From contig CALKXJ010000005.1 in the NCBI GenBank assembly GCA_938003835.1, positions 62,001 to 126,000 of the forward strand: DNA of 64,000 nt. The letters run 5' to 3'. Made by a program: the position numbers and the translations under genes. This document shows positions 1 to 64,000 of the stretch, piece after piece. Source of the stretch: an uncultured Bryobacteraceae bacterium. Lineage in GTDB: Bacteria; Acidobacteriota; Terriglobia; Bryobacterales; Bryobacteraceae. Positions within the stretch are counted from its first letter, which is position 1; every line of letters begins with the position of its first letter. Below the pieces are notes generated by a model. It made no database searches and was not told the DNA's origin. It worked only from the letters and a program-made list of their open reading frames with translations.

Positions 1-1
1 G

Positions 2-193
2 CTTTCCGTTCAGGTCGGCCTCGGCGAAGCCCACCCGAGCATGAAGGAGTTGTCGCTGATCGGCGTGACGATCGCGCTCGCCGGTGGGCTCAATGCCAAG
101 ATTGCCGTCATTGGTCCGATGCGTATGAACTATCCCAAGGTGATGTCGGCGGTTCTGCATGTCGGACAGGCTTTTCAGAGTCTCAGCGCCTGA
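2..193 (+). CDS. hrcA: HrcA heat-inducible transcription repressor, C-terminal part
   Basis: The last 63 residues of a protein whose start lies before the window. The tail contains a G-P-x-R-M-x-Y motif (here GPMRMNYPKV) followed by a short helix, which is the C-terminal signature of HrcA. HrcA represses class I heat-shock operons by binding CIRCE operators and is activated by GroEL. The context fits, because grpE and dnaJ follow on the same strand. The stop codon is TGA at 191-193. No CIRCE inverted repeat was seen downstream within the window, so any operator must lie upstream of the visible part. Confidence 0.85.
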   Translation, partial: LSVQVGLGEAHPSMKELSLIGVTIALAGGLNAKIAVIGPMRMNYPKVMSAVLHVGQAFQSLSA

Positions 194-278
194 GGCGCCG
201 GACGGCGCCGGTCCGGGGCGCAGGAAGAATCTGCTTACTATAGTCACCGTGAGCCAAGACAACCAGAGTTTTAACGCA

Positions 279-863
279 ATGCCAGAATCAGCTCCGCCGC
301 CTGGGGGCGAGACGGCTGTGCCGGGCGGCGCGAAGCCCCCCGCTGATGAACCGGTCGACCAGGTGACCGTAGACGATCTAGCGGCCCAGCTCGAGGCCGT
401 GACCGTCGAGCGGGACCGCCTGGCCGGCGAAAACGAGGAGTTGAAGGATCGGCTCCTCCGGCGCCAGGCTGACTTCGAGAACTTTCGCCGCCGCGTCGAA
501 CGGGAGCGGGCCGAAATGGCCGAATTCGCCGGAATGGAGACGGTCCGGGCCCTGCTGCCCATCCTGGACGATTTCGAGCGGGCGCTGCGAGCCACCCCAC
601 CGCTCGATGGAGCCGCAGCCGAATACGCCCGGGGCGTCGAAATCATTTACCAGCGATTGAGAGACACGCTTCAGAAGCTGGGGCTCGAGCCGATCGAGAG
701 CGCGGGCAAGCCCTTCGACCCCAACATCCATCACGCCGTCGAGAGGGTGACCGACGCCAACGCGGAAGACCACACCGTCGTCGAGGAGTACCAGAGGGGT
801 TACAATTTTAAAGGAAAACCGCTGCGGCCCGCGATGGTGAAGGTTGCCGTCAAGCCGTCCTAG
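279..863 (+). CDS. grpE: GrpE nucleotide exchange factor
   Basis: Cytoplasmic nucleotide exchange factor that releases ADP from DnaK. From ATG 279 the protein is 194 residues, the usual length. It has an acidic, proline-rich N-terminus, a long charged coiled coil (about residues 30-85), then the compact head with the family signature FDPNIHHAV and the tail GYNFKGKPLRPAMVKV. The start is uncertain: GTG 249 is in frame and would add 10 residues, and neither start has a clear ribosome binding site. It lies between hrcA and dnaJ. No dnaK gene separates grpE from dnaJ. Confidence 0.9.
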   Translation: MPESAPPPGGETAVPGGAKPPADEPVDQVTVDDLAAQLEAVTVERDRLAGENEELKDRLLRRQADFENFRRRVERERAEMAEFAGMETVRALLPILDDFERALRATPPLDGAAAEYARGVEIIYQRLRDTLQKLGLEPIESAGKPFDPNIHHAVERVTDANAEDHTVVEEYQRGYNFKGKPLRPAMVKVAVKPS

Positions 864-885
864 GGCTCTGGCCGATACGGGTCCC

Positions 886-2001
886 GTGAACAAGCGCGAC
901 TACTACGAGATTCTCGGTGTCGACCGCTCGGTGGATGAGCAGGGCCTCAAGAGCGCCTACCGCAAACTGGCGCTCAAGTACCACCCCGACCGCAATCCGG
1001 GCGACAAGGAGGCGGAGGAGAAGTTCAAGGAGGCGGCCGAGGCCTACAGCGTCCTGAGCGATCCGCAAAAGCGCGCCGCGTATGACCGCTACGGCCATGC
1101 CGGACTTCAGGGCGGCGGCTTCACGGGCTTTGATCCGTCGGTCTTCACCGACTTCAGCGACATTCTGGGCGACTTTTTCGGCTTCGGCGACCTGTTCGGT
1201 GGCACACGCCGGCAGCGGCACCGGCCGGTACGCGGCGACGATGTGCGCTACGACCTGGAGATCGACTTCGAGGACGCCTTGCGCGGCAAGACGGTCGATC
1301 TTCAGGTGCCACAAGTAGTCACCTGCGAACGCTGTCACGGCTCGGGCGCCGAGCCCCGGGACGGGACGGTCACCTGCTCGGCCTGCCGCGGGCGCGGCGA
1401 GCTCGTCTACCAGCAGGGGTTCCTCTCCATACGGCGCACCTGCACGCAATGCGGCGGGACCGGCCGCATTGTCCGCCGCCCCTGCGTGGAATGCCGCGGT
1501 GCAGGCCAGAAGCGCATCGAGCGGAGGCTTCGCGTCAACATCCCTCCAGGCGTGGATACCGGCACACGCGTGCGCCTGGCCGGTGAAGGAGCTCCGGGCG
1601 CCAACGGCGGACCTCCGGGAGACCTGTACGTCTTCCTGACCGTCAAGGAACACCCGGTCTTCCGGCGGAAGGGCAATGACCTGTATTGCGTCGTCCCGCT
1701 CAATGTCGCGCAGGCGGCGCTTGGCGACAAAGTGGACCTGCTCACCTTCGACGGGCTCAAGACGATCGAGATTCCTCCCGGAGTGCAGCACGGCGAACGG
1801 ATCCGTCTGCGGGGCCTCGGGGTGCCCGACGTCAACGGGCGCGGCCGCGGCGACCTGTTCGTCGAGATCGAAGTTCGCATCCCCACCGAGCTCACCCGCG
1901 AGCAGCGCAGGCTCTTTGAACAGCTTCGCGAGCTTCTGCCGGCCGAAAACGAACCCAAGGACAAGAGCCTTTTCGAGAAGGTAAAGGACTACTTCAACTG
2001 A
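886..2001 (+). CDS. dnaJ: Chaperone DnaJ (Hsp40, type I)
   Basis: Co-chaperone that delivers unfolded protein to DnaK and stimulates its ATPase. The 371-residue protein has the complete type I layout: J domain (residues 4-66) with the HPD tripeptide at 33-35, a Gly/Phe-rich linker rich in Phe and Asp (about 77-107), four CxxCxGxG zinc-binding repeats (CERCHGSG, CSACRGRG, CTQCGGTG, CVECRGAG), and the C-terminal substrate-binding domains. GTG 886 is chosen because the reading MNKRDYYEIL matches the family N-terminus; an ATG further upstream at 844 would overlap grpE. The gap to the grpE stop is 22 bases, so co-transcription is likely. Confidence 0.95.
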   Translation: MNKRDYYEILGVDRSVDEQGLKSAYRKLALKYHPDRNPGDKEAEEKFKEAAEAYSVLSDPQKRAAYDRYGHAGLQGGGFTGFDPSVFTDFSDILGDFFGFGDLFGGTRRQRHRPVRGDDVRYDLEIDFEDALRGKTVDLQVPQVVTCERCHGSGAEPRDGTVTCSACRGRGELVYQQGFLSIRRTCTQCGGTGRIVRRPCVECRGAGQKRIERRLRVNIPPGVDTGTRVRLAGEGAPGANGGPPGDLYVFLTVKEHPVFRRKGNDLYCVVPLNVAQAALGDKVDLLTFDGLKTIEIPPGVQHGERIRLRGLGVPDVNGRGRGDLFVEIEVRIPTELTREQRRLFEQLRELLPAENEPKDKSLFEKVKDYFN

Positions 2002-2573
2002 GCCGTTGCGCCGGGACTCTCCCCGCGGTTCAACATCCAGGCCAGAGTTTGGAGCCAACCAAGGCCCGCCATCGAGCGGACCAGGTCTGAATGTTGAGGT
2101 TCGGGTGACGCAGCCCCGCGCCGCCGAAAGAGTGGCGAAGGCGCCGTTGCGGAAGCGGTTCTCGCGCGGGTGATCCCAGATGTCAAGCGCGGGCGAACCC
2201 TGGAGGCCAACCACGCCGGGATGGTTTGGATGAGCTGGGAAATCTTCCTAAACGTTCTTGCGCCTCTGGCCCGGCTTCCCGAGAAGGCGACGGCAAGCCC
2301 GGCCTTGCGGTTTCAGCCCTTGGGGACCCTGTTGATAACGTTGCGAAATCCACCGCCACACGGCCTGCCTGGAGGCACTGACCCCTTGGCGACCGGACGA
2401 GGCGGCAGTAGGCCGACATGCGTCAGCCAAATCGCCAACCGTCTCTTGTAGCCCTACCCGTCGAGCTCTTTGCGCACCGAGGCCGGCAAATCCCCGGTGG
2501 AGCCACCACGGCTCGATCCGCGCGGGCAGGGGCGGCGCGCGCAGGCTGCGAATCGAATCCTGGTGAGTCGGGC
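2002..2573. other. Gene-free stretch between dnaJ and the RND operon
   Basis: No convincing intact gene lies in these 570 bases. The longer open frames run antisense into neighbours and have unnatural composition. The only coding-like trace is a transposase-type helix-turn-helix on the minus strand, annotated separately at about 2263-2450. The stretch also separates the dnaJ 3' end from the 3' end of the convergent efflux operon. No T-rich terminator was recognised. Confidence 0.5.
2263..2450 (-). pseudogene. Remnant of a transposase helix-turn-helix (IS630-like)
   Basis: A minus-strand reading frame contains SASRQAVWRWISQRYQQG followed by a Gly-Leu-Lys-Pro-rich tail and then a stop. This fits the pattern S-R-x-[TA]-V-x-R-W-x-x-x-Y-x-x-G-x-x-[GA]-L-K found in the N-terminal helix-turn-helix of IS630-type transposases. 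No DDE catalytic domain follows in any frame and no terminal repeats were found, so this is at best a decayed fragment. The identification rests on pattern recognition only; a chance frame in GC-rich DNA is possible. Confidence 0.3.
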
Positions 2574-5500
2574 TTACAGTCCCCGCCGGCGGAGCAGATA
2601 GAAGAGCACCGGTGTGATCAACAGCGAGAGAAGCATCGAAACCGTCACCCCGCCGATCACGGCGATCGCCAGCGGTTGCAGAATCTGAGCTCCCGAGCCG
2701 ATGCCCAGCGCCAGAGGCAACATGCCGAACACCGTCGCCAGGGCGGTCATCAGGATCGGACGCAGGCGGCGCCGGCCCGCCTGGAAAATCGCTTCCTGAA
2801 GCTCCAGGCCGCGCGCGCTGAACTCCTTCTGCGAGTCCAGCATCAGGATGCCGTTCTTGTGGACGATGCCCACCACCATGATCGCCCCCATGAAGGAGGA
2901 AATGTTCAGCGTCGTCCGGGTGAGCAGGAGCGCCAGCAGCGCGCCGAAGCCACACAGGAGTGTGGCCGCGAGAATCGCGATCGGGTGGGAGAAGGAACGG
3001 AACTCGAAGACCAGGATGATGAAGATCAGCAGGATCGACATCAGCAACACCATCGTGAGGCTGCGGAACGACTCCCGCTGGATCTGGTAAATGCCGCCGA
3101 ATTCGATGTCCGTGCCGGGAGGGATCTCCACCTCCCGGAAAAGCCTTTGCTGGATCTCCTGCATCGTCGAACCGAGGTCCCGCCCCTCGAGCCGGGCGGT
3201 CACGGCAGACATGTTGCGCAGGTTGTCTCGCCGGATCTCGTGGGTCACCTCCTCGGTTTCAAGATCGGCGATGCTGGCCAGAGGCACGGTTTGCCCGCTC
3301 GGGGAAGTCAACAGCAGACTCTTGAGCTGATCGCTGCTGGTACGGAACTCCCTGGGATACCGCACCCGGATGCCGATCATCCGGTCGCCCTGAATCATGT
3401 TCGAAGCGATCTGCCCGTCCAAAATGGCCGCTTCCAGTTCCTGCACATCGTGCACGCCAAAACCGGCCAGAGCGGCCTTCTCGGGATTGACCCGAAAATT
3501 TCTCGCCGGGCCGATGATCACCGTCCGGTTGACGACATCGACGACACCGCGAACCTGCGGAAGCCAGGCAGCGATCCGCGCGGCGACCTCCTTGTAGATG
3601 GCTTCCCGGGGATGGAAGACCTTGATCTCGATCGGCTGGGGCGCGGCGACCAGGTCGGCAATGAGGTCCTCGAGAATATGCGCAAACTCGATCTGAAGCA
3701 CAGGAACCGTTTCCGCGATGCGGCGCCGGAACTCCTCGATTACCTCTTCGGCGCTCCGGTGCCGCCGGCGCTTCAGTTTCACCAGGAAGTCGCCGAAATT
3801 GGGCTCGGCCGTAGCCAGAGCCAGGCGGGCGCCAGTCCGCCGCGAATAACTCTCCACTTCCGGGATCTCGCGGAGGATCTGCTCGACCTTGAGCAGGACG
3901 CGGTTGGTCTCTTCGAGCGAGGTGCCTTCCGGCATCCGGTAGTCCCCGACAAAAGCGCCCTCGTCCATCTCCGGAAGGAAGCTGCTGCCAAGCTGGAAAT
4001 AGAGCAGGACCGATCCGGCCAGCAGTCCCAGCGAGAGCAGGAGCACAAAGCGGCCGTGCCGCAGCGTCCAGTGCAAGGCCAACTCGTAGCGCTCGGTGAG
4101 CCAGCGCATCAGGCGACCCTCGCCAGCCTGCTCGGCCTCGAGCAGGTCCCTCTCCACCGGCCCGCCGGAGCGGCGGAAGATCAGGCGCGCCAGCACCGGC
4201 GTGAAGAAAACGGCCAACACCAATGAAGCCGCCAGTGCCGTGACCAGCGTCATGGCGAGCGCGCGGAAGAACACTGCCGTAATGCCGCCGAGGAAAACCA
4301 GCGGGACAAAGACCACGATCGGCGTCAGCGTCGAGCCGATCAGCGCCGGCGTGAGCTCCTCGATGGCGCTCATTGCCGCTTCCTGCGGGGTCTGGCCCAT
4401 CGACAGGTGGACCATGATGTTTTCCACCATCACGATGGCGTCGTCGATCACCACACCGATCGAGGCGGCGATGCCCCCCAGCGTCATCAGGTTGAAGCTC
4501 ATGTCGAACAGTTCCATGAAGACGATGGCAATGAGGACTGCGATGGGGATCACCACCGCCGCCACCAGCGTCGTGCGCCAGCTCTTGAGGAACCCCACCA
4601 GGACCGCGACCGAGAGGCCCAACCCGATCAGGATGCTTTCGGCGACGCTGCCGATCGAGTCCCGTACCAGCACGGACTGGTCATAGAACACTGCCAGCCG
4701 GATGTCCGGAGGCAGCGCCCGGCGGATCGCCTGCAACTCCCGGTTGACGGCGCCGGCGATTTTGACCGCGTTGCCGTCCGGCTGCTGCAAGACGTTGACC
4801 AGGACGGCCGGAAGGCCATCGGCGGTCACGATGTTATAGACGGGGCGCTCGCCGGCCTCCACCGTGGCCAGGTCTCTCACCCGGACCGGCGTGCCGTTGA
4901 CCACGCCCACCACCACGTCTTCGATATGCTCCTTGTTGCGGAGCAGTCCGGTGACCGTAGCCAGATAGAGCCGGTAGTTCTCCTGAATCATACCGGCCGA
5001 CCCGATCAGGTTGGTAGCCCGGATCGCTTGCACTACCCGCGTGAGAGGAAACCCGTAGCTGTTGAGCTTCTCCGGATTGACCAGGACGTGGTACTCCGGC
5101 GGGCGCCCGCCGACGATCCGCGTCTCGGCGACGCCGGGCAACCGGTAGAGGCGGGGGGCGATCTCATAGTAGGCTTTGTCCCACAACTCCGCCGTCGAGC
5201 GGCTCGGCGAGGTGATGCTGAAGCCGATCATCGGGAACACGGAAAAGGTAAGCCGGTTTATATAAAAGCGGGCCTCCGGCGGCAGGTTGGGCAAGATCTG
5301 AGCGATGCGGCCCTGCACCAGATGGAGGGCGTGCAGAATATCCACGTCCCAGCGGAAATAGACGCTAATTTCGGACATCCCCCGGCTGGTGACGGAGCGG
5401 ATGTTGGTGATGCCCGGAACGATTCGCACCGCCTCCTCAATCGGACGGGTGACCGTCAACATCTGCACATCGACCGGGGCAATCCCGTTGTGGACCAGGA

Positions 5501-5645
5501 TGATCACGCGCGGGAAGTCGGTCTGCGGGAAGATGGCGATCGGGATCCGAAACAGGAAGATCGCCCCGGCCACAGCGAAGCTGAGGAAAATCAGGACCAG
5601 GGCTCTGCCATGCCCATCGACGAACTGCGCCAGGCGTGATGTCAC
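2574..5645 (-). CDS. RND family efflux pump, inner-membrane transporter subunit
   Basis: Proton-driven inner membrane pump of the AcrB/CusA superfamily, 1023 residues, the usual size. It shows a first transmembrane helix near the N-terminus, the large periplasmic porter loops, and the membrane core with the DD pair in the stretch GVVIDDAIVMVENI (proton relay, TM4). The second half repeats the fold, as is typical. GTG 5645 is chosen because it starts at VTSRLAQF just before TM1 and overlaps the adaptor stop codon by four bases (GTGA), which suggests translational coupling; an upstream ATG at 5738 would intrude 31 codons into the adaptor gene. It is the last gene of the operon order outer membrane factor, adaptor, pump. 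The substrate cannot be told from the sequence. Confidence 0.93.
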   Translation of the reverse strand: MTSRLAQFVDGHGRALVLIFLSFAVAGAIFLFRIPIAIFPQTDFPRVIILVHNGIAPVDVQMLTVTRPIEEAVRIVPGITNIRSVTSRGMSEISVYFRWDVDILHALHLVQGRIAQILPNLPPEARFYINRLTFSVFPMIGFSITSPSRSTAELWDKAYYEIAPRLYRLPGVAETRIVGGRPPEYHVLVNPEKLNSYGFPLTRVVQAIRATNLIGSAGMIQENYRLYLATVTGLLRNKEHIEDVVVGVVNGTPVRVRDLATVEAGERPVYNIVTADGLPAVLVNVLQQPDGNAVKIAGAVNRELQAIRRALPPDIRLAVFYDQSVLVRDSIGSVAESILIGLGLSVAVLVGFLKSWRTTLVAAVVIPIAVLIAIVFMELFDMSFNLMTLGGIAASIGVVIDDAIVMVENIMVHLSMGQTPQEAAMSAIEELTPALIGSTLTPIVVFVPLVFLGGITAVFFRALAMTLVTALAASLVLAVFFTPVLARLIFRRSGGPVERDLLEAEQAGEGRLMRWLTERYELALHWTLRHGRFVLLLSLGLLAGSVLLYFQLGSSFLPEMDEGAFVGDYRMPEGTSLEETNRVLLKVEQILREIPEVESYSRRTGARLALATAEPNFGDFLVKLKRRRHRSAEEVIEEFRRRIAETVPVLQIEFAHILEDLIADLVAAPQPIEIKVFHPREAIYKEVAARIAAWLPQVRGVVDVVNRTVIIGPARNFRVNPEKAALAGFGVHDVQELEAAILDGQIASNMIQGDRMIGIRVRYPREFRTSSDQLKSLLLTSPSGQTVPLASIADLETEEVTHEIRRDNLRNMSAVTARLEGRDLGSTMQEIQQRLFREVEIPPGTDIEFGGIYQIQRESFRSLTMVLLMSILLIFIILVFEFRSFSHPIAILAATLLCGFGALLALLLTRTTLNISSFMGAIMVVGIVHKNGILMLDSQKEFSARGLELQEAIFQAGRRRLRPILMTALATVFGMLPLALGIGSGAQILQPLAIAVIGGVTVSMLLSLLITPVLFYLLRRRGL

Positions 5646-6859
5646 GGCCAGTGCACCTCGGTGCCTTCGGGCAGACCGTATCCGCCTTCGCTGATGACCA
5701 GTTCGCCGGGGCGCAGCCCTTGCCGAATCTGGATCCACCCGTGTGAACGCACCCCCAAGAGCACTTCTCGCCGCACGGCCTTTCGCTGGTCGCCGGCCAG
5801 CATCACAATACCGCGCTCGCCGCCCTCTTCCACCTGCACCGCCTCGGGCGGCAGCGTGATGACCTTCTCGAGCCGTCCGGTGACTATGGCCAGATGGCCG
5901 TAAGCAGCCACGCGCAGCGCCTGATCGCGGTTGGCAATCTCACACCAGACCTCGATGGTGCGCCGGGCCGGGTCCACCGCCTGGCTCACCACGGAAATCG
6001 TGCCCTGGAACGAGGCCCCTCCGCCGTCGAGCGGGGTGAACACGCAGGGCTGGCCGCGGCGGACGGGGGCGGCCTCCGCTTCCGGCACCTGCGCCCGAGC
6101 CACCGCCACGGAAACGTCGGCGACCCGGAAAATCGGCGTGCCGGGTCTGGCGATGTCCCCTGGAAACAGATACTGTTCGGTGATCACCCCGGTGAACGGA
6201 CTTCGCACATCGGCAAAGGCCAGCTGCGCCTCCACCAAGGCCAGGCGGCCCCGTGCCTGCTCGAGCCGGCTGCGCGCGATCCGAATCTCTCGGTCTTTGG
6301 ATTGGCCCACGAGCAGCTCAAGCGCTTTGACTGCTACCTCGTAGTTGGTCCGCGCCTGCGCCAGTTCGGTCTCAGTCGCCACCAGGTCCCGGTTGGGAAT
6401 GGCGCCCTGCTCGAAGAGTCGCTTGCGGCGCTCGTAAAACTTCTCGGCCTGGCGGAGGGCGGCCTCGGCGGTGGCTACCTGGCCGCGGGCGCGCTCGATC
6501 TCCACCGGCAGCGTCCCCGCCGAGAGCTTCTCCAGGCTCGCCTCGGCATCTTCGACCGCGGCTGCGGCCTCGGCGCGCTGCGCGATCAAGTCCCGGCTTT
6601 CCAGGCGTGCCAGCAGCTGGCCGCGAGCGACATAATCGCCTTTCCTCGCCTCCAACTCGCGGATCGCCGCAGTGATCTGGGGCGCGACATCGGCCTGCGC
6701 CCTGGCGAAGATCGTGGCCGGCGCCCGCACCTCAAGGGTCACGTCGGCGACATCCGCCCGGAGCACCTTGACCTCGACGACAGGCCGGGCTTGTCTCTCG
6801 TCACGTTCGCGGCAGCCGATCAGCACGGCCGGCAAGAGCAGAATAAGCGTGCGATTCAC
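5642..6859 (-). CDS. RND efflux periplasmic adaptor (membrane fusion protein), lipoprotein
   Basis: Adaptor of the HlyD/AcrA/CusB family linking the RND pump to the outer membrane channel. The 405-residue protein begins with a hydrophobic segment ending in the lipobox LIGC (Cys16), so it is probably a lipid-anchored periplasmic protein. Next come a lipoyl/barrel-sandwich half-motif (about 45-80), a long alanine/glutamate-rich coiled-coil hairpin (about 95-205), the second lipoyl half, and a beta-barrel region. The start overlaps the stop of the upstream outer membrane factor gene (ATGA at 6856-6859), and its own stop overlaps the pump start, so all three genes appear translationally coupled. 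Confidence 0.92.
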   Translation of the reverse strand: MNRTLILLLPAVLIGCRERDERQARPVVEVKVLRADVADVTLEVRAPATIFARAQADVAPQITAAIRELEARKGDYVARGQLLARLESRDLIAQRAEAAAAVEDAEASLEKLSAGTLPVEIERARGQVATAEAALRQAEKFYERRKRLFEQGAIPNRDLVATETELAQARTNYEVAVKALELLVGQSKDREIRIARSRLEQARGRLALVEAQLAFADVRSPFTGVITEQYLFPGDIARPGTPIFRVADVSVAVARAQVPEAEAAPVRRGQPCVFTPLDGGGASFQGTISVVSQAVDPARRTIEVWCEIANRDQALRVAAYGHLAIVTGRLEKVITLPPEAVQVEEGGERGIVMLAGDQRKAVRREVLLGVRSHGWIQIRQGLRPGELVISEGGYGLPEGTEVHWP

Positions 6860-8136
6860 CGGCCCGTTGCTACCTCCAAATCGAGCCGGGCGTTCAGGTA
6901 GTTCGCCACGGTGGAGTAGTAATTCGTTCGCGCCTGAGTCAGCTGGTTCTGGGCGACTACCACGTCGAGAGCCGGACCTTCGCCACCCTCGTAGCGGATC
7001 CGACTGAGCCTGAGATCTTCCTCTGCCAGGATCACTTGCCGCCGTGACTGGCTGACAAGCTCGAAATAGGCCTTCGCCCGTGTGAGAGCGGCATGGTACT
7101 CCTGCGAGAGGCGCCGTTCGACGACACTCCGCTCATCGGCGACCTGGGCGGCGCGCGTCTCCGACTGTCGCGCCGCGTTCAGCGAACGAAACCAGTCGAA
7201 GACGGGGATGTGCAGGGTGAGAAAGGTCGCATAGCCCCGGTTATTCCATGCAACTTTATTGACGTCCAGCCCGAATTGGAAACTCCAGGCGAGCCGGGGA
7301 AACAGCTCCGCCCGAGCCCCGCGCGCCTCAGCCCGAAATGTCCGGAACCGGGCGTCGAGCAACCGGAATTCCGGGCGGCGCAGGTACGGCGCCGCCTCTC
7401 GCGGAGCCGGCTCAGGCAAGGGCAAAGGCTGTTGAAAGACATCCACAATCGCGAGCTCCCTGTCGACGTCGGTGGTCCAGTACGACGCCAGCTCCTGGTT
7501 GGCCAGCTTCGCCGCCAATTCGGCGGTGCTGAGCGCCTGGGCGAGGAAAGCGACTTGAGCCGATGCCTTGACGACGTCGGCGCGGGCAGCTTCGCCGGAG
7601 GCCGCCAGCGTCTCGGTCCGTTCGGCGAACTGCCGGCTCTCGGCGAGGGATTCCCGGATGGCGCTCGCCACATGCCGGGCCAAGAGGAGCCGATAGTAGG
7701 CTGAGGCCACTGCACGCCGGAGGTCGCGCTCGGCGATGACTACGCTAGCGGAAGCCGCATCCCGGCTCGCGCGGGCCCGTGAATGCTCGGCCCGCAGTCG
7801 CCCGGAAGTGTCGATCTCCTCGAAGAGCTGGCCCAGGGCCACGAACTCGCGGATCCCGTTGAGGGCAACGAAGCTGAACGTGCTGCGGTCCTGGCGGTTG
7901 GGGCTGTTGTAAGTGTGGGCGGCCTGAATGGTGCTCTGCGGCAGAAAGCTCGCGCGAGCCTGGAGAACCCATCGGTCAGCGATCTCCCGCTCCTTGCGTG
8001 CGACGCTGACCGGCGACGCCACGCTGAGCGCTTTTTGAATGCATTCCTCGAGCGTCAGCGGCGCATCCTGTGCCAAAACCGAGCCGCCGCCCACCATCAG
8101 GAGGCTGAGCAAACGCAGGTGCGGGAAGCTCCTCAT
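6856..8136 (-). CDS. TolC-family outer membrane efflux protein
   Basis: Outer membrane channel component, 426 residues. A signal peptide (MRSFPHLRLLSLLMVGGGSVLAQ, given here only as residues 1-23) is followed by TLEECIQKAL, a typical TolC start of the first periplasmic helix. Two repeats of long amphipathic helices rich in Ala, Arg and Glu follow; the second ends in QLTQARTNYYSTVANYLNA, a classic TolC-family C-terminal helix. First gene of the efflux operon; any promoter would lie in 8137-8240. The order of an outer membrane gene first and the pump last is common in non-proteobacterial RND operons. Confidence 0.9.
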   Translation of the reverse strand: MRSFPHLRLLSLLMVGGGSVLAQDAPLTLEECIQKALSVASPVSVARKEREIADRWVLQARASFLPQSTIQAAHTYNSPNRQDRSTFSFVALNGIREFVALGQLFEEIDTSGRLRAEHSRARASRDAASASVVIAERDLRRAVASAYYRLLLARHVASAIRESLAESRQFAERTETLAASGEAARADVVKASAQVAFLAQALSTAELAAKLANQELASYWTTDVDRELAIVDVFQQPLPLPEPAPREAAPYLRRPEFRLLDARFRTFRAEARGARAELFPRLAWSFQFGLDVNKVAWNNRGYATFLTLHIPVFDWFRSLNAARQSETRAAQVADERSVVERRLSQEYHAALTRAKAYFELVSQSRRQVILAEEDLRLSRIRYEGGEGPALDVVVAQNQLTQARTNYYSTVANYLNARLDLEVATGR

Positions 8137-8231
8137 GCGCGAAACGAATCCGCCGCTGCACTGGCGCTCGCGCCGTATACCCTAAGCGCCTCGCGTAGAG
8201 GATTCAAGTTATCCCAGAGCGGGTCGCGTTT

Positions 8232-8360
8232 TCAACGGCGGCGCCAGGATTCCAGCAACCGGCCTGTCACGCAGTCGGCCACTAACTCCTCGTGCGCCTT
8301 GCACCGCATCTTCTCGATGGCGTGAAGCCGCTCGGTTGCCGGGCGTTCCTGGTTCCTGAG
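8232..8360 (-). pseudogene. Short coding-like frame of unknown origin
   Basis: A minus-strand frame reads NQERPATERLHAIEKM, then RCKAHEELVADCVTGRLLES, ending in a run of arginines and a TGA at 8232-8234. The amphipathic, protein-like composition differs from the Pro/Arg/Gly-rich nonsense frames around it. An in-frame stop lies about 20 codons upstream, and there is no good start with a ribosome binding site. It could be the 3' end of a broken gene or a very short peptide. Function unknown. Confidence 0.2.
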
Positions 8361-8489
8361 GGGCGGCTTGCTCTTCGGCGAGCGCCTCGCGCTCCCCGCG
8401 GGGCCTCACTGCGAATGCTGCCGGGAGGCTGGGAGCTCCCCGTTTTGGCAGCGGTTAGCCGCCGCGTCTCGGCATGATCCGGGGACAGT

Positions 8490-8860
8490 GATACACGTGA
8501 TACATAAGTTCGGTCAGGCCCGGTGCCGCGGCCAAGGCCTGGTGGATGAGAGTCTGCCGGGGCGCCTGCGTGGCCAGGCGAGACGGCCCCTTTTTTGGCC
8601 TTGCGGAGGATGGAGCGAGTGAAACCGCCGGAGTGGGGGCCTGCTCTTCGAACAGCCCGGTCGCCGGAATTGACCCGTTCGGCGATCTCGTCAAGATCTT
8701 GGGTTACCACAGCATGGTGCGGCCCTGCCGGTCACCGGCAGGCGCTCGCAGGCCGCCTGATCGACATCGAACGACAGGTGCCAGCGGCCCCCGCGCCGCT
8801 CTAGCCGATGGCGCGACCTCGCAGACGAAAGCGGGCGAAAGCCAGCAGGCGATGCGGTTG
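8490..8860 (-). pseudogene. Possible TnpB (IS200/IS605-type) remnant, frameshifted
   Basis: On the minus strand, successive frames give RLERRGGRWHLSFDVD (about 8805-8760), then VVTQDLDEIAERVNSGD (about 8710-8660), then RSILRKAKKGA (about 8610), then a shift to RQTLIHQALAA (about 8540). In that order these resemble the TnpB core: the beta strand before the first catalytic Asp (G-G-R-W-x-[LV]-S-F), the V-[GD]-x-D-L-G strand ending in SxG[ED], the basic L-[SR]-R-K-x-K-G helix, and the R-x-x-x-x-H-Q helix. No single frame carries all of them, and the glycine after D-L is not present. A decayed element is the best reading, but chance cannot be excluded. Confidence 0.3.
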
Positions 8861-9214
8861 CGAATCCCGCTCTCGGTGAAATCGACACAAGGCAAGCCCG
8901 GTTCTACGCCGGTGGCGGCCGGGGGCAGCAGCGCTCCGGGCTGCTAGACCAAGGCGGCGTCGCGCCGGCCTTGCCGAAGCAGGTCTACCGGACGATGCCG
9001 GGCTGACCTGCGACAAGGGCGCCTCGACGGCGCAGGAAAAGAGCTGTTTGCTTTTCCCGGCGAGGTGGGGCGCACTCTGGGGTGATTCCGCAATACTCCT
9101 ATGGCGCGATCGCCTCACCGCTGCAAGACCAGAAATCTCTCAGACTCTCACCCATGGAAAGCAATGCAAAAGTCCTCGTGCGCGGCTGTCGCGAAGTCCG
9201 GTGGTCTCGAAGGG

Positions 9215-10678
9215 TTATGCCGCAAACTCCGCGCGCCGGTGGGCACTCTCAGCGAAGTCCCGCCCGGGCTTGCGCCCGACGGCGATCAGAGAGGTGGCCC
9301 CCCAGGGCAGCAGCCGGTCGATTCGCCGCCACAGCCAGACCAGGCGGTCGAACAACCAGAGCGCGGCGGGACTGATCGTCCGGCGCTTCAGCAGCCGGCC
9401 GGCCACCCACCAGCCCGGGCGCGAGACCCGGTTGAACTCGAGCAGCCGCTCGACGCGGAAGCCTGCCTGCTCCATTTTCCCGGAGAGCTCCCGGTGGCTG
9501 TAGCGCCGGAAGTGGCCGAGCGCCTCGTCGAGCGTCCCGTAGATCCGCTGGTCGTGCGGAACCAGAACGACGGCTCGCCCGCCCGGCCTGAGCGCAGTAA
9601 AGAGATTCCGCAGCGCGCCGAGGTCATCCTCGACGTGCTCGACCACGTTCAGGCAGACGACCGTGTCGACCCTGCCGGCCAGCGCTTGGAAGTCCTCGGC
9701 GCGGGCCAGATCCACGCGGCGGATCTCGAGATTGGGCCGGTGCTGAAGCCGGGTGCTGAGGCGCGCCAGGTGTTCGGGGTCGATATCGGTGGCGATATAG
9801 AGCCGGCGCCGGGGAGCCAGATGCCGGCTCAGATTGCCGATTCCAGCGCCGATCTCGAGCACCTCCTCGCCCAGGAAAGGCCGGATGGTGTCCGCCATCC
9901 ACCGGTTGAATCGCGGCGCGTTGGTGAAGGCCTCGAGAACCGCCGGTCCGGCGCCTTTATAGATGTCGCTCGACAGCCAGTAGCGGAGGATCACCCATAG
10001 AGCCGCGATCGCATCCCCGGCGCCGATTTTCTTGCCCTCCTCGTACGTCCGGCCGTGGTAGCTGATCGGAGTTTCATAGATCCTGACCTGCCGCTTGGCC
10101 AGTTTGATGGTGAGCTCCGGTTCGATTCCGAATCGGTCGCTCCGTAGCGGGATGCTTTTGAGCAGCGAAGTCCGGCAGGCTTTGTAGCACGTCCAGACGT
10201 CGGTGAGATTCAGATCCGAGGCGAGATTGCACACCGTGGTCAGGATCCGGTTCGCCAGAGAGTGCCAGAAATAGAGCACGCGGCGTTCGCCGGCCACGAG
10301 GAAGCGCGAACCGTAAACGGCGTCCGCCTTGCCTTCGAGGAGCGGCTTGAGCAGCTTGACGTAGTCGCGGGGATCGTACTCGAGATCCGCATCCTGAATG
10401 AGGCAAAACTCCCCGCGCGCCGCCTCGAGCGCCGTTCTGATCGCCGCGCCCTTGCCGCGATTGCCGCCGTGGCGGAGGAGCCGCACCTGTCCCGGCCAGC
10501 GCGCGAGCGCCTCTTCAGCCGCTTCGGCCGACCCGTCGGTCGAACCATCGTCGACGACGATGACCTCCCGATCGAGACCCTCCGGCAAAGGGGCGGCAAA
10601 GACGCGCTCCAGAATCGGGACGATGAACTCCTCTTCGTTGTATAAGGGAACCAGGATCGAGACAATCCGCGCCGTCAT
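9215..10678 (-). CDS. Family 2 glycosyltransferase fused to a SAM-dependent methyltransferase
   Basis: A 487-residue two-domain protein. Residues 1-235 are a GT-A glycosyltransferase (GT2, DPM1/DPG-synthase-like): SILVPLYNEEEF at 7-18, VVDDGSTDGS at 41-50, and the metal-binding D96-A-D98 in IQDADLEYDP. Residues 255-445 are a class I methyltransferase with motif I EIGAGIGNL at 275-283, an acidic strand end in TDIDPEH, and a post-motif LRPGGRAVVLVPHD. The GT domain probably transfers a sugar to a polyprenyl phosphate or glycan; the methyltransferase may modify the same product. No transmembrane helices follow the GT domain, unlike many DPM-like enzymes. It is a single gene with no operon partner on its strand. 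Confidence 0.88.
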   Translation of the reverse strand: MTARIVSILVPLYNEEEFIVPILERVFAAPLPEGLDREVIVVDDGSTDGSAEAAEEALARWPGQVRLLRHGGNRGKGAAIRTALEAARGEFCLIQDADLEYDPRDYVKLLKPLLEGKADAVYGSRFLVAGERRVLYFWHSLANRILTTVCNLASDLNLTDVWTCYKACRTSLLKSIPLRSDRFGIEPELTIKLAKRQVRIYETPISYHGRTYEEGKKIGAGDAIAALWVILRYWLSSDIYKGAGPAVLEAFTNAPRFNRWMADTIRPFLGEEVLEIGAGIGNLSRHLAPRRRLYIATDIDPEHLARLSTRLQHRPNLEIRRVDLARAEDFQALAGRVDTVVCLNVVEHVEDDLGALRNLFTALRPGGRAVVLVPHDQRIYGTLDEALGHFRRYSHRELSGKMEQAGFRVERLLEFNRVSRPGWWVAGRLLKRRTISPAALWLFDRLVWLWRRIDRLLPWGATSLIAVGRKPGRDFAESAHRRAEFAA

Positions 10679-10733
10679 GGGCCGGTTTTGGCCATTGTAC
10701 AGTGCGGCCCCGTTCTGGCTGCCGGCCGCCGTT

Positions 10734-11351
10734 TCAGCGCGGGTTGAGGATCTGCCCGCGCATCACCTGGTAGGCTTCGAGCTTGCCGTCGATGCCCTCG
10801 CCGGCGCGGACGAAGACGCGCGCGTGGACTTCGAGAATCGAGGCGTCGGCCGGGGCCCCGTCGAGCGTGTAGCGAGTGTCCTCGCGCAGCCGCAAGGTCT
10901 TCTTGCCGTCGCCCCGGGTCTTGAGCACCAGATGGTCCGGCCCGGACTCGAGCACGATGCCGGCAAAGGTCAGCCGGCCCCGCGGGAAGATGTGATCGAG
11001 CAGGTGGCGCTGAGCGTTCAGCGCACGGCGGTACTCGGCGGTCAGATCCACGCGGATCGAGGCCAGGATGTAGACGGTCACCGCCCGGCACTGGCCGGGC
11101 TCACCGCGCCGGTCGACAATCGCTTCGACGATATTGCCCGCCTGGACTTCCTCGGGCGGGATCCTCTTGCCGTCGCGAACGAAATAGGTGTCACTGTCGA
11201 AGCGGCAGCCCACCACCTGACGAGTCCGGCTGCTGAGATGGAAGCTGCCGGCGGGGTCCCACTGGAGCAGCTCGCCCCGGACGATCGCCACCGGCGGGCC
11301 CTCCTGAGCGGACAGCGCCAGCCCTGCCAGCGCCACGGCCAAGCGAAGCAT
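10734..11351 (-). CDS. Secreted protein of unknown function, DUF5666-like
   Basis: A 205-residue protein beginning with a signal peptide (MLRLAVALAGLALSAQEG). The mature part alternates short beta strands with phrases such as VRDGKRIPPEEVQAGNIVEA and RVFVRAGEGIDGKLEA, which resemble the repeated OB-like strands of DUF5666 proteins. ATG 11351 is chosen because it begins the signal peptide and follows a GGGGG-type ribosome binding site; an in-frame ATG 65 codons upstream gives a non-signal, low-quality extension overlapping the divergent methyltransferase gene. Role unknown, probably periplasmic. Confidence 0.65.
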   Translation of the reverse strand: MLRLAVALAGLALSAQEGPPVAIVRGELLQWDPAGSFHLSSRTRQVVGCRFDSDTYFVRDGKRIPPEEVQAGNIVEAIVDRRGEPGQCRAVTVYILASIRVDLTAEYRRALNAQRHLLDHIFPRGRLTFAGIVLESGPDHLVLKTRGDGKKTLRLREDTRYTLDGAPADASILEVHARVFVRAGEGIDGKLEAYQVMRGQILNPR

Positions 11352-11411
11352 TCTCGTGCCCCCTACACCCGCCAGTATAGCCCCGGGCGCGCTCGGGAAC
11401 CGACGATAATT

Positions 11412-12425
11412 GTGTTGACCGTGGAGGCCGATTCGCTTCGCGAGCTCTGGCACCGCTTCAAAGCGCGCCTGCGCGCGGCCGCTGCCGCCCGCCTCCGCCT
11501 GGAGTCGGCCGCTTACCGGCGCCGCCTCGAGGAGGAGATCCGGCATTACGAAAGTCTGTCAGCGGATGAAGGGCCCCCGTCGTTGATGGAGCCGGCCCCG
11601 CCCGTCTGGGAAGAGCTCCAGCAACGCGCCGCCGGCCTGATCCGGGAGCGGACCGGCAACGATCTGGTCGGCCACGTGGCTGCCCTGCTTAACCGGCGGC
11701 GCCCGACCCGGATGGTTTCACTCGGCTCCGGAGCGGGCGGTGTGGAACTCGCCATCGCGCGCGAAGCTTCCGGTGCGGAGATCCTGTGTGTTGACATCAA
11801 TGGCAAGGCGCTCGAGCGGGGCCGCCGTGCAGCCGCCGCCGAGGGACTGAACGTAGACTTTCTGGAAGCTGATCTGAACCGCGTGGAGCTCGAAGCCGGG
11901 GCGTTCGACGTGGTGTTTTGCCACGCCTCGCTTCATCATGTGCTCGAGCTCGAGCGCCTGATCGAAGAGGCTGCGCGCGCGCTGCGGCCGGGCGGGGCCC
12001 TCGTCGCCGTCGATGTCATCACCCGCAACGGCTACCGCATGTGGCCGGAGACCAGGCGGGTGGCGGGGCGCATCTTTGCGATCCTGCCCGAACGCTACCG
12101 GTTGAACCACACCGCCTATTTGCCCCGAAAACGCGTGGACGCCCGCCTCTGGGACGGCGACACGCGCTCGGCCGGCATGGAGTGCCTGCGCTCCGAAGAC
12201 GTCCTGCCGCTCTTAGGCCGGCGTTTCGAAGCCGTCTGGTTTGTGCCCTATTTTTCGCTCTGCCGCCGATTCTTCGATACGATGTACGGCCCCAACTACG
12301 ACCTCGCGCGTCCGCTTGACCGGGCAATCGTCGACTTTGTCTGGGAGCTCGACTGCCATCTCATCGCCGCCGGCCGGCTGCGGCCGGAGACCTTTTTTGG
12401 GATCTTCCGCCGCCGGAGCGGCTGA
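11412..12425 (+). CDS. Class I SAM-dependent methyltransferase
   Basis: A 337-residue protein. After an Arg/Ala-rich helical N-terminal part (about 1-95) it has motif I VSLGSGAGG (102-110), the strand-2 acidic residue in LCVDIN (Asp128), DVVFCHASLHHV as motif II, and ARALRPGGALVAVDV as motif III. The C-terminal part is rich in aromatic residues and may bind the substrate. The start is GTG 11412 or GTG 11421; both follow a GGGAA-like site weakly. It is divergent from the DUF5666-like gene (gap about 60 bases). The substrate is unknown; resemblance to lipid or glycan methyltransferases is only general. Confidence 0.75.
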   Translation: MLTVEADSLRELWHRFKARLRAAAAARLRLESAAYRRRLEEEIRHYESLSADEGPPSLMEPAPPVWEELQQRAAGLIRERTGNDLVGHVAALLNRRRPTRMVSLGSGAGGVELAIAREASGAEILCVDINGKALERGRRAAAAEGLNVDFLEADLNRVELEAGAFDVVFCHASLHHVLELERLIEEAARALRPGGALVAVDVITRNGYRMWPETRRVAGRIFAILPERYRLNHTAYLPRKRVDARLWDGDTRSAGMECLRSEDVLPLLGRRFEAVWFVPYFSLCRRFFDTMYGPNYDLARPLDRAIVDFVWELDCHLIAAGRLRPETFFGIFRRRSG

Positions 12426-12454
12426 GCAGGCACGGCAAGGCATAGACTGGAGAT

Positions 12455-13351
12455 ATGCCCGCCCTTTGGCTGGCGCTGGCGCTTCTGGGAGGCGGGCCGC
12501 CCGAGGTTAACCTCTCCGCCATCCTCGACCGGGTTTCCGAGGAGGCGGAGGCCTTTCTCAACCTGGCTCCCAGGATCATCGGGACCGAGACGTGGCACCA
12601 GCGCGTGCAGAAGCCCGCCAGACGCTTGCGGCTGCGTGTCGGCAAGAGCGCTCTGGAGCGGCCCGCCGCCCGGATCGAGGAACGGAGAATCGTATCCGAA
12701 TACGGCTTTGGCGAGTTCAAGGACTCCCCGGGCAGACTGCACGAGCTTCGCACGGTCGTCTCGGTTGACGGCCGCCCGGTGGCCGGGCAGGCGGAGGCGC
12801 GCCAGAGCCTGGCACTCGGGCTCAGCTCCGACGACGACCGGCAAAAGCGGCGCATGCTGAGCCAGTTTCAGAGGTACGGCCTCGCGGCGGCGGCCGTGGA
12901 TTTCGGACAACTTATTTTGCTGTTCACGCGGCGGGCGCTGGACTCTTACGAGTTCGAAATCCTGGGCGAGCGCCGCCTGGGGCCGCACGCGGCGCTGGCC
13001 CTGGCTTACCGGCAACGGCAGGGAGAGGCCGCCTTCACGATTTTCGAAGGCAACCGGACCCATCGAGTGCCACTCCAGGGCGAGCTCTGGGTGCGCCAGG
13101 GCGACCCCACCCCGCTGCGGATTTCGCTTCAGGCGGCCTTCCACGACGGCAAACATCAGATCGAGCACCGGGCCAGTGTCGAATATTTTGCAAGTGCCTA
13201 CGGGCTGGTGCTGCCAGCCTCCGTTCACTATCAGAAGCTGGCCGACGGCGAGCCCATTGTCGAGCATCTGGCCACCTACAGCGACTTCCGGATGTTCAAG
13301 GCAGACACGGAGATACGCTTCGAGGCAGCACCGGCCCGGCCGGTTCCGTAG
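12455..13351 (+). CDS. Hypothetical secreted protein
   Basis: 298 residues with a short hydrophobic N-terminus (MPALWLALALLGGG) that could be a signal peptide, preceded by a GGAG ribosome binding site. The rest is a soluble alpha/beta protein with no motif that I recognise. Sequences such as GELWVRQGDPTPLRI and HRASVEYFASAYGLVLPAS suggest a beta-rich fold resembling outer-membrane-lipoprotein-sorting-like proteins, but this is only an impression. It lies 29 bases after the methyltransferase gene on the same strand and may be co-transcribed. A strong hairpin follows it at 13369-13392. Confidence 0.6.
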   Translation: MPALWLALALLGGGPPEVNLSAILDRVSEEAEAFLNLAPRIIGTETWHQRVQKPARRLRLRVGKSALERPAARIEERRIVSEYGFGEFKDSPGRLHELRTVVSVDGRPVAGQAEARQSLALGLSSDDDRQKRRMLSQFQRYGLAAAAVDFGQLILLFTRRALDSYEFEILGERRLGPHAALALAYRQRQGEAAFTIFEGNRTHRVPLQGELWVRQGDPTPLRISLQAAFHDGKHQIEHRASVEYFASAYGLVLPASVHYQKLADGEPIVEHLATYSDFRMFKADTEIRFEAAPARPVP

Positions 13352-13368
13352 GCCTCCGCTTTAGGCGG

Positions 13369-13392
13369 CCCGCAGGGGGGAAGGCCTGCGGG
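13369..13392 (+). terminator. Perfect 8-bp hairpin after the hypothetical gene
   Basis: CCCGCAGG (13369-13376) and CCTGCGGG (13385-13392) form a perfect GC-rich stem with an 8-base purine loop, 17 bases after the stop codon at 13351. The following bases (TATGGATTTC) are only weakly T-rich, so it is a terminator-like hairpin and not a textbook intrinsic terminator. Confidence 0.45.
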
Positions 13393-13432
13393 TATGGATT
13401 TCTGAAAGGTCATCTCGTGTCTGGTGAGTGTG

Positions 13433-13471
13433 CTACAATTTTTTGTAGACTGGAGGCTGGGCCAGTCTACA
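13433..13471 (+). promoter_or_regulatory. Overlapping inverted repeats with -10-like box upstream of the TonB gene
   Basis: A TACAAT box (13434-13439) sits inside CTACAA (13433-13438), which is complementary to TTGTAG (13443-13448). The TTGTAG in turn overlaps the left arm of a perfect 10-bp inverted repeat, TGTAGACTGG (13444-13453) and CCAGTCTACA (13462-13471), with an 8-base loop. The two hairpins are mutually exclusive. If TACAAT is a -10 element, the larger hairpin would form the very 5' end of the mRNA; otherwise it could be an operator. No clear -35 box lies at the expected distance. Confidence 0.45.
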
Positions 13472-13540
13472 TTTTGCGCAACCGGCGGCGACAGTTGGGC
13501 GTCTGAGGAGGCGAGAGAATACTATCCTGTCGCTGATCGG

Positions 13541-14809
13541 ATGGGTGCCATGATGTCGGAGCGGTCGAACAGTCAGCATCCGGAGACGAATCCGAAGGTA
13601 GCGCGTCAGGAGAGGGGCGCGCCCGAGTTTCTTGCGTTCCCGCAATCGAAGCCCTGGTTGTTCAGCTTCTTTGCCAACCTGAAGGAGTTCTTTTTTCCTC
13701 CCAACGAGCCGCCGCTGGTAATCACTTCGCGGCCGGTTTCCCCGAAGGAGTTGGGCGCGGGAGCCTTTATCTACTCGCCGAACCTCGACGCGGAGAGCTC
13801 CGGATCCAGCCCGCGGCGGAGTTCCGCCTTCCAGCCCGGCGTCTCGGTGGATAGCGACCACCTGGCGCGGCTGGCCGCGACCGGCACGGAGGTGCCCTGG
13901 TACGTCGAGTTTTACGAGAACGTACGGGACTACTTCTTCGCGCCAAAACTGCCGCCGCTCGAAGTGACATCCAAGCCGGTTCAGGTCAAGAGCATCTGGG
14001 GCTTTTCTTCCGGCTACCAGAAACGGGCCGGCCTGATCACGGCGAGCCTCCACGTCGGCGCGGTGGCGATCCTGTTCCTGCTGGGCTCCAGCCACATCAT
14101 CAAAGAGGAGCCGAAAGTCGCCGTTACGCTCATTGCGCCGGACATCGACATCGCCCCATATGTGCCGAAGGTGCCCAAACCCAAAGAGATGGGCGGCGGA
14201 GGGGGCGGCGGCGACCGCTCTCCGACGCCTCCGAGCAAGGGCCAGTTGCCCAGGGCGGACGTGCGGCAGTTCGTGCCGCCTGCGGCGGTGGTGTACAATC
14301 CCGCCCCCAAGCTCGTGATGGAGCCGACCATCGTCGTTCCGCCGGAAGTGCCGCTTCCGAAGGTGAACATAAACGCCTGGGGTGACCCGCTTGCCAAAAT
14401 TGGCCCCCCGTCGAGCGGCCCGGGATCCGGCGGCGGCATCGGCACCGGTTCGGGTGGAGGCGTTGGCTCGGGTCGCGGCCCGGGCTTCGGGCCCGGCGAA
14501 GGCGGGGGCGTCGGCGGCGGCGTCTACCGGATCGGCGGCGGCGTGACAGCCCCCACTCTGATCCATAAAGTCGAGCCGGAGTACTCGGAAGAGGCCCGCA
14601 AGGCCAAGTTCCAGGGCACTGTCGTCCTCTACGTCGTGGTGGATGAGAAAGGAATGCCCAGGGACATCCGTGTCGTCAAGCCGCTCGGCCTCGGCCTGGA
14701 CGAGAAAGCGGTCGAGGCAGTCGAGAAGTGGCGGTTCCGGCCCGGCTACCTCAATGGCAAAGCCGTCGCGGTGGCCGCGACGGTCGAGGTGAACTTCCGC
14801 CTCCTGTAG
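13541..14809 (+). CDS. TonB family protein with duplicated N-terminal cytoplasmic motif
   Basis: 422 residues. The C-terminal 80 residues are a TonB domain (TLIHKVEPEYSEEARKAKF, VVLYVVVDEKG, AVEKWRFRPGYLNGK), which transmits energy to outer membrane receptors. A single transmembrane helix lies at about 164-183, unusually far from the N-terminus, and is followed by a Gly- and Pro-rich periplasmic spacer (GGGGGGGDRS and GSGGGIGTGSGGG runs). The cytoplasmic N-terminus holds two copies of the pattern PWxxxFxxNxxxxFFxPxxPPLxxTSxPVxxK (38-70 and 119-151). The start is ATG 13541; ATG 13550, 13553 and GTG 13424 are also in frame. GTG 13424 would begin upstream of the inverted repeats. It has no ExbB/ExbD partner here; those lie at 18321-20064. 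Confidence 0.85.
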   Translation: MGAMMSERSNSQHPETNPKVARQERGAPEFLAFPQSKPWLFSFFANLKEFFFPPNEPPLVITSRPVSPKELGAGAFIYSPNLDAESSGSSPRRSSAFQPGVSVDSDHLARLAATGTEVPWYVEFYENVRDYFFAPKLPPLEVTSKPVQVKSIWGFSSGYQKRAGLITASLHVGAVAILFLLGSSHIIKEEPKVAVTLIAPDIDIAPYVPKVPKPKEMGGGGGGGDRSPTPPSKGQLPRADVRQFVPPAAVVYNPAPKLVMEPTIVVPPEVPLPKVNINAWGDPLAKIGPPSSGPGSGGGIGTGSGGGVGSGRGPGFGPGEGGGVGGGVYRIGGGVTAPTLIHKVEPEYSEEARKAKFQGTVVLYVVVDEKGMPRDIRVVKPLGLGLDEKAVEAVEKWRFRPGYLNGKAVAVAATVEVNFRLL

Positions 14810-14815
14810 GCCGGC

Positions 14816-15124
14816 TCATTCCGGGCTGATCGATCGCAAGTAATCGTAGCTGTAGATGCCCGTGTTGTGCCCGTCGCTCCAGCGGATCCTTATGGCGTAG
14901 TTGCCCACCGGCTCTACTTCGACAATCTTCAGGGCCGGCTGGAACATGGGGAACGGGGAGGCCTCCGGCGCCGGGCCGTGCGCGCCCGTGCAGGTGGCGC
15001 AGGGACAGCGGTCCCGCAGATACTTCAGACTGTAATGACTCCGGCGGCCGTCGCCCCACTCGATCGTAATCCCTTTAGACTTGGAGACCGCGACATGCTT
15101 CGGATCGTTCGGCCCGCTCATCAT
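14816..15124 (-). CDS. DUF971 domain protein (GBBH-like N-terminal domain)
   Basis: A 102-residue stand-alone DUF971 protein. Visible family features are IEWGDGRRSHYSLKYLRDRC near residues 20-40, the cysteine cluster CPCATC, and the closing IRWSDGHNTGIYSYDYLR. The same domain forms the zinc-binding N-terminus of gamma-butyrobetaine hydroxylases and has been linked to iron-sulfur protein maturation in some bacteria. The start ATG overlaps the stop of the relA/spoT gene by four bases (ATGA at 15121-15124), so it is translated with it. A second ATG directly follows. It converges on the TonB gene with a 6-base gap. Confidence 0.85.
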   Translation of the reverse strand: MMSGPNDPKHVAVSKSKGITIEWGDGRRSHYSLKYLRDRCPCATCTGAHGPAPEASPFPMFQPALKIVEVEPVGNYAIRIRWSDGHNTGIYSYDYLRSISPE

Positions 15125-17358
15125 TGCACCCGTTCGATATCGCGCACCCCGGAGATGCGCCGCATGGCAGAGGCCACGCGCTGATACTGCTTCTTGTCCC
15201 GGATCTCGATCGTCATCTCGATGACGGCGCTGCCGTCTCCCCGTTTGTTGTCGGCTCGCGCCTCGAGGCTGCGGATGTTGCTGTTCTCCTTGAAAAGCAC
15301 CGAGGTGAGCTGGTTGAGCATGCCGGGCCGGTCCTCGGCATAAACCATCAGCTTCACGCCGAAGGTTTCATCCGACTTGCGGGCCCACTCAACGTCAATC
15401 CGCCGCTCGGCTTCGTACATGAGACTCTGCACGTTCCGGCAGGTTGCCGCGTGCACCGCCACCCCCTTGCCGCGGGTGATGTAGCCGACGATGGCTTCTC
15501 CGCGGATGGGGTTGCAGCATTTCGAGAGGTACACCATGACGTCGTTCATTCCCCGGACGGTCACCACCACATCCCCGGCAGCCTTCTCTCCGGGAGGGTG
15601 GGACGCGGCCGGCGCCGTTTTCGGCGCCTCAGCAGGTTCAAGGGGAAGCTGTCCGGGAGCCAGTTTCTGAAGGACCTGCCGGGCCGAGTACTTGCCGTAG
15701 CCGAGCGCGGCATAGAGGTCTTCGATCTTGCTGCACCCGTACTCCGCCGCCACCCGTTCGAAGTCCGCCCGGCTCACCCGCGCCAACTGCACCCCGAGGC
15801 GCTTGGCCTCCTTTTCGAAATACTTACGGCCGATCTCGACGGCCTTCTCGTGTTCGGCAGCTTTGATGACTTGCCGGATCTTGTTGCGGGCTCGGGAGGT
15901 CTTGACCAGAGCCAGCCAGTCCCGGCTGGGCATGTGTCCGGGTTGGGTGAGGATCTCGACGACATCGCCATTCTTGAGGTTGTAGCGAAGCGGAACAATC
16001 CTGCCGTTCACCTTGGCGCCGACGCAGGTATGGCCCACGTCGCTATGGATGGCGTAGGCGAAGTCAATGGGCGTGGCGCCCCGCGGCAGCGCGATCACCT
16101 TGCCCTTGGGGGTGAAGCAGTAAACCTCCTCCGGGTAAAGGTCCACCTTGAGGGTGGACATGAAATCGCCCGGGTCGCGCATCTCGCGCTGCCATTCGAC
16201 GAGCTGCCGCAACCAGGCGATCTGGTGCTCGTCCGGTCCGCTGTCCTTCACGCCCTCTTTGTATTTCCAGTGGGCAGCGATTCCCTCCTCGGCGATGCGG
16301 TGCATCGCCTCGGTCCGGATCTGAACTTCGAAGGGCTGCCCTCCCGGCCCGATGACCGAAGTGTGAAGCGACTGGTATCGATTGTTCCGGGGGATGGCAA
16401 TGAAGTCCTTGATCCGGCCGGGGATCGGGCGCCACTCGTGGTGGACGATTCCGAGCGCGGCGTAGCAGTTCTTTACCGAGTCGGTGATCACCCGGACCGC
16501 CAGCAGGTCGTAGACCTCGTCGAGAGGGATCTTGCGCTGCTTCATCTTGCGGTACACCGAGTAAGCCCCCTTCACTCGGCCCTCGACCCGCGCCGGGATG
16601 CCCTCCTCGGCCAACTTGGTCTCGATGTGCCGCCGGATCTGGTCTAGAAACTCTTCGCTGGCGGGGCGCTTCAGTTCAATGGCGCGAGTGATCTCGGCGT
16701 AGGCTTCCGGCTCCAGGTACCGGAAGCCCAGATCTTCGAGCTCGCCGCGAATCCGCCCCATGCCCAGGCGGTTGGCAATCGGAGCGTAAATCTCCAGAGT
16801 CTCGAGCGCAATCCGCTCCTGCTCCTCCCGCGTCATGTGGCCGAGCGTCTGCATGTTGTGCAGCCTGTCGGCCAGCTTCACCAGGATCACGCGGATATCG
16901 CTGACCATGGCCAGCAGCATCTTCCGGAAACTCTCGGCCTGGCGCTGCTCGGGCGAGTAGATGTCGAGTTTGCTGAGTTTGGTGACGCCGTCCACGCAAC
17001 GGGCAACCGCCTCGCCGAATTCCCGCCGCAGTTCCTCCAGCGTGACCGGGGCGTCCTCGAGGATGTCGTGCAGCAGCGCGGTTTCTAGGCCGACCAGGTC
17101 CATCCGGAGATCGGCCAGCGTGAGAGCAACGTTCAAAGGGTGGATCAGATACGGCTCGCCCGAGCGCCGCTTCTGTCTGGCGTGATGCCGCGCGGCGAAC
17201 TCAAAGGCCTTCCGCAGCGGCGCGGAGTCCTCCTGCGGGCGGTCGGTGCGGAATTTCGCTTCGAGCTGCTCGTATAGCCTTGCGATCTGCTCCGGTACGC
17301 ACATCTCGCCCGGGCTCGTCGGGCCCTCTTCCGGAGCGCTGGGGGACATCTCTGACAC
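15121..17358 (-). CDS. Bifunctional (p)ppGpp synthetase/hydrolase, RelA/SpoT family
   Basis: Stringent response enzyme, 745 residues. The N-terminal HD hydrolase domain looks intact: HP at 73-74, the HDILED box at 97-102, and KLADRLHNM at 161-169. The synthetase domain follows (about 240-365) with VKGAYSVYRKMKQR, YDLLAVRV, GRIKDFIAIPRNNRYQSLHT and FEVQIRTEAMHRIAEEG, all of which suggest activity. TGS (about 390-450) and a C-terminal ACT domain end the protein. Because both catalytic cores are complete this is probably the long bifunctional Rel. The DUF971 gene is coupled downstream. Confidence 0.95.
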   Translation of the reverse strand: MSEMSPSAPEEGPTSPGEMCVPEQIARLYEQLEAKFRTDRPQEDSAPLRKAFEFAARHHARQKRRSGEPYLIHPLNVALTLADLRMDLVGLETALLHDILEDAPVTLEELRREFGEAVARCVDGVTKLSKLDIYSPEQRQAESFRKMLLAMVSDIRVILVKLADRLHNMQTLGHMTREEQERIALETLEIYAPIANRLGMGRIRGELEDLGFRYLEPEAYAEITRAIELKRPASEEFLDQIRRHIETKLAEEGIPARVEGRVKGAYSVYRKMKQRKIPLDEVYDLLAVRVITDSVKNCYAALGIVHHEWRPIPGRIKDFIAIPRNNRYQSLHTSVIGPGGQPFEVQIRTEAMHRIAEEGIAAHWKYKEGVKDSGPDEHQIAWLRQLVEWQREMRDPGDFMSTLKVDLYPEEVYCFTPKGKVIALPRGATPIDFAYAIHSDVGHTCVGAKVNGRIVPLRYNLKNGDVVEILTQPGHMPSRDWLALVKTSRARNKIRQVIKAAEHEKAVEIGRKYFEKEAKRLGVQLARVSRADFERVAAEYGCSKIEDLYAALGYGKYSARQVLQKLAPGQLPLEPAEAPKTAPAASHPPGEKAAGDVVVTVRGMNDVMVYLSKCCNPIRGEAIVGYITRGKGVAVHAATCRNVQSLMYEAERRIDVEWARKSDETFGVKLMVYAEDRPGMLNQLTSVLFKENSNIRSLEARADNKRGDGSAVIEMTIEIRDKKQYQRVASAMRRISGVRDIERVQ

Positions 17359-17410
17359 TAGATTAGCGTTACCGGGCGGGAAAGGTCCAGCGTGAGACCC
17401 GAGGAGGGAT

Positions 17411-17442
17411 GGGCTGCCCGCCAGTCTTCCGGCGAGCAGCCC
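17411..17442 (-). terminator. Hairpin between the TPR gene and relA/spoT
   Basis: GGGCTGC (17411-17417) pairs with GCAGCCC (17436-17442); after a single mismatch, an inner CGCC (17419-17422) pairs with GGCG (17431-17434) around an 8-base loop. It lies 21 bases beyond the stop of the TPR lipoprotein gene on the minus strand. There is no T-run after it, so it may pause or attenuate transcription, not terminate it fully, before relA/spoT. Confidence 0.4.
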
Positions 17443-17463
17443 TCGCCATGAGAGGAGGAAAAT

Positions 17464-18270
17464 CTATTCCGTCAGACCGAGCTGGGCCTGGCTCCGCTGG
17501 GCCTTGATGCGCTTGGTGGCCATCGTCTTGTCGACCCAGTTGTCGGCCGTCTCGATGTCTTTGTCGTAGGCCTCTTTGGTGTCCTGCAAGTCGGCCCGCT
17601 CGCGGTAGAGCAGGTTCAGGTACGCCATCGCGTCGTCGTACTCAGGATCGAGTTCCACCGCCCGCTGGAGGTTCTTGATCCCCTCCTCGATCATTGCCAG
17701 ATTCTCGCTCTTGAGCTTCTCGCGCACCTTCTTGTCCTTGAGTGGACCGGGATCCTCGGGCTTCATGCCGAGCTCAGCCCGAGCTGCCATGCGCTTCTGG
17801 AAGGAGCGCGTCCAGGCAATCACGCCCAGCGTGTAATAGGCCTCCTTGTTGTTCGGGTGCGCGGCAATCAGCTTGCGGAACCATTCCTCGGACTCGTCGA
17901 ACTTCTTCTGGTGGAAGTAAAGGTTCGCAATCGAGGCCAGCGCCACGCTGTTGTTGGGATCCATCTCCAGCACGCGGAGGAACTCCTGGTGAGCCTGTTC
18001 CGCCATGCGGAGGTTGTCCGGCGACTCGGCGCCCGGAATGTACTGACTCATATAAGCCGTCGCCAGATAAAGCCGGGCGGTCGGAAATTGCGGATCGAGT
18101 TCAACGGCCTTCTTGAAGAACTCGACCGCGTCCGGATACTGGGCGTTCTTGTAAGCCTGGACCCCTTTGTTGAGATTGTCACGGGCGCGCAGCTTGGTGC
18201 AGCCACTGGCGCTGAAAACGAGGAGTCCGACTGCGACGGATATGACACCTAGGCTTCGATAGCGTTGCAT
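17464..18270 (-). CDS. TPR-repeat lipoprotein
   Basis: 268 residues. A signal peptide ending in the lipobox SASGC (Cys24) indicates a lipoprotein. The mature part consists of tetratricopeptide repeats, e.g. YPDAVEFFKKAVELDPQFP, HQEFLRVLEMDPNNSVALAS, KNLQRAVELDPEYDDAMAYL, and a charged helical C-terminus. It closes the tonB-exbB-exbD-exbD operon, separated by 50 bases from the second exbD. Its position suggests a scaffold or adaptor for the ExbB/ExbD motor at the envelope; this is an inference. Confidence 0.85.
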   Translation of the reverse strand: MQRYRSLGVISVAVGLLVFSASGCTKLRARDNLNKGVQAYKNAQYPDAVEFFKKAVELDPQFPTARLYLATAYMSQYIPGAESPDNLRMAEQAHQEFLRVLEMDPNNSVALASIANLYFHQKKFDESEEWFRKLIAAHPNNKEAYYTLGVIAWTRSFQKRMAARAELGMKPEDPGPLKDKKVREKLKSENLAMIEEGIKNLQRAVELDPEYDDAMAYLNLLYRERADLQDTKEAYDKDIETADNWVDKTMATKRIKAQRSQAQLGLTE

Positions 18271-18320
18271 AGAATACTCCCGGCCGGCCAGAAATCCGCG
18301 GGCGCCCGCGATCTCGCCTT

Positions 18321-18746
18321 CTATTGACCGGCCTCCACTTTCGCGGTCATCAAGCCGACCTTGTCAATGCCGGCGCCCTTGGCGATGTCGATCACCCGGG
18401 CTACCACCTGAAACTCGAGCTCCGGATCGCCCTTGACGAAGACCACCCGCTCGGCGCGCGTTTTGAAAATCTCCTCAAGGCGCGGCCCCAGCCGGTTCTC
18501 GTCCGTAGGCTCCTGATTGATCAGCATGGTCTGGTCCCGGTTGACCGAGATCACCACTGTACGCTGGTCGGCAGCGGACATCTTTTGGTCCGGCGGCGCC
18601 GGCTGCGGAATCAGTGCCTCCAGCCCCTTCGGGGTCAGAGGCGTAATCACCATGAAGATGATGAGCAACACCAGGAGCACATCGATGAACGGAACCACGT
18701 TGGGTTCCACCATCACTCCCTTGTTGGTGCCAACTTGCATTCCCAT
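18321..18746 (-). CDS. ExbD/TolR family proton channel subunit (second copy)
   Basis: 141 residues with the family layout: short cytoplasmic N-terminus, one transmembrane helix (about 16-38) preceded by the proton-carrying aspartate in NVVPFIDVLLVLLIIF, and a periplasmic domain (about 60-141). Together with ExbB it converts the proton gradient into mechanical work on TonB. It starts 32 bases after the first exbD. The periplasmic domain differs clearly from the first copy (QPAPPDQKM in place of MTKNPVAMAD), so the two are diverged paralogues and may form a hetero-dimer in the pore. Confidence 0.92.
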   Translation of the reverse strand: MGMQVGTNKGVMVEPNVVPFIDVLLVLLIIFMVITPLTPKGLEALIPQPAPPDQKMSAADQRTVVISVNRDQTMLINQEPTDENRLGPRLEEIFKTRAERVVFVKGDPELEFQVVARVIDIAKGAGIDKVGLMTAKVEAGQ

Positions 18747-18778
18747 AGCGTCTGTCCTCCTTCGGCCTTCCGGCGGCG

Positions 18779-19216
18779 CTAGAGTTCGCCCTCGATCGCA
18801 CCTCTGCCGCCGAGGCGCTCCGTGAGCAGGCCGACGTTGTCCACCCCGGCGGCGCGAATGTTGTCCACCACCTCGACCACCCGCTCATAGCGTGCCCGCG
18901 CGTCGCACTTCAGGTAGGCGGTCTTGTCCATCGTGCCCGCGAGCATGTCCCGGACCTTCTGCGTCAGATCCGCCGGCTCGACCGGCGTGGTCCCCAGGAA
19001 GACCCGGCCGTCGCGCGTCACGGCAATCAACACCGCACTCTCCTTGTCAGCATCGGCCATGGCGACGGGATTCTTCGTCATGACCAGGTCGACGCTGACG
19101 CCTTTGGAGAGCATGGGCGTGACCACCATGAAGATGATGAGCATCACCAGCATCACGTCCGCGAGCGGAATCACGTTAATGTCGGAGGTTACCTCTGGTG
19201 CTTTGAACTTACCCAT
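18779..19216 (-). CDS. ExbD/TolR family proton channel subunit (first copy)
   Basis: 145 residues. The transmembrane helix with the essential aspartate reads NVIPLADVMLVMLIIFMVV, followed by the conserved TP of TPMLSKGV and the periplasmic ExbD domain ending in VDNVGLL. It sits between exbB and the second exbD on the same strand. The helix and the periplasmic phrase DKESAVLIAVTRDGRVFLG match the group I ExbD pattern found beside TonB genes. Confidence 0.92.
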   Translation of the reverse strand: MGKFKAPEVTSDINVIPLADVMLVMLIIFMVVTPMLSKGVSVDLVMTKNPVAMADADKESAVLIAVTRDGRVFLGTTPVEPADLTQKVRDMLAGTMDKTAYLKCDARARYERVVEVVDNIRAAGVDNVGLLTERLGGRGAIEGEL

Positions 19217-19329
19217 GGCTTAGTTCTCCTCTCCTCGGGCGAGTCCGTCTGCCCCGGCCGGCGGTGCAACCCCGCAGGCTACACCGCCGCCGGTGACTCA
19301 ACTCGCCGGACGTCTCCAAGTCGAGGGCC

Positions 19330-20064
19330 TTAACCCTTGGCCGCGGCCCGCTGGGTCCGCTTCAGGAAGTAGTCGATCAGCTCGGAGCTGGAGTTGCTCA
19401 TCTCGACGTCGAGGCCTTCCAGCTTGGTGGTGAAGTAGTTGTAGGCCCACACCGCCGGGATGGCCACGAACAGGCCGATAGCCGTCGCCACCAGCGCCTC
19501 GGAGATGCCACCCGCCACGGCGCCCAAACCAGTGGACTTCTCCGTCGAGATGCCCTTGAACGCGTTGATGATTCCCACCACGGTGCCGAACAGCCCGACG
19601 AACGGGGCCGACGCTCCGATCGTCGCCAGCGCCGCTACGCCCCGTTTCAGCTCGGCGTGGGTGATCGCCTCAGCCCGCTCCAGCGCGCGGCGGGAGGCCT
19701 CGATCTCTTCGCCGGGGATGTCGGCGCTCGACTCGTGGGCCTTAAACTCTTGAAGCCCGGCCACGACTACTTTCGCCAAGTGGCTCTTCTTGTACCGGTC
19801 GGCGATCTTGATCGCCTCGTCGAGTTTGCCATCCCGCAACGCGCCGGCCACGGCCGGCGCGAACAGCCGCGACTGTTTGCGCGCGGCGCTAAAGGCGAGC
19901 GCGCGGTCGATCATCACGCCGATCGAATAGGCCGACATGAGGAAGAGCAAGATCACGACGATCTTGGCCGCGATACCCATCTGGGCCCACATCGAGCGGA
20001 TGTCGAAGCCCACGGCCCCGCCTGCCTGAAGCATCAAGGCCCAAACCTGCAATTGTAGAAGCAT
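19330..20064 (-). CDS. exbB: ExbB/TolQ/MotA family proton channel protein
   Basis: 244 residues with three predicted transmembrane helices: KIVVILLFLMSAYSIGVMI (about 33-52), and two close to the C-terminus, IGASAPFVGLFGTVVGIINAF and the following ALVATAIGLFVAIPAVWAYN, that carry the family signature GLFGTVxGI. This is the inner membrane scaffold around the ExbD dimer. It follows tonB by 61 bases and precedes exbD. A glycine-poor N-terminal helix and a cytoplasmic helical loop rich in Lys and Glu are typical. Confidence 0.93.
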   Translation of the reverse strand: MLLQLQVWALMLQAGGAVGFDIRSMWAQMGIAAKIVVILLFLMSAYSIGVMIDRALAFSAARKQSRLFAPAVAGALRDGKLDEAIKIADRYKKSHLAKVVVAGLQEFKAHESSADIPGEEIEASRRALERAEAITHAELKRGVAALATIGASAPFVGLFGTVVGIINAFKGISTEKSTGLGAVAGGISEALVATAIGLFVAIPAVWAYNYFTTKLEGLDVEMSNSSSELIDYFLKRTQRAAAKG

Positions 20065-20125
20065 GTCTTTCTTCTCCTGCGAGTTGATTTGACGTTAAAG
20101 TGTCAACAAACCTGTTTGTCGCGCC

Positions 20126-20890
20126 TCAGCCGCTCAGGGTGAAGTTCACGTCAATCTGCGTGACGACTTCCACCGGTTCCCCGTTGAGCAGCGTCGGCTT
20201 GTAAACCCACTGTTTCACCGCTTCGGTGGCCGCCGGAATCAGCAGCGGATGGCCGCTGACGACCGTGAGGTTCTCGATCCGGCCGTCCTTGCCGATGATG
20301 GCGTTGAAGCGGACCGTGCCCTGAATCCGCGCCTGCCGCGCCAGCGGCGGATAGACCGGCTTGGGCTGGTGGATCAGGCGCGCCGCCTGTACGTTGCCGC
20401 CCACCCGGATCCGCTGCACCGGCTTCGGCTTCTCCTTCTCCTTGACCGGAGGCGGAGGGGGAGGCGGCGGGGCCGCCGTCGGCACCGAGCCGATGATGCC
20501 GCCGATCACTCCGCCGGCCGCGCCGCCCGGCACGCCGCCGGGCACACCACCGATCACGCCTACCGCGCCGGTCACCGGCGGAAGCTCATCCTCTTCGATC
20601 TTGGCGATCTCCTTGGGAATCTCCCGCGGCGCCATCAGCTTACCGGCGTCGAACTGCCTCGGGATCACTTTGACGACCTTGACCGGAGCAGCCGCCGGCG
20701 GGGGAGGCGGAGGCGGTGGCGGCGGAGGCGCCACCAGGAAACTGGTCAACTGCGTCGAGGGCAGCGTGTCGAAGTAGATCATCGGGATGAGGATCATCAC
20801 CCCGACGAGCAGACACTGCCCGAGGAAGGAAACCAGGACCGTCCAGGTTTTCCTTGTCTTGCCTTGTTCGACGAATACGCTTTCGAACAT
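20126..20890 (-). CDS. tonB: TonB energy transducer
   Basis: 254 residues: short cytoplasmic N-terminus, a transmembrane helix at about 19-38 (TVLVSFLGQCLLVGVMILI), a periplasmic proline-rich spacer with one run of about 11 prolines and one of about 8, a Gly/Val-rich stretch, and a C-terminal TonB domain (LIHQPKPVYPPLARQARIQG, VRFNAIIGKDG, AVKQWVYKPTLLNGEPV). First gene of the operon, upstream of exbB. The long polyproline run presumably keeps the arm extended across the periplasm. Compared with the TonB at 13541-14809 it has the normal N-terminal anchor. Confidence 0.9.
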   Translation of the reverse strand: MFESVFVEQGKTRKTWTVLVSFLGQCLLVGVMILIPMIYFDTLPSTQLTSFLVAPPPPPPPPPPPAAAPVKVVKVIPRQFDAGKLMAPREIPKEIAKIEEDELPPVTGAVGVIGGVPGGVPGGAAGGVIGGIIGSVPTAAPPPPPPPPVKEKEKPKPVQRIRVGGNVQAARLIHQPKPVYPPLARQARIQGTVRFNAIIGKDGRIENLTVVSGHPLLIPAATEAVKQWVYKPTLLNGEPVEVVTQIDVNFTLSG

Positions 20891-20968
20891 CTGTTGTTCA
20901 CCCTTTCCACGCCGCCCGGTATCGGAACCGTCTCCGGCCCGAACCGGCGCTCTTCTGACAACCCTACC

Positions 20969-22186
20969 TCATCCTTTTACCGCTTTCACGGAATCTCTGT
21001 CGACTGCGGTCCGCCTGGCCGGCGCGCCGGCCAGGCGCGCCTTCTTCCGCCGCTCCAACACGCCATGCCAGAATATCAGAATCGGGCTGGCGATGAAAAT
21101 CGAAGAATAGGTCCCCACCAGAATCCCCACGGTGAGCGCGAAAGCGAAGCCGTGCAGAACCTGGCCGCCGAACACAAGCAGCGCCAGCACGGTGATGAAC
21201 GTCAGGCCCGAGGTCATCACCGTGCGGTTTAGCGTCTGGTTGATGCTGGCGTTGACCAGCTCGGGAAATTTGAGCTTTCGCAGAACCTTGAGATTCTCGC
21301 GGATGCGGTCGAAGACCACGATGGTGTCGTTCATCGAGTAGCCGACCAGGGTCAGCAACGCCGCCACCACGGTAAGGGAAATCTCCTTGTTGGTGAGCGA
21401 AAACAGCCCGATGGTGATGACCACATCGTGGAAGACGGCCAGCACGGCCGCCACGCCGTAAATCCACTCGAACCGGAAGGCGATGTAGACCAGCATGCCG
21501 GCCAGCGCGAGCAGCGTCGCCATGATGGCCTGCTGGCGCAGCTCCCGGCCGATCTTGGGCCCCACGATCTCCACGCTCCGGATGGCGAATGGCGCCAGGC
21601 TGAACTCTTCCTTGAGAGTGGCAATGATCTCGGGGGTCGCGCCCGGCACCGCCGCGAGCTCGTCGAAGTTCCGGATCAAGCCCGACCGCGGTGGAGTATC
21701 CCGGAACTCGCGCAGCGCCGCCGCCAGCGCCTGGAGCTGATCCTCCGAGAGCGCGACATTCTTCTTCGGCAGCGCCTCGCGCAGTCGGTCGGCAATGACC
21801 TGCTGGCCGGCGTTGTTGAAGTCCGGGCGCCCGTCCTGGCTGCCAAAGCGGGCGTTCAACGTCTCGATCATCAGCCGCCTGGCCTCGGCCAGTTCCGTCT
21901 CGCTCGCCAGCTCCGTGCTCACCATCACCTCGTCGGAGCCAACCACATCCTGCACCGAGATCTCGCCCTGGATCCGCTCGGCCAGAGCGGAGCGGAGCTC
22001 GTCCATCGGGGGCTGTTGGGCGAAGCGGACATACATAAGCGCTCCGCCTTTGAAATCAATCCCGTAGCGGGGACCACCCTTCACGATCAAGCTTGCCACG
22101 CCCGCAGCGATCAGCACCAGCGACAGGATGATGAAGGGCTTTTGCTTGCCCAGAAAGTCAAAATTCGGGTTCTTAAATAGCTCCAT
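20969..22186 (-). CDS. secF: Protein translocase subunit SecF
   Basis: 405 residues. The C-terminal half has the five-helix SecF core with ALVGYSMNDTIVVFDRIREN (spelled across about 270-290) and the downstream TLNRTVMTSG motif; the N-terminus has one helix and a GIDFKGGALMYVRF motif. SecF with SecD uses the proton gradient to complete export through SecYEG. The periplasmic loop after TM1 is large, which is why the protein is longer than the roughly 310-residue E. coli SecF. It follows secD on the minus strand. Confidence 0.93.
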   Translation of the reverse strand: MELFKNPNFDFLGKQKPFIILSLVLIAAGVASLIVKGGPRYGIDFKGGALMYVRFAQQPPMDELRSALAERIQGEISVQDVVGSDEVMVSTELASETELAEARRLMIETLNARFGSQDGRPDFNNAGQQVIADRLREALPKKNVALSEDQLQALAAALREFRDTPPRSGLIRNFDELAAVPGATPEIIATLKEEFSLAPFAIRSVEIVGPKIGRELRQQAIMATLLALAGMLVYIAFRFEWIYGVAAVLAVFHDVVITIGLFSLTNKEISLTVVAALLTLVGYSMNDTIVVFDRIRENLKVLRKLKFPELVNASINQTLNRTVMTSGLTFITVLALLVFGGQVLHGFAFALTVGILVGTYSSIFIASPILIFWHGVLERRKKARLAGAPARRTAVDRDSVKAVKG

Positions 22187-22278
22187 GCAACATGCTGCGC
22201 CGGTGCTCGTTTCTCTTAGACACAGCCGGCGCCTCGATTGTTCCCGTTATCGTTCCACCAAACACTATCACAAAACCG

Positions 22279-23898
22279 TCAGATGCTCAACGCCACCAGC
22301 CGCCGGCTCCGCGCCAGCTTCCACTGGAACAGGGCCTTGGAGACGAAGACGGCGGTGAAGACGTTGGCCACTAGGCCGATGATCAGCGTTACAGCGAAGC
22401 CCTTCACCGGACCGGTGCCGAAAATGAACAGAAAAGCACAGGCCACCACCGTCGTCACGTGCGTGTCGATGATGGTGAGAAACGCCCGGCTGAAACCGGT
22501 GTCGATGGCCGCCGGGATCGCCTTGCCGCCGGCCAGCTCCTCCTTGATCCGCTCGAAGATTAGCACGTTGCTGTCCACCGCCATGCCAATGGTGAGGATG
22601 ATGCCCGCGATGCCCGGCAAGGTCAGCACCGCCTCGAAGTAGCTGAGCGCCGCCAGAAGAATCAGCGCGTTCAGAACCAGCGCGAGCGTGGCGTTCACGC
22701 CGCTCTGCTTGTAGTAGAAGAGCATGATCGCCACGACGAACGTCAGACCGATGATGCCGGAGATGAAACCCTGGCGGATTGAGTCGGCGCCGAGCGAAGG
22801 TCCCACCGTTCGTTCCTCCAGGTAGGAAATTCCCGCGGGCAACGATCCGGCCTTGAGCACAATCGCCAGGTCGGCCGCCTCCTGCTCGTTGGCCGCTCCG
22901 GTGATGCGCCCGGCGTCGTCGATGCGGCTCTGAATCACCGGAGCGCTGCGAACCTGCCCGTCAAGCACGATCGCCAGCCGGTTGCCGATATTGGCTTCGG
23001 TGAACCGCCCGAAACGCCGCGCCGCCTCCTGCGACAGGGTAAAGTCGGTCTCCCACTTGCCGAACTCGTCACGACCTGGGCGGGCATTGCGGATGTCGCG
23101 TCCGGTAATCACGGCGCTCCGGCTGAGCAGATACCAGGACTCGCCCTGCTGGCCGCCCCGCGGCGCCTCCCGCACCAGCCGGGTATTCAGAGGCAAGACG
23201 CCGCCGTGCTTGGCCAGCGCCTGCTCGCGGCTGGAGAACGGACCGTCCTTGACCTCGCAGATCTCAAGCAGCGCCGCCGTCTGCAAAATCGCCTTCACCC
23301 GGGCCGGATCGTCCACGCCCGGCATCTGTACCAGAATTTCCGCCTCGGCGTCGGAACGTCCCCGCTGCTGAACCGTCGACTCAGTCAACCCCAGGCCATT
23401 GATCCGGTTCTCAATCGTCCGAATGGCGCGCTCCACCGTATCGCGGCGCAGCGCCAGCGCCTCGCTCGGCCGGAGGTTCAGCCGGTAATCCGTCGAAGAG
23501 ACGGGCGTCAGCACCCACTGGGGAAAGCGGTCGGTGACGATGCTCCGGAACGCCGCCGTGCTGTCAAGCGGCACCCCGCGGATCGTGATCTCGATCCGGT
23601 CGGCCTCCTCCAGGCTCTGCGGGTCGTTCCGCTCGATGGAGTCGTATGGGATGCGGGCCTTGGCCATCTCCTCTTTGAGGCGATCGATCACCAGGTCAGC
23701 CTCCGCCTTGAAGGCATCCTGCACCTGAACCTGGAGCACCAGGTGGCTGCCGCCGCGCAAGTCCAGACCGAGCCGGACGTTCCGCCGGAAATTCTCGCGC
23801 GCCTCAGTGAGCGACTTCGGCAGTCCGATCAAGCCGTAGACGCACAGCAGCACCACTGCCAGGATCAACAGGGCTTTGTATCTGAGATTCGCCGTCAT
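22279..23898 (-). CDS. secD: Protein translocase subunit SecD
   Basis: 539 residues. TM1 is near the N-terminus, followed by the P1 region with GLDLRGGSHLVLQV and TVERAIRTIENRINGLGLTE, then the C-terminal six-helix core with LPGIAGIILTIGMAVDSNV and LIFERIKEEL, the classic SecD TM4 motif. A GAGGG-type site precedes ATG 23898. It forms a block with yajC upstream and secF downstream, the usual order. Confidence 0.95.
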   Translation of the reverse strand: MTANLRYKALLILAVVLLCVYGLIGLPKSLTEARENFRRNVRLGLDLRGGSHLVLQVQVQDAFKAEADLVIDRLKEEMAKARIPYDSIERNDPQSLEEADRIEITIRGVPLDSTAAFRSIVTDRFPQWVLTPVSSTDYRLNLRPSEALALRRDTVERAIRTIENRINGLGLTESTVQQRGRSDAEAEILVQMPGVDDPARVKAILQTAALLEICEVKDGPFSSREQALAKHGGVLPLNTRLVREAPRGGQQGESWYLLSRSAVITGRDIRNARPGRDEFGKWETDFTLSQEAARRFGRFTEANIGNRLAIVLDGQVRSAPVIQSRIDDAGRITGAANEQEAADLAIVLKAGSLPAGISYLEERTVGPSLGADSIRQGFISGIIGLTFVVAIMLFYYKQSGVNATLALVLNALILLAALSYFEAVLTLPGIAGIILTIGMAVDSNVLIFERIKEELAGGKAIPAAIDTGFSRAFLTIIDTHVTTVVACAFLFIFGTGPVKGFAVTLIIGLVANVFTAVFVSKALFQWKLARSRRLVALSI

Positions 23899-23919
23899 CG
23901 GATTCCACCCTCTCCCCCG

Positions 23920-24243
23920 TCACGACTTGCGCAGGCCGCTTTCGCCCAGAAGCGCCGCCACCGCGTTGCGGGCCACCTCGAGCTTGACGTTGTCCGGCCG
24001 CACCCGCAACACGATCGTCTCGTCGTCCAGCCGGTCAATGACGCCGATCAAGCCCCCGTTGGTGAGCACCGTAGCGCCTTTCTGAAGCTCCCGGATCATC
24101 TTCTGCTGCTGCTTCTTCTGCCGTTGCATGGGCAGAAACAGGAGAAAGTAGAAGATGGCAAAGATGAGAATGATGGGCAGGAAGCCGAGGATCGGATTCG
24201 ACGACCCCGGCGCCTGCTGAAGCAGCAACAACGTCAACCACAC
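23920..24243 (-). CDS. yajC: Preprotein translocase subunit YajC
   Basis: 107 residues: one transmembrane helix (about 18-37, ILGFLPIILIFAIFYFLLF) and a basic cytoplasmic tail with PMQRQKKQQQKM, then LQKGATVLTNGGLIGVIDRL, a textbook YajC layout. It starts with GTG at 24243, only five bases after a strong GGAGGTG ribosome binding site (complement of 24249-24255). It is located between tgt and secD, as in many bacteria, and is a small accessory of the SecDF complex. Confidence 0.93.
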   Translation of the reverse strand: MWLTLLLLQQAPGSSNPILGFLPIILIFAIFYFLLFLPMQRQKKQQQKMIRELQKGATVLTNGGLIGVIDRLDDETIVLRVRPDNVKLEVARNAVAALLGESGLRKS

Positions 24244-24342
24244 CGTTTCACCTCCAGCGCCGCCACCCAGGCGGCAGCCGACAGAGTGACCGTCTCAACC
24301 ACTCACCCGCAGCTAGGCTTTGAAACCGCAAGGGGCTCAGGG

Positions 24343-25485
24343 CTACCGCTCTAGCACCGGCAGGGATCGGACGTGCTCCAGGTACCGCGGGAAGGTCCCT
24401 AGCACTATAGCCTGCCTGATTTGGCGCATGATGTCAAGGTATCTGAAGATATTATGGACCGTCGCCAGGCTTGAGTACAACATCTCGCCCGCCAGGAACA
24501 GATGCCGGAGATAGGCGCGGGAGTAGGTCCGGCAGGTGCTGCAAGCGCAGGTCCCGTCCACCGGCGCCGGGTCGTCCCGGTAGCGCGCCTGCTTGATGAT
24601 CAGCCGGCCGGCGGCCGTGAACAGGCAGCCGTTGCGCGCATTCCGCGTGGGCAGCACACAGTCCATCATGTCGACGCCGCGCGCCACGTACTCGGCCAGC
24701 TCCTCGGGCAGGCCCACTCCCATGACGTAACGCGGCGCCTGGCGCGGCAGCCGCGGCACGGTCACCTCGACCATCTCCAGGCTCAGCGGGCGGGGCTCGC
24801 CCACCGAGAGGCCCCCGATCGCATAGCCGTCGGCTTCGAGTTCCACCAGCCGGTCGGCGCACTCGGCGCGCAGATCGGCGTACATGGAGCCCTGCACGAT
24901 CGGAAACAGCAGCCCCGGCGCCGAAGCCTCTCCGACGCGGCGCCGGTAGTGTGACATGGCGGCACGCGCCCAGCGCACGGTGCGCTCCACCGACTTTCTC
25001 GCCGCCTCGTGCGTGGCCGGATAGGCCAGGCACTCATCGAGCGCCATCATGATGTCGCTGCCCAGGGCCCACTGCACGTCCACGGTCGACTCCGGCGTGA
25101 ACAGATGCGACGCCCCGTCGATGTGGGAGCGGAAAAGCACCCCCTCGTCGCTCACCTTCCTGAGGTGGCTCAGGCTGAAGACCTGGTAGCCCCCGGAGTC
25201 GGTCAGGATCGCCCGCGGCCAGCTCATGAAGCGGTGCAGGCCGCCCAGCCGCGCCACGGTTTCGTGTCCCGGCCGCAGGTAGAGGTGATAGGTGTTCGCC
25301 AGCAGAATTCGGACGTCAAGCTCCTCGGCCAGTTGCCGCTGCGAGACGCCCTTGACCGATCCCTGCGTGCCCACCGGCATGAAGACCGGCGTCTCGATCA
25401 CCCCGTGCGGGGTCTCGAGCCGGCCGGCGCGGGCGCCTGTGACAGGACATTCGGCCTCGATTTCGAAGCGGAACGGAGCAATCAT
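24343..25485 (-). CDS. tgt: Queuine tRNA-ribosyltransferase (TGT)
   Basis: 380 residues. Exchanges guanine 34 for the queuosine precursor preQ1 in tRNAs with GUN anticodons. The catalytic aspartates are seen in ILTDSGGYQVFSL (nucleophile region) and in VDMMDCVLPTRNARNG; the zinc site is CACSTC with the later His of LATVHN. ATG 25485 is chosen because the conserved N-terminus FRFEIEAEC begins there; the upstream in-frame start at 25506 adds only MGRLTAG. It leads the tgt-yajC-secD-secF block and is divergent from cysS. Confidence 0.94.
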   Translation of the reverse strand: MIAPFRFEIEAECPVTGARAGRLETPHGVIETPVFMPVGTQGSVKGVSQRQLAEELDVRILLANTYHLYLRPGHETVARLGGLHRFMSWPRAILTDSGGYQVFSLSHLRKVSDEGVLFRSHIDGASHLFTPESTVDVQWALGSDIMMALDECLAYPATHEAARKSVERTVRWARAAMSHYRRRVGEASAPGLLFPIVQGSMYADLRAECADRLVELEADGYAIGGLSVGEPRPLSLEMVEVTVPRLPRQAPRYVMGVGLPEELAEYVARGVDMMDCVLPTRNARNGCLFTAAGRLIIKQARYRDDPAPVDGTCACSTCRTYSRAYLRHLFLAGEMLYSSLATVHNIFRYLDIMRQIRQAIVLGTFPRYLEHVRSLPVLER

Positions 25486-25544
25486 GCCGGCGGTCAACCT
25501 TCCCATTTTCGCCGCTTGGGGCGGCCCGGCGCCGACCTGCTACC

Positions 25545-26963
25545 ATGAAAAAGCTGTCCCGCATGGCTCTGCGCTTCTTCAACACCCTCAGCGAGAAGAT
25601 CGAAGAGTTCGAGCCCCTGGAAGGCAACACCGTGCGCATGTACACCTGCGGGCCCACCGTCTACCACTACGTCCACATCGGTAACCTGCGCACCTTCACG
25701 TTCCAGGACATCCTGCGCCGCTGGCTTCGCTACCGCGGCTACGCACTCCGCCACGTGATGAATATCACCGACGTGGACGACAAGATCATCCGCAACGCCA
25801 TGGCGCAGGGCAAGACGATCCGCGAGTACACGGCCGAGTACGAGAAGGCCTTCCTCGAGGACGCCACCACGCTGCGCCTGGAGCGGCCGGAATTCCTGGT
25901 CCGCGCCACCGACCATATCCCGGACATGATCGAGGCGATCCTCAAGCTGGGCGAGAAAGGCTTCACCTACCAGAGCGAGGGCTCGGTCTACTACCGGATC
26001 GCCGCCTTTCCGGAGTACGGCAAGCTCTCCCACACCGATTTCAGCGGGCAGATCGCCGGGGCGCGTGTGGACGTGGACGAATACGACAAGGCCGACGCCC
26101 GGGACTTCGTCCTCTGGAAGCGCCGCAAAGATGACGAGCCCTATTGGGACGGCCCGCTCGGCCCTGGGCGGCCCGGCTGGCACATCGAGTGCTCGGTGAT
26201 GGCCATGAAGTACCTGGGCGAGACGATCGACATCCACGCCGGCGGCGTCGATCTGACCTTCCCCCACCACGAGAACGAAATCGCGCAATCGGAGGCGCTC
26301 ACCGGCAAGCCGTTCGCCCGCTTCTGGCTGCACGCCGAACACCTGATGGTCGAGGGGCAGAAGATGGCCAAAAGCCTGGGCAACTTCTACACGCTGCGCG
26401 ACCTGCTCGCCATGGGCTACCAGCCGGAGGCCATCCGCTACCTGCTCGCTTCCGTGCCCTACCGCAAGAAGCTGAATTTCACCTTCGACGGGCTCAAGGC
26501 CGCCGCCACCGCGGTGGAGCGGCTGAGGAACTTCAAGCTCCGCCTCCAGACCGAGCCGCTCGCGGCCGGCGTGAGTCCCGAGGTCAGCGCCCGCACGGCC
26601 CAGGCGCTGCGGGACTTCGAGGAGGCCCTGGACGACGATCTGAACACCGCCGAGGCGCTGGCGGCGATCTTCGAGTACATTCGCGAGGCCAATACCCGGA
26701 TGGACGCGGGCGCGCTCCCGGCCGGCAACGCGGCCGAGGCGCTCGAGCTGCTCGAGCGCTTCGACCGCATCTTCGACGTCCTCCGTCCGGGCGTCTCCCA
26801 GGCGGGAATCTCCGACGAGGAGGTCGAGGCGCTCATCGCCGAACGAGCCGCCGCGCGCAAGGCGCGCGACTTCGCCCGCGCCGACCAGATCCGCGCGCAG
26901 CTTTTGGAGAAAGGCATCGTGCTCGAGGACACCCGGGAGGGCGTCCGCTGGAAGAGGAAGTAA
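25545..26963 (+). CDS. cysS: Cysteinyl-tRNA synthetase
   Basis: 472 residues, class I aminoacyl-tRNA synthetase charging tRNA-Cys. The zinc ligand and start of the fold are in MYTCGPTVY; the HIGH-like motif is HIGN in [10 protein letters not shown]; the KMSKS loop reads KMAKSLGNF. The zinc/cysteine-binding residues Cys, His and Glu are visible in WHIECSVMA and [16 protein letters not shown] 25545 gives [18 protein letters not shown] 25563 is an equally possible start. Divergent from tgt (gap 59 bases). The next gene starts three bases downstream. Confidence 0.96.
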
Positions 26964-26966
26964 GCC

Positions 26967-28148
26967 GTGAAGATTCACACCCGGGCCGTCCATGCCGGCG
27001 ACCGCAAGAAGCCCTCACCGGCCATCCCGGTGACGACGCCCGTCTATATGGCTTCGAGCTTCTTCTACGAGACGGCCGAGGAGCTCGACCGGGTCTTTGC
27101 CCGGGAACAGGAAGGGTATTGCTACGCGCGCTACGGCAACCCGACCAGCGCCGGGCTCGAGGAGTTGGTCGCCTCGCTCGAGAACGGCCGCGGCGCCCTG
27201 GCCTGCGCTTCCGGCATGGCGGCGCTCCACACCGCGTTGCTCGCCGCCCTCACCGACCGCGCCAAGTCCGTGCTCGCCGCGACCTCCCTCTACGGAGCCA
27301 CCTTCAACCTTCTGTTGCAGGTGCTCGAACCACTCGGCGTGAGCTGTCAGTTTGTGGACGCCTGTGACCTGGAGGCCGTCGCCGAAGCGGTCTCGCGCCG
27401 GCGGCCGGGGTGTCTGCTGGTGGAGACGATCTCGAATCCGCTGCTTCGCGTGGCGCCGCTCGACCGTCTGGCGGAGCTCGCTCGCGGCGCCGGCGCGGCC
27501 CTGGTGGTCGACAACACCTTTGCGACGCCGCTGCTGGTGCGCCCGCTCGAGCTCGGCGCCCACCTCGTCGTCCATTCCTTGACGAAGTTCCTGGCCGGAC
27601 ACGGCGACGTGCTCGGGGGTGTCGTGGTCTCCGACGACACCCATTACGAGACTCTGCGCGCGCTCGGCCGCACGGCGGGTCCCGTGCTCGGGCCCTTTGA
27701 GAGCTACCTGACGATGCGCGGCATCAAAACCTTCCCGCTCCGCATGGAGCGGCAGTGCGCCAATGCCCGGGAGCTGGCCGCCTGGCTGAGGCGCCATCCG
27801 CGCATCGAACGGGTTTATTACCCCGACGAGGCTGCTCACCCGGATGCCGCCAGCGTCGCCCGGCTGCTTCCCGGCCTTTACGGCGCCATCGTCAGCTTCG
27901 AAGTGCGCGACGCCGGCCGGGGGGAAATCCTGGCGCTGCTCGACCGGCTGAAACTCATCGTCCCGGCCACCTCGCTCGGCGATGTGCACACCATGATCCT
28001 TTACCCGGTGATGAGTTCACACCGCGAGATTTCGCCCAGGCAGCGCGAGCGGATGGGGATCCGCGACAACCTGCTGCGGATCTCCGCGGGCATCGAAGCC
28101 GTCGAGGACATTCAAGCCGACCTCGAACAGGCGCTGGCCGGCGTCTGA
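26967..28148 (+). CDS. Trans-sulfuration family PLP enzyme (cystathionine gamma-synthase/lyase-like)
   Basis: 393 residues of the Cys/Met metabolism PLP family. The Schiff base lysine is Lys207 in [12 protein letters not shown]; other family marks are YARYGNPT (53-60), ASGMAA (81-86), ETISNP (153-158) and VDNTFATP (181-188). It could be a cystathionine gamma-synthase, gamma-lyase, or O-acetylhomoserine sulfhydrylase; the sequence alone does not decide. GTG 26967 is the start, three bases after the cysS stop. It is likely co-transcribed with cysS, which fits cysteine metabolism. Confidence 0.88.
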
Positions 28149-28154
28149 GACCGC

Positions 28155-30152
28155 ATGTGGTTGCGTGGCGCCGCCGTCTTTCTCGGAGCCTTCCTGCTGT
28201 TCCAGGTTGAGCCGATCCTGGCCAAACAGATTCATCCGTGGTTCGGCGGCTCGGCCGCGGTCTGGACGATCTGCCTGGTCTTCTTTCAGACGGGTCTGCT
28301 GGCCGGTTACCTGTATGCTCACTGGGCGGCCACGCATCTGAAGCCGCAGACGCTCGCCCTGGCTCATGTCGCCTTGCTCGGGCTGAGCCTACTGAGCCTG
28401 CCGGTGATCCTTCCGGTGGGCTGGAAGCCTGAAGGCGGTGAAGATCCTTACCTGCACATCCTCGGTCTTTTGGCCGTTACAGCGGGCCTGCCGTATTTTC
28501 TGCTCGCCACCACCAGCCCGCTCATGCAGCTCTGGCACTGGCGCGAGCGAGCTGTCTCGATTCCCTACAAGCTATACGCCGTGGCCAACTTCGCCTCGCT
28601 GTGCGCCCTGCTGGCCTATCCGTTTCTGATCGAGCCTCACATTGCCACCCGCTGGCAGGCCTGGCTGTGGTCCGGCGCCTACGCGGCCTACGTGGCCCTG
28701 GCAGGTGCGGCGGCTCTTCGCAGCCGGCGCCATGCCGCCCCGGAGGACTGCTCCGGCGCCCTCCGCACAGGCTGGCCGGAGCGACTGACCTGGCTGGCGC
28801 TCGCCGCCGTTCCCTCTATGCTGCTGATGGCGGTCACCAACTTCCTGACACAGAACATCGCCTCCGTGCCGTTTCTGTGGCTGGTACCGCTCGGCCTGTA
28901 CCTGATCAGCTTCGTGTTGTGCTTCGGCTGGGAGCGCGCCTATACCTCCAGCGTCTCGATGCGGCTTCTGCCTCCCATTCTGGTGGCCATGGCCTGGTTC
29001 CTCTGGCAGCCCCGGCTCACCGGGCGTCATTGGATCGCCATCGCCGTCTACTCGGCCGGACTGTTCGTCTCCTCCATGTTCGCCCACGGCGAACTGGCGC
29101 GCCGGAAGCCGGAACCCGGGCGGCTGACCTCGTTCTATGTGTGGGTTGCCGCCGGCGGGGCGCTCGGCGGTCTGCTGGTGGCTGTCGGTGCGCCGCTCGT
29201 CTTCCCGGGAGATTTCGAGTTGCCCACCGCCCTTGCCGCCGCCGGCCTGACCGCCCTTCTCCTGCTGGGCCGCCGAGGTTGGGCACTGGCGGCGGTCTGG
29301 GTGGTGGTCACCGCCTTTCTGGCGCTCACCACGGTCCGCTATGCGGAGTCATTTCTGGCCGGAGCACAGGTGGCCGTCCGCGACTTTTATGGCAGTCTCC
29401 GGGTCATGGAGTTTCCGAGCGCGCGCGAAGGCGAGCGGATCCGCATGCTGGTCCACGGCGGCGTCGATCACGGGCGCCAGTTCCTGAATCCCGAATTGCG
29501 CCGGCTGCCGACGACCTACTACGGGCTCGATTCTGGGATCGGGCTGCTGTTGAGCCACCTGGGGGCTCCCGCGGCGCACATCGGCGTCATCGGCCTGGGC
29601 ACGGGAACGCTGGCCACGTACGGCCGCGCGGGAGACCGCATCCGCTTTTACGAGCTCAACCCGAAGGTCATCGAGCTGGCGCACCGGCATTTCTCTTTCC
29701 TCGCCGACTCGCGCGCTGCCATCGAGATCGTTGCGGGTGACGGGCGCCTTTCGCTCGAGCGCGAGCCGCCGCAGCAGTTCGACGTGCTTGCCGTGGACGC
29801 CTTCGCCGCCGGCGCGATTCCGGTTCACCTTCTTTCGCTCGAGGCCTTCACCGTCTATCTGCGCCACGTCCGGCCCGGGGGCGTTCTGGCGCTGAACATC
29901 ACCAGCGGAGGCTTGAACCTGGCGCCGGTGGTGGCCCGGGCGGCCGAGGCGCTCGGCTGCCACGGGCTCCTGATTCACCATCTCGGAGCGCCCGAGGAGG
30001 AGACCTGCGCCTCCACCTGGGCCTTGTTGGCGCGCGAGCCGGGACGTCTGGCCCACGATGCGCTTGCCCGCGCCGCCGCCCCGCTACGCACCGCGCCGCG
30101 TGTGCGTCTGTGGACCGACGACTACAGCAACCTGCTCGCCGTGCTCAAGTGA
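28155..30152 (+). CDS. Membrane-fused spermidine-synthase-like protein
   Basis: 665 residues. The N-terminal half (to about 400) is a polytopic membrane domain with about ten hydrophobic helices beginning at AAVFLGAFLLFQVEP. The C-terminal half is a spermidine synthase-like Rossmann fold with GVIGLGTGTLA (nucleotide loop), FYELNPKVIELA (acidic strand end) and DVLAVDAFAAGAIPVHL. Members of this group are widely annotated as fused MFS/spermidine synthases, but the polyamine reaction is not proven for them. The start ATG lies six bases after the stop of the upstream PLP gene. It is convergent with the PIG-L gene. Confidence 0.8.
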   Translation: MWLRGAAVFLGAFLLFQVEPILAKQIHPWFGGSAAVWTICLVFFQTGLLAGYLYAHWAATHLKPQTLALAHVALLGLSLLSLPVILPVGWKPEGGEDPYLHILGLLAVTAGLPYFLLATTSPLMQLWHWRERAVSIPYKLYAVANFASLCALLAYPFLIEPHIATRWQAWLWSGAYAAYVALAGAAALRSRRHAAPEDCSGALRTGWPERLTWLALAAVPSMLLMAVTNFLTQNIASVPFLWLVPLGLYLISFVLCFGWERAYTSSVSMRLLPPILVAMAWFLWQPRLTGRHWIAIAVYSAGLFVSSMFAHGELARRKPEPGRLTSFYVWVAAGGALGGLLVAVGAPLVFPGDFELPTALAAAGLTALLLLGRRGWALAAVWVVVTAFLALTTVRYAESFLAGAQVAVRDFYGSLRVMEFPSAREGERIRMLVHGGVDHGRQFLNPELRRLPTTYYGLDSGIGLLLSHLGAPAAHIGVIGLGTGTLATYGRAGDRIRFYELNPKVIELAHRHFSFLADSRAAIEIVAGDGRLSLEREPPQQFDVLAVDAFAAGAIPVHLLSLEAFTVYLRHVRPGGVLALNITSGGLNLAPVVARAAEALGCHGLLIHHLGAPEEETCASTWALLAREPGRLAHDALARAAAPLRTAPRVRLWTDDYSNLLAVLK

Positions 30153-30162
30153 GCGATCCGGG

Positions 30163-30942
30163 CTACAAGGTGGTGCGAATCACCAGCTCCGGGCCGAGCA
30201 GCTCCTCGAGCAGCGGGCTCTGCGGGTAGGGGTGGCCTTTGTAGCGGCGGAAGCCTTCCCCGTACTCGCGACCGGCCAGCCGGCCCCGGTTGCGCGTCCA
30301 CCGCTCCATCGTTTCCAGATAGTCGTCCATGCCGTGATGGCGCAGCAGCCACTGGCGCTGGCTGTCATGCTTGGCCAGCATGGCGCGCTTGGTTTCGAGC
30401 ATCGACGAAACGTCGACGACGAAATCAGGCACGATAAGGCGCCCGTCGCGGTCCGTGCCTTCGACCGGATCGGCGAAGTAGAGATGGGGAATCGCCTCGA
30501 GCGCAGGCGCGGAATCATAGGCCGAAGTGTCGTAGTTGGGCGCGGGAGCGCCGAAGCAGGCGTCGCGAACCAGCTCGCTGGTGGCCTCGTGGTCGCACAT
30601 GTAATCGACCGGCGAGGCCGTGATCACCAGATCCGGCCGGAGGCGCCGCAGGAGCGCCGTGACGCGCCGGCGCGAGGGATCGTCGGAGAAGACGGCCAGG
30701 TCACGAAACTCTGCACACAGGTACTCGGCGCCGATCAGCGCCGCCGCCTCGGCCGCTTCGCGTCGCCGGATCGCGCTGATCTGCTCAGCCGGATACTCGG
30801 TGGTTCCGCAGTCGCCGGGCGTCATCGTCACGATCGTGATCGAGTGGCCTCGCGCCGCCAGCAGCGCCAGCGTGCCGCCGGCGAGCATCTCGGCGTCGTC
30901 AGGATGGGCGTGAATGAAAGCGATGCGCTTCCGCTCGGACAC
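30163..30942 (-). CDS. PIG-L family deacetylase
   Basis: 259 residues of the PIG-L/LmbE zinc-dependent N-deacetylase family, which acts on GlcNAc-linked substrates such as mycothiol, bacillithiol or glycan precursors. The zinc-binding AHPDDAE motif is at 12-18; the downstream His-x-x-His-like ligand set appears in MCDHEATSELV. It is only a few bases from the pntB stop and is convergent with the spermidine-synthase-like gene. The substrate is unknown. Confidence 0.85.
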   Translation of the reverse strand: MSERKRIAFIHAHPDDAEMLAGGTLALLAARGHSITIVTMTPGDCGTTEYPAEQISAIRRREAAEAAALIGAEYLCAEFRDLAVFSDDPSRRRVTALLRRLRPDLVITASPVDYMCDHEATSELVRDACFGAPAPNYDTSAYDSAPALEAIPHLYFADPVEGTDRDGRLIVPDFVVDVSSMLETKRAMLAKHDSQRQWLLRHHGMDDYLETMERWTRNRGRLAGREYGEGFRRYKGHPYPQSPLLEELLGPELVIRTTL

Positions 30943-32334
30943 TTAGAGCTCCTTGACGGCTTGAATCAGATCGCCCACGGCCTTCTTGCCGTCGGAGAAG
31001 AACATCAGGGTATTGTCGGCGGCAAACAGCGGATTCGGAATGCCGGCAAAGCCGGGACTGAGACTTCGTTTCACCACCACCACGGTGTGCGCCTTGTCGA
31101 CGTCGATGATCGGCATGCCCGCGATCGGGGAGTTTGGATCGGTGCGCGCCACCGGGTTGACGACGTCGTTGGCGCCGATGACGATGGCCACATCGGTCTG
31201 CGGCAGCAGCGCGTTCACCTGCTCCATCTCGAGCAGCTTCTCGTAAGGAACTTCAGCCTCTGCCAGCAGCACGTTCATGTGGCCCGGCATGCGGCCGGCC
31301 ACCGGATGGATGCCGTAGACCACCTCGGCTCCGCGCGCCTCGAGCAGGTCGGCAAGCTGGCGCAACGAATGTTGCGCCTGCGAGACCGCCAGCCCGTAAC
31401 CCGGGACAATGACCACGCGCCGCGCGTTCTCGAGCACCATGGCGATCTCCTCAGCCGAGGCGGCCTTGATCTTGCCGGCATAGACCGCATCGGCGCTCGC
31501 CGCCGCCGAGGGCGCCACGGCCCCGACGCCGCCAAAGAGCACGTTGGCGAGCGACCGGTTCATCGCCTTGCACATGATCGCCGTCAGGATGATGCCGCTG
31601 GCGCCCACGAGCGAGCCGGCGATGATCAGCATGTTGTTGGTCAGCACGAAGCCCGTGGCCGCCGCCGCCAGTCCCGAGTACGAGTTGAGCAGCGAGATCA
31701 CCACCGGCATGTCGGCGCCGCCGATCGGGATGGTCACCAGCACGCCGAGCACGGACGCGATCGCGACCAGAATCCAGTACCAGTTCGTGTTGGCCGGCTC
31801 GTAGACGATCAGCCCGCAGGCGACCAGCGCCGCAGCGAGCAGCACGCCGTTCAAGAGGTGCTGGCCTTTGAACAGCACCGGAGCGCCGGAGACGATCTCT
31901 TCGAGTTTGGCGAAGGCCACCAGGCTCCCCCAGAAGGTGACGCCGCCGATCAGGCCGCTGGCGCCGGTGGCCACGAGCATGTCGACCGGGGCGCCCTGCT
32001 GCGCCAGCATGGTTTCCACCAAGGCGGCGCCGGCCACCAGCGCGCTCGCCGCCCCGCCGAAGCCGTTGAGCAGCGCCACCATTTGCGGCATCGCCGTCAT
32101 GCGGACCTTGAGCGCCAGCACGGCGCCGATCGCCGAGCCCACCACCAGCCCGGCGACGATGAGTTTGTAATCGATGATCTGCCGGTTGAGCAGCGTCACC
32201 ACGATGGCGATCAGCATCCCGGTGGCGCCGAGCAGGTTGCCCCGGACCGCCGTGCGCGGGTGGGACAGACCTTTGAGCCCGAAGATGAACAGGGCGGCGG
32301 AAAGCAGATAGGCAAGATTGATCAAAGCGCTCAT
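30943..32334 (-). CDS. pntB: NAD(P) transhydrogenase subunit beta
   Basis: 463 residues. The membrane part (about 1-260, many Ala/Val/Leu helices) is followed by the NADP-binding dIII domain with IVPGYGLAVSQAQH, then VNALLPQTDVAIVIGANDVVNP and the terminal VVVVKRSLSPGFAGI-type motif. Couples hydride transfer between NADH and NADP to proton movement. It is the last of three pnt genes; an ATG starts 13 bases after the pntA2 stop. Confidence 0.95.
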   Translation of the reverse strand: MSALINLAYLLSAALFIFGLKGLSHPRTAVRGNLLGATGMLIAIVVTLLNRQIIDYKLIVAGLVVGSAIGAVLALKVRMTAMPQMVALLNGFGGAASALVAGAALVETMLAQQGAPVDMLVATGASGLIGGVTFWGSLVAFAKLEEIVSGAPVLFKGQHLLNGVLLAAALVACGLIVYEPANTNWYWILVAIASVLGVLVTIPIGGADMPVVISLLNSYSGLAAAATGFVLTNNMLIIAGSLVGASGIILTAIMCKAMNRSLANVLFGGVGAVAPSAAASADAVYAGKIKAASAEEIAMVLENARRVVIVPGYGLAVSQAQHSLRQLADLLEARGAEVVYGIHPVAGRMPGHMNVLLAEAEVPYEKLLEMEQVNALLPQTDVAIVIGANDVVNPVARTDPNSPIAGMPIIDVDKAHTVVVVKRSLSPGFAGIPNPLFAADNTLMFFSDGKKAVGDLIQAVKEL

Positions 32335-32347
32335 GGCGGAACGGCCT

Positions 32348-32629
32348 TCAATGCTTGCGGCGGAACATCTTGAGCATCCGGTCGGTGACCAGAAAGCCGC
32401 CGACGACGTTGATCATGGCGAAGACCACGGCGGCAAAGCCCAGGATCGTGGTCAGGGTGGTGTGCTGCGTGCCCGCCGACAGCAGAGCCCCCACGATGGT
32501 GATCCCCGAGATCGCGTTGGAACCCGACATCAGCGGCGTATGCAAGGTCGGCGGCACCTTGGTGATGACCTCGAAACCGACGAAGATGGCCAGCACAAAA
32601 ATGGTGACGGAAACGACAACGGTATCCAT
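32348..32629 (-). CDS. pntA2: NAD(P) transhydrogenase subunit alpha, part 2
   Basis: 93 residues: the small membrane portion (four hydrophobic segments) of the alpha subunit, recognisable by FVGFEVITKVPPTLHTPLMSG (in pieces) and SGSNAISGIT. In many bacteria alpha is split as here, with a soluble part 1 and a membrane part 2. The start ATG overlaps the stop of pntA1 by one base at 32629. Confidence 0.92.
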   Translation of the reverse strand: MDTVVVSVTIFVLAIFVGFEVITKVPPTLHTPLMSGSNAISGITIVGALLSAGTQHTTLTTILGFAAVVFAMINVVGGFLVTDRMLKMFRRKH

Positions 32630-33795
32630 TACTGCTTCTCCCCGCTTTGCGCCGGGGCGGCGAGCTGTGGATGCACCACCTGGCCCCGGTCGATGATCAT
32701 CGTCTCGCGCACAATCTCATCATGGGCGTCAGGAGCGAGCCGCCCCTCCTTGACCATACTCAGAAGGAAAGTCGAGATGTTCCGGGCGTACATCTGGCTG
32801 GCGTGCACCGGGACGCTCGAAGGCAGATTCAGGGGACCGAGGATGGTGACGCCTCCTTCGACGACCGTCTCGCCGGGCCGCGTCAGCTCGCAGTTGCCGC
32901 CGCGCTCGGCGGCAAGGTCGACAATGACCGAGCCGGGCCGCATGGCCGCGACCATCTCGCGCGTGACGAGCACCGGCGCCCGCCGGCCCGGCACCGCCGC
33001 CGTGGTGATGACGACGTCGTGCTCGGCGACCGCGCGCGCCATCAGCTCCCGCTGCCGCCGGTAGAACTCCTCGTCCAGCGCCTTCGCGTAGCCGCTTTTG
33101 TCTTCGACGCCCGCGGTCTCCAGCGGCAGCTCGAGGAACTTGGCGCCCAGGCTCTCCACCTGCTCCTTGACCGCCGGCCGGACGTCGTAAGCCTCCACCA
33201 CCGCGCCCAGCCGCCGCGCCGTGGCGATCGCCTGCAATCCGGCAACGCCCGCACCGAGAACGAACACCTTGGCGGGCGCCAGCGTGCCGGCGGCCGTCAT
33301 CAGCAGCGGGAACATCTTGGGCAGACGGTCGGCGGCCAGCAGGACCGCCTTGTAGCCGGCCACGGTCGCCATGGAGGAGAGCGCATCCATGCTCTGCGCC
33401 CTTGTGATGCGCGGCATCAGCTCCATGGCGAAGGCGGTAATGCCGGTGCGCGCCGCCTCTTCCACGGCCTTGGGGGCCGACAGCGGCTCCCAAAACCCGA
33501 TCAGGGTCTGGCCGGCGCGCATCCGACTGAGGTCGTCGCGCCCGGCCTCGGGGTTCGCGCCGTAACAGCGCACCTGAAGGACGACCTCTGCCTTCTCGAA
33601 CAGCTCGGCGCGCGAGGCAACCAGGCGCGCTCCCCGCTCGGCGTAGGCTTCGTCGGCGAAGCCGGCGGCCTCGCCGGCGCCGACCTCAACAAGTACCTCA
33701 GCTCCAGCTTTGATGACGGCTGCCAGCGCGGCGGGGATCAGCGCGACCCGACGTTCGCCCGGATAGGTCTCTTTGGGAACTCCGACCGTGACCAC
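32629..33795 (-). CDS. pntA1: NAD(P) transhydrogenase subunit alpha, part 1
   Basis: 388 residues, soluble NAD-binding dI domain homologous to alanine dehydrogenase. It shows MVTVGVPKETYPGERRVALIP at the N-terminus (given up to the 20-residue limit as VPKETYPGERRVALIP), RITRAQSMDALSSMATVAGY, and the nucleotide loop VLGAGVAGLQAIATA. First gene of the operon; Rrf2 gene lies downstream of its promoter region on the same strand. Works with pntA2 and pntB in the inner membrane. Confidence 0.95.
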   Translation of the reverse strand: MVTVGVPKETYPGERRVALIPAALAAVIKAGAEVLVEVGAGEAAGFADEAYAERGARLVASRAELFEKAEVVLQVRCYGANPEAGRDDLSRMRAGQTLIGFWEPLSAPKAVEEAARTGITAFAMELMPRITRAQSMDALSSMATVAGYKAVLLAADRLPKMFPLLMTAAGTLAPAKVFVLGAGVAGLQAIATARRLGAVVEAYDVRPAVKEQVESLGAKFLELPLETAGVEDKSGYAKALDEEFYRRQRELMARAVAEHDVVITTAAVPGRRAPVLVTREMVAAMRPGSVIVDLAAERGGNCELTRPGETVVEGGVTILGPLNLPSSVPVHASQMYARNISTFLLSMVKEGRLAPDAHDEIVRETMIIDRGQVVHPQLAAPAQSGEKQ

Positions 33796-33881
33796 AGAAG
33801 CTGCTCCTCAATTTTTCGCTCCAAAGGGCAAACGGATATTGTTTCACAATCGGGCAGGCCGTGCAGCAAGGACCCGGCGCT

Positions 33882-34364
33882 TCAGCCCACCGGGTCCGCC
33901 TCGGAGAGCCTGTTTGGGGTGTAGGGTGCGGGCCAAATCATTTCCGGCTTGGACTCTGCCGCCAGCCGGCCGATCGTCGTGTTGCGGAGCACGCCGTCCA
34001 CAGCCGCCTGCAAGCTCCGCCACAGCCCGCGCAGCGAGCACTCCGGCGAACGGACGCAGGTGGCCACCTGTCCGGTGTGGGTTCGGCAGAACGCCTCGCG
34101 GAAGATGGGGCCGCCGAGCGCCTCCATCACCTCGCCGACGACGATTTCCTCGGCCGGCCGCGCCAGCGTGTAGCCGCCGATCTTGCCCCGGGCCGCCTTC
34201 ACGAACCCGGCGCGCCGCAAAATGCGGAGCAGCTTGCCGGCATACGCCTCGGAGATCCCCTCGCTCCGGCTAATGTCGGGAATCGTGAGGCTTCCGCCGG
34301 GCCCCTGCTCGGCCAGCCGCAGCAGGCACCGCAGCCCGTACTCTTCGTGATTGCTGAGTTTCAT
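33882..34364 (-). CDS. Rrf2 family transcriptional regulator with cysteine triad
   Basis: 160 residues. A winged helix (about 1-80) with SNHEEYGLRCLLRLA and the recognition region ISRSEGISEAYAGKLLRILRRAGFV, then a loop with Cys93, Cys103 and Cys109 (C-x9-C-x5-C), the position of the Fe-S ligands in IscR/NsrR/SufR-type members. It probably senses Fe-S status and controls the suf operon. ATG 34364 is chosen because it begins the conserved MKLSNHEEYGL and its first four bases overlap the sufT stop (ATGA). An upstream in-frame start would cover sufT. Confidence 0.88.
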   Translation of the reverse strand: MKLSNHEEYGLRCLLRLAEQGPGGSLTIPDISRSEGISEAYAGKLLRILRRAGFVKAARGKIGGYTLARPAEEIVVGEVMEALGGPIFREAFCRTHTGQVATCVRSPECSLRGLWRSLQAAVDGVLRNTTIGRLAAESKPEMIWPAPYTPNRLSEADPVG

Positions 34365-34702
34365 CCCGCCAGCCTCTCGGGAGGAATCACATCTCCGATG
34401 CCGAGCGCCAGCCGCGCACTCTCCGACATCCGCGCGGGACTCCACGGCGGATCGAAGACCAGCTCGACCCGTGCCCCCGTCACGCCGGCCACCGAGCGGA
34501 CCCTGGCCTCCACCTGCGCCGGCAGCGAACCCGCCACCGGACAGTTGGGCGCCGTCAGCGTCATTTGGATTGACACGACACCGGAAGCATCCACGTCCAG
34601 CCCGTAAATCAGCCCGAGGTCGTAGATGTTGACCGGAATCTCCGGATCGTAAACCGTCCGAAGCGCCCGGATCACCGCTTCGCGCAAGGATTCCTGGCTC
34701 AT
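34361..34702 (-). CDS. sufT: SufT-like DUF59 (MIP18 family) protein
   Basis: 113 residues: a stand-alone MIP18/DUF59 domain with the family signatures VYDPEIPVNIYDLGLIYG (17-34) and MTLTAPNCPVAG, the Cys at position 54 being the conserved one used in Fe-S assembly. The closing VFDPPWSPARMSE is typical. SufT-like proteins assist Fe-S cluster maturation and loading. ATG 34702 overlaps the sufU stop (ATGA at 34699-34702) and the end overlaps the Rrf2 start, so the genes are translationally coupled. Confidence 0.88.
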   Translation of the reverse strand: MSQESLREAVIRALRTVYDPEIPVNIYDLGLIYGLDVDASGVVSIQMTLTAPNCPVAGSLPAQVEARVRSVAGVTGARVELVFDPPWSPARMSESARLALGIGDVIPPERLAG

Positions 34703-35136
34703 TCGGTCGACATCGCCTCCTTCCGCCCGCGCAGCGCCGCCCGCAGGGTGTGCCAGGCGAGCGTGGCGCACTTGACGCGTGCCGGAAACTCCCTCACCCC
34801 GGCAAAGACGGCCAGTTTCCCCAGATTCTCCGCGGCCGTCTGGTCCTTGGTCACCAGATCCAAGAAGCGCGTCAGGAGGTTCTCCGCCTCGGTCACCGTC
34901 TTGCCTTTGAGCGCCTCCGTCATTAGCGAGGCTGACGAGGTGGAGATGGCACAGCCGGACCCTTCGAACCGGATCTCATCGATCCTGCCGTCGCGCTCTT
35001 TCAAGAAGAGCGTGCAGCGATCGCCGCATAGGGGATTGTAGCCCTCGGCCTGGCGATTGGCGTCCTCCAGTCGGCCGTAATTGCGCGGCCGTTTGCTGTG
35101 ATCCAGGATGATCTCCTGGTAGAGTTCGTTGATCAT
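34699..35136 (-). CDS. sufU: SufU/NifU-like Fe-S assembly protein
   Basis: 145 residues. The zinc/acceptor site is complete: Cys37 and Asp39 in NPLCGDRC, Cys62 in GSGCAIS, and Cys123 in RVKCATLAW. SufU proteins accept sulfur from SufS or scaffold clusters. The region around residues 75-100 carries the SufU-type insertion, which separates it from IscU. The start overlaps the sufS stop by four bases (ATGA at 35133-35136). Confidence 0.92.
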   Translation of the reverse strand: MINELYQEIILDHSKRPRNYGRLEDANRQAEGYNPLCGDRCTLFLKERDGRIDEIRFEGSGCAISTSSASLMTEALKGKTVTEAENLLTRFLDLVTKDQTAAENLGKLAVFAGVREFPARVKCATLAWHTLRAALRGRKEAMSTE

Positions 35137-36368
35137 CGTTCGAAGATTCGCCGGACCTTGTCAAGGCCGGCGACCAGCGCGTCAATTTCTTCGCGCGTAT
35201 TGTACAGGGCGAAGGAGGCTCGCGTGGTGGCCGCCACCCCGAAGCGCTCCATCACCGGCTGCGCGCAGTGGTGACCGGTTCGAACGGCGATGCCCTGCTG
35301 GTCGAGGATGGTGCCGACATCGTGCGGATGCACGCCGTTGAGCGTAAACGAGATCACGGCTGCCTTCTCGCGCGCCGTGCCCAGAATCCTCAGGCCCGGC
35401 ACTTGGCCGAGCGCCTGCGTGGCGTAATCGAGCAGCTCATGCTCATGCGCGGCGACCGGCTCCAGGCCCACCTGCTCGAGGTAGTCGACCGCCGCTCTGA
35501 GGCCGATCGCGCCGGCAATATGCGGCGTACCCGCTTCGAACTTATACGGCAGCGTGTTGAAGGTGGTGCGCTCGAAGCTCACCGACTCGATCATATCGCC
35601 GCCGCCCTGATACGGGGGCATGGCCTCGAGCCGCTCCTGCTTGCCGTAGAGTACGCCGATACCGGTCGGCCCGTAGACCTTGTGGCCCGACAGCACGTAG
35701 AAGTCGCAGTCGAGTGCGCGCACGTCGATGGGCAGGTGGGCCGCCGCCTGCGCCCCGTCGACAAGCACCGCCGCCCCCCAGTCCCGCGCCAGCTGGATAA
35801 TCCGGCGCACCGGTGTGATGGTGCCGAGCGCATTCGAGACGTGCGTGATAGCAACGATCTTCGTCCGCGGTCCGAGCATCCGCTCGTAGGCCGCCAAGTC
35901 CAGCTCGCCGTTGTCGAGTACCGGGATCACCCGGAGCACGGCGCCCCGCTGGTCGCGCAGCATCTGCCAGGGCACGATGTTCGAGTGGTGCTCCAGGTGA
36001 GAAAGAATGATCTCGTCGCCCGGGCCGACTGCCAGCCGGCCCCAGCTTTGCGCCACCAGATTGATGCCCTCGGTGGCGCCGCGCACGAAGATGATCTCGC
36101 GGGCATGAGCCGCATTGAGGAAGCGCCGGAGCCTTTCCCGCGCTCCTTCGTAGGCTTCGGTAGCCCGCTCGCTCAGCTCGTGCACGCCCCGGTGGATGTT
36201 GGCATTGTCGTTGCGGTAGTAGTCCAGAATGGCGTCCAGCACACACTGCGGCTTCTGCGTCGTGGCCGCGTTGTCCAGATAGACGAGCGGCCGCCCACGG
36301 ACGGGGCGGCCGAGAATGGGAAAATCCTTGCGAAGCGCGGCGACGTCGAGCTTAGCCAGCGCGGTCAT
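35133..36368 (-). CDS. sufS: Cysteine desulfurase SufS
   Basis: 411 residues, PLP-dependent cysteine desulfurase, type II. The PLP lysine is Lys230 in SGHKVYGPTG; the active-site cysteine is in RTGHHCAQP near residue 360; LDNAATTQKP at 31-40 and the ATEGINLV region are family marks. Supplies sulfur to SufU. ATG 36368 begins MTALAKLDVAALRKDFP, the conserved start; the long upstream in-frame extension overlaps sufD and is discarded. Overlap with sufD is 17 bases. Confidence 0.95.
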   Translation of the reverse strand: MTALAKLDVAALRKDFPILGRPVRGRPLVYLDNAATTQKPQCVLDAILDYYRNDNANIHRGVHELSERATEAYEGARERLRRFLNAAHAREIIFVRGATEGINLVAQSWGRLAVGPGDEIILSHLEHHSNIVPWQMLRDQRGAVLRVIPVLDNGELDLAAYERMLGPRTKIVAITHVSNALGTITPVRRIIQLARDWGAAVLVDGAQAAAHLPIDVRALDCDFYVLSGHKVYGPTGIGVLYGKQERLEAMPPYQGGGDMIESVSFERTTFNTLPYKFEAGTPHIAGAIGLRAAVDYLEQVGLEPVAAHEHELLDYATQALGQVPGLRILGTAREKAAVISFTLNGVHPHDVGTILDQQGIAVRTGHHCAQPVMERFGVAATTRASFALYNTREEIDALVAGLDKVRRIFER

Positions 36369-37581
36369 GAAACTTCTCCCACAATCGCGCATCCAGCCAC
36401 GCCCGGAGCGGCTCCAGCCGGACGCGGTCGAGGATGTCCCGGGCGAAGGCGAGCGTGAGCAGCTCGCGCGCCTGGCGCTCGCCAATTCCCCGCGAGGTCA
36501 AGTAAAAGATCGCCTCCCGGTCAATCTGTCCGATCGTCGCCCCGTGCGTGCAGCGCACGTCGTCGGCGAAGATGCGCAGCTCGGGCTTGGTATTGATGAC
36601 TGCTTCCTTGGAGAGAAGCAGGTTCTTGTTAGTCTGCTTGGCATCGGTCTTCTGGGCCGGCTGCCGCACGACGATCTTGCCGTTGAAGACGCCCGAGGCG
36701 CGGTCGTCGAGAATGCCTTTATAAAGCTCGAAACTTGTGCCGTTCGGCTCGGCGTGATCGACGACGGTGCGGTTGTCGATATGCTGCGTGCCCGAGACCA
36801 CGTACAGGCCGTTGAGCGTCGCGCTGGCGCCCTGCTGGAGCACGCTGTTCACTTCGTTGCGCACCAGCTTGCCGCCGAGCGAGATGGCGCAGGTGGAGAG
36901 ATTGACGTCGCGCGCAGCCTGCACCTGGACCGTGCCGACGTGGAAGGCGCCCGTGTCCTCGAGCTCCAGCTTGTAGTGGTCCACCACCGCCCCTTCGGCC
37001 GCCACGATCTCGGTAACCGCGTTGCTCAGGTAATCCGTGCCGCGCCCGGCGTAGACCTCGATGAGCGTAAGCTGGCTCGCCCGCCCGGCCACCACCAGGC
37101 TACGCGGATGGCTCACCACGGGCACGCCGGCTCGCGTCGAGAGGTAAACGAGCTCGACCGGTTCCTCGAGCACCGTTCCGGCCGCCACCTCGACAAACGC
37201 GCCGTCGCGGAACGAGGCCGTATTCCAGGCCACGAAGGCATGCTCCTGGTATGGGGCATAGCGGGCCAAGTGGCGCGCCGCCGTCCCGTTGGCGCCGCTG
37301 AGCGGCCCGGCCGTGACGCCCCGCGGCCATTTCGCCGTGGAAAGCTCCGGCGCGAAACGGCCGTCCACGAAAACCAGCCGCAGGCCGCCCCAGCCCAACC
37401 GGGCCAGCTCCGCCCGGAGCTCTTCGTCAAGCCCGCGCGCGGCCTCCTCGGCCGGCGCGAAGTTCAGCTTCGCAAGGGGAGCGACGTTGGTGAAGCGCCA
37501 CTCCTCCTGGCGCGGTGTCGGAAAGCCCCGCTCGGCGAAAGACCGCGCCGCCTCCGAGCGGATCTCCTCGAGCTGCTTCAT
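36352..37581 (-). CDS. sufD: Fe-S cluster assembly protein SufD
   Basis: 409 residues of the SufB/SufD beta-helix family. The N-terminus QEEWRFTNVAPLAKL and the C-terminal motif CTHGATIGQIDREAIFYLTSRGI (in part) mark SufD. Together with SufB and SufC it forms the SufBC2D scaffold. The start overlaps the sufC stop by four bases (ATGA at 37578-37581). Confidence 0.94.
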   Translation of the reverse strand: MKQLEEIRSEAARSFAERGFPTPRQEEWRFTNVAPLAKLNFAPAEEAARGLDEELRAELARLGWGGLRLVFVDGRFAPELSTAKWPRGVTAGPLSGANGTAARHLARYAPYQEHAFVAWNTASFRDGAFVEVAAGTVLEEPVELVYLSTRAGVPVVSHPRSLVVAGRASQLTLIEVYAGRGTDYLSNAVTEIVAAEGAVVDHYKLELEDTGAFHVGTVQVQAARDVNLSTCAISLGGKLVRNEVNSVLQQGASATLNGLYVVSGTQHIDNRTVVDHAEPNGTSFELYKGILDDRASGVFNGKIVVRQPAQKTDAKQTNKNLLLSKEAVINTKPELRIFADDVRCTHGATIGQIDREAIFYLTSRGIGERQARELLTLAFARDILDRVRLEPLRAWLDARLWEKFHDRAG

Positions 37582-38336
37582 GCCGCGACTTCCGCCTCCA
37601 GCGACGCGTAGCCGGACAGCTCGAGCTCCTCGGCGAGCCGGGCGTCCCCGCTGCGCACGATCCGGCCGCCGGCGAGTACGTGCACCCGGTCCGGAACGAT
37701 ATAGTTGAGCAGCCGCTGGTAGTGGGTCACCACCAGAATCGCCCGCTCGGGAGCCCGCATCGCGTTGACGCCATTGGCGACGATCTTCAGCGCGTCGATG
37801 TCCAGGCCCGAGTCGGTCTCGTCGAGAATCGCCAGCCGGGGTTCGAGCACGGCCATCTGAAGGATCTCGTTGCGCTTCTTCTCGCCGCCGGAGAAGCCCA
37901 CGTTCACCGCCCGGTTCAGGAACGTCGGGTCCATGTCGAGCAGCTTGAGCTTCTCGCGCGCCAACGCCAGGAAATCCATCGCATCGAGCTCCTCCAGCCC
38001 CCGGTGCTTGCGCACGGCATTGAGCGCCGCCCGGAGGAAATAGGAGTTGCTGATGCCCGGGATCTCCACCGGGTACTGGAACGCCATGAAGACGCCCTCG
38101 CGGGCCCGCTCCTCCGGATCGAGCTCGAGCAGGTTCTTGCCGTCGTAGAGGATCTCGCCTTCGGTGACCTCGTAAGTGTCCCGGCCGGCGAGCACCTGCG
38201 CCAGCGTGCTCTTGCCCGAGCCGTTCGGCCCCATGATGGCGTGAACCTCGCCGGCCTCCATCACCAGATCGATGCCGCGCAGGATCTCCCTGCCGGCCAC
38301 CGACGCATGCAGATTCTTGATTTCCAGTAACGCCAT
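37578..38336 (-). CDS. sufC: Fe-S assembly ATPase SufC
   Basis: 252 residues, ABC-type ATPase: Walker A GPNGSGKSTLAQVLAG (36-51), signature VGFSGGEKKRNEIL, Walker B LEPRLAILDETDSGLD, and the H-loop in VVTHYQRLL. The SGGEKKR signature and ETDSGLD are typical of SufC as opposed to transport ATPases. Located between sufB and sufD, 30 bases after sufB. Confidence 0.96.
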   Translation of the reverse strand: MALLEIKNLHASVAGREILRGIDLVMEAGEVHAIMGPNGSGKSTLAQVLAGRDTYEVTEGEILYDGKNLLELDPEERAREGVFMAFQYPVEIPGISNSYFLRAALNAVRKHRGLEELDAMDFLALAREKLKLLDMDPTFLNRAVNVGFSGGEKKRNEILQMAVLEPRLAILDETDSGLDIDALKIVANGVNAMRAPERAILVVTHYQRLLNYIVPDRVHVLAGGRIVRSGDARLAEELELSGYASLEAEVAA

Positions 38337-38366
38337 GTCGCTTTGTGTCCTTCTCTGTTGCCTCGC

Positions 38367-39824
<1,458 letters not shown>

Positions 39825-39841
39825 GATCGTGTTCGGCTTTC

Positions 39842-39871
39842 AGTATCGCATAATGGCGACTGTCAAGTCAA
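39842..39871 (-). promoter_or_regulatory. Promoter-like element for the suf operon
   Basis: On the minus strand TTGACT (39871-39866) is followed 18 bases later by GATACT (39847-39842). The start would fall about 12 bases before the sufB ATG at 39824, leaving almost no leader, and no ribosome binding site is seen. A second TTGACA overlaps at 39866-39861, at a spacing too short for a -10 here. An Rrf2-type operator may overlap this AT-richer stretch. Confidence 0.35.
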
Positions 39872-39921
39872 GATTTGGACCCTTTTTTTCCGCCCTCTCC
39901 GGTGCTAGACTGGTATCGAAT

Positions 39922-39999
39922 CGGGGCGTGGCTCAGCCTGGTTAGAGCGCCTGGTTCGGGACCAGGAGGTCGGTGGTTCAAATCCACTCGCCCCGACCA
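39922..39999 (+). tRNA. tRNA-Pro (anticodon CGG)
   Basis: A complete 78-base tRNA including encoded CCA (39997-39999). The acceptor arms CGGGGCG (39922-39928) and CGCCCCG (39989-39995) pair at all seven positions; discriminator A39996. The anticodon arm is CCTGG-TTCGGGA-CCAGG with anticodon CGG, reading CCG proline codons. The T arm has the GGTTCAAATCC loop. D arm GCTCAGCCTGGTTAGAGC is standard. It lies between the divergent suf operon and the 3' end of the lipid operon. Confidence 0.95.
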
Positions 40000-40122
40000 G
40001 TTCCATCCTCCGAGCTCCTTCCGGGCGGCCGAGGCCGTGACGGGAACGCTTGGTCGGCGGCCAGCCTTCCAGCATCGCTGCCCTCTCATCCCGCCGACGC
40101 GCTCCCGATTGCCGCCGCAGGC

Positions 40123-41058
40123 TCAGCCGCGCGTCTCCGGCGCGATCACCCGGAGCCGGCGCGGCAGAATCGTCACTTCGACGGGCAGCGTGCCGAGCGG
40201 CTCGCCGTCCACCTCGATTCGGGTGACCTCCGGGGAGCGGGCCGCCACGCGCGCGGCGCGGAAGTGGCGCACCTTCGGGTGCTCGTAGATGTTGCCGCCG
40301 TAGAGGTAGGAGACGTCCTTGAGAAGCGTCAACAGGCTGATGTCCTCGATCACCGTCACCTCGAGCAGGCCGTCGTCGAGCGACGCCGCCGGGCAGACGT
40401 CCATGCCGCCGCCGTGATAGCGCCCGTTGCCGATGGCCACGTTCAGAATCCGCCACGTGCCGATCGACCGGTTCTCATCCAGAATCAGCTCGACCGTCTT
40501 GCCCCGGTAGAAGGTGAACACCTGGAGGGTGGCGTAGAAAAACGAGGCCCTGCCGCCCAGCGGGCTGAACAGATTGCGGGACCGAGCCGCCACCTCGCCC
40601 CCAATGCCAAAGCTCACTAGATTGACGAAATAGCGTTCGGCGGTCCGTCCTTGCGGGGTCTGGTAGCTCAGCCGGCCGGCGTCGATCTCGATGGGGCGGC
40701 CGCGGGCCAAGATCTCGATGGCCTGATCAGGCCGGGAGGGGATTTTCAACGTGCGCTGAAGGTCGCCCCCGGTGCCGAGGGGAAGGATGCCGAGACAGAC
40801 GCCCGCATCGGCGGCCCGCGCTTCGAGCAGGCCGTTGGCGATCTCGTTATATGTGCCGTCGCCGCCGACACCGACGATGAGCGTGTGCCCCCGCCCCGCA
40901 AGCTCGCGCGCCAGCTCCGCGGCGTGGCCGGGCGCCTCGGTGAAGCGCACTTCGATCTTGCCCAGGCGCTCTTCGACCGCGGGCCGGAGCCGGTTCCAGC
41001 GCCGCGCGGTCTTTCCGCCCGCCGAGCGCGGGTTGACGATGACGACTACGTCCTTCAT
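40123..41058 (-). CDS. Diacylglycerol kinase family lipid kinase (YegS-like)
   Basis: 311 residues. The catalytic GGDGT motif is at 65-69 (VGVGGDGTYNEIANG) and LPLGTGGDLQRTL follows at about 92-104; the N-terminal VIVNPRSAGGKTARRW is the usual nucleotide-binding start. The family phosphorylates diacylglycerol or other lipids and sphingoid-like substrates. It is the last gene of a seven-gene minus-strand run concerned with lipid-like chemistry (40123-49391), 63 bases after the epimerase gene. The LPLGTGGD differs from the more common LPxGTxND by G in place of N. Confidence 0.88.
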   Translation of the reverse strand: MKDVVVIVNPRSAGGKTARRWNRLRPAVEERLGKIEVRFTEAPGHAAELARELAGRGHTLIVGVGGDGTYNEIANGLLEARAADAGVCLGILPLGTGGDLQRTLKIPSRPDQAIEILARGRPIEIDAGRLSYQTPQGRTAERYFVNLVSFGIGGEVAARSRNLFSPLGGRASFFYATLQVFTFYRGKTVELILDENRSIGTWRILNVAIGNGRYHGGGMDVCPAASLDDGLLEVTVIEDISLLTLLKDVSYLYGGNIYEHPKVRHFRAARVAARSPEVTRIEVDGEPLGTLPVEVTILPRRLRVIAPETRG

Positions 41059-41121
41059 GCCGCTCCAAGGACTCCGATCTGCGGGAACAACGTTAAGAGA
41101 CCGAGTCTAGCGGATTCGTCC

Positions 41122-42129
41122 TCATTGCCGGAGGCGGCGCCGGGCGGCCCGCTCGCGCAGATCGGCCACGGTGTCGCGCAGCGTCTCCATCGGATCGCGC
41201 GCCCGGAAGCCGAGCTCCGTTGCCGCCTTGGTGGAATCGGCGTACCAGAAGTGCGCTGCCATCTCGATCGTCGTATCATCGAGCGGGAAGTTCCGGCCTA
41301 CGAGCGGCAGCAGCCGGCGGAACACGCGCGCGCTCCAGAGCGAGAACTCGAGCGGCAGCTCGAACATCGGCGGGCGGACACGCGCGATCTCGGCCACGCG
41401 GGCGATGATCTGGCGGAAGGTCCAGTTGGGTCCGCCGAGCAGATAGCGCTCGCCCGGCCGCCCGGCCTGCATGGCGGCGATCAGCCCGGCCGCGGCGTCG
41501 CGCGCGTCGACAAAGCACATGCCGCCCGAGGGAATGGCCGGCAGCCGCCCTTCGAGCAGGAGGGCAAGGTCGCCCGTCGAGGAGCCGAACTCATCCCCCG
41601 GACCGTAGAGCAGCCCCGGGTTCACGATCACGACAGGCAGGCCGTAACGCCGGAACAGATCGAGCGCCACCTTCTCGGCGTAGATCTTGCTCAGATAGTA
41701 CGGCCAGCGGCCGACCACCTCAATCTTGAAGCCGCCGTCTTCCGTGTGCGCCACCGGCTCCTTGCTGACCGCCACGGTGCCCGAGGAGGAGACCAGCACC
41801 ATGCGCTCGACCTTGTACGCCAAGGCGGCCCGGCAGACGTGGCGCGTGCCGTCGACGTTGACGTCGAAAATCTTCCACTTGTCACGCGGATTGCGCGAGA
41901 CGACTCCGGCGAGGTGATAGATCCGGGTGCAGCCGGCCACGGCGCGCTCCACATCCTCCGGCCGCGTGACGTCGCCCTCGACGATCTCCAGCCGCTCGGA
42001 GGGCTGAAACGGGCAGGGGCCGAAATTCAGGATGCGGAGCACGGCGCCCGGGTCGGAAGCGAGCAGGTGCTCCACCAGATGCCGCCCGAGGAAGCCGGTG
42101 GCCCCAGTAACAAGGATTCGTTGCGACAT
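41122..42129 (-). CDS. NAD-dependent epimerase/dehydratase (SDR)
   Basis: 335 residues of the extended short-chain dehydrogenase family, related to 3-beta-hydroxysteroid dehydrogenases and dihydroflavonol reductases. The nucleotide loop GATGFLG is at 9-15; the catalytic YxxxK is seen in WPYYLSKIYAEK; VVIVNPGLLYGPGDE is the usual substrate-side strand. Substrate unknown. The start is two bases after the stop of the LarA-like gene. Given the operon it may act on a lipid or polyprenyl-linked intermediate (inference). Confidence 0.85.
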   Translation of the reverse strand: MSQRILVTGATGFLGRHLVEHLLASDPGAVLRILNFGPCPFQPSERLEIVEGDVTRPEDVERAVAGCTRIYHLAGVVSRNPRDKWKIFDVNVDGTRHVCRAALAYKVERMVLVSSSGTVAVSKEPVAHTEDGGFKIEVVGRWPYYLSKIYAEKVALDLFRRYGLPVVIVNPGLLYGPGDEFGSSTGDLALLLEGRLPAIPSGGMCFVDARDAAAGLIAAMQAGRPGERYLLGGPNWTFRQIIARVAEIARVRPPMFELPLEFSLWSARVFRRLLPLVGRNFPLDDTTIEMAAHFWYADSTKAATELGFRARDPMETLRDTVADLRERAARRRLRQ

Positions 42130-42130
42130 C

Positions 42131-43822
42131 TCAGATGCTCTCCGGCGTACCCAGCACGTCCGCCATTTGGATGGGCGGCACCTTCAGGTGGGAGATCGTG
42201 GGCTCGCGCCCCACATGCGATTTCGCCATCTCGAGCGCCTCCTCCATGGTCGCGGCCGCCTCCCAGCCCATCCGCTCAGCCGCCCGCGGATCCTCGGCGC
42301 CGACTACGATCACCTTTCCCAGATGGTGCCTGCCGTTCTGGCCCCAGTACCACATGAAAAACGGATGCACGCCGTGGTAGCCGTAGCCAAACCGGAAGAT
42401 CCGGCGGTAGTCCGGATCGGCGGCGAACTCGGCTTCGTAGGTCCGCTCGAGCTCGAACGGATCCTTCGTCTCGGCCAGAAGCCGGTAGAACAACTCGATG
42501 TAGGAGGGATGGTGGCGCGGGTCGAAATCGGCATAAAGCGGATGGGTCATGATCAGCACGCCGTTGCGCTTCACCAGCGGCATGTACCGGTACATGTTGA
42601 AGATGTAGCCGAGCACGAGACAGTGCACCAGGATCGGGTTCAGGATCGAATTGACGTTATAGGGCATGATGAACGGCACGCCCACCACCATCACGTCGGA
42701 CTGGCCCTGGACCGGCACGCAATACTGCGCGTAGCAGTACTGAAGAATCTTCTCGTGCACGGCGTGCGTTTCGCCCGCGTAAACGGCCGTTGTCTCGTAA
42801 CAGGAGGGGATCGAGAACAGGATCTTGCGCTTAAGCGGCCTGGGCAGCCGCGCCAGCGCGTAGCGGACGGTCTCGAAGCACGCCTTGTCGAAAGAGTTCC
42901 ACCGATCCTCGTTCTTGACGAAGAACGCCAACCGCGGGTCGAACATGGCGTTGTTGACCGCTGACTCGATGTGGAAGACTTTGAGCGTGCGGTCGATGAC
43001 GGCGTTGATTCGGTCGGCCGATGCGGTCAGCGGCGATTGCCGGTGATCGAAGTAGGAATCGCAGGCCTGGATCGTCGCCGGGTTGTGGTTGGCCTTGAGG
43101 CCGGCATAATCGGCCGCGCCGATGCCGAGCGATTTCGAGCCGCCGTCCATCGGCACCAGGTTCACGTTGCAGTAGATCACCAGATCGGATTCGGCGATCC
43201 GGCGATAGACGCGGACCTTCTCGCCGAGCTCGGTGGCGCCGATCTCGACCATGTTGCCCGGGCCGTCGGCATCCATGTTGTAAAGCTGGTGCGGATAGTA
43301 GGCATCGAAAATTCGTTGCCCCACTTGCCAGATGATCTCGTGCGGCTCCATGCGCCGGTGGTAGGTGGTCACGATGACGATGTGGAAGTCCTCCACCCCG
43401 TGCGAAGCCAGCAGCTCGAGCAGGATCTCGAGCATCTCCTGGCGGATGTCGGGCCGGCGAAACTTGGGCAGCGGCAGCGAGATGTCGTCGATGCAGATGG
43501 TGACGCGCATGCCCGGCTTCAACAACGCCTCGAGCGGCTCCATCTCCTCGGGATGGGCGATCGCGTAACGGATGCCGGCCTTGCGGTCCTTGATGCCGGG
43601 CACCGTAGGCTTGGGATAGATCACACGCGTGCCGGCCGGAAGCTTCACCCTCCAGATATCCTCGCCGTACCAGAGAAGCCGCGGCGCCGAATCCTTCTCC
43701 AGGTGCACGAGACAGCCTTCGGGCGAGACTTCGGCCAGCCGGCCCACGGTGTTCGGGCCGGGCGGCGGGAACTCGAACTTACGGGATCGAACCTCGTTGA
43801 CTCGCGGTATCGTTGCGGCCAT
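42131..43822 (-). CDS. LarA-like protein, DUF2088 (lactate racemase family domain)
   Basis: 563 residues, longer than the roughly 425-residue LarA. DUF2088 features: ICIDDISLPLPKF (109-121, the acidic pair of the active-site loop), VTTYHRRMEPHEI (151-163, with the His of LarA's substrate/cofactor site), and DGGSKSLGIGAADYAGLKAN corresponding to the G-x-K-x-x-x-G region. LarA racemises lactate with a nickel pincer nucleotide; relatives act on other 2-hydroxy acids. No larB, larC or larE cofactor genes are in the window. ATG 43822 is chosen because the better-composed protein starts with MAATIPRVNEV; the upstream extension overlaps the HAD gene. Position in the lipid operon is unusual. Confidence 0.75.
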   Translation of the reverse strand: MAATIPRVNEVRSRKFEFPPPGPNTVGRLAEVSPEGCLVHLEKDSAPRLLWYGEDIWRVKLPAGTRVIYPKPTVPGIKDRKAGIRYAIAHPEEMEPLEALLKPGMRVTICIDDISLPLPKFRRPDIRQEMLEILLELLASHGVEDFHIVIVTTYHRRMEPHEIIWQVGQRIFDAYYPHQLYNMDADGPGNMVEIGATELGEKVRVYRRIAESDLVIYCNVNLVPMDGGSKSLGIGAADYAGLKANHNPATIQACDSYFDHRQSPLTASADRINAVIDRTLKVFHIESAVNNAMFDPRLAFFVKNEDRWNSFDKACFETVRYALARLPRPLKRKILFSIPSCYETTAVYAGETHAVHEKILQYCYAQYCVPVQGQSDVMVVGVPFIMPYNVNSILNPILVHCLVLGYIFNMYRYMPLVKRNGVLIMTHPLYADFDPRHHPSYIELFYRLLAETKDPFELERTYEAEFAADPDYRRIFRFGYGYHGVHPFFMWYWGQNGRHHLGKVIVVGAEDPRAAERMGWEAAATMEEALEMAKSHVGREPTISHLKVPPIQMADVLGTPESI

Positions 43823-43826
43823 CGAT

Positions 43827-44504
43827 TCAACTCTTTCGCGCGCGCAGGTCAACCACAGGCCACCCGCGCGCTTGAGCGATGCGGCGGAGCCGCGCGCCCA
43901 CGTTGACAGCCGCGGGACGGCCGACGGCTTCGAGCATCGGCAGATCCGACAGGCTGTCGGAGTATGCCTTCGATTCGGCTGAGTCCACATTATACTGGCC
44001 GCACAACTGGCGGATCAGGGCGACCTTCTCCCGGCCGGCGACCACCGGTGGCAGGATCGCTCCCGTGGCCACGCCGTCACGAAACTCGAGCACATTGGCG
44101 ATCACATGGTCAAAGCCGAAGTGGCGGGCCAGGGGAGCCAGGGCAAACTCGGGGCTGCCGGTCACGAGCACCGTCCGGTAACCCTCGTCCCGGTCCCGGC
44201 GAACCAGCTCGCGCGCCCCGGGGTAGATGGCCGGGCGCAGAACCTTTTCGAAAAGCCCTTGCGCCTCCGCGATGAGCCAGTCACGGCGCATGCCGCGGTA
44301 GAGGCGATAAAACCAGATGTTGAAGGCACGCCGGGAGTAGAGATCGATGGCGGCATAAAGCGGCAGGCCCGCCAGTAACTGAAGCGCCCGGCGCACCGCC
44401 AAGCCGCGCGCGGGCAGCCGTCGCAGATACCAGACGTACTGGCTGACGACGTTGCTTGAAACGAGCGTGCCATCCAGGTCGTAAAAGGCGAAGCGCGCGG
44501 CCAT
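43827..44504 (-). CDS. HAD-IB family phosphatase
   Basis: 225 residues of the HAD superfamily, subfamily IB (SerB-like). The nucleophile motif is FYDLDGTLV (Asp9, Asp11); motif II is LVTGSPEFAL; the lysine-bearing GREKVALIRQL follows and the last motif is YSDSLSDLPML. An Arg/Leu-rich helical cap is inserted after motif I. Such HAD-IB phosphatases are often next to acyltransferases and acyl-CoA/ACP reductases and may dephosphorylate a glycerol-phosphate or lipid phosphate. The start is three bases after the plsY stop. Confidence 0.85.
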   Translation of the reverse strand: MAARFAFYDLDGTLVSSNVVSQYVWYLRRLPARGLAVRRALQLLAGLPLYAAIDLYSRRAFNIWFYRLYRGMRRDWLIAEAQGLFEKVLRPAIYPGARELVRRDRDEGYRTVLVTGSPEFALAPLARHFGFDHVIANVLEFRDGVATGAILPPVVAGREKVALIRQLCGQYNVDSAESKAYSDSLSDLPMLEAVGRPAAVNVGARLRRIAQARGWPVVDLRARKS

Positions 44505-44507
44505 GCT

Positions 44508-45104
44508 CTAGCTCGAGGCCACCTGAAGCATGCGTCGCAGATTGTCGCGGTGCCGCCAGGCGATGATCGCCACGAGCCCCGCCGCATAGAGGCCCTCGCG
44601 CGGCCCTTCGCCGGCCAGCACCAGCACGGCGAACAGGACCGCCGCGGCCAGCGAAGCCTTAGCTCCGGACTCCGCCCACTTGCGGCGCGAGCCGATCAGC
44701 CGCCCGGCAACGTACAAGGCCACGCAGGCCAGGGCAAGCTTCCAGTAAAGCACCAGCATGACGCCGGCCGAGGTCGCGACGCCTTTCCCACCCTGGAACT
44801 TGAGCCACGGCGAGTAGCAGTGACCGAGCATGACCCCCAGCGCCAGCAGCCAGGCGACTTCGACGCTCTCACCGGGCCGATGAAGAGTGAGGATCGCCAC
44901 CGCGCCCTTGCCCACATCGCCGGCCAGACAAAGGAAAGCGCGGGGCTTGCTGAAACGCAGCACGTTGTTGAAGCCCGGGTTGCCCGAACCGATCTTGCGG
45001 ATGTCAACGCCGGTGCCGGCCATGGCGAGCACGGCAAACGGAATCGACCCCAGCAGAAAGGCCGCCGCCAGGCGGGCCACGAGCAGCGCGTCGAACTCAG
45101 GCAT
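44508..45104 (-). CDS. plsY: Acyl-phosphate:glycerol-3-phosphate acyltransferase, PlsY-like
   Basis: 198 residues with about five membrane helices. Motif 1 reads IGSGNPGFNNVLR (normally GSGNPGATNVLR, so Ala-Thr is replaced by Phe-Asn), motif 2 is WLKFQGGKGVATSAG (GGKGVAT intact), and motif 3 is IIAWRHRDNLRRML. PlsY transfers an acyl chain from acyl-phosphate to glycerol-3-phosphate. It starts inside the 3' end of the preceding gene (8-base overlap). It may be a cluster-specific variant of the housekeeping enzyme; the altered motif 1 is a reason to think so. Confidence 0.85.
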   Translation of the reverse strand: MPEFDALLVARLAAAFLLGSIPFAVLAMAGTGVDIRKIGSGNPGFNNVLRFSKPRAFLCLAGDVGKGAVAILTLHRPGESVEVAWLLALGVMLGHCYSPWLKFQGGKGVATSAGVMLVLYWKLALACVALYVAGRLIGSRRKWAESGAKASLAAAVLFAVLVLAGEGPREGLYAAGLVAIIAWRHRDNLRRMLQVASS

Positions 45105-47865
45105 GGTACTCTCCGATGGCCTCGCGCACCTTCTCGCGCAGGAGGAACCGGTCCTCGATCCGGCCGGCTTCGAGCGGGCGGCGCACGATCACCATGGTCA
45201 CCTTGCGCGCCCGCGCCCGGTCCGAAGCGTGCCAGTGAAGCGCGCGCTCGCGCACCGCCGTCGGATAGATCTTCGCGGAATGGTCTGCGGCTGCCTGGAA
45301 GGCGTCGATCCGGTAGCGGCAGCGGGCGACCGGCGCTCCGACGGGGCTGTCGGGGAAGACCACGACCAGACAGTTGTCGGCGAGCGCCCGGGCGATCCGT
45401 TCGCGCAGCGCCCCGGCAGCCGGCGTCAGGCAGTTCTCGCGAAAGCCCAGCACCAGGGGTTCGAGCAGCCAGGCGTGCGCCCGATCCAGCCCATTGAGCG
45501 CCGCCCGCTCGGCAAAGCGGACCCGTTCTGGGAACCCGGCAGCCACCACCAGCGGATCGTGCACCCCGGAGCGGTTCGCCACCAGCACCGCGCACGGGGC
45601 GCCGTCCAGATGTTCGAGTCCGCGCAAGCGCCAGCGCTGCGCGTGAAGCCGGAGAATCCAGCGCGCGGCCCGGCGTATCGCCCGCGGATTTGCCGTCAAA
45701 CGCGCCCAGGCTCCCCCCGTAACAGCCACCACAGCGGAGATCCACCGGGTGAGCCGCATGCCGACCGCCACCCGGCTGCGCCGCAAGCCGAGGGCGACCA
45801 GCGGGCCGAAGTTTTCCCAGCGCAGGCGCACCAGTTGCAGCCACGGCGGCCTGCCCCGCGCGCGCAACCGGCCCCGCTCGTAGAGCGCGCGCAGATCGTT
45901 GCGCCGGATCTTGCCGTTCGAGGTCCGGGGCAACACATCCGGCTCGACAAGAAAGACCTCGTCCGGCGGCATGCCGAGCAGATAATCCACTTCGCGGACG
46001 ATCTCCGCTTCCAGCCGGCGGAACTCTTCCTGGGTGGTGGCGCGCGTCTCGGCGGCCACCACCAGGCGCTCGGCGCCGGTGAGCGGATCGGCGGCGCTGA
46101 AGGCCACCGCCGCACCCGGCTCGATACCGGGCATGCTGCCGATGGTCGCCTCGACATCGAGCGGGCTCATGCTGCGGCCCGCCTTGACGATCGGATCGCG
46201 GATGCGGCCGGTGAAGTAGAACTCGCCGCCGGCGATGTAACCGAAATCGCCCGTTTCGACCCAGCCGTCGGCCCTTACCGCCGCAGCCGTGGCCTCAGGG
46301 TTGCGGTAGTAACCCTGCATGGTCGTCCGGCCGCGGAACAGCAACCGCCCGACGACGCGCTCCGGGCAGTCCCGGTCGTTCTCGTCCACCACGCGGATCT
46401 GCTGCCCCTGGATCGGCCTGCCGCAGGAATAAAAGCACAGGGCGGCAGGATCGCCAGGCCGGGCGCGCTCGGCCAGCCCGTGCTTTTCGAACGGCTCGCG
46501 CCGGATCCAGTCGCGGACCGGCAGGCGTTCGATGGGAGGCATGGTGAGAGCCACGGTGGATTCCGCCAGCCCGTAGCAGGGCAGCAGGGCCTCGGCGCGG
46601 AAGCCGAACGGCCGGAAACGTTCGGCGAACCGCTCCATGGTGAGCGCCAGCACGGGCTCGCCGGCATTCACCGCCACGCGCCACGAACTCAGGTCGATTC
46701 CCTCGAGCTGGTAGGCCGGAATCCGCCGCGTGCAGAGGTCGTAGGCGAAGTTCGGCGCCGCCGAGAGCGTCCCGCGCGACTCATGGACGGCCCACAGCCA
46801 GCGCTCGGGCTGCTTGAGGAAATCCAGCGGCGAAATCACCGTGATCGGGATGGCGTAGTAGAGGCTCAGCAGCCAGCAACCGATCAGGCCCAGGTCGGAA
46901 TAGAGCGGCAGCCAGGTGACGACGGCGTCGCCCGGGCGGACCTCGACGGCGGCGCCGATGCCGCGCAGGTTCTCCAGAACGTTTTCGTGGCTGAGCACCA
47001 CGCCCTTCGGAACGCCGGTGCTGCCCGAGGTGTACTGAAGCAGGGCGGTGGTTGCGGGCTTCACCGAGCCGGCGCCCAGACGCACGCGCGAGCCGCGCAA
47101 TTCCGCCACGGTGGTGACCTCGATCAGGCTCGGCACGCTCACGCGCAGGAGTTCGTTGACGGCGCGGATGCGCTCGAAGCTGATCAGGAAGCGCACGGCG
47201 GCGCTGCGCAGAACCAAGATCTGCCGGCGAACGTAGTCTTCGATGCGCTCCAGGCGGGTGGGCGGGTAGGCGGGCACCGGGATGCCGCCGGCGAGCAGGA
47301 CGCCGAAGAAGGCAAAGAAGAACTCCGCCGAGCTCGGCAGCATGATCGCCACCGTCTCGTTGCGCCGCAAACCGAGGTCGGCCAGCCCGCCGGCGATCGC
47401 CGAGGCCTCCTCGTACAGCCGACCGTAGGTGATGCCCTCGCCGGAGTCCTCGCTGAGCAGGTGGATCTGGAGGCGGCCCGGGTCGGCCTCGGCATGCTGC
47501 ACCAGCACGTCGATGAGGGTACGGGCCGCCACGGGTTCCGGCAGGGCATCCTCCCGCGGCGGCGTGATCCGGTAGAGTTTGCGGGGCTTGAGCTCGGCCT
47601 CTTCGAGGATGGCGTTGACCCAGGCGGCGGGAGTGTCAGCGAGCTCGTCCGGCAGGCGAACTTCGAGACGCTCCTCGATGCGCGCCATCAGCTCGACAAA
47701 GTCCAGGCTGCCGATGCCCAACTCCTCGAAGGTGGAGTCCGGCCGCACCGCCTCGGCCAGCCGCGCCTGGCCGCGCCGGCGCAGCAGCTCCCGCACCACC
47801 TCGAGAACCTGGTTTTCGATCTCGGCGCGCTCGAGCGGCGCCAGCGTGGCAGCCATGCCCGTCAT
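45097..47865 (-). CDS. Acyl carrier protein / fatty acyl-AMP ligase / PlsC-like acyltransferase fusion
   Basis: 922 residues with three domains. An ACP domain (about 14-90) with the phosphopantetheine serine at Ser53 (GIGSLDF); a fatty acyl-AMP ligase (about 115-665) with YTSGSTGVPKG at 278-288, TGD at 538-540 and the catalytic Lys652 in TSNGKIRR; then a PlsC/LPLAT-like domain (about 735-905). In the last domain motif I reads ANRSGVHD, so the catalytic His of the usual N-H-x4-D is Arg765, and motif III reads FPDSPVG in place of FPEGTRS. The domain set fits loading of a fatty acid on an ACP in cis. It overlaps the reductase stop by four bases (ATGA at 47862-47865). Confidence 0.9.
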   Translation of the reverse strand: MTGMAATLAPLERAEIENQVLEVVRELLRRRGQARLAEAVRPDSTFEELGIGSLDFVELMARIEERLEVRLPDELADTPAAWVNAILEEAELKPRKLYRITPPREDALPEPVAARTLIDVLVQHAEADPGRLQIHLLSEDSGEGITYGRLYEEASAIAGGLADLGLRRNETVAIMLPSSAEFFFAFFGVLLAGGIPVPAYPPTRLERIEDYVRRQILVLRSAAVRFLISFERIRAVNELLRVSVPSLIEVTTVAELRGSRVRLGAGSVKPATTALLQYTSGSTGVPKGVVLSHENVLENLRGIGAAVEVRPGDAVVTWLPLYSDLGLIGCWLLSLYYAIPITVISPLDFLKQPERWLWAVHESRGTLSAAPNFAYDLCTRRIPAYQLEGIDLSSWRVAVNAGEPVLALTMERFAERFRPFGFRAEALLPCYGLAESTVALTMPPIERLPVRDWIRREPFEKHGLAERARPGDPAALCFYSCGRPIQGQQIRVVDENDRDCPERVVGRLLFRGRTTMQGYYRNPEATAAAVRADGWVETGDFGYIAGGEFYFTGRIRDPIVKAGRSMSPLDVEATIGSMPGIEPGAAVAFSAADPLTGAERLVVAAETRATTQEEFRRLEAEIVREVDYLLGMPPDEVFLVEPDVLPRTSNGKIRRNDLRALYERGRLRARGRPPWLQLVRLRWENFGPLVALGLRRSRVAVGMRLTRWISAVVAVTGGAWARLTANPRAIRRAARWILRLHAQRWRLRGLEHLDGAPCAVLVANRSGVHDPLVVAAGFPERVRFAERAALNGLDRAHAWLLEPLVLGFRENCLTPAAGALRERIARALADNCLVVVFPDSPVGAPVARCRYRIDAFQAAADHSAKIYPTAVRERALHWHASDRARARKVTMVIVRRPLEAGRIEDRFLLREKVREAIGEYHA

Positions 47866-49391
47866 TTCCTCCCGGGCTCGTTCTGCACCCAGCGCCGCAC
47901 GCCCTCGACCTCGTTATGAATCCAGTAACGGCGCCAGTCGATCTTCTCCGGATTCCAGGGCAGCAGGCGGCGATCCTCCTCGCCCAGCATGGCCCAGGCG
48001 GTGCGGATGTTTTCCGCCTCGAAGATGAAGCGGTTGTCGTACATGAACGGCCGGTAAAGCTCGAGCGCCTGGTCGCGAATCATGATACGCAGCCCGGCCG
48101 AACGCAGCCTCGCCGAGAGGTTCCGGAGCGCCTGCTCGCCCGGCAGGCCGGCCGCCTGTAGCTTCTTCCGCAGGCCGTTGACGAGCGACTGGAGCCGGTT
48201 CAGCACCTGCTGCTGCCGGCGTCCCCGCGCGCTGGCCTGCTCGGGAGAAAGCACGCGGACGCCGGCGGGCAACCACCGCCACGGCCGGAACCGGGCGCCG
48301 TTCACCGCCGCCTGCCGCCGGTACTCGCGGTGAAGCATGCGCACCAGCGGCCCGAAGTAGATGGGGTTGACGTCCGCCGTGCTCAGATGGTAGACGCGCT
48401 CGGCCCGGCCGTTTAAAAGCAGGGCCGCCACGATGAGAATCCCCGAGGCCACCAGATCCACCGGGATCACTTCCATCGGTGCATCCTCGCGAATCGACCA
48501 GTGCCGCAAGCCCGCCACCGCCATCATCACCAGGGGCGCGGCCGTGCGGCCGCCCTCGACCCATCCCGGGAAAGGGAACTCGAGGGCCGCTTCGACGATG
48601 GCCGGCCGCACGATGGCCCACTCGACGTCGTCGGCCCCGGCGATGATCTGTTCACCGAGGCTTTTCGTGTAAGTGTAGGTGTTGGTCCACCCCCACTGAG
48701 CCGCGCGCTGTGCGCCCAGGTCGCTCAACCGCTGCGCCAGCTCGCGCGGCCGGCGGGCGGAGCCATTGACGCCCGCGGCGGCGTAGGCCTCGCGGATGCG
48801 CTCGCGCATGTAACGGATCTCGCGATCGTGGCGGAAGCCGAGGTCGTTCGGTCCCTTGCGCCGCGGATAGAAACCCAAGATCGGCTCGGATTCCTCGACG
48901 AGCCCGTCGGCCTCGCCGCACACAAAGCAGGTGGAGACATGCAGGAGTTTGGCACCCAGTGCCCGCGCCAGATCGAGCACGTGCTCGACTCCGTCCACGT
49001 TGGACTGGAAGGATTCATCCACCGGCGGGTAGAAGTCCACCAGGCCGGCGCAGTGGATGATGAGATCCACCTGACCCGCGAGAGCCGGCAAGGTTTCCTC
49101 GTCGAGGCCGCAGCCGGGCTGGCCGACGTCGCCCGCCAGAACGCGCACGCGCCCGATCGCCTGCCGCGCCGCCTTGTCATCCAGGATGGCTTGAATCGGG
49201 GGAGAAGCGAGAACCTCTTTTTCGAAGCGCTCTTCCGGACTCAACCGGCGCTTGGGCCGCAACAAGACATACAACTGCCCGAAATCCGGAAATCGCCCCG
49301 CCAGGAGCGCGAGGATGACCTTGCCGAGAAATCCGTTGGCGCCGGTAAGCAGGATCCCGTGCCGGCGAAAACTCTCCCGGGCACTCAGCAA
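47862..49391 (-). CDS. Fatty acyl reductase (FAR/NAD_binding_4 type)
   Basis: 509 residues. NAD(P)-binding loop TGANGFLG at 16-23; the YxxxK pair in TYTYTKSLGEQI; and a C-terminal FAR_C-like part with FIFEAENIRTAW and KIDWRRYWIHNEVEGVRRW. Reduces acyl thioesters to aldehydes or alcohols. TTG 49391 is taken as start because a very good AAGGAGAG site (complement of 49400-49407) lies eight bases upstream; the ATG at 49499 would need 36 poorly composed residues and would begin upstream of the promoter. First gene of the seven-gene operon. Confidence 0.88.
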   Translation of the reverse strand: MLSARESFRRHGILLTGANGFLGKVILALLAGRFPDFGQLYVLLRPKRRLSPEERFEKEVLASPPIQAILDDKAARQAIGRVRVLAGDVGQPGCGLDEETLPALAGQVDLIIHCAGLVDFYPPVDESFQSNVDGVEHVLDLARALGAKLLHVSTCFVCGEADGLVEESEPILGFYPRRKGPNDLGFRHDREIRYMRERIREAYAAAGVNGSARRPRELAQRLSDLGAQRAAQWGWTNTYTYTKSLGEQIIAGADDVEWAIVRPAIVEAALEFPFPGWVEGGRTAAPLVMMAVAGLRHWSIREDAPMEVIPVDLVASGILIVAALLLNGRAERVYHLSTADVNPIYFGPLVRMLHREYRRQAAVNGARFRPWRWLPAGVRVLSPEQASARGRRQQQVLNRLQSLVNGLRKKLQAAGLPGEQALRNLSARLRSAGLRIMIRDQALELYRPFMYDNRFIFEAENIRTAWAMLGEEDRRLLPWNPEKIDWRRYWIHNEVEGVRRWVQNEPGRK

Positions 49392-49399
49392 CGATGCAT

Positions 49400-49407
49400 C
49401 TCTCCTT
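49400..49407 (-). promoter_or_regulatory. Ribosome binding site deciding the FAR start
   Basis: AAGGAGAG on the minus strand, eight bases before TTG 49391. It is the best ribosome binding site near any in-frame start of this gene and supports TTG against the more distal ATG at 49499. An ATG in between (49398-49396) is out of frame. Confidence 0.6.
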
Positions 49408-49455
49408 CCGACCGTGCGCCCGTAATTAACTGAATTGAAAGGGACGCGATTAAAC

Positions 49456-49484
49456 AGACTAGCAACCGGTGGAGGGGATTTCAA
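49456..49484 (-). promoter_or_regulatory. Sigma70-like promoter of the lipid operon
   Basis: Minus-strand TTGAAA (49484-49479) and TAGTCT (49461-49456) are separated by 17 bases. Transcription would begin near 49449, about 58 bases before the TTG start of the FAR gene. The surrounding 49430-49515 is the only AT-richer stretch in this area. A TTGAAA also occurs on the plus strand at 49435-49440, facing the nuclease operon, but without a good -10 partner. Confidence 0.45.
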
Positions 49485-49516
49485 CCTCCAAGGCGCCATT
49501 TGATAACTTGTTGACT

Positions 49517-50170
49517 GTGCAAAAGCAAGCCCCGGGATTCACCGAGGACGATCTGGCGCGCGTCACGGAGTGGCTCGGGCGTCCCGGACGGAAAAGCCGC
49601 CAGCGGATCGCACGCGAGTTTGGCTGGTCGGAGAAGGAGGTGCTTGCGGCCCTGCGCGAACTGGCGCGGCGGCGGCTGATCGAGCTTTTGACAGAAAAGC
49701 CGCTGGCCAACGAGGAGCTCATCCGCCAGACGGCAAGCGTCTTCCGGCGTTGCTACGGCCAGGACCTGGTCAAGCGGCTCATCGCCTCGCTGGTGCGGGA
49801 AGGCGTTCTCGCCCGGCTTCCGGCCAAGCGCCTGCTCTACCGGCCGGATGCGCCCCAACCGCTGCTAGAGGCGCTGGGGCTGAAGCTCGAGGTGAAGCCG
49901 CCGACCGCGGCGCCAGAGGATCTGGCGGAACGCATCCTGGCCAAGATCGCTGAACTCGAAGAGGCGCCTTACGTGCCCGTGATCGTCGACAAGCTGCGGC
50001 CTGCTTTCCCTGGTCGGAGCAAAGAAGAATTCGACCGCGCGGTCGTTGCCCTGGCCGACCTCGGGCGCGTGTATCTCGTCCCCAATCGGGTTTTCACTGA
50101 CGAGGAACGGGAGATGCTGATCCATGACGGAGAAGGCAATTACTACGGGAGCGTCGGGCTCCGGCGCTAG
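49517..50170 (+). CDS. Winged-helix protein of the FtsK/nuclease operon
   Basis: 217 residues, no recognised family name. The N-terminal part (TRxEW-like helix, then KSRQRIAREFGWSEKEVLAALRELARRRLI) is a winged-helix DNA-binding pattern, and the C-terminal part (ERILAKIAELEEAPYVPVIVDKLRPAFPGRSKEEFDRAVVALADLGRVYL) looks like a second one, in which RSKEEFDRAVVALADLG is the recognition/wing region. It may load or regulate the two downstream proteins. The start is uncertain: GTG 49517 is used; TTG 49508, TTG 49511 and GTG 49469 are in frame and none has a ribosome binding site. The end overlaps the ATPase gene by 47 bases. Confidence 0.7.
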   Translation: MQKQAPGFTEDDLARVTEWLGRPGRKSRQRIAREFGWSEKEVLAALRELARRRLIELLTEKPLANEELIRQTASVFRRCYGQDLVKRLIASLVREGVLARLPAKRLLYRPDAPQPLLEALGLKLEVKPPTAAPEDLAERILAKIAELEEAPYVPVIVDKLRPAFPGRSKEEFDRAVVALADLGRVYLVPNRVFTDEEREMLIHDGEGNYYGSVGLRR

Positions 50171-51983
50171 GGGGTGCCTCGCCGGCGTAAGCAACCCGTT
50201 CGCGCGGGGCGTCGTGCGCTCTGCCTGGGAAGCCGATGTCGTCGATGTCGAATCGATCCACGGGGAGGCTTTCGCCGCGTTGCTCGATCTCATCGAGGAA
50301 CGCCGCCAGGGCGTACACGGTCGCTCGATCCTGCTGCACGGCTTTGCCGGCAGCGGCAAGACTCATCTGCTGCGGCGCTTGCGCCTCTATCTGGAATCGC
50401 GTCCGGACCCCTTCATTCCTTTTATCTGGGTGTGGATGCAAACCGCGCCCGGCATGAAGTGGCGCCACCTCAGGCGCGAGGTGGTCGACAACCTCGTCCG
50501 TCAGCGGGTCAATGGTGAGAGTCAATTGGAGAAACTTCTTCGATCCGCGGCCGGCGAGTTCGAGCATCGGCTCGAACGGATCGCGGATCGGAACCTCCAG
50601 GTGGTCCTGGAACACCTGGCGCGAGGGCGTTTCCTGCGGGACGCGAGGGCATGGCTGCTGGGTGCCCCTCTGCCCGACACGGTCGCCGAGCGCTTGGGAA
50701 TCGGCCAGGCAGACGTCGACGACGCTGCCGCCGAGGACGCAGCCCGGCGCATCCTCGAGGAACTGGCGAGCTTCATCCGGCCCACGCCATTCGTACTCTG
50801 TCTCGACCAGCTCGAACAGCTCCAGACCTTTCCAGGTGACCAGGTCGGACTGTTTGCCTTTGGAGAGCTGCTGGCCGCTCTGGACCGTATCGAGAACGCC
50901 ATCGTGATCGGCTGCGTGCAGACGGAGTTGGCGAGGGAGCTCGACCGCGTATTGATGCAGTACGTTCGCGACCGCTACCGCCCGCTGGGGCTCCCGGAGC
51001 TCCGGGCGGATGAGGTTCGGTTGCTCGTAAGAGCCCGCCTTGCGACCGAGCCGCGCATCGCTGCGTGCCGCCCGGCCGGCGCCTCCGAGTTCTGGCCCAT
51101 AGATCTCGAAAAGCTGCGAGCCGCCGCACCGGAGCCGCTCCTGCTGACGCCCCGCTCAGTCCTGTACGCCTGCGCGAAGCAGTTCGAAGAAGCCCGAGGC
51201 GGATCGCTGCCGGAGGTTCCCCTCGATGAGTTCCTCCGCGCGGAGTACGAGGCGCGGCTCGGGGAGGCGCGGGAAAAGTTGTCACCGGACAGCTCCACCA
51301 TGATCCTGAGCGACGGCCTGCCGCGCCTGCTCCACCTGGGCGGCTGCGAAATCCGGCGCGAGGGACTGCCGCGGTGGCTCGATCACGAACTCCGCCCTGG
51401 GCATGGCGGCAGCATCGGCGTCGCGCTCGCGCACGAGACGGCGCAGGCGCTCTGGCGAAAGCTTGCACGGATGCACGACGAGTGGCGGCCCGAGGAGCGC
51501 TCCCTGGTCATTCTCATCGACGCCCTCCATCCCCTGAGCCCGCATGCGCGGCGCACGCGGGAACTCCTCGAGAAGCTCGAGCAACGCGGCGCGCGCCGGC
51601 TCACGCCGTCACGAGAGGCCCTGGCCGCGCTCGACGCCCTGCGCCGCCTGCTCGGCGATGTCGAAAGCGGCGACCTGACGCACCAGGGGAAAACGCCCGA
51701 GCTTGCCGCCGTCGAAGACTGGGTCCGGCGCAACGTTCCGCCGGCCCTTGGGGAGTTGCTGGACGGCTTCGCCCGAGCGGAGCCCGCCTCACGGCTGGCC
51801 TCTGCGCTCGCCGACCTTCTGGCGGAGAAGAAGGTGCTGCGCGCGGCCGAGGCCGCCGCCGCGCTGCGGGCCAACCCAGAGGAGGTGGAGCGCTGTGCGC
51901 GTGAAAATCGTCATCACTTTGGCCTCCTTATGGGCACTGAGCCGGTGGTTTTCGAAAAGACCCCGGCCGGCGCGGAAGCCTGA
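50124..51983 (+). CDS. Large P-loop ATPase of the FtsK/nuclease operon
   Basis: 619 residues. An N-terminal NPFARGVV segment leads into an AAA/STAND-like ATPase: Walker A GFAGSGKT at 73-80 and a Walker B strand FVLCLDQLEQL with Asp228. The LDQLEQ form with the following Leu/Phe-rich helix is typical of ATPases that act as regulatory or loader proteins. The C-terminal half (about 350-619) is helical and has no motif I recognise; it may be the partner-binding part. It starts 47 bases inside the winged-helix gene. The last residues are four bases from the start of the FtsK-like gene. It recalls the BREX-associated ATPases in layout, but I cannot assign it. Confidence 0.75.
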   Translation: MTEKAITTGASGSGARGCLAGVSNPFARGVVRSAWEADVVDVESIHGEAFAALLDLIEERRQGVHGRSILLHGFAGSGKTHLLRRLRLYLESRPDPFIPFIWVWMQTAPGMKWRHLRREVVDNLVRQRVNGESQLEKLLRSAAGEFEHRLERIADRNLQVVLEHLARGRFLRDARAWLLGAPLPDTVAERLGIGQADVDDAAAEDAARRILEELASFIRPTPFVLCLDQLEQLQTFPGDQVGLFAFGELLAALDRIENAIVIGCVQTELARELDRVLMQYVRDRYRPLGLPELRADEVRLLVRARLATEPRIAACRPAGASEFWPIDLEKLRAAAPEPLLLTPRSVLYACAKQFEEARGGSLPEVPLDEFLRAEYEARLGEAREKLSPDSSTMILSDGLPRLLHLGGCEIRREGLPRWLDHELRPGHGGSIGVALAHETAQALWRKLARMHDEWRPEERSLVILIDALHPLSPHARRTRELLEKLEQRGARRLTPSREALAALDALRRLLGDVESGDLTHQGKTPELAAVEDWVRRNVPPALGELLDGFARAEPASRLASALADLLAEKKVLRAAEAAAALRANPEEVERCARENRHHFGLLMGTEPVVFEKTPAGAEA

Positions 51984-51987
51984 ATGG

Positions 51988-53766
51988 ATGATGCCACCCG
52001 CGGTCGAGCTCACGGTCTCCGAACTTCGCGAGGCGCTGCGGCAAGCCGGCCCCGAAGCAGCGACGCCAGGCCCAACGGCTCTGCTCGGCAGGATCTTTCA
52101 TGAAACTGTCGCCAGCCTGCTCGCGGGGCCGCAGGCATGGGACGCGGTGCTGGACCGGGACAGCCTCGACGATGTCGCCACGCTCATCCGTCACGCCTAC
52201 GAGCGCCACCTGGGCCCGCGCCTGGCCGCCCACGAGGCCGACCTTCAGGACCGCGGCAGTGAAGTGGTCTTCACCTGGGAGGCGGTGAAGAGCTTCTGCG
52301 CCTGGCTCTCGCGCCTGCTCGAAGCAGCCCGCGAGCAAGGTTGGTTCGAGAGCCGCCGATGGCTGGTCAGCGAGCAGCGGCTTGCGCGTGAGTTCCATCG
52401 GCCCGGCTGGCGCGCTCCCATCCGGCTGGTGGGCCGCGCCGACTGCGTGCTGCGCGATCCCGGCTCGGGGCGGCTCCTGGTCGTCGAGTTCAAGTTGGGC
52501 GCGGGCACGGAGGAAGCGGATCTCGGCCAGGCGGCGCTCTATCAGCTCCTGCTCGACGCGAGCGGCGACGTTGCGCTCGTGCGGTTCCGGCCGGAGGTTG
52601 TCGAGCAGCACGTGGCCGCGCGCGACCTCCAGCAAGCGCAGGAACACCTGCTCGAGCTGGCGGCCCGTCTGGCCGGAGTCGCCGCGCCGGCGCCTCCGTC
52701 GCCTCAAGCCTACGACGAACTCGGCAAGAAGCTCATCCGGGCTTTGGAAAGCTACGGGCTCAAAGCCTCCCTGGCGGGACCGCCGGTCATCGGGCCGTCC
52801 ATCGTCCGGTTCGCCCTCCAGCCGGGCCGCGGCGTCATCGTGAAGCGCATCGTCGCTCGCGCCGAGGACGTCGGCGTGCAGCTCGGCATAACGGCGCCGC
52901 TGATCCAAGTGGAGGGAAAGCGTCTGGTGGCCGACCTCGAGCGCCCGGACCGCGAGGTGGTTCCCTTCTCCCGCATCGAGGAGGCGCTACCCCGCCCGGA
53001 TCCGCTCGAGGGCTCCGCCCTGGTGCCGCTCGGCGTCGATCTCGATAACCGCGTCGGCGCCTTCTCGCTGGCCGACCCAGATAGCCCTCATCTGTTGGTC
53101 GCTGGTACCACGGGCAGCGGTAAGACCGAGTGGCTGCGCTCGGCCGTTGCCGCGTTGTTGCTGTCGAACACACCGGAGACGTTGCGCCTGGTTCTGATCG
53201 ACCCCAAGTACAGCTCATTTCAGGAGCTGGCCGGCTCGCCCTACCTCTGGCACCCGCAGGCGCTCGTCTATCCGCCGGAGCGGGACCCGGCCGAGGAGCT
53301 CGACCGGCTGATCGAGGAGATGGAGGCGCGTTTCGAGCGCTTCCGCGAGGGCGGCGATACCGATCTGGCAGGCTGGCGCGCCCGCACCGGCAGGCCGCTG
53401 GCGCGCCTGGTGGCCATCGTCGACGAATTCGGCGATCTGATGGCCGACCGGCGCACCGCGCGCGCCTTTGAAGACCGCGTGGCGCGTCTCGGCGCGAAGG
53501 CCCGCGCCGCGGGAATCCATCTGGTGCTGGCGACCCAGCATCCCGACGCCAAGACCCTCACGGGGCGCCTCCGGGCCAATCTGCCGGCCCGCGTATCGTT
53601 CCGCACGGCAAGCTGGCAGGAGTCCATGGTCGCGCTCAAGGCGCGCGGCGCCGAGCGCCTGCTCGGCAAAGGCGACCTGCTGTTCTCCCTCAAGGGCACG
53701 CTCCGGCGCTACCAGGCGGCCCTACTCAGCGAAGAGGAGCGCCGCCGGATCTTCCGAGGCGCGTAA
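51988..53766 (+). CDS. PD-(D/E)XK nuclease fused to a soluble FtsK/SpoIIIE motor core
   Basis: 592 residues. The N-terminal nuclease (about 1-225) has a RecB/Cas4-like motif set: GRIFHE (His38), GRADCVL (Asp152), VVEFKLG (Glu167 and Lys169) and QAALYQLLL (Gln181, Tyr185). An alpha-domain-like strand block follows (about 245-340), then the RecA-like motor with Walker A GTTGSGKT (373-380), a DPK motif at 405-407 and Walker B LVAIVDEFGD (474-483), then IHLVLATQHPD. It lacks the four N-terminal membrane helices and the gamma (KOPS-reading) domain of FtsK. ATG 51988 is in frame and four bases after the ATPase stop. Probably a DNA translocase-nuclease. Confidence 0.87.
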   Translation: MMPPAVELTVSELREALRQAGPEAATPGPTALLGRIFHETVASLLAGPQAWDAVLDRDSLDDVATLIRHAYERHLGPRLAAHEADLQDRGSEVVFTWEAVKSFCAWLSRLLEAAREQGWFESRRWLVSEQRLAREFHRPGWRAPIRLVGRADCVLRDPGSGRLLVVEFKLGAGTEEADLGQAALYQLLLDASGDVALVRFRPEVVEQHVAARDLQQAQEHLLELAARLAGVAAPAPPSPQAYDELGKKLIRALESYGLKASLAGPPVIGPSIVRFALQPGRGVIVKRIVARAEDVGVQLGITAPLIQVEGKRLVADLERPDREVVPFSRIEEALPRPDPLEGSALVPLGVDLDNRVGAFSLADPDSPHLLVAGTTGSGKTEWLRSAVAALLLSNTPETLRLVLIDPKYSSFQELAGSPYLWHPQALVYPPERDPAEELDRLIEEMEARFERFREGGDTDLAGWRARTGRPLARLVAIVDEFGDLMADRRTARAFEDRVARLGAKARAAGIHLVLATQHPDAKTLTGRLRANLPARVSFRTASWQESMVALKARGAERLLGKGDLLFSLKGTLRRYQAALLSEEERRRIFRGA

Positions 53767-53776
53767 GATATCGAAG

Positions 53777-55168
53777 ATGACCGGGAAAGGAGACCTCCTT
53801 GTGTTTTGCGTCTTGCCGGCTGCCGCGGCAGCGCTTGCCGCGCAGCCCGTCGACATCGGAACGCGTCTGGAACTCTTCGTCGATGACTACCTGATCGAAG
53901 AGCTCGCGGGCGACGCGCGCCTTCAGTTGCACAAACCCGTACCCCGCGAGGTGGTGCTGGTGACGGACCGGCCCTGGGAGGGCAACACCAGCGCCTATTA
54001 CACGCTGTTTCGCGACGGCAACCGCTACCGGATGTACTATCGCGGCTCGCATTTCGATGAGACGGCGCGCAAGGCGGCCCACCGCGAGGTCACCTGTTAT
54101 GCGGAGAGCCGCGACGGCATCCGCTGGGAACGGCCCGCGCTCGGCCTGTTCGAGTGGGAAGGCTCGCGCCAGAACAACATCGTCTGGGACGGCCCCGGCG
54201 CGCACAACTTCACGCCCTTTCGTGACACCAACCCCGCCTGCCCGCCGGATCAGCGCTACAAGGCACTCGCTTCGAGCGACGAGCCGGGCCGCCGCGGCCT
54301 GCTCGCCTTCGTCTCGTCCGACGGCATCCGCTGGCGGCTCCTGCGCGAAGAGCCCGTCATCACCGAAGGCGCCTTCGATTCGCAGAACCTGGCCTTCTGG
54401 GACGGCGTGCGCGGCCGCTACGTCGAGTTCCACCGCGGCTTCCGCGACAAGGTGCGCGACATCATGACCTCGACCTCGCCGGATTTCCTGAACTGGACCA
54501 AACCGGTCTGGCTCGAATACCCGGGGGCGCCGCGCGAGCACCTCTACACAAATGCAATTCTGCCCTACCACCGGGCCCCGCACATCTTTCTCGGCTTTCC
54601 GACACGCTTTTTCCCGGAGCGCGGCCAGCAGGTCGAGCCGGTCTTCATGAGCAGCCGCGACGGCCTGAGCTTCCGCCGCTGGCCGGAGGCGCTGATCCCG
54701 GTGACGGCCCCGCAGGATCGCGACGGCAACCGGAGTAACTACATGACCTGGGGCATCCTCGAGCTGCCGGGCGCTCCCAACGAGCTCTCGGTCTACGCGA
54801 CCGAGGCCTACTACACGGGCCCCGACAGCCGCCTGCGCCGGTTCACCTACCGCGTGGACGGCTTCGTGAGCGTCCGGGCCGACAAAGCGGGAACTCTACG
54901 GACTCGCCCCCTGCGCTTTTCGGGCGACCGGCTCGTGCTCAATGTCCAGACCGAACCCGGGGGCAGCCTGCGCGTCGGCCTCGAAGACGAGCAGGGGCGG
55001 CCGATCGAAGGTTTCGCGATGGAGGACTGCCCGCCGATTCGCGCCGATTCCATCGCCCATACCGTGACCTGGCGCCGGGCGAGTTCGCTCGCGCGCCTGA
55101 AAGGCAAGCCCGTCCGGCTGCGCTTCGAGCTGAGCGGCGCGGACCTATTCTCGCTTCAGTTCAAGTAG
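53777..55168 (+). CDS. Secreted beta-propeller glycosidase-like protein
   Basis: 463 residues with a signal peptide ending near residue 23 (ALAAQPVD). The mature protein is full of short beta strands with phrases typical of five-bladed propeller glycosidases (GH32/43/68-like): LFVDDYLIEEL, YTLFRDGNRYRMYYRG, CYAESRDGIRWERPALGLF, AFVSSDGIRWRLLREEPV. These are repeated SxDGxxWxxP blades, and the C-terminal 100 residues form a beta sandwich. It probably acts on plant or microbial glycans, but the catalytic residues cannot be assigned by eye. It starts ten bases after the nuclease gene yet is functionally unrelated. The 3' end overlaps the convergent nitrilase by 24 bases. Confidence 0.7.
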   Translation: MTGKGDLLVFCVLPAAAAALAAQPVDIGTRLELFVDDYLIEELAGDARLQLHKPVPREVVLVTDRPWEGNTSAYYTLFRDGNRYRMYYRGSHFDETARKAAHREVTCYAESRDGIRWERPALGLFEWEGSRQNNIVWDGPGAHNFTPFRDTNPACPPDQRYKALASSDEPGRRGLLAFVSSDGIRWRLLREEPVITEGAFDSQNLAFWDGVRGRYVEFHRGFRDKVRDIMTSTSPDFLNWTKPVWLEYPGAPREHLYTNAILPYHRAPHIFLGFPTRFFPERGQQVEPVFMSSRDGLSFRRWPEALIPVTAPQDRDGNRSNYMTWGILELPGAPNELSVYATEAYYTGPDSRLRRFTYRVDGFVSVRADKAGTLRTRPLRFSGDRLVLNVQTEPGGSLRVGLEDEQGRPIEGFAMEDCPPIRADSIAHTVTWRRASSLARLKGKPVRLRFELSGADLFSLQFK

Positions 55169-56809
55169 GGGACACAGCAGCCTCGCCCCGGAGCGATACC
55201 AGCTCTCCATGGCCGGCTGAACGCGGCCGGCGCGCCGTTGCGCATAGGGATTCGGACCCGGGATTGTGCGGCGCACCACGAGCAGCTCGGCGCCCGCGCC
55301 CGCCTCGGCAGCCAGGTTGGCCGAAAACGGCGAGTCGATGCGTGCGGCCCCTGTATCCGGCCTCGGCTCGCCGCGCACCGCGGCTCGGGTCTCCTCGGCC
55401 CCCGCCAGGTCCTCCCAGATGGCGCTGGAGGCGGGAGCCGCCATCACGGTGAGTGTGAAAAAGGAGCTCAGGGCAGCGCCGACCTGGCGCCGGCGGAGCT
55501 GGGCCGCGCGGTTTGGCGCTCTTTCATTCGTCAGGTGAAGGTGGAGGCGAGCTCCCGCGAAGGCCGCCAGCTCCGCGACTTCGTTCCACAACGCATCGCG
55601 CCCGACGGTGACGAAGGCGGGAACGCCCTTGACGCGGACCCACATGGTCTTCGGGTCGACGCCGCCCTCGGCCAGCCCGCGATGCCGCGCCAGCAACTTG
55701 CCGTCCGGCCCGACCACAAAGGCGTAGCTGTCGTCGAGATAGACGAGCGTCATCTGCCGCCCGCGAGCGAGTGCGGCCGCCGCGTCCGGACTCGGCGGCG
55801 CAGCCGCCACCGCGAGAAGATCCACCCGCTCCGTTCGAGCTTCGAGAAGCTTTTCGAGCTGCGCCCAGCCGCCGTTGCCCGTTTGCGCCACGCCGACGCT
55901 CAGCTCCGTCTGCGGGCAATCGAGCGGCGCAAAGACCCCTTCCGGCGCGCGGGGCCGCCGGAGCAGCGTCAGGCCCTCTTCCCAAAACCTGCCGAGCAGC
56001 GGATGCGCCCGGCGCTCGAGCGCCCCGCCTCGCGTGGCGCGATCCGGATCGACATCGACGTACAGAATCGTCTCCATGTCGCCGCTTTCGGCGGCGAGGA
56101 TCGCACCGTCCGGCCCGATCACGGCGCTGTGACCGTGGCGCGGGCGCGGATCGGCGCCGGGCTCGGGACGCCCTGGGAAGCGGTTGGCGGTGTTGACGAA
56201 AAAGACGTACACGTTGTTGCGGAGCGCGCGCGGCACATACCAGTACCATTCGAGCTCCGGCACCCACTCGCTGTCGTAGTTGTTGGAGAGCTCGAAGCTC
56301 AGCCGCGCTCCCTGCTGGATCGGAAGCTCCTCGACGGCGCGCAGCCAGCGGTCGGCGCAGATGATGGCCGCAGCCGGAACGCCGTCGATCGAGAAGACCG
56401 CCGGGTTCGGCGCCTCCCGGACGTCATGCAGCTTGTCGTAGTGCAGAAGTTCGACGCCCTCCGGATCGATCACCTTCGCCCAGTTCGCCGCCTTCGCCCA
56501 CCGCTCCGACCAGCTCCAGCCGCCGAAGATCACGTAGAGGCCGTGCTGCCGGGCCGCGGCGCGAATCGCATCCACGGCCGCCGCGACAGCCGGATTCGGC
56601 TTCCCGCCCGGATCGGTGAGCGCGGCTTCCGGGAAGACCGCGACCCGCGCGCCGCCCGCCTCCGCCTCGCTTAAACGCTCCAGGATGCGGTTGCGGTTGA
56701 CCTCGAGCGTCGGCCCGATCGCCATCTGCACGACGGCGATGCGCAGCGGCTCCGCCCCCGCAGCAAGAATTGCCGCCCAGAACAGCAAAGCGATCAAGCG
56801 GCCCCTCAT
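55145..56809 (-). CDS. Secreted carbon-nitrogen hydrolase (nitrilase) with degenerate second domain
   Basis: 554 residues with a signal peptide (residues 1-18). The first nitrilase domain has an intact Glu-Lys-Cys triad: Glu61 in FPEAALTD, Lys126 in HYDKLHDV and Cys151 in AIICADRWL. A second repeat (about 325-554) shows the same layout but the corresponding positions read LLAVAAAPP, LLARHRGLAE and AFVTVGRDALWN, so the nucleophilic Cys has become Gly. The first domain may be a secreted amidase or deacylase. ATG 56809 is chosen with a GGAG site; the tail of the gene overlaps the glycosidase gene by 24 bases. Confidence 0.82.
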   Translation of the reverse strand: MRGRLIALLFWAAILAAGAEPLRIAVVQMAIGPTLEVNRNRILERLSEAEAGGARVAVFPEAALTDPGGKPNPAVAAAVDAIRAAARQHGLYVIFGGWSWSERWAKAANWAKVIDPEGVELLHYDKLHDVREAPNPAVFSIDGVPAAAIICADRWLRAVEELPIQQGARLSFELSNNYDSEWVPELEWYWYVPRALRNNVYVFFVNTANRFPGRPEPGADPRPRHGHSAVIGPDGAILAAESGDMETILYVDVDPDRATRGGALERRAHPLLGRFWEEGLTLLRRPRAPEGVFAPLDCPQTELSVGVAQTGNGGWAQLEKLLEARTERVDLLAVAAAPPSPDAAAALARGRQMTLVYLDDSYAFVVGPDGKLLARHRGLAEGGVDPKTMWVRVKGVPAFVTVGRDALWNEVAELAAFAGARLHLHLTNERAPNRAAQLRRRQVGAALSSFFTLTVMAAPASSAIWEDLAGAEETRAAVRGEPRPDTGAARIDSPFSANLAAEAGAGAELLVVRRTIPGPNPYAQRRAGRVQPAMESWYRSGARLLCPLLELKRE

Positions 56810-56834
56810 GGCTACTCCCTGGGTCGTCGATAGT

Positions 56835-59255
56835 CTATCGGAAACGGACGCCTTCGGGCGCACTGGCCCGCACCAGGGCGTTGAAGAAGAGCTTGAACGT
56901 CTGGTAGCTCTGGGCGCGGTATTGCGGCCGCAGGCCGAACAGGATCACCCGCCCGCGGCCGAGCGGGACCTCGACGATCGCCGCGCGGTTCCGCAGATGC
57001 TCCTCGCCGAGCAGCCAGCCCGAGGCCAGGATTTGAGACTCCGGATACCGGCCCACAGTCACCGCCTCCGGCGCCTCCCAGGCCGGGCTCGCCTGCGACC
57101 AGACAGCGATCTCCTCCGGCAAACCATAGCGCAGCGGGTGAGCGGCCAGCCGAAGGCGCAAGAGCGAACCGGGCGAGTAGTACTGCTCGCTCTTGAGCCC
57201 TTCCACCACATTGCGCACCCCCAGCTCGAGGCGCCGCACCGCATACTCGCTCGCCCGATTCAGAAAGACGAGGGTTCCCCCGGCGGCTGCGAACGCCTTG
57301 AGTGCCGCCGCGCACCGTTCGTCCAGGCCCCCGGTGAACTCCTCGGGCATCGCGCCGGGCGCGTAGCCGCGCGCCATCGTATTTTCCGCCTGATCTGGAA
57401 AGATCAAGACATCGAAATCGCTTTCGAGGCCGCCCGCGGCGATGCGCCGGTTGTCCACCCGCTGGTAGGCGAAGCCAAACTCCTCCAATAGCCACCGTGT
57501 CCAGCCCTCGTCCATGTTAGGCACCCAACTCCGGTAGAGGCCCATTTGCGGGCGGCGAACTTCGAAAGCCTCCACACCGGGCGCGAGCTTCCGGTAGAAA
57601 TCGCCCGTCTTGGCGTCGCGCCACAGGCGGCTGCCGGCCGCCCAGATCCGGTTCACCTCCCGCCAAGAGTCGATGTCGGAGGCCGGCATCGCGCCCTCGG
57701 GCGGGCGCGGTCCGGCGAGGCGAAACTCAAAAGGCCCGGCGGGCTTGAGGCGGACCGTCACCGGCGCCTCGAGCTGCTCCACCCGCACCCCCATCAGCAG
57801 CGGCAGCGTATGCGCCGTCACGTCGTAAGGCGGCTTAGGCGGTCCACCGGGATAGAGCCGCAGATCGGGGTAGCGCTGTCGCTCGAGCAGCGTCTTCGCG
57901 AACGCCGAGTAGGGCTGCTGCATGCGCACGACATAAGTCCCCGCCGGATAGCGCCTCTCGCCCGAGGCGAAGGCCTCTTCGGCCTGCTCGATCTCCACCA
58001 GTCCGAAGGCGAGCGTCTCGGCGAGCTTCCGCGCCGAACCCGGGTCTGGCTGCTCGGCCGGAATGACGAATGCCGCCGGCGCGCGCCTGGCCACGGCGCG
58101 TTGCCCGATCCGGTAGAAGGCCCGCAGCAGGTCTTCACGTCGCACCGCAGCCTGCCAGAGGCAGGACTCGAAGGTCACGAGCTGGTATTCGACAATGTCG
58201 CGCAACCGCCATTCGCCGCCGAGCCACGGCTCGGGATAGTTCCAGCTCGCCTGGCGCGGCGAGAAGCCCCGGCCCTGCTTCTCGATCTCCTCCGGCTTCA
58301 CCGTAATCGGGCTGGCGATGCGAATGCCCGCGGCCTCGCTCAGCAGCCGCATGCCGCCGTGATAGGCCTGGTAGTGGCGCGCCGGCGTCCAGAAGTCATA
58401 CGAGGCGTTCACGACGACGCCGGTCTTGCCCGACGCCGTCAGGTCGGCCGCCATGCCCATGCCGATCATGTTGGTCAATTGCACCAGGATCGGGTCGATG
58501 TTGGGATCGATCGGATCGATCCACGGCGGCACGAACATCCGCGCCCCGTACGGGCTCTGCTGATGGACGTCATAGACGATCTGGGGGTGCCAGCCGTTGT
58601 GCAGTTTCGAGACGACGAGCCGGGTCTCCTGCTGCGAGAAGATGTACCAGTCGCGATTGTTGTCGTGGCCCGTGTACTTGTGATAGAGCTCCGGAGGCGC
58701 CGTGCCTTCGTAGGGAGTCCCGAGCGTGCGCTCGTACCAGCGCCTCACGATCTCCACCCCGTCGGGGTTGAGCGAGGGGACCAGCAGCAGGATCACGTTG
58801 TCGAGGACGGCTCGCGTTTTGGCGTCGGAGGCCGTCGCCATCCGGTGGGCGAACTCGATGGCGGTCTGCGTCGAGGCCACTTCGGTCGAATGGATCGCGC
58901 AGGTGATCATGACCACGGCCTTGCCTTGCGCGATGAGCCGCTGTGCCTCCTCCGGCGGGGTCCGGCGCGGATCGGCCAGGGCCTTCTGGATGGCGCGGTA
59001 GAACTCCAGGCGGGCGAGCGTCTCGGGCGCGGCGATGGTGGCGACGATGACCGGCAGGCCCTCCGTGCTCGGCCCGAGCACCTCCGTGCGGACGCGGTCG
59101 CTCGTGCGCGCCAGCTCCTCGAAATAAGCCACCACGCGATCCCAGGCCACGAGCTTCCGGTCCGTCCCCATACGGTGGCCGAAGAAGACCTCGGGCGGCG
59201 GAGGAGCCGCGACCGCCGCCGCCACCAGCGCCAGAACGCACGCCGCGCGTCGCAT
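56835..59255 (-). CDS. Secreted M14 zinc carboxypeptidase-like protein
   Basis: 806 residues with a signal peptide (MRRAACVLALVAAAVAA). The peptidase domain has the H-x-x-E zinc pair His122 and Glu125 in IHSTEVASTQ and a third histidine in YDVHQQSPYG, together with an LNPDGVE strand and the GHDNNRDW phrase of bacterial M14 proteins. The C-terminal 200 residues (DVLIFPDQ, GGTLVFLNRAS, GRVILFGLRPQYR) look like a class I glutamine amidotransferase-like (ThuA/ADP-like) fold. ATG 59255 overlaps the stop of the upstream isomerase gene (TGATG). Substrate unknown. Confidence 0.85.
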   Translation of the reverse strand: MRRAACVLALVAAAVAAPPPPEVFFGHRMGTDRKLVAWDRVVAYFEELARTSDRVRTEVLGPSTEGLPVIVATIAAPETLARLEFYRAIQKALADPRRTPPEEAQRLIAQGKAVVMITCAIHSTEVASTQTAIEFAHRMATASDAKTRAVLDNVILLLVPSLNPDGVEIVRRWYERTLGTPYEGTAPPELYHKYTGHDNNRDWYIFSQQETRLVVSKLHNGWHPQIVYDVHQQSPYGARMFVPPWIDPIDPNIDPILVQLTNMIGMGMAADLTASGKTGVVVNASYDFWTPARHYQAYHGGMRLLSEAAGIRIASPITVKPEEIEKQGRGFSPRQASWNYPEPWLGGEWRLRDIVEYQLVTFESCLWQAAVRREDLLRAFYRIGQRAVARRAPAAFVIPAEQPDPGSARKLAETLAFGLVEIEQAEEAFASGERRYPAGTYVVRMQQPYSAFAKTLLERQRYPDLRLYPGGPPKPPYDVTAHTLPLLMGVRVEQLEAPVTVRLKPAGPFEFRLAGPRPPEGAMPASDIDSWREVNRIWAAGSRLWRDAKTGDFYRKLAPGVEAFEVRRPQMGLYRSWVPNMDEGWTRWLLEEFGFAYQRVDNRRIAAGGLESDFDVLIFPDQAENTMARGYAPGAMPEEFTGGLDERCAAALKAFAAAGGTLVFLNRASEYAVRRLELGVRNVVEGLKSEQYYSPGSLLRLRLAAHPLRYGLPEEIAVWSQASPAWEAPEAVTVGRYPESQILASGWLLGEEHLRNRAAIVEVPLGRGRVILFGLRPQYRAQSYQTFKLFFNALVRASAPEGVRFR

Positions 59256-60019
59256 CACCGCACCAGCTCCCGCCACAGCGCCCGGTACCAGCGGAGGAAG
59301 CGTTCCGGCTCCTTGCTCTCCTGCGCCTCCATCATCGTGTAGCGATCGTAGCCGGATTTCTTGAGCAGCGTAAACAGCTCGCGCCAGGGATAGTCGTTGG
59401 CAAGCTCGTTGATGTGCACGTGCTTGATCCAGGGTGAGAGCAAGGCGAAACTCGACTTGACCGAGCCGTTGATCACCTCGGCCGGGTTGAGGTTCGAGTT
59501 CCAGCACAAGCCCGCGTAGTCGTGCCGCACCAGGCGCATGATCTCAGCACAGATCTTCGGATTGCTCGTCTCGCGGCCGTGGACCTCGAGCCAGACCTCG
59601 ACCCCTCGGCCTTTGCCGTATTCGGCCAGCTCCGCCAGCGCCTGGGCGATTCGCCGGATGGTGGTCTCCGGCGGAACCTCCCTGGGCAAGGCGTTCGGCC
59701 GCACCTTGATACCGAGCGCCCCGGTATCGTGCGCCAGCTCGATGAACTTCCGGCCGATCGCGAGCTGGCGCGCGCGCTCGGCCGCGTCGGGGGAATGAAA
59801 CTCGCAGGTGGTGCCGAAGCCCACCAGCTTAATCCGGCTCCGCTCGAAGCGCCGGCGCACGCGCGTGCGTTCCTCCTCGCTCAGATCGGGCTCGACGCGG
59901 TGGGCATGCCCGGTGCGCAGTTCGACGCCCTCAAAGCCGCCGGCCTCTTCCAGCTTGGTGATGATTGTCTCGAGATCCCAATCCTTCAGAACGTTATAAG
60001 TGACAGCCCCGAGCCGCAT
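59255..60019 (-). CDS. Sugar phosphate isomerase/epimerase family TIM barrel
   Basis: 254 residues, xylose-isomerase-like TIM barrel (AP endonuclease 2 superfamily). It begins MRLGAVTYNVLKDWDLETI, and has the metal-ligand stretches FEGVELRTGHAHRVEPD, VWLEVHGRETSNP, and HVHINELANDYPW near the C-terminus. ATG 60019 is preferred over GTG 60031 because of the GGTGAGG site nearby. It is coupled to the M14 gene by a one-base overlap. A second, truncated member of the family sits at the end of the window. Confidence 0.82.
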   Translation of the reverse strand: MRLGAVTYNVLKDWDLETIITKLEEAGGFEGVELRTGHAHRVEPDLSEEERTRVRRRFERSRIKLVGFGTTCEFHSPDAAERARQLAIGRKFIELAHDTGALGIKVRPNALPREVPPETTIRRIAQALAELAEYGKGRGVEVWLEVHGRETSNPKICAEIMRLVRHDYAGLCWNSNLNPAEVINGSVKSSFALLSPWIKHVHINELANDYPWRELFTLLKKSGYDRYTMMEAQESKEPERFLRWYRALWRELVR

Positions 60020-60116
60020 GGCAGACCTCACCCGTGTAGTTTCTCACGGCGAGGCCGCCGCGGCCACATGATCGAGGTCACAGACAGCGCCAGCGGACTC
60101 AGGCGAAGATAAAGCC

Positions 60117-60446
60117 ATGGAAACCGCCTACACCTACGTTGCGGATCTGCTGAGCGAAGTCACGATTCCGGAAAACGGCATCCTCAGCCGCACGCTGCAT
60201 AACGACGAGCGCGTCAAAGTGCTGGTCTTCGGCTTCGCGCCGGGCCAGGAGCTTTCGGCGCACACGGCGCCGATGCCGGCGCTGCTGTATTTCGCCCAGG
60301 GAGAGGCGACGCTCACGCTGGGAGGCGACACGCGCCCGGCGCGCCCGGGAACCCTGGTTCAGATGGCTCCGATGGTCGAGCATGGCATCCGGGCCGAGAC
60401 GCCCGTGGTGATGCTGCTCGTGCTGGTGAAAAACCCGCCGCGGTAA
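60117..60446 (+). CDS. Small cupin domain protein
   Basis: 109 residues: single cupin beta barrel with VLVFGFAPGQELSAHTAP (motif 1, one His, no second His), and GTLVQMAPMVEHGIRAETP (motif 2, His). Metal-binding residues are partly missing, so metal-dependent activity is uncertain. It may bind a small carboxylate or serve as a regulator. Located just before pyrE in the same direction, with 10 bases between the genes. Confidence 0.75.
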   Translation: METAYTYVADLLSEVTIPENGILSRTLHNDERVKVLVFGFAPGQELSAHTAPMPALLYFAQGEATLTLGGDTRPARPGTLVQMAPMVEHGIRAETPVVMLLVLVKNPPR

Positions 60447-60456
60447 GATACTAACC

Positions 60457-61053
60457 GTGCCGACCATGTCCTCGGTGGAAGCCGCTGGCGAAGAGCTTGC
60501 GCGGCTGCGCGAGCTGCTCATCCGGAAGTCGCTCCGGTTCGGAACCTTCACGCTGGTCTCGAACCAGACCAGCGACGTCTATGTCGACGGCAAGCTCACC
60601 ACCTGCTCGGCCGAGGCCATTCCGCTGGTGGGCCGGGCCTTCCTCAGGAAGATGAACGAGCGGGGCTGGCAGCCCGATGCCGCCGGCGGGCTGACGCTCG
60701 GCGCCGATCCCATCGCGATGGCGGTGGCGCGCGAGAGCCTGGAGACGGGACGGCCGATTCAGGCCTTCATTGTGCGCAAAGAAGCCAAGAAGCACGGCAT
60801 GAGGCGATTCATCGAGGGCCTCGAGGAGACGCAGGGCTTGAAGGTGGTCGTCCTCGAGGACGTCGCCACCACGGGCGGCTCCACTGCCGAGGCCATCGAG
60901 AAGATTCTCGAAGCGGGCATGACGGTGCTCGGCGCCATCTGCCTGGTGGACCGCGAGGCCGGCGCCGCTGAGCGGCTTCGCCGCGACTACGGCTGCGAGC
61001 TCGAGCACATCTTCACGCTCTCGGAGCTCCGCGCCGCAGCGGGCAAACCCTGA
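60457..61053 (+). CDS. pyrE: Orotate phosphoribosyltransferase
   Basis: 198 residues. The PRPP-binding loop VVVLEDVATTGGST is at 130-143, the N-terminal orotate-binding part shows GTFTLVSNQTSDVYVDGK, and FIVRKEAKKHG carries the flexible catalytic loop. Converts orotate and PRPP to OMP in pyrimidine synthesis. It starts with GTG at 60457. Only seven bases lie before the following aminotransferase. Confidence 0.93.
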   Translation: MPTMSSVEAAGEELARLRELLIRKSLRFGTFTLVSNQTSDVYVDGKLTTCSAEAIPLVGRAFLRKMNERGWQPDAAGGLTLGADPIAMAVARESLETGRPIQAFIVRKEAKKHGMRRFIEGLEETQGLKVVVLEDVATTGGSTAEAIEKILEAGMTVLGAICLVDREAGAAERLRRDYGCELEHIFTLSELRAAAGKP

Positions 61054-61060
61054 AAGCGTC

Positions 61061-62224
61061 GTGCCCTTTTCGAACCGGCTGGACTGGGCAGCCAGGCCCA
61101 ACCGCCTGACGGAGCTCCTCGAGGCGCGGCGCGCCCAAGGAGCCCGCCTTCTGGATCTCACGGAGTCCAACCCGACGCGCGCCGGTCTGGACTACGACAA
61201 GCAAGCGATCCTCGCTCCGCTGGCGGGCGAATCCTCGCTGCTATACCGGCCGCATCCGGCCGGCCTCGAGTCTGCGCGCCGCGCCATTGCCGCTTACTAC
61301 GCCGCCCGCGGCCACGAGGTCGATCCGGGCCAGATCATCCTGACGGCAGGCACCAGCGAGGCCTACGGCTTCCTGTTCAAGCTCCTCGCCGACCCCGGCG
61401 ACGAGGTCCTCGTGCCCCGACCTTCCTACCCGTTGTTCGACTATCTGGCGCGGCTCGAGGGCGTCGCGGTGCGGCAGTACCGGCTTGTTTATGATCACGG
61501 CTGGTGGCTCGACCTGGAGAGCGTGCGCGCCGCCCTCGGCGAGCGCACGCGGGCGATCGTGGCAGTGAGTCCCAACAATCCCACCGGTCACTTCCTCAAG
61601 GCCGACGAGCAGCAAGCGCTGGTGACGCTCTGCGCCGAGCGCGGCCTGGCGCTCATCACCGATGAGGTCTTCTTCGACTACCCGCTCGGCTCGCCGCGCG
61701 GCCGGGCGCCCTCGGCGGTCACTGTCGGCGGCGCCCTTTCGTTCACCCTCAACGGGCTCTCCAAGGCCGCCGGGCTCCCGCAGATGAAGCTCGGCTGGAT
61801 CGTCGTCAGCGGCCCGCGCGAGCTCCTCGAGGCGGCAATGGCCCGCCTTGAGCTGATCGCCGATACGTATCTCACGGTGGGAACGCCGGCGCAGGAGGCC
61901 GCCGGCGCCTGGCTCGAGTGGGCCGAGAGGTTCCAGCGCCGGCTCCGCACCCGCCTGGAGGGCAACCTCGCGCATCTCAACTCCGCGTTATCCGGCACGC
62001 CGGCCGGCGTTCTCGAATGCGAGGGCGGCTGGTACGCCATCCTCCAGTTGCCGCGGACGCGCAGCGACGAGGAGTGGGCGCTCGAACTGCTGCGAGGCGA
62101 CGGCGTGCTAGCGCAGCCCGGCTACTTCTATGACCTCGACCAGGAAGCCTGCCTGGTGGTGAGCCTTCTGGTCGAACCCGAGGTTCTCCGCGAAGGCATC
62201 TGCCTCCTGCTCGCACGCCTTTAG
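61061..62224 (+). CDS. Class I/II aminotransferase
   Basis: 387 residues, fold-type I PLP enzyme. The PLP lysine is Lys235 in LNGLSKAAGLPQMKLGW; NNPTG at 172-176 and Asp201 in ITDEVFFDY are the other family residues. LTAGTSEAYGFLF is the phosphate-binding turn. The class covers alanine, aspartate, LL-DAP and aromatic aminotransferases; substrate cannot be fixed. GTG 61061 is the start, seven bases after pyrE. It ends four bases inside the convergent dehydrogenase gene. Confidence 0.87.
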   Translation: MPFSNRLDWAARPNRLTELLEARRAQGARLLDLTESNPTRAGLDYDKQAILAPLAGESSLLYRPHPAGLESARRAIAAYYAARGHEVDPGQIILTAGTSEAYGFLFKLLADPGDEVLVPRPSYPLFDYLARLEGVAVRQYRLVYDHGWWLDLESVRAALGERTRAIVAVSPNNPTGHFLKADEQQALVTLCAERGLALITDEVFFDYPLGSPRGRAPSAVTVGGALSFTLNGLSKAAGLPQMKLGWIVVSGPRELLEAAMARLELIADTYLTVGTPAQEAAGAWLEWAERFQRRLRTRLEGNLAHLNSALSGTPAGVLECEGGWYAILQLPRTRSDEEWALELLRGDGVLAQPGYFYDLDQEACLVVSLLVEPEVLREGICLLLARL

Positions 62225-63186
62225 GTTTTCGGCCCGGCGACGACGTGCGTGGGCCTGCCGGCAAGGAAGTTCTCGACGTTCTCGAGCGCCAGGCTCAAGC
62301 CTGCCTCGAGCGCCTCGCGCGTCACTCCGGCCGAATGGGGCGTCAGCACGACGTTGGTCAGGCGAGTGAGCGGGTGGCCGGCCGGTAACGGCTCCACCGC
62401 GAACACGTCCAGGCCGGCGCCGCCCAGGTGGCCGCTCGCCAGCGCCTCCACGAGCGCCTCCTCATCGACGATGGGGCCCCGCGCGGTGTTGAGAAAAATG
62501 GCGCCGGGCTTCATCATGGCGAACTCGCCGCGGCCGATCATGCGCTCGGTGGCCGGGCTGAGGCGCAGATGGAGGCTCACCACGTCGCTTTCGCGATAGA
62601 GCCGCTCGAGGGGAACCATCTCGAAAGGCAATTCCGGCTTGGCATGAAAGCTCCAGGCGATGACCTTCATGCCCAGCGCCTCGCCGAGCCGGGCGAAGCG
62701 GCTTCCGATGGCGCCCAGGCCGATGATGCCAAGCGTCTTCCCAGTAAGCTGCGTGACGAAGCCCTTCGGCCAGGCGCCCCGGCGAACCTCGGCGTCCAGG
62801 TGAACAAGGCGGCGCGCGACGGCCAGCATGAGCGCCAGACAGTGTTCGGCGATGGCCGGCGCCGATACCGCAGGCGTGTTCGTCACCGTGACGCCACGCT
62901 CGGCCGCCGCCGCAAGATCGACGTTATCCGTTCCCGTGCCCCAGAGCGACAGCAGGCGCAGCTTCGGGCACGCCTCGAAGACTTGGCGGGTGAACTTGGA
63001 GGAAGAGCGGATGTTGATGACAATGTCGGCCTCGCGGATGCGCGTGATCAGATTCTCCACCGAGCCGGGCAGCGTGTCGAAATAGTCGAGATGGTAGCGG
63101 CCGCGCGTCTGCTCGCGCCAGCGCTCGTAGGCGCGGCTGGGAGCGAGTACGGCAGGTGCGTCGTCCGGGATCACGATTCGGAGCAT
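62221..63186 (-). CDS. D-2-hydroxyacid dehydrogenase
   Basis: 321 residues of the D-isomer specific 2-hydroxyacid dehydrogenase family. The NAD-binding loop GLGAIGSRF is at 156-164, catalytic arginine in LNTARGPIVDE, and His in LTPHSAG. SLWGTGTDNVDL is the substrate-binding strand of phosphoglycerate dehydrogenase-like members; the substrate here is uncertain. ATG 63186 is chosen over GTG 63189. Confidence 0.88.
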   Translation of the reverse strand: MLRIVIPDDAPAVLAPSRAYERWREQTRGRYHLDYFDTLPGSVENLITRIREADIVINIRSSSKFTRQVFEACPKLRLLSLWGTGTDNVDLAAAAERGVTVTNTPAVSAPAIAEHCLALMLAVARRLVHLDAEVRRGAWPKGFVTQLTGKTLGIIGLGAIGSRFARLGEALGMKVIAWSFHAKPELPFEMVPLERLYRESDVVSLHLRLSPATERMIGRGEFAMMKPGAIFLNTARGPIVDEEALVEALASGHLGGAGLDVFAVEPLPAGHPLTRLTNVVLTPHSAGVTREALEAGLSLALENVENFLAGRPTHVVAGPKT

Positions 63187-63272
63187 CACCCTGACAGGCT
63201 ACACGACGCCAGGAGGCCCCGGCGGCCTGAGCGATCGAAACGCTAGGATGGAAGCAAGAGGCATTCTCAGCT

Positions 63273-63896
63273 ATGGCGAAGAGTTTGATCGGACTGTTCG
63301 TTGCTGCGGCAGTGGCTTTCGGCCAGTATTCAGCCAAGCCCGCCGGAGCCCCTCCCTCGGAGCTGGCGCCGGCGATCGCCGCCGAGCTCCAGAAACAGGG
63401 GCTTCAGGTGTTCTCCGGCGATGGCAAGCTTTACTGCGAGGTCTGGCTGCGCGCTAAGGCGCCGCAAGGGCCGGAGGTGAGCGAGCAGAATGTGATGCTC
63501 AAGAGCATCCCCCACGGAGCGCTCCTTGGAGCCATCCGCTTCGCCCAGACCGGCAAGGACCGGCGGGGAATCGCCATTCAGCCCGGGCTCTACACGCTCC
63601 GATTCTCCTACTATCCCGAGGATGGCGCGCACATGGGCGTCGAGCCGAATCGCGACTTCCTCATCCTCTCGCCGGCGTCCGAAGACACCGACCCGCAGGC
63701 GACGCCCAGCTTCAACCAGCTCATGCAAATGAGCCGCAAAGCTTCGGGGACGAACCATCCCGCCTCGCTCCCACTGTGGCGGGTGGACAGCAACTTCAAC
63801 GAGGGCTTCGCGCAGGTGGGCGAGGACTGGGTCTGGAGCACGAAGCTCGGCGACATCCCCGTTTCCATCATCCTGATCGGCATCAACCAGCACTGA
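63273..63896 (+). CDS. Small secreted protein of unknown function
   Basis: 207 residues, signal peptide (MAKSLIGLFVAAAVAFGQ). The mature part reads like one compact beta-rich domain with no motif I recognise: LQVFSGDGKLYCEVWLRAKA, GIAIQPGLYTLRFSYYPEDG. The phrase LRFSYYPEDGAHMGVEPNRD recalls secreted proteins of Acidobacteriota, but no family is assigned. Independent transcription unit. Confidence 0.65.
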   Translation: MAKSLIGLFVAAAVAFGQYSAKPAGAPPSELAPAIAAELQKQGLQVFSGDGKLYCEVWLRAKAPQGPEVSEQNVMLKSIPHGALLGAIRFAQTGKDRRGIAIQPGLYTLRFSYYPEDGAHMGVEPNRDFLILSPASEDTDPQATPSFNQLMQMSRKASGTNHPASLPLWRVDSNFNEGFAQVGEDWVWSTKLGDIPVSIILIGINQH

Positions 63897-63900
63897 GCGC

Positions 63901-63999
63901 TCATGCGGCCAGTGCGGCCCGCATCTCATCGACGGCTTTGATCAGGCTCTTCACCGGGTCCCCGAGCGGCAGGTATTCCATGGCGATGTGGCCGCGGAA
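63901..63999 (-). CDS. TIM-barrel sugar isomerase/epimerase, C-terminal end
   Basis: Only the last 32 codons are in the window; the start lies beyond its right edge. The tail (FRGHIAMEYLPLGDPVKSL, then a helix ending MRAALAA) has the I-x-x-E-Y strand and final helix usual at the end of xylose-isomerase-like TIM barrels. Stop TGA on the minus strand at 63903-63901. Same family as the gene at 59255-60019 by appearance. Confidence 0.55.
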   Translation of the reverse strand, partial: FRGHIAMEYLPLGDPVKSLIKAVDEMRAALAA

Positions 64000-64000
64000 A

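Follow-up and report, generated by a model that had tools for sequence, protein, structure and literature searches.

A conserved, repeatable cytoplasmic module in a group of Terriglobia TonB proteins

A TonB gene with two module copies

The window analysed here is a stretch of 64,000 nucleotides from the genome of an uncultured Bryobacteraceae bacterium. One of its open reading frames, given with correct coordinates and frame in the initial annotation, encodes 422 residues and has no internal stop (Table 1). Its assignment as TonB was borne out by a Pfam match to TonB_C, and as a protein it is a TonB. Nothing besides TonB_C was found in a Pfam scan at E values up to 1, and a sequence search of the PDB matched TonB chains. 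Translation probably begins at the ATG of residue 5, because orthologue L104 begins MSERL where the window protein has MSERS, and because M5 is nearly invariant in an alignment (A4) of the window protein with 77 of 82 relative proteins (78 sequences).

The most hydrophobic 19-residue stretch of the protein coincides with the transmembrane helix of the AlphaFold2 model. Model and hydrophobicity thus agree on one transmembrane helix ahead of the periplasmic part, as is characteristic of the TonB family, leaving about 155 residues in the cytoplasm. SHLS is a named motif of the TonB transmembrane helix, according to PMC12204202. With the spacing taken from the E. coli sequence, its positions are occupied by T167, H171, L178, and G182 in the window protein; over the 78 sequences, serine at 167 and histidine at 171 have frequencies of 0.97 and 0.91. 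The glycine stretches of the periplasmic span are nearly invariant over the same sequences, with conservation equal to that of TonB_C.

Table 1. Features of the module TonB gene and of a second TonB locus in the window.
Feature	Position	Strand	Details
TonB protein with two cytoplasmic modules	13541..14809	+	422 aa; translation; TonB_C; probable start 13553
Module copy 1 (upstream)	13652..13753	+	residues 38-71; motif alignment, profile match, model helix 39-51
Short helix DxHLxRL ahead of copy 2	13853..13876	+	residues 105-112; alignment, model, conservation (L108 0.92)
Module copy 2, membrane-proximal, common to relatives	13895..13996	+	residues 119-152; alignments, profile, model helix 120-132
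Transmembrane helix	14018..14086	+	residues 160-182; AlphaFold2 model
Periplasmic span, glycine-rich stretches instead of proline-rich linker	14192..14545	+	residues 218-237, 291-335
TonB_C domain	14573..14803	+	residues 345-421; Pfam, 70 bits (cut-off 24.6)
ExbB-like protein adjoining second TonB	19330..20064	-	PF01618, 120.8 bits at G000:C5:81399-81788
Second TonB, short N-terminus, without module	20126..20890	-	no A5 match

A 33-residue motif (PWxxxFxxNxxxxFFxPxxPPLxxTSxPVxxK) had been reported twice in the cytoplasmic part, at residues 38-70 and 119-151. Both copies are present, with 15 of 33 positions identical. Taken as 34-residue units, they read PWLFSFFANLKEFFFPPNEPPLVITSRPVSPKEL (residues 38-71) and PWYVEFYENVRDYFFAPKLPPLEVTSKPVQVKSI (residues 119-152), with 15 identities. 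The unit is longer at copy 2, where the DxHLxRL helix stands in front of it. Both copies precede the transmembrane helix, as had been stated; the helix boundaries given then were 164-183, compared with 160-182 in the model.

The two halves of the protein align with an E value of 4e-11. Between them, the best ungapped 34-residue score was 99, compared with a mean of 11.8 (standard deviation 6.2, maximum 37) in 400 shuffles. A profile of 66 single-copy relatives, from which the window was excluded, matched the window protein at residues 31-71 (43.7 bits) and 106-160 (87.3 bits). The shuffles and this window-free profile rule out a chance resemblance of the copies. At the DNA level the copies are 57% identical, and 41% identical at third positions, so the duplication is old. 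We also searched the organism's own genome with A5, a profile of 34 diverse module copies that includes copy 1 of the window protein. The matches, at E values of 9.6e-19 and, for copy 1, 1.5e-14, both lie in the window TonB, and no other protein of this genome contained the module by this profile (next match E 0.58). The genome has four TonB_C matches.

AlphaFold2, run on the 78 sequences, predicted helices at residues 39-51, 105-112, 120-132, and 160-182 together with a well-predicted TonB_C domain. The block at copy 2 (helix 120-132) had a pLDDT of 84-92. The PPL..TSKPV tails had no secondary structure in the model and a pLDDT of about 55. Structure prediction, which the initial annotation had proposed, therefore gave a helix for the first half of the repeat and no secondary structure for its conserved second half. 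The first 230 residues of a relative with three copies were also modelled and contained one helix per copy (42-58, 94-106, and 141-153). Because pTM was 0.31 for the window protein and 0.26 for this relative, the arrangement of the parts was not read from the models.

Conservation, copy number, and distribution of the module

The module combines two elements: a short amphipathic helix, PWxxSLxxNxKD, and behind it an extended peptide that is nearly invariant, PPKLPPLxVTSKPVxVK. In the TonBs that we inspected, the last copy lies directly before the transmembrane helix and extra copies lie upstream. As the measure of conservation over the 78 sequences we took the share of the commonest residue, averaged by region: 0.86 for the tail (residues 134-152), 0.82 for TonB_C, 0.55 for the transmembrane helix, 0.52 for the module helix, and 0.49 for the stretch preceding it. 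The module helix keeps its pattern over its letters. Among the 70 helices that could be parsed from the 78 sequences, the mean hydrophobic-moment z was 2.26, 80% exceeded 1.5, and the net charge was about +0.8. Taken singly, the window's own two helices were not significant for hydrophobic moment (p 0.10 and 0.11).

L151, L162, and L170 are three closely related three-copy proteins; among them, dN was 0.070, 0.075, and 0.067 for the copies (dS 0.92, 1.38, and 0.64), 0.28 and 0.22 for the linkers, 0.41 for the N-terminus, and 0.017 for TonB_C. Six three-copy proteins that are more distant had identities of 0.71 in copy 1 and 0.61 in copy 2, versus 0.66 in the first linker. For the window protein with L104 and L105, identity was 0.50 in copy 1, 0.47 in the linker, and 0.64 in copy 2. 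Upstream copies retain a PPL..TSRP core. The proximal copy is the constrained one, and the window's upstream copy is weakly constrained.

Relatives were collected by a search with a full-length alignment (A3), from which we kept the best 80 of 473 in named genomes. These come mostly from Bryobacteraceae, Bryobacterales, Terriglobia, and Acidobacteria metagenome-assembled genomes; two titled Acidimicrobiia and Arcobacter are probably mislabelled. Looking for the motif in orthologues had been set as a test of the repeat, and it is conserved: all 80 of these loci (best 80 of 473) contain it. Neither outcome named beforehand as speaking against the repeat, its absence from orthologues or predicted disorder with no conservation, was thus obtained. 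A profile built from the two window copies alone matched 49 of 61 relatives at E values up to 0.1. TonB_C was found in all 78 members of A4.

Two of the loci contain tandem pairs, giving 82 relative proteins; 66 have one copy, four have two, and 12 have three, counts that lean towards the window's kin because the best 80 of 473 relatives were kept. The 594-residue TonB L084 has four module matches. On a quick tree of the periplasmic columns, in which 17 of 75 inner branches are starred, copy number needs five changes, compared with a mean of 16.1 after shuffling. Copy number has therefore changed more than once, gain and loss being indistinguishable. The window protein groups with the two-copy proteins L104 and L105, within a set of ten whose branching is poorly resolved, and most three-copy proteins fall in another group. 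The duplication that had been noted in this gene is real, and it is the minority state. Similarly, a long cytoplasmic tail is unusual for TonB proteins in general, as had been noted (a cytoplasmic domain is generally absent from them, according to PMC8262864), but it is normal in this TonB group and is not specific to the gene.

We then surveyed sampled genomes within the phylum Acidobacteriota, each sample being drawn from a larger group. The searches scored 16 (A2, a longer profile), 18 (TonB_C), or 26 (A5) candidates per genome, so that genome counts are lower bounds. Using A5 at E values up to 0.001, the module was detected in at least 214 of 299 genomes of the class Terriglobia, among them 64 of the 67 from the window's family. 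The other 85 had no A5 match, though all 299 have TonB_C. The module occurs one to four times per genome in the 214 positive genomes and TonB_C from four to at least 18 times per genome in the 299; the module therefore marks particular TonBs among many. Across the phylum, 31 of 297 genomes contained the module at E values up to 1e-6; all 31 belong to the window's class, and none of the 297 showed it outside the class at this threshold. With A2 at E values up to 0.01, 48 of 396 phylum genomes matched. Among these, three genomes are from outside the class; their matches (E 3.1e-5 to 0.0025) fall in open frames of just 43 to 79 residues, and we took them for chance.

Some TonBs of the collection carry other N-terminal elements. 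In the second gene of one tandem TonB pair (L051:952-2091, the same as L157:7674-8813), a zf-HC2 domain precedes the module (22.8 bits, cut-off 22.2); Pfam assigns TonB_C to this protein. The zf-HC2 zinc finger is of a type known from anti-sigma factors. Two further TonBs (L099:755-1786 and L101:1138-2229) share a different recurring stretch before the module (I/F-x-F-D/E-x-L-L-D...N-P-E-P), for which Pfam gave no match. In a second, longer TonB type of 543 and 600 residues (L086:725-2353 and L087:922-2721), a single helix weakly resembling the module precedes the transmembrane helix.

The module in a protein without a TonB domain

Two loci, L085 and L184, encode a protein of three modules that lacks TonB_C. 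At least one genome, the source of L056 and L085, encodes this protein together with a module TonB. An alignment of the two was searched against 150 genomes of another family, possibly Acidobacteriaceae. A near-full-length match was obtained in 35 genomes (202 to 469 bits); 60 of the 150 matched at all, the remainder through other proteins or pieces. We aligned 30 of the 35 full-length proteins, with starts chosen by hand, which left three rows without copy 1. Conservation in these 30 members was 0.77, 0.90, and 0.72 for the three modules and 0.41 for the linker that follows. The last 25 residues form a hydrophobic segment after a basic stretch (conservation 0.51), and, judging from its make-up, this C-terminal segment probably anchors the protein in the membrane. 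Members of the family (L208-L237, L085, and L184) also have a conserved WSSVIxxPK stretch and a variable linker before the hydrophobic segment. Of the 35 proteins, 12 were scanned against Pfam, in part as matched stretches rather than whole frames, and none had a match; NCBIfam gave none in two. No gene was a constant neighbour in 21 stretches around the three-module gene, the commonest neighbour cluster occurring in six.

The module TonB likewise had no constant neighbour in the 80 loci and the window. In these 81 stretches, a cluster that we read as RelA/SpoT-like occurred in at least 26, the cluster of the gene upstream of the window TonB in at least 20, and ExbB-like genes in at least 14; these are lower bounds, with many loci ending at contig ends. 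The upstream gene itself (12455-13351, + strand) has no Pfam or NCBIfam match.

Proposed function and comparison with known systems

The same module is found in a second, separate membrane protein, so its role is probably to dock to a component of the cell interior. The initial annotation had suggested that the repeat could dock another protein or regulate the transducer, and this is plausible. We give about an even chance to the reading that the repeat is a conserved, membrane-proximal cytoplasmic docking module of a TonB group in Terriglobia, placed by its helix, recognised by a partner, and shared with the three-module protein. The amphipathic helix would position the element against the membrane's inner face, where the extended peptide would be recognised by a partner protein. 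Tandem copies would provide several sites on one TonB and raise avidity, and the three-module protein would use the same partner or compete for it. The existence of the module, its place, conservation, copy number, and range, and its use outside TonB are observed directly; we infer that the module binds a protein, that its copies act by avidity, and that TonB is thereby placed or regulated. Docking is supported by the conservation of the tail (0.86), by the pattern-conserved amphipathic helix, by the presence of the module in 64 of 67 family genomes and at least 214 of 299 class genomes, by the position of the last copy beside the transmembrane helix, by at least five changes in copy number, by the low dN of all copies in the closest trio, and by the three-module family without TonB. 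Counting against it are the lack of a constant gene neighbour in the stretches surveyed, the tail pLDDT of about 55, the weakly constrained upstream copies, the 85 of 299 genomes without a match, and the mostly single-copy relatives.

A more specific form of the proposal is tentative, and we hold it to be somewhat doubtful. In it, the module is a previously undescribed multivalent docking element of the class that links TonB, as force transducer, to a partner in the cytoplasm or the inner membrane, and the free, membrane-anchored three-module protein is a scaffold or competitor for that partner. The Ton system would then receive a cytoplasmic input tuned by copy number.

Could the module grip the Ton motor itself? 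The transmembrane helix of TonB packs against ExbB near the cytoplasmic leaflet, as described in PMC9008036 and PMC9022066, and the module adjoins this helix, which makes ExbB a candidate partner. Successive copies might engage the cytoplasmic parts of neighbouring subunits of the ExbB pentamer, or might select an ExbB paralogue; the genome encodes four MotA_ExbB-family proteins, so that a specificity element would make sense. However, the TonB of the window that does adjoin an ExbB has no module, the three-module protein lacks a TonB domain and has its hydrophobic segment far from its modules, and an ExbB-like gene lay nearby in few of the 81 stretches (at least 14). We regard this reading as unlikely.

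That the module is a membrane-surface anchor or spacer, its helices lying flat against the inner leaflet and fixing the TonB tail there with no partner protein, is quite improbable in our estimate. The helix pattern is conserved above its letters, the helices are slightly positive, have a tryptophan at their start, and lie close to the membrane, and 60% of the 70 exceed a lipid-binding threshold. Yet conservation peaks in the polar extended tail (0.86 versus 0.52 for the helix), for which a plain anchor would have no use; taken one by one, the window's two helices are not significant, and in the three-module family the helix and tail of the middle copy together reach a conservation of 0.90. 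Docking fits better than a plain anchor because a nearly invariant, partly polar peptide is combined with a pattern-conserved helix in an element that lies at the inner face, is repeatable, and is reused without TonB. It is least probable that only the proximal copy works and that upstream copies, including the window's first, are no more than relics or neutral spacers that repeat expansion left behind: 66 of 82 relatives do have one copy, and copy 1 in the window's lineage and upstream copies in the wider set are about as variable as linkers, but all three copies evolve at a dN of about 0.07 in the closest trio, upstream copies keep their core, and the three-module family retains its copies.

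That at least 214 of 299 class genomes encode this conserved, repeatable cytoplasmic element suggests that something on the inner side matters to the module TonB. The membrane protein that carries it without TonB could serve as another bait when the partner is sought.

No known domain accounted for the module in Pfam, NCBIfam, or PDB sequence searches, the sole PDB row having an E value of 0.63. The module has no model in Pfam or NCBIfam, among the models scanned. A search of the open-licence PMC literature for cytoplasmic modules in Acidobacteria TonB yielded no paper, and a repeated cytoplasmic TonB module is not described in the accessible parts of PMC12204202, PMC11658791, PMC9008036, PMC3169522, PMC12288465, PMC8262864, PMC3174227, PMC9022066, PMC3602595, or PMC8597729.

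Like canonical TonB of the E. coli type, the transducer that works with ExbB-ExbD and an outer-membrane receptor and passes energy from the inner membrane to the outer one, the window protein has one transmembrane helix before TonB_C. It differs in its long cytoplasmic part with repeated modules and in a periplasmic span that is glycine-rich rather than proline-rich. The Ton motor is usually described as acting from the inner membrane outward. The nearest proteins in kind are TonB-like proteins with cytosolic parts, namely GltG, GltJ, and SjdR. GltJ/AgmX of Myxococcus has a zinc ribbon and a GYF domain. It resembles the window TonB as an envelope-spanning protein that meets a cytoplasmic regulator, being listed as an effector of MglA in PMC12288465. 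In contrast, the two share no cytosolic Pfam domain, and the AgmX/PglI C-terminal model (NF033768) scored below its cut-off against the window TonB (11.7 bits, cut-off 40, E 0.21). SjdR of Anabaena, also TonB-like, exposes an N-terminal part of about 65 residues to the cytosol according to PMC8262864, but its own C-terminal domain is incomplete. Anabaena TonB2 to TonB4 are drawn with a cytosolic region in PMC8597729. GltG/PglI of Myxococcus gliding combines a cytosolic FHA domain with TonB_C, according to PMC3169522, and is thus, like the window protein, a bitopic TonB_C protein with a cytosolic element. The window TonB has no FHA domain (Pfam, E up to 1), and its cytosolic part is made of short modules. 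By analogy, a cytosolic element of the GltG/PglI kind may tie a force transducer to the inside of the cell.
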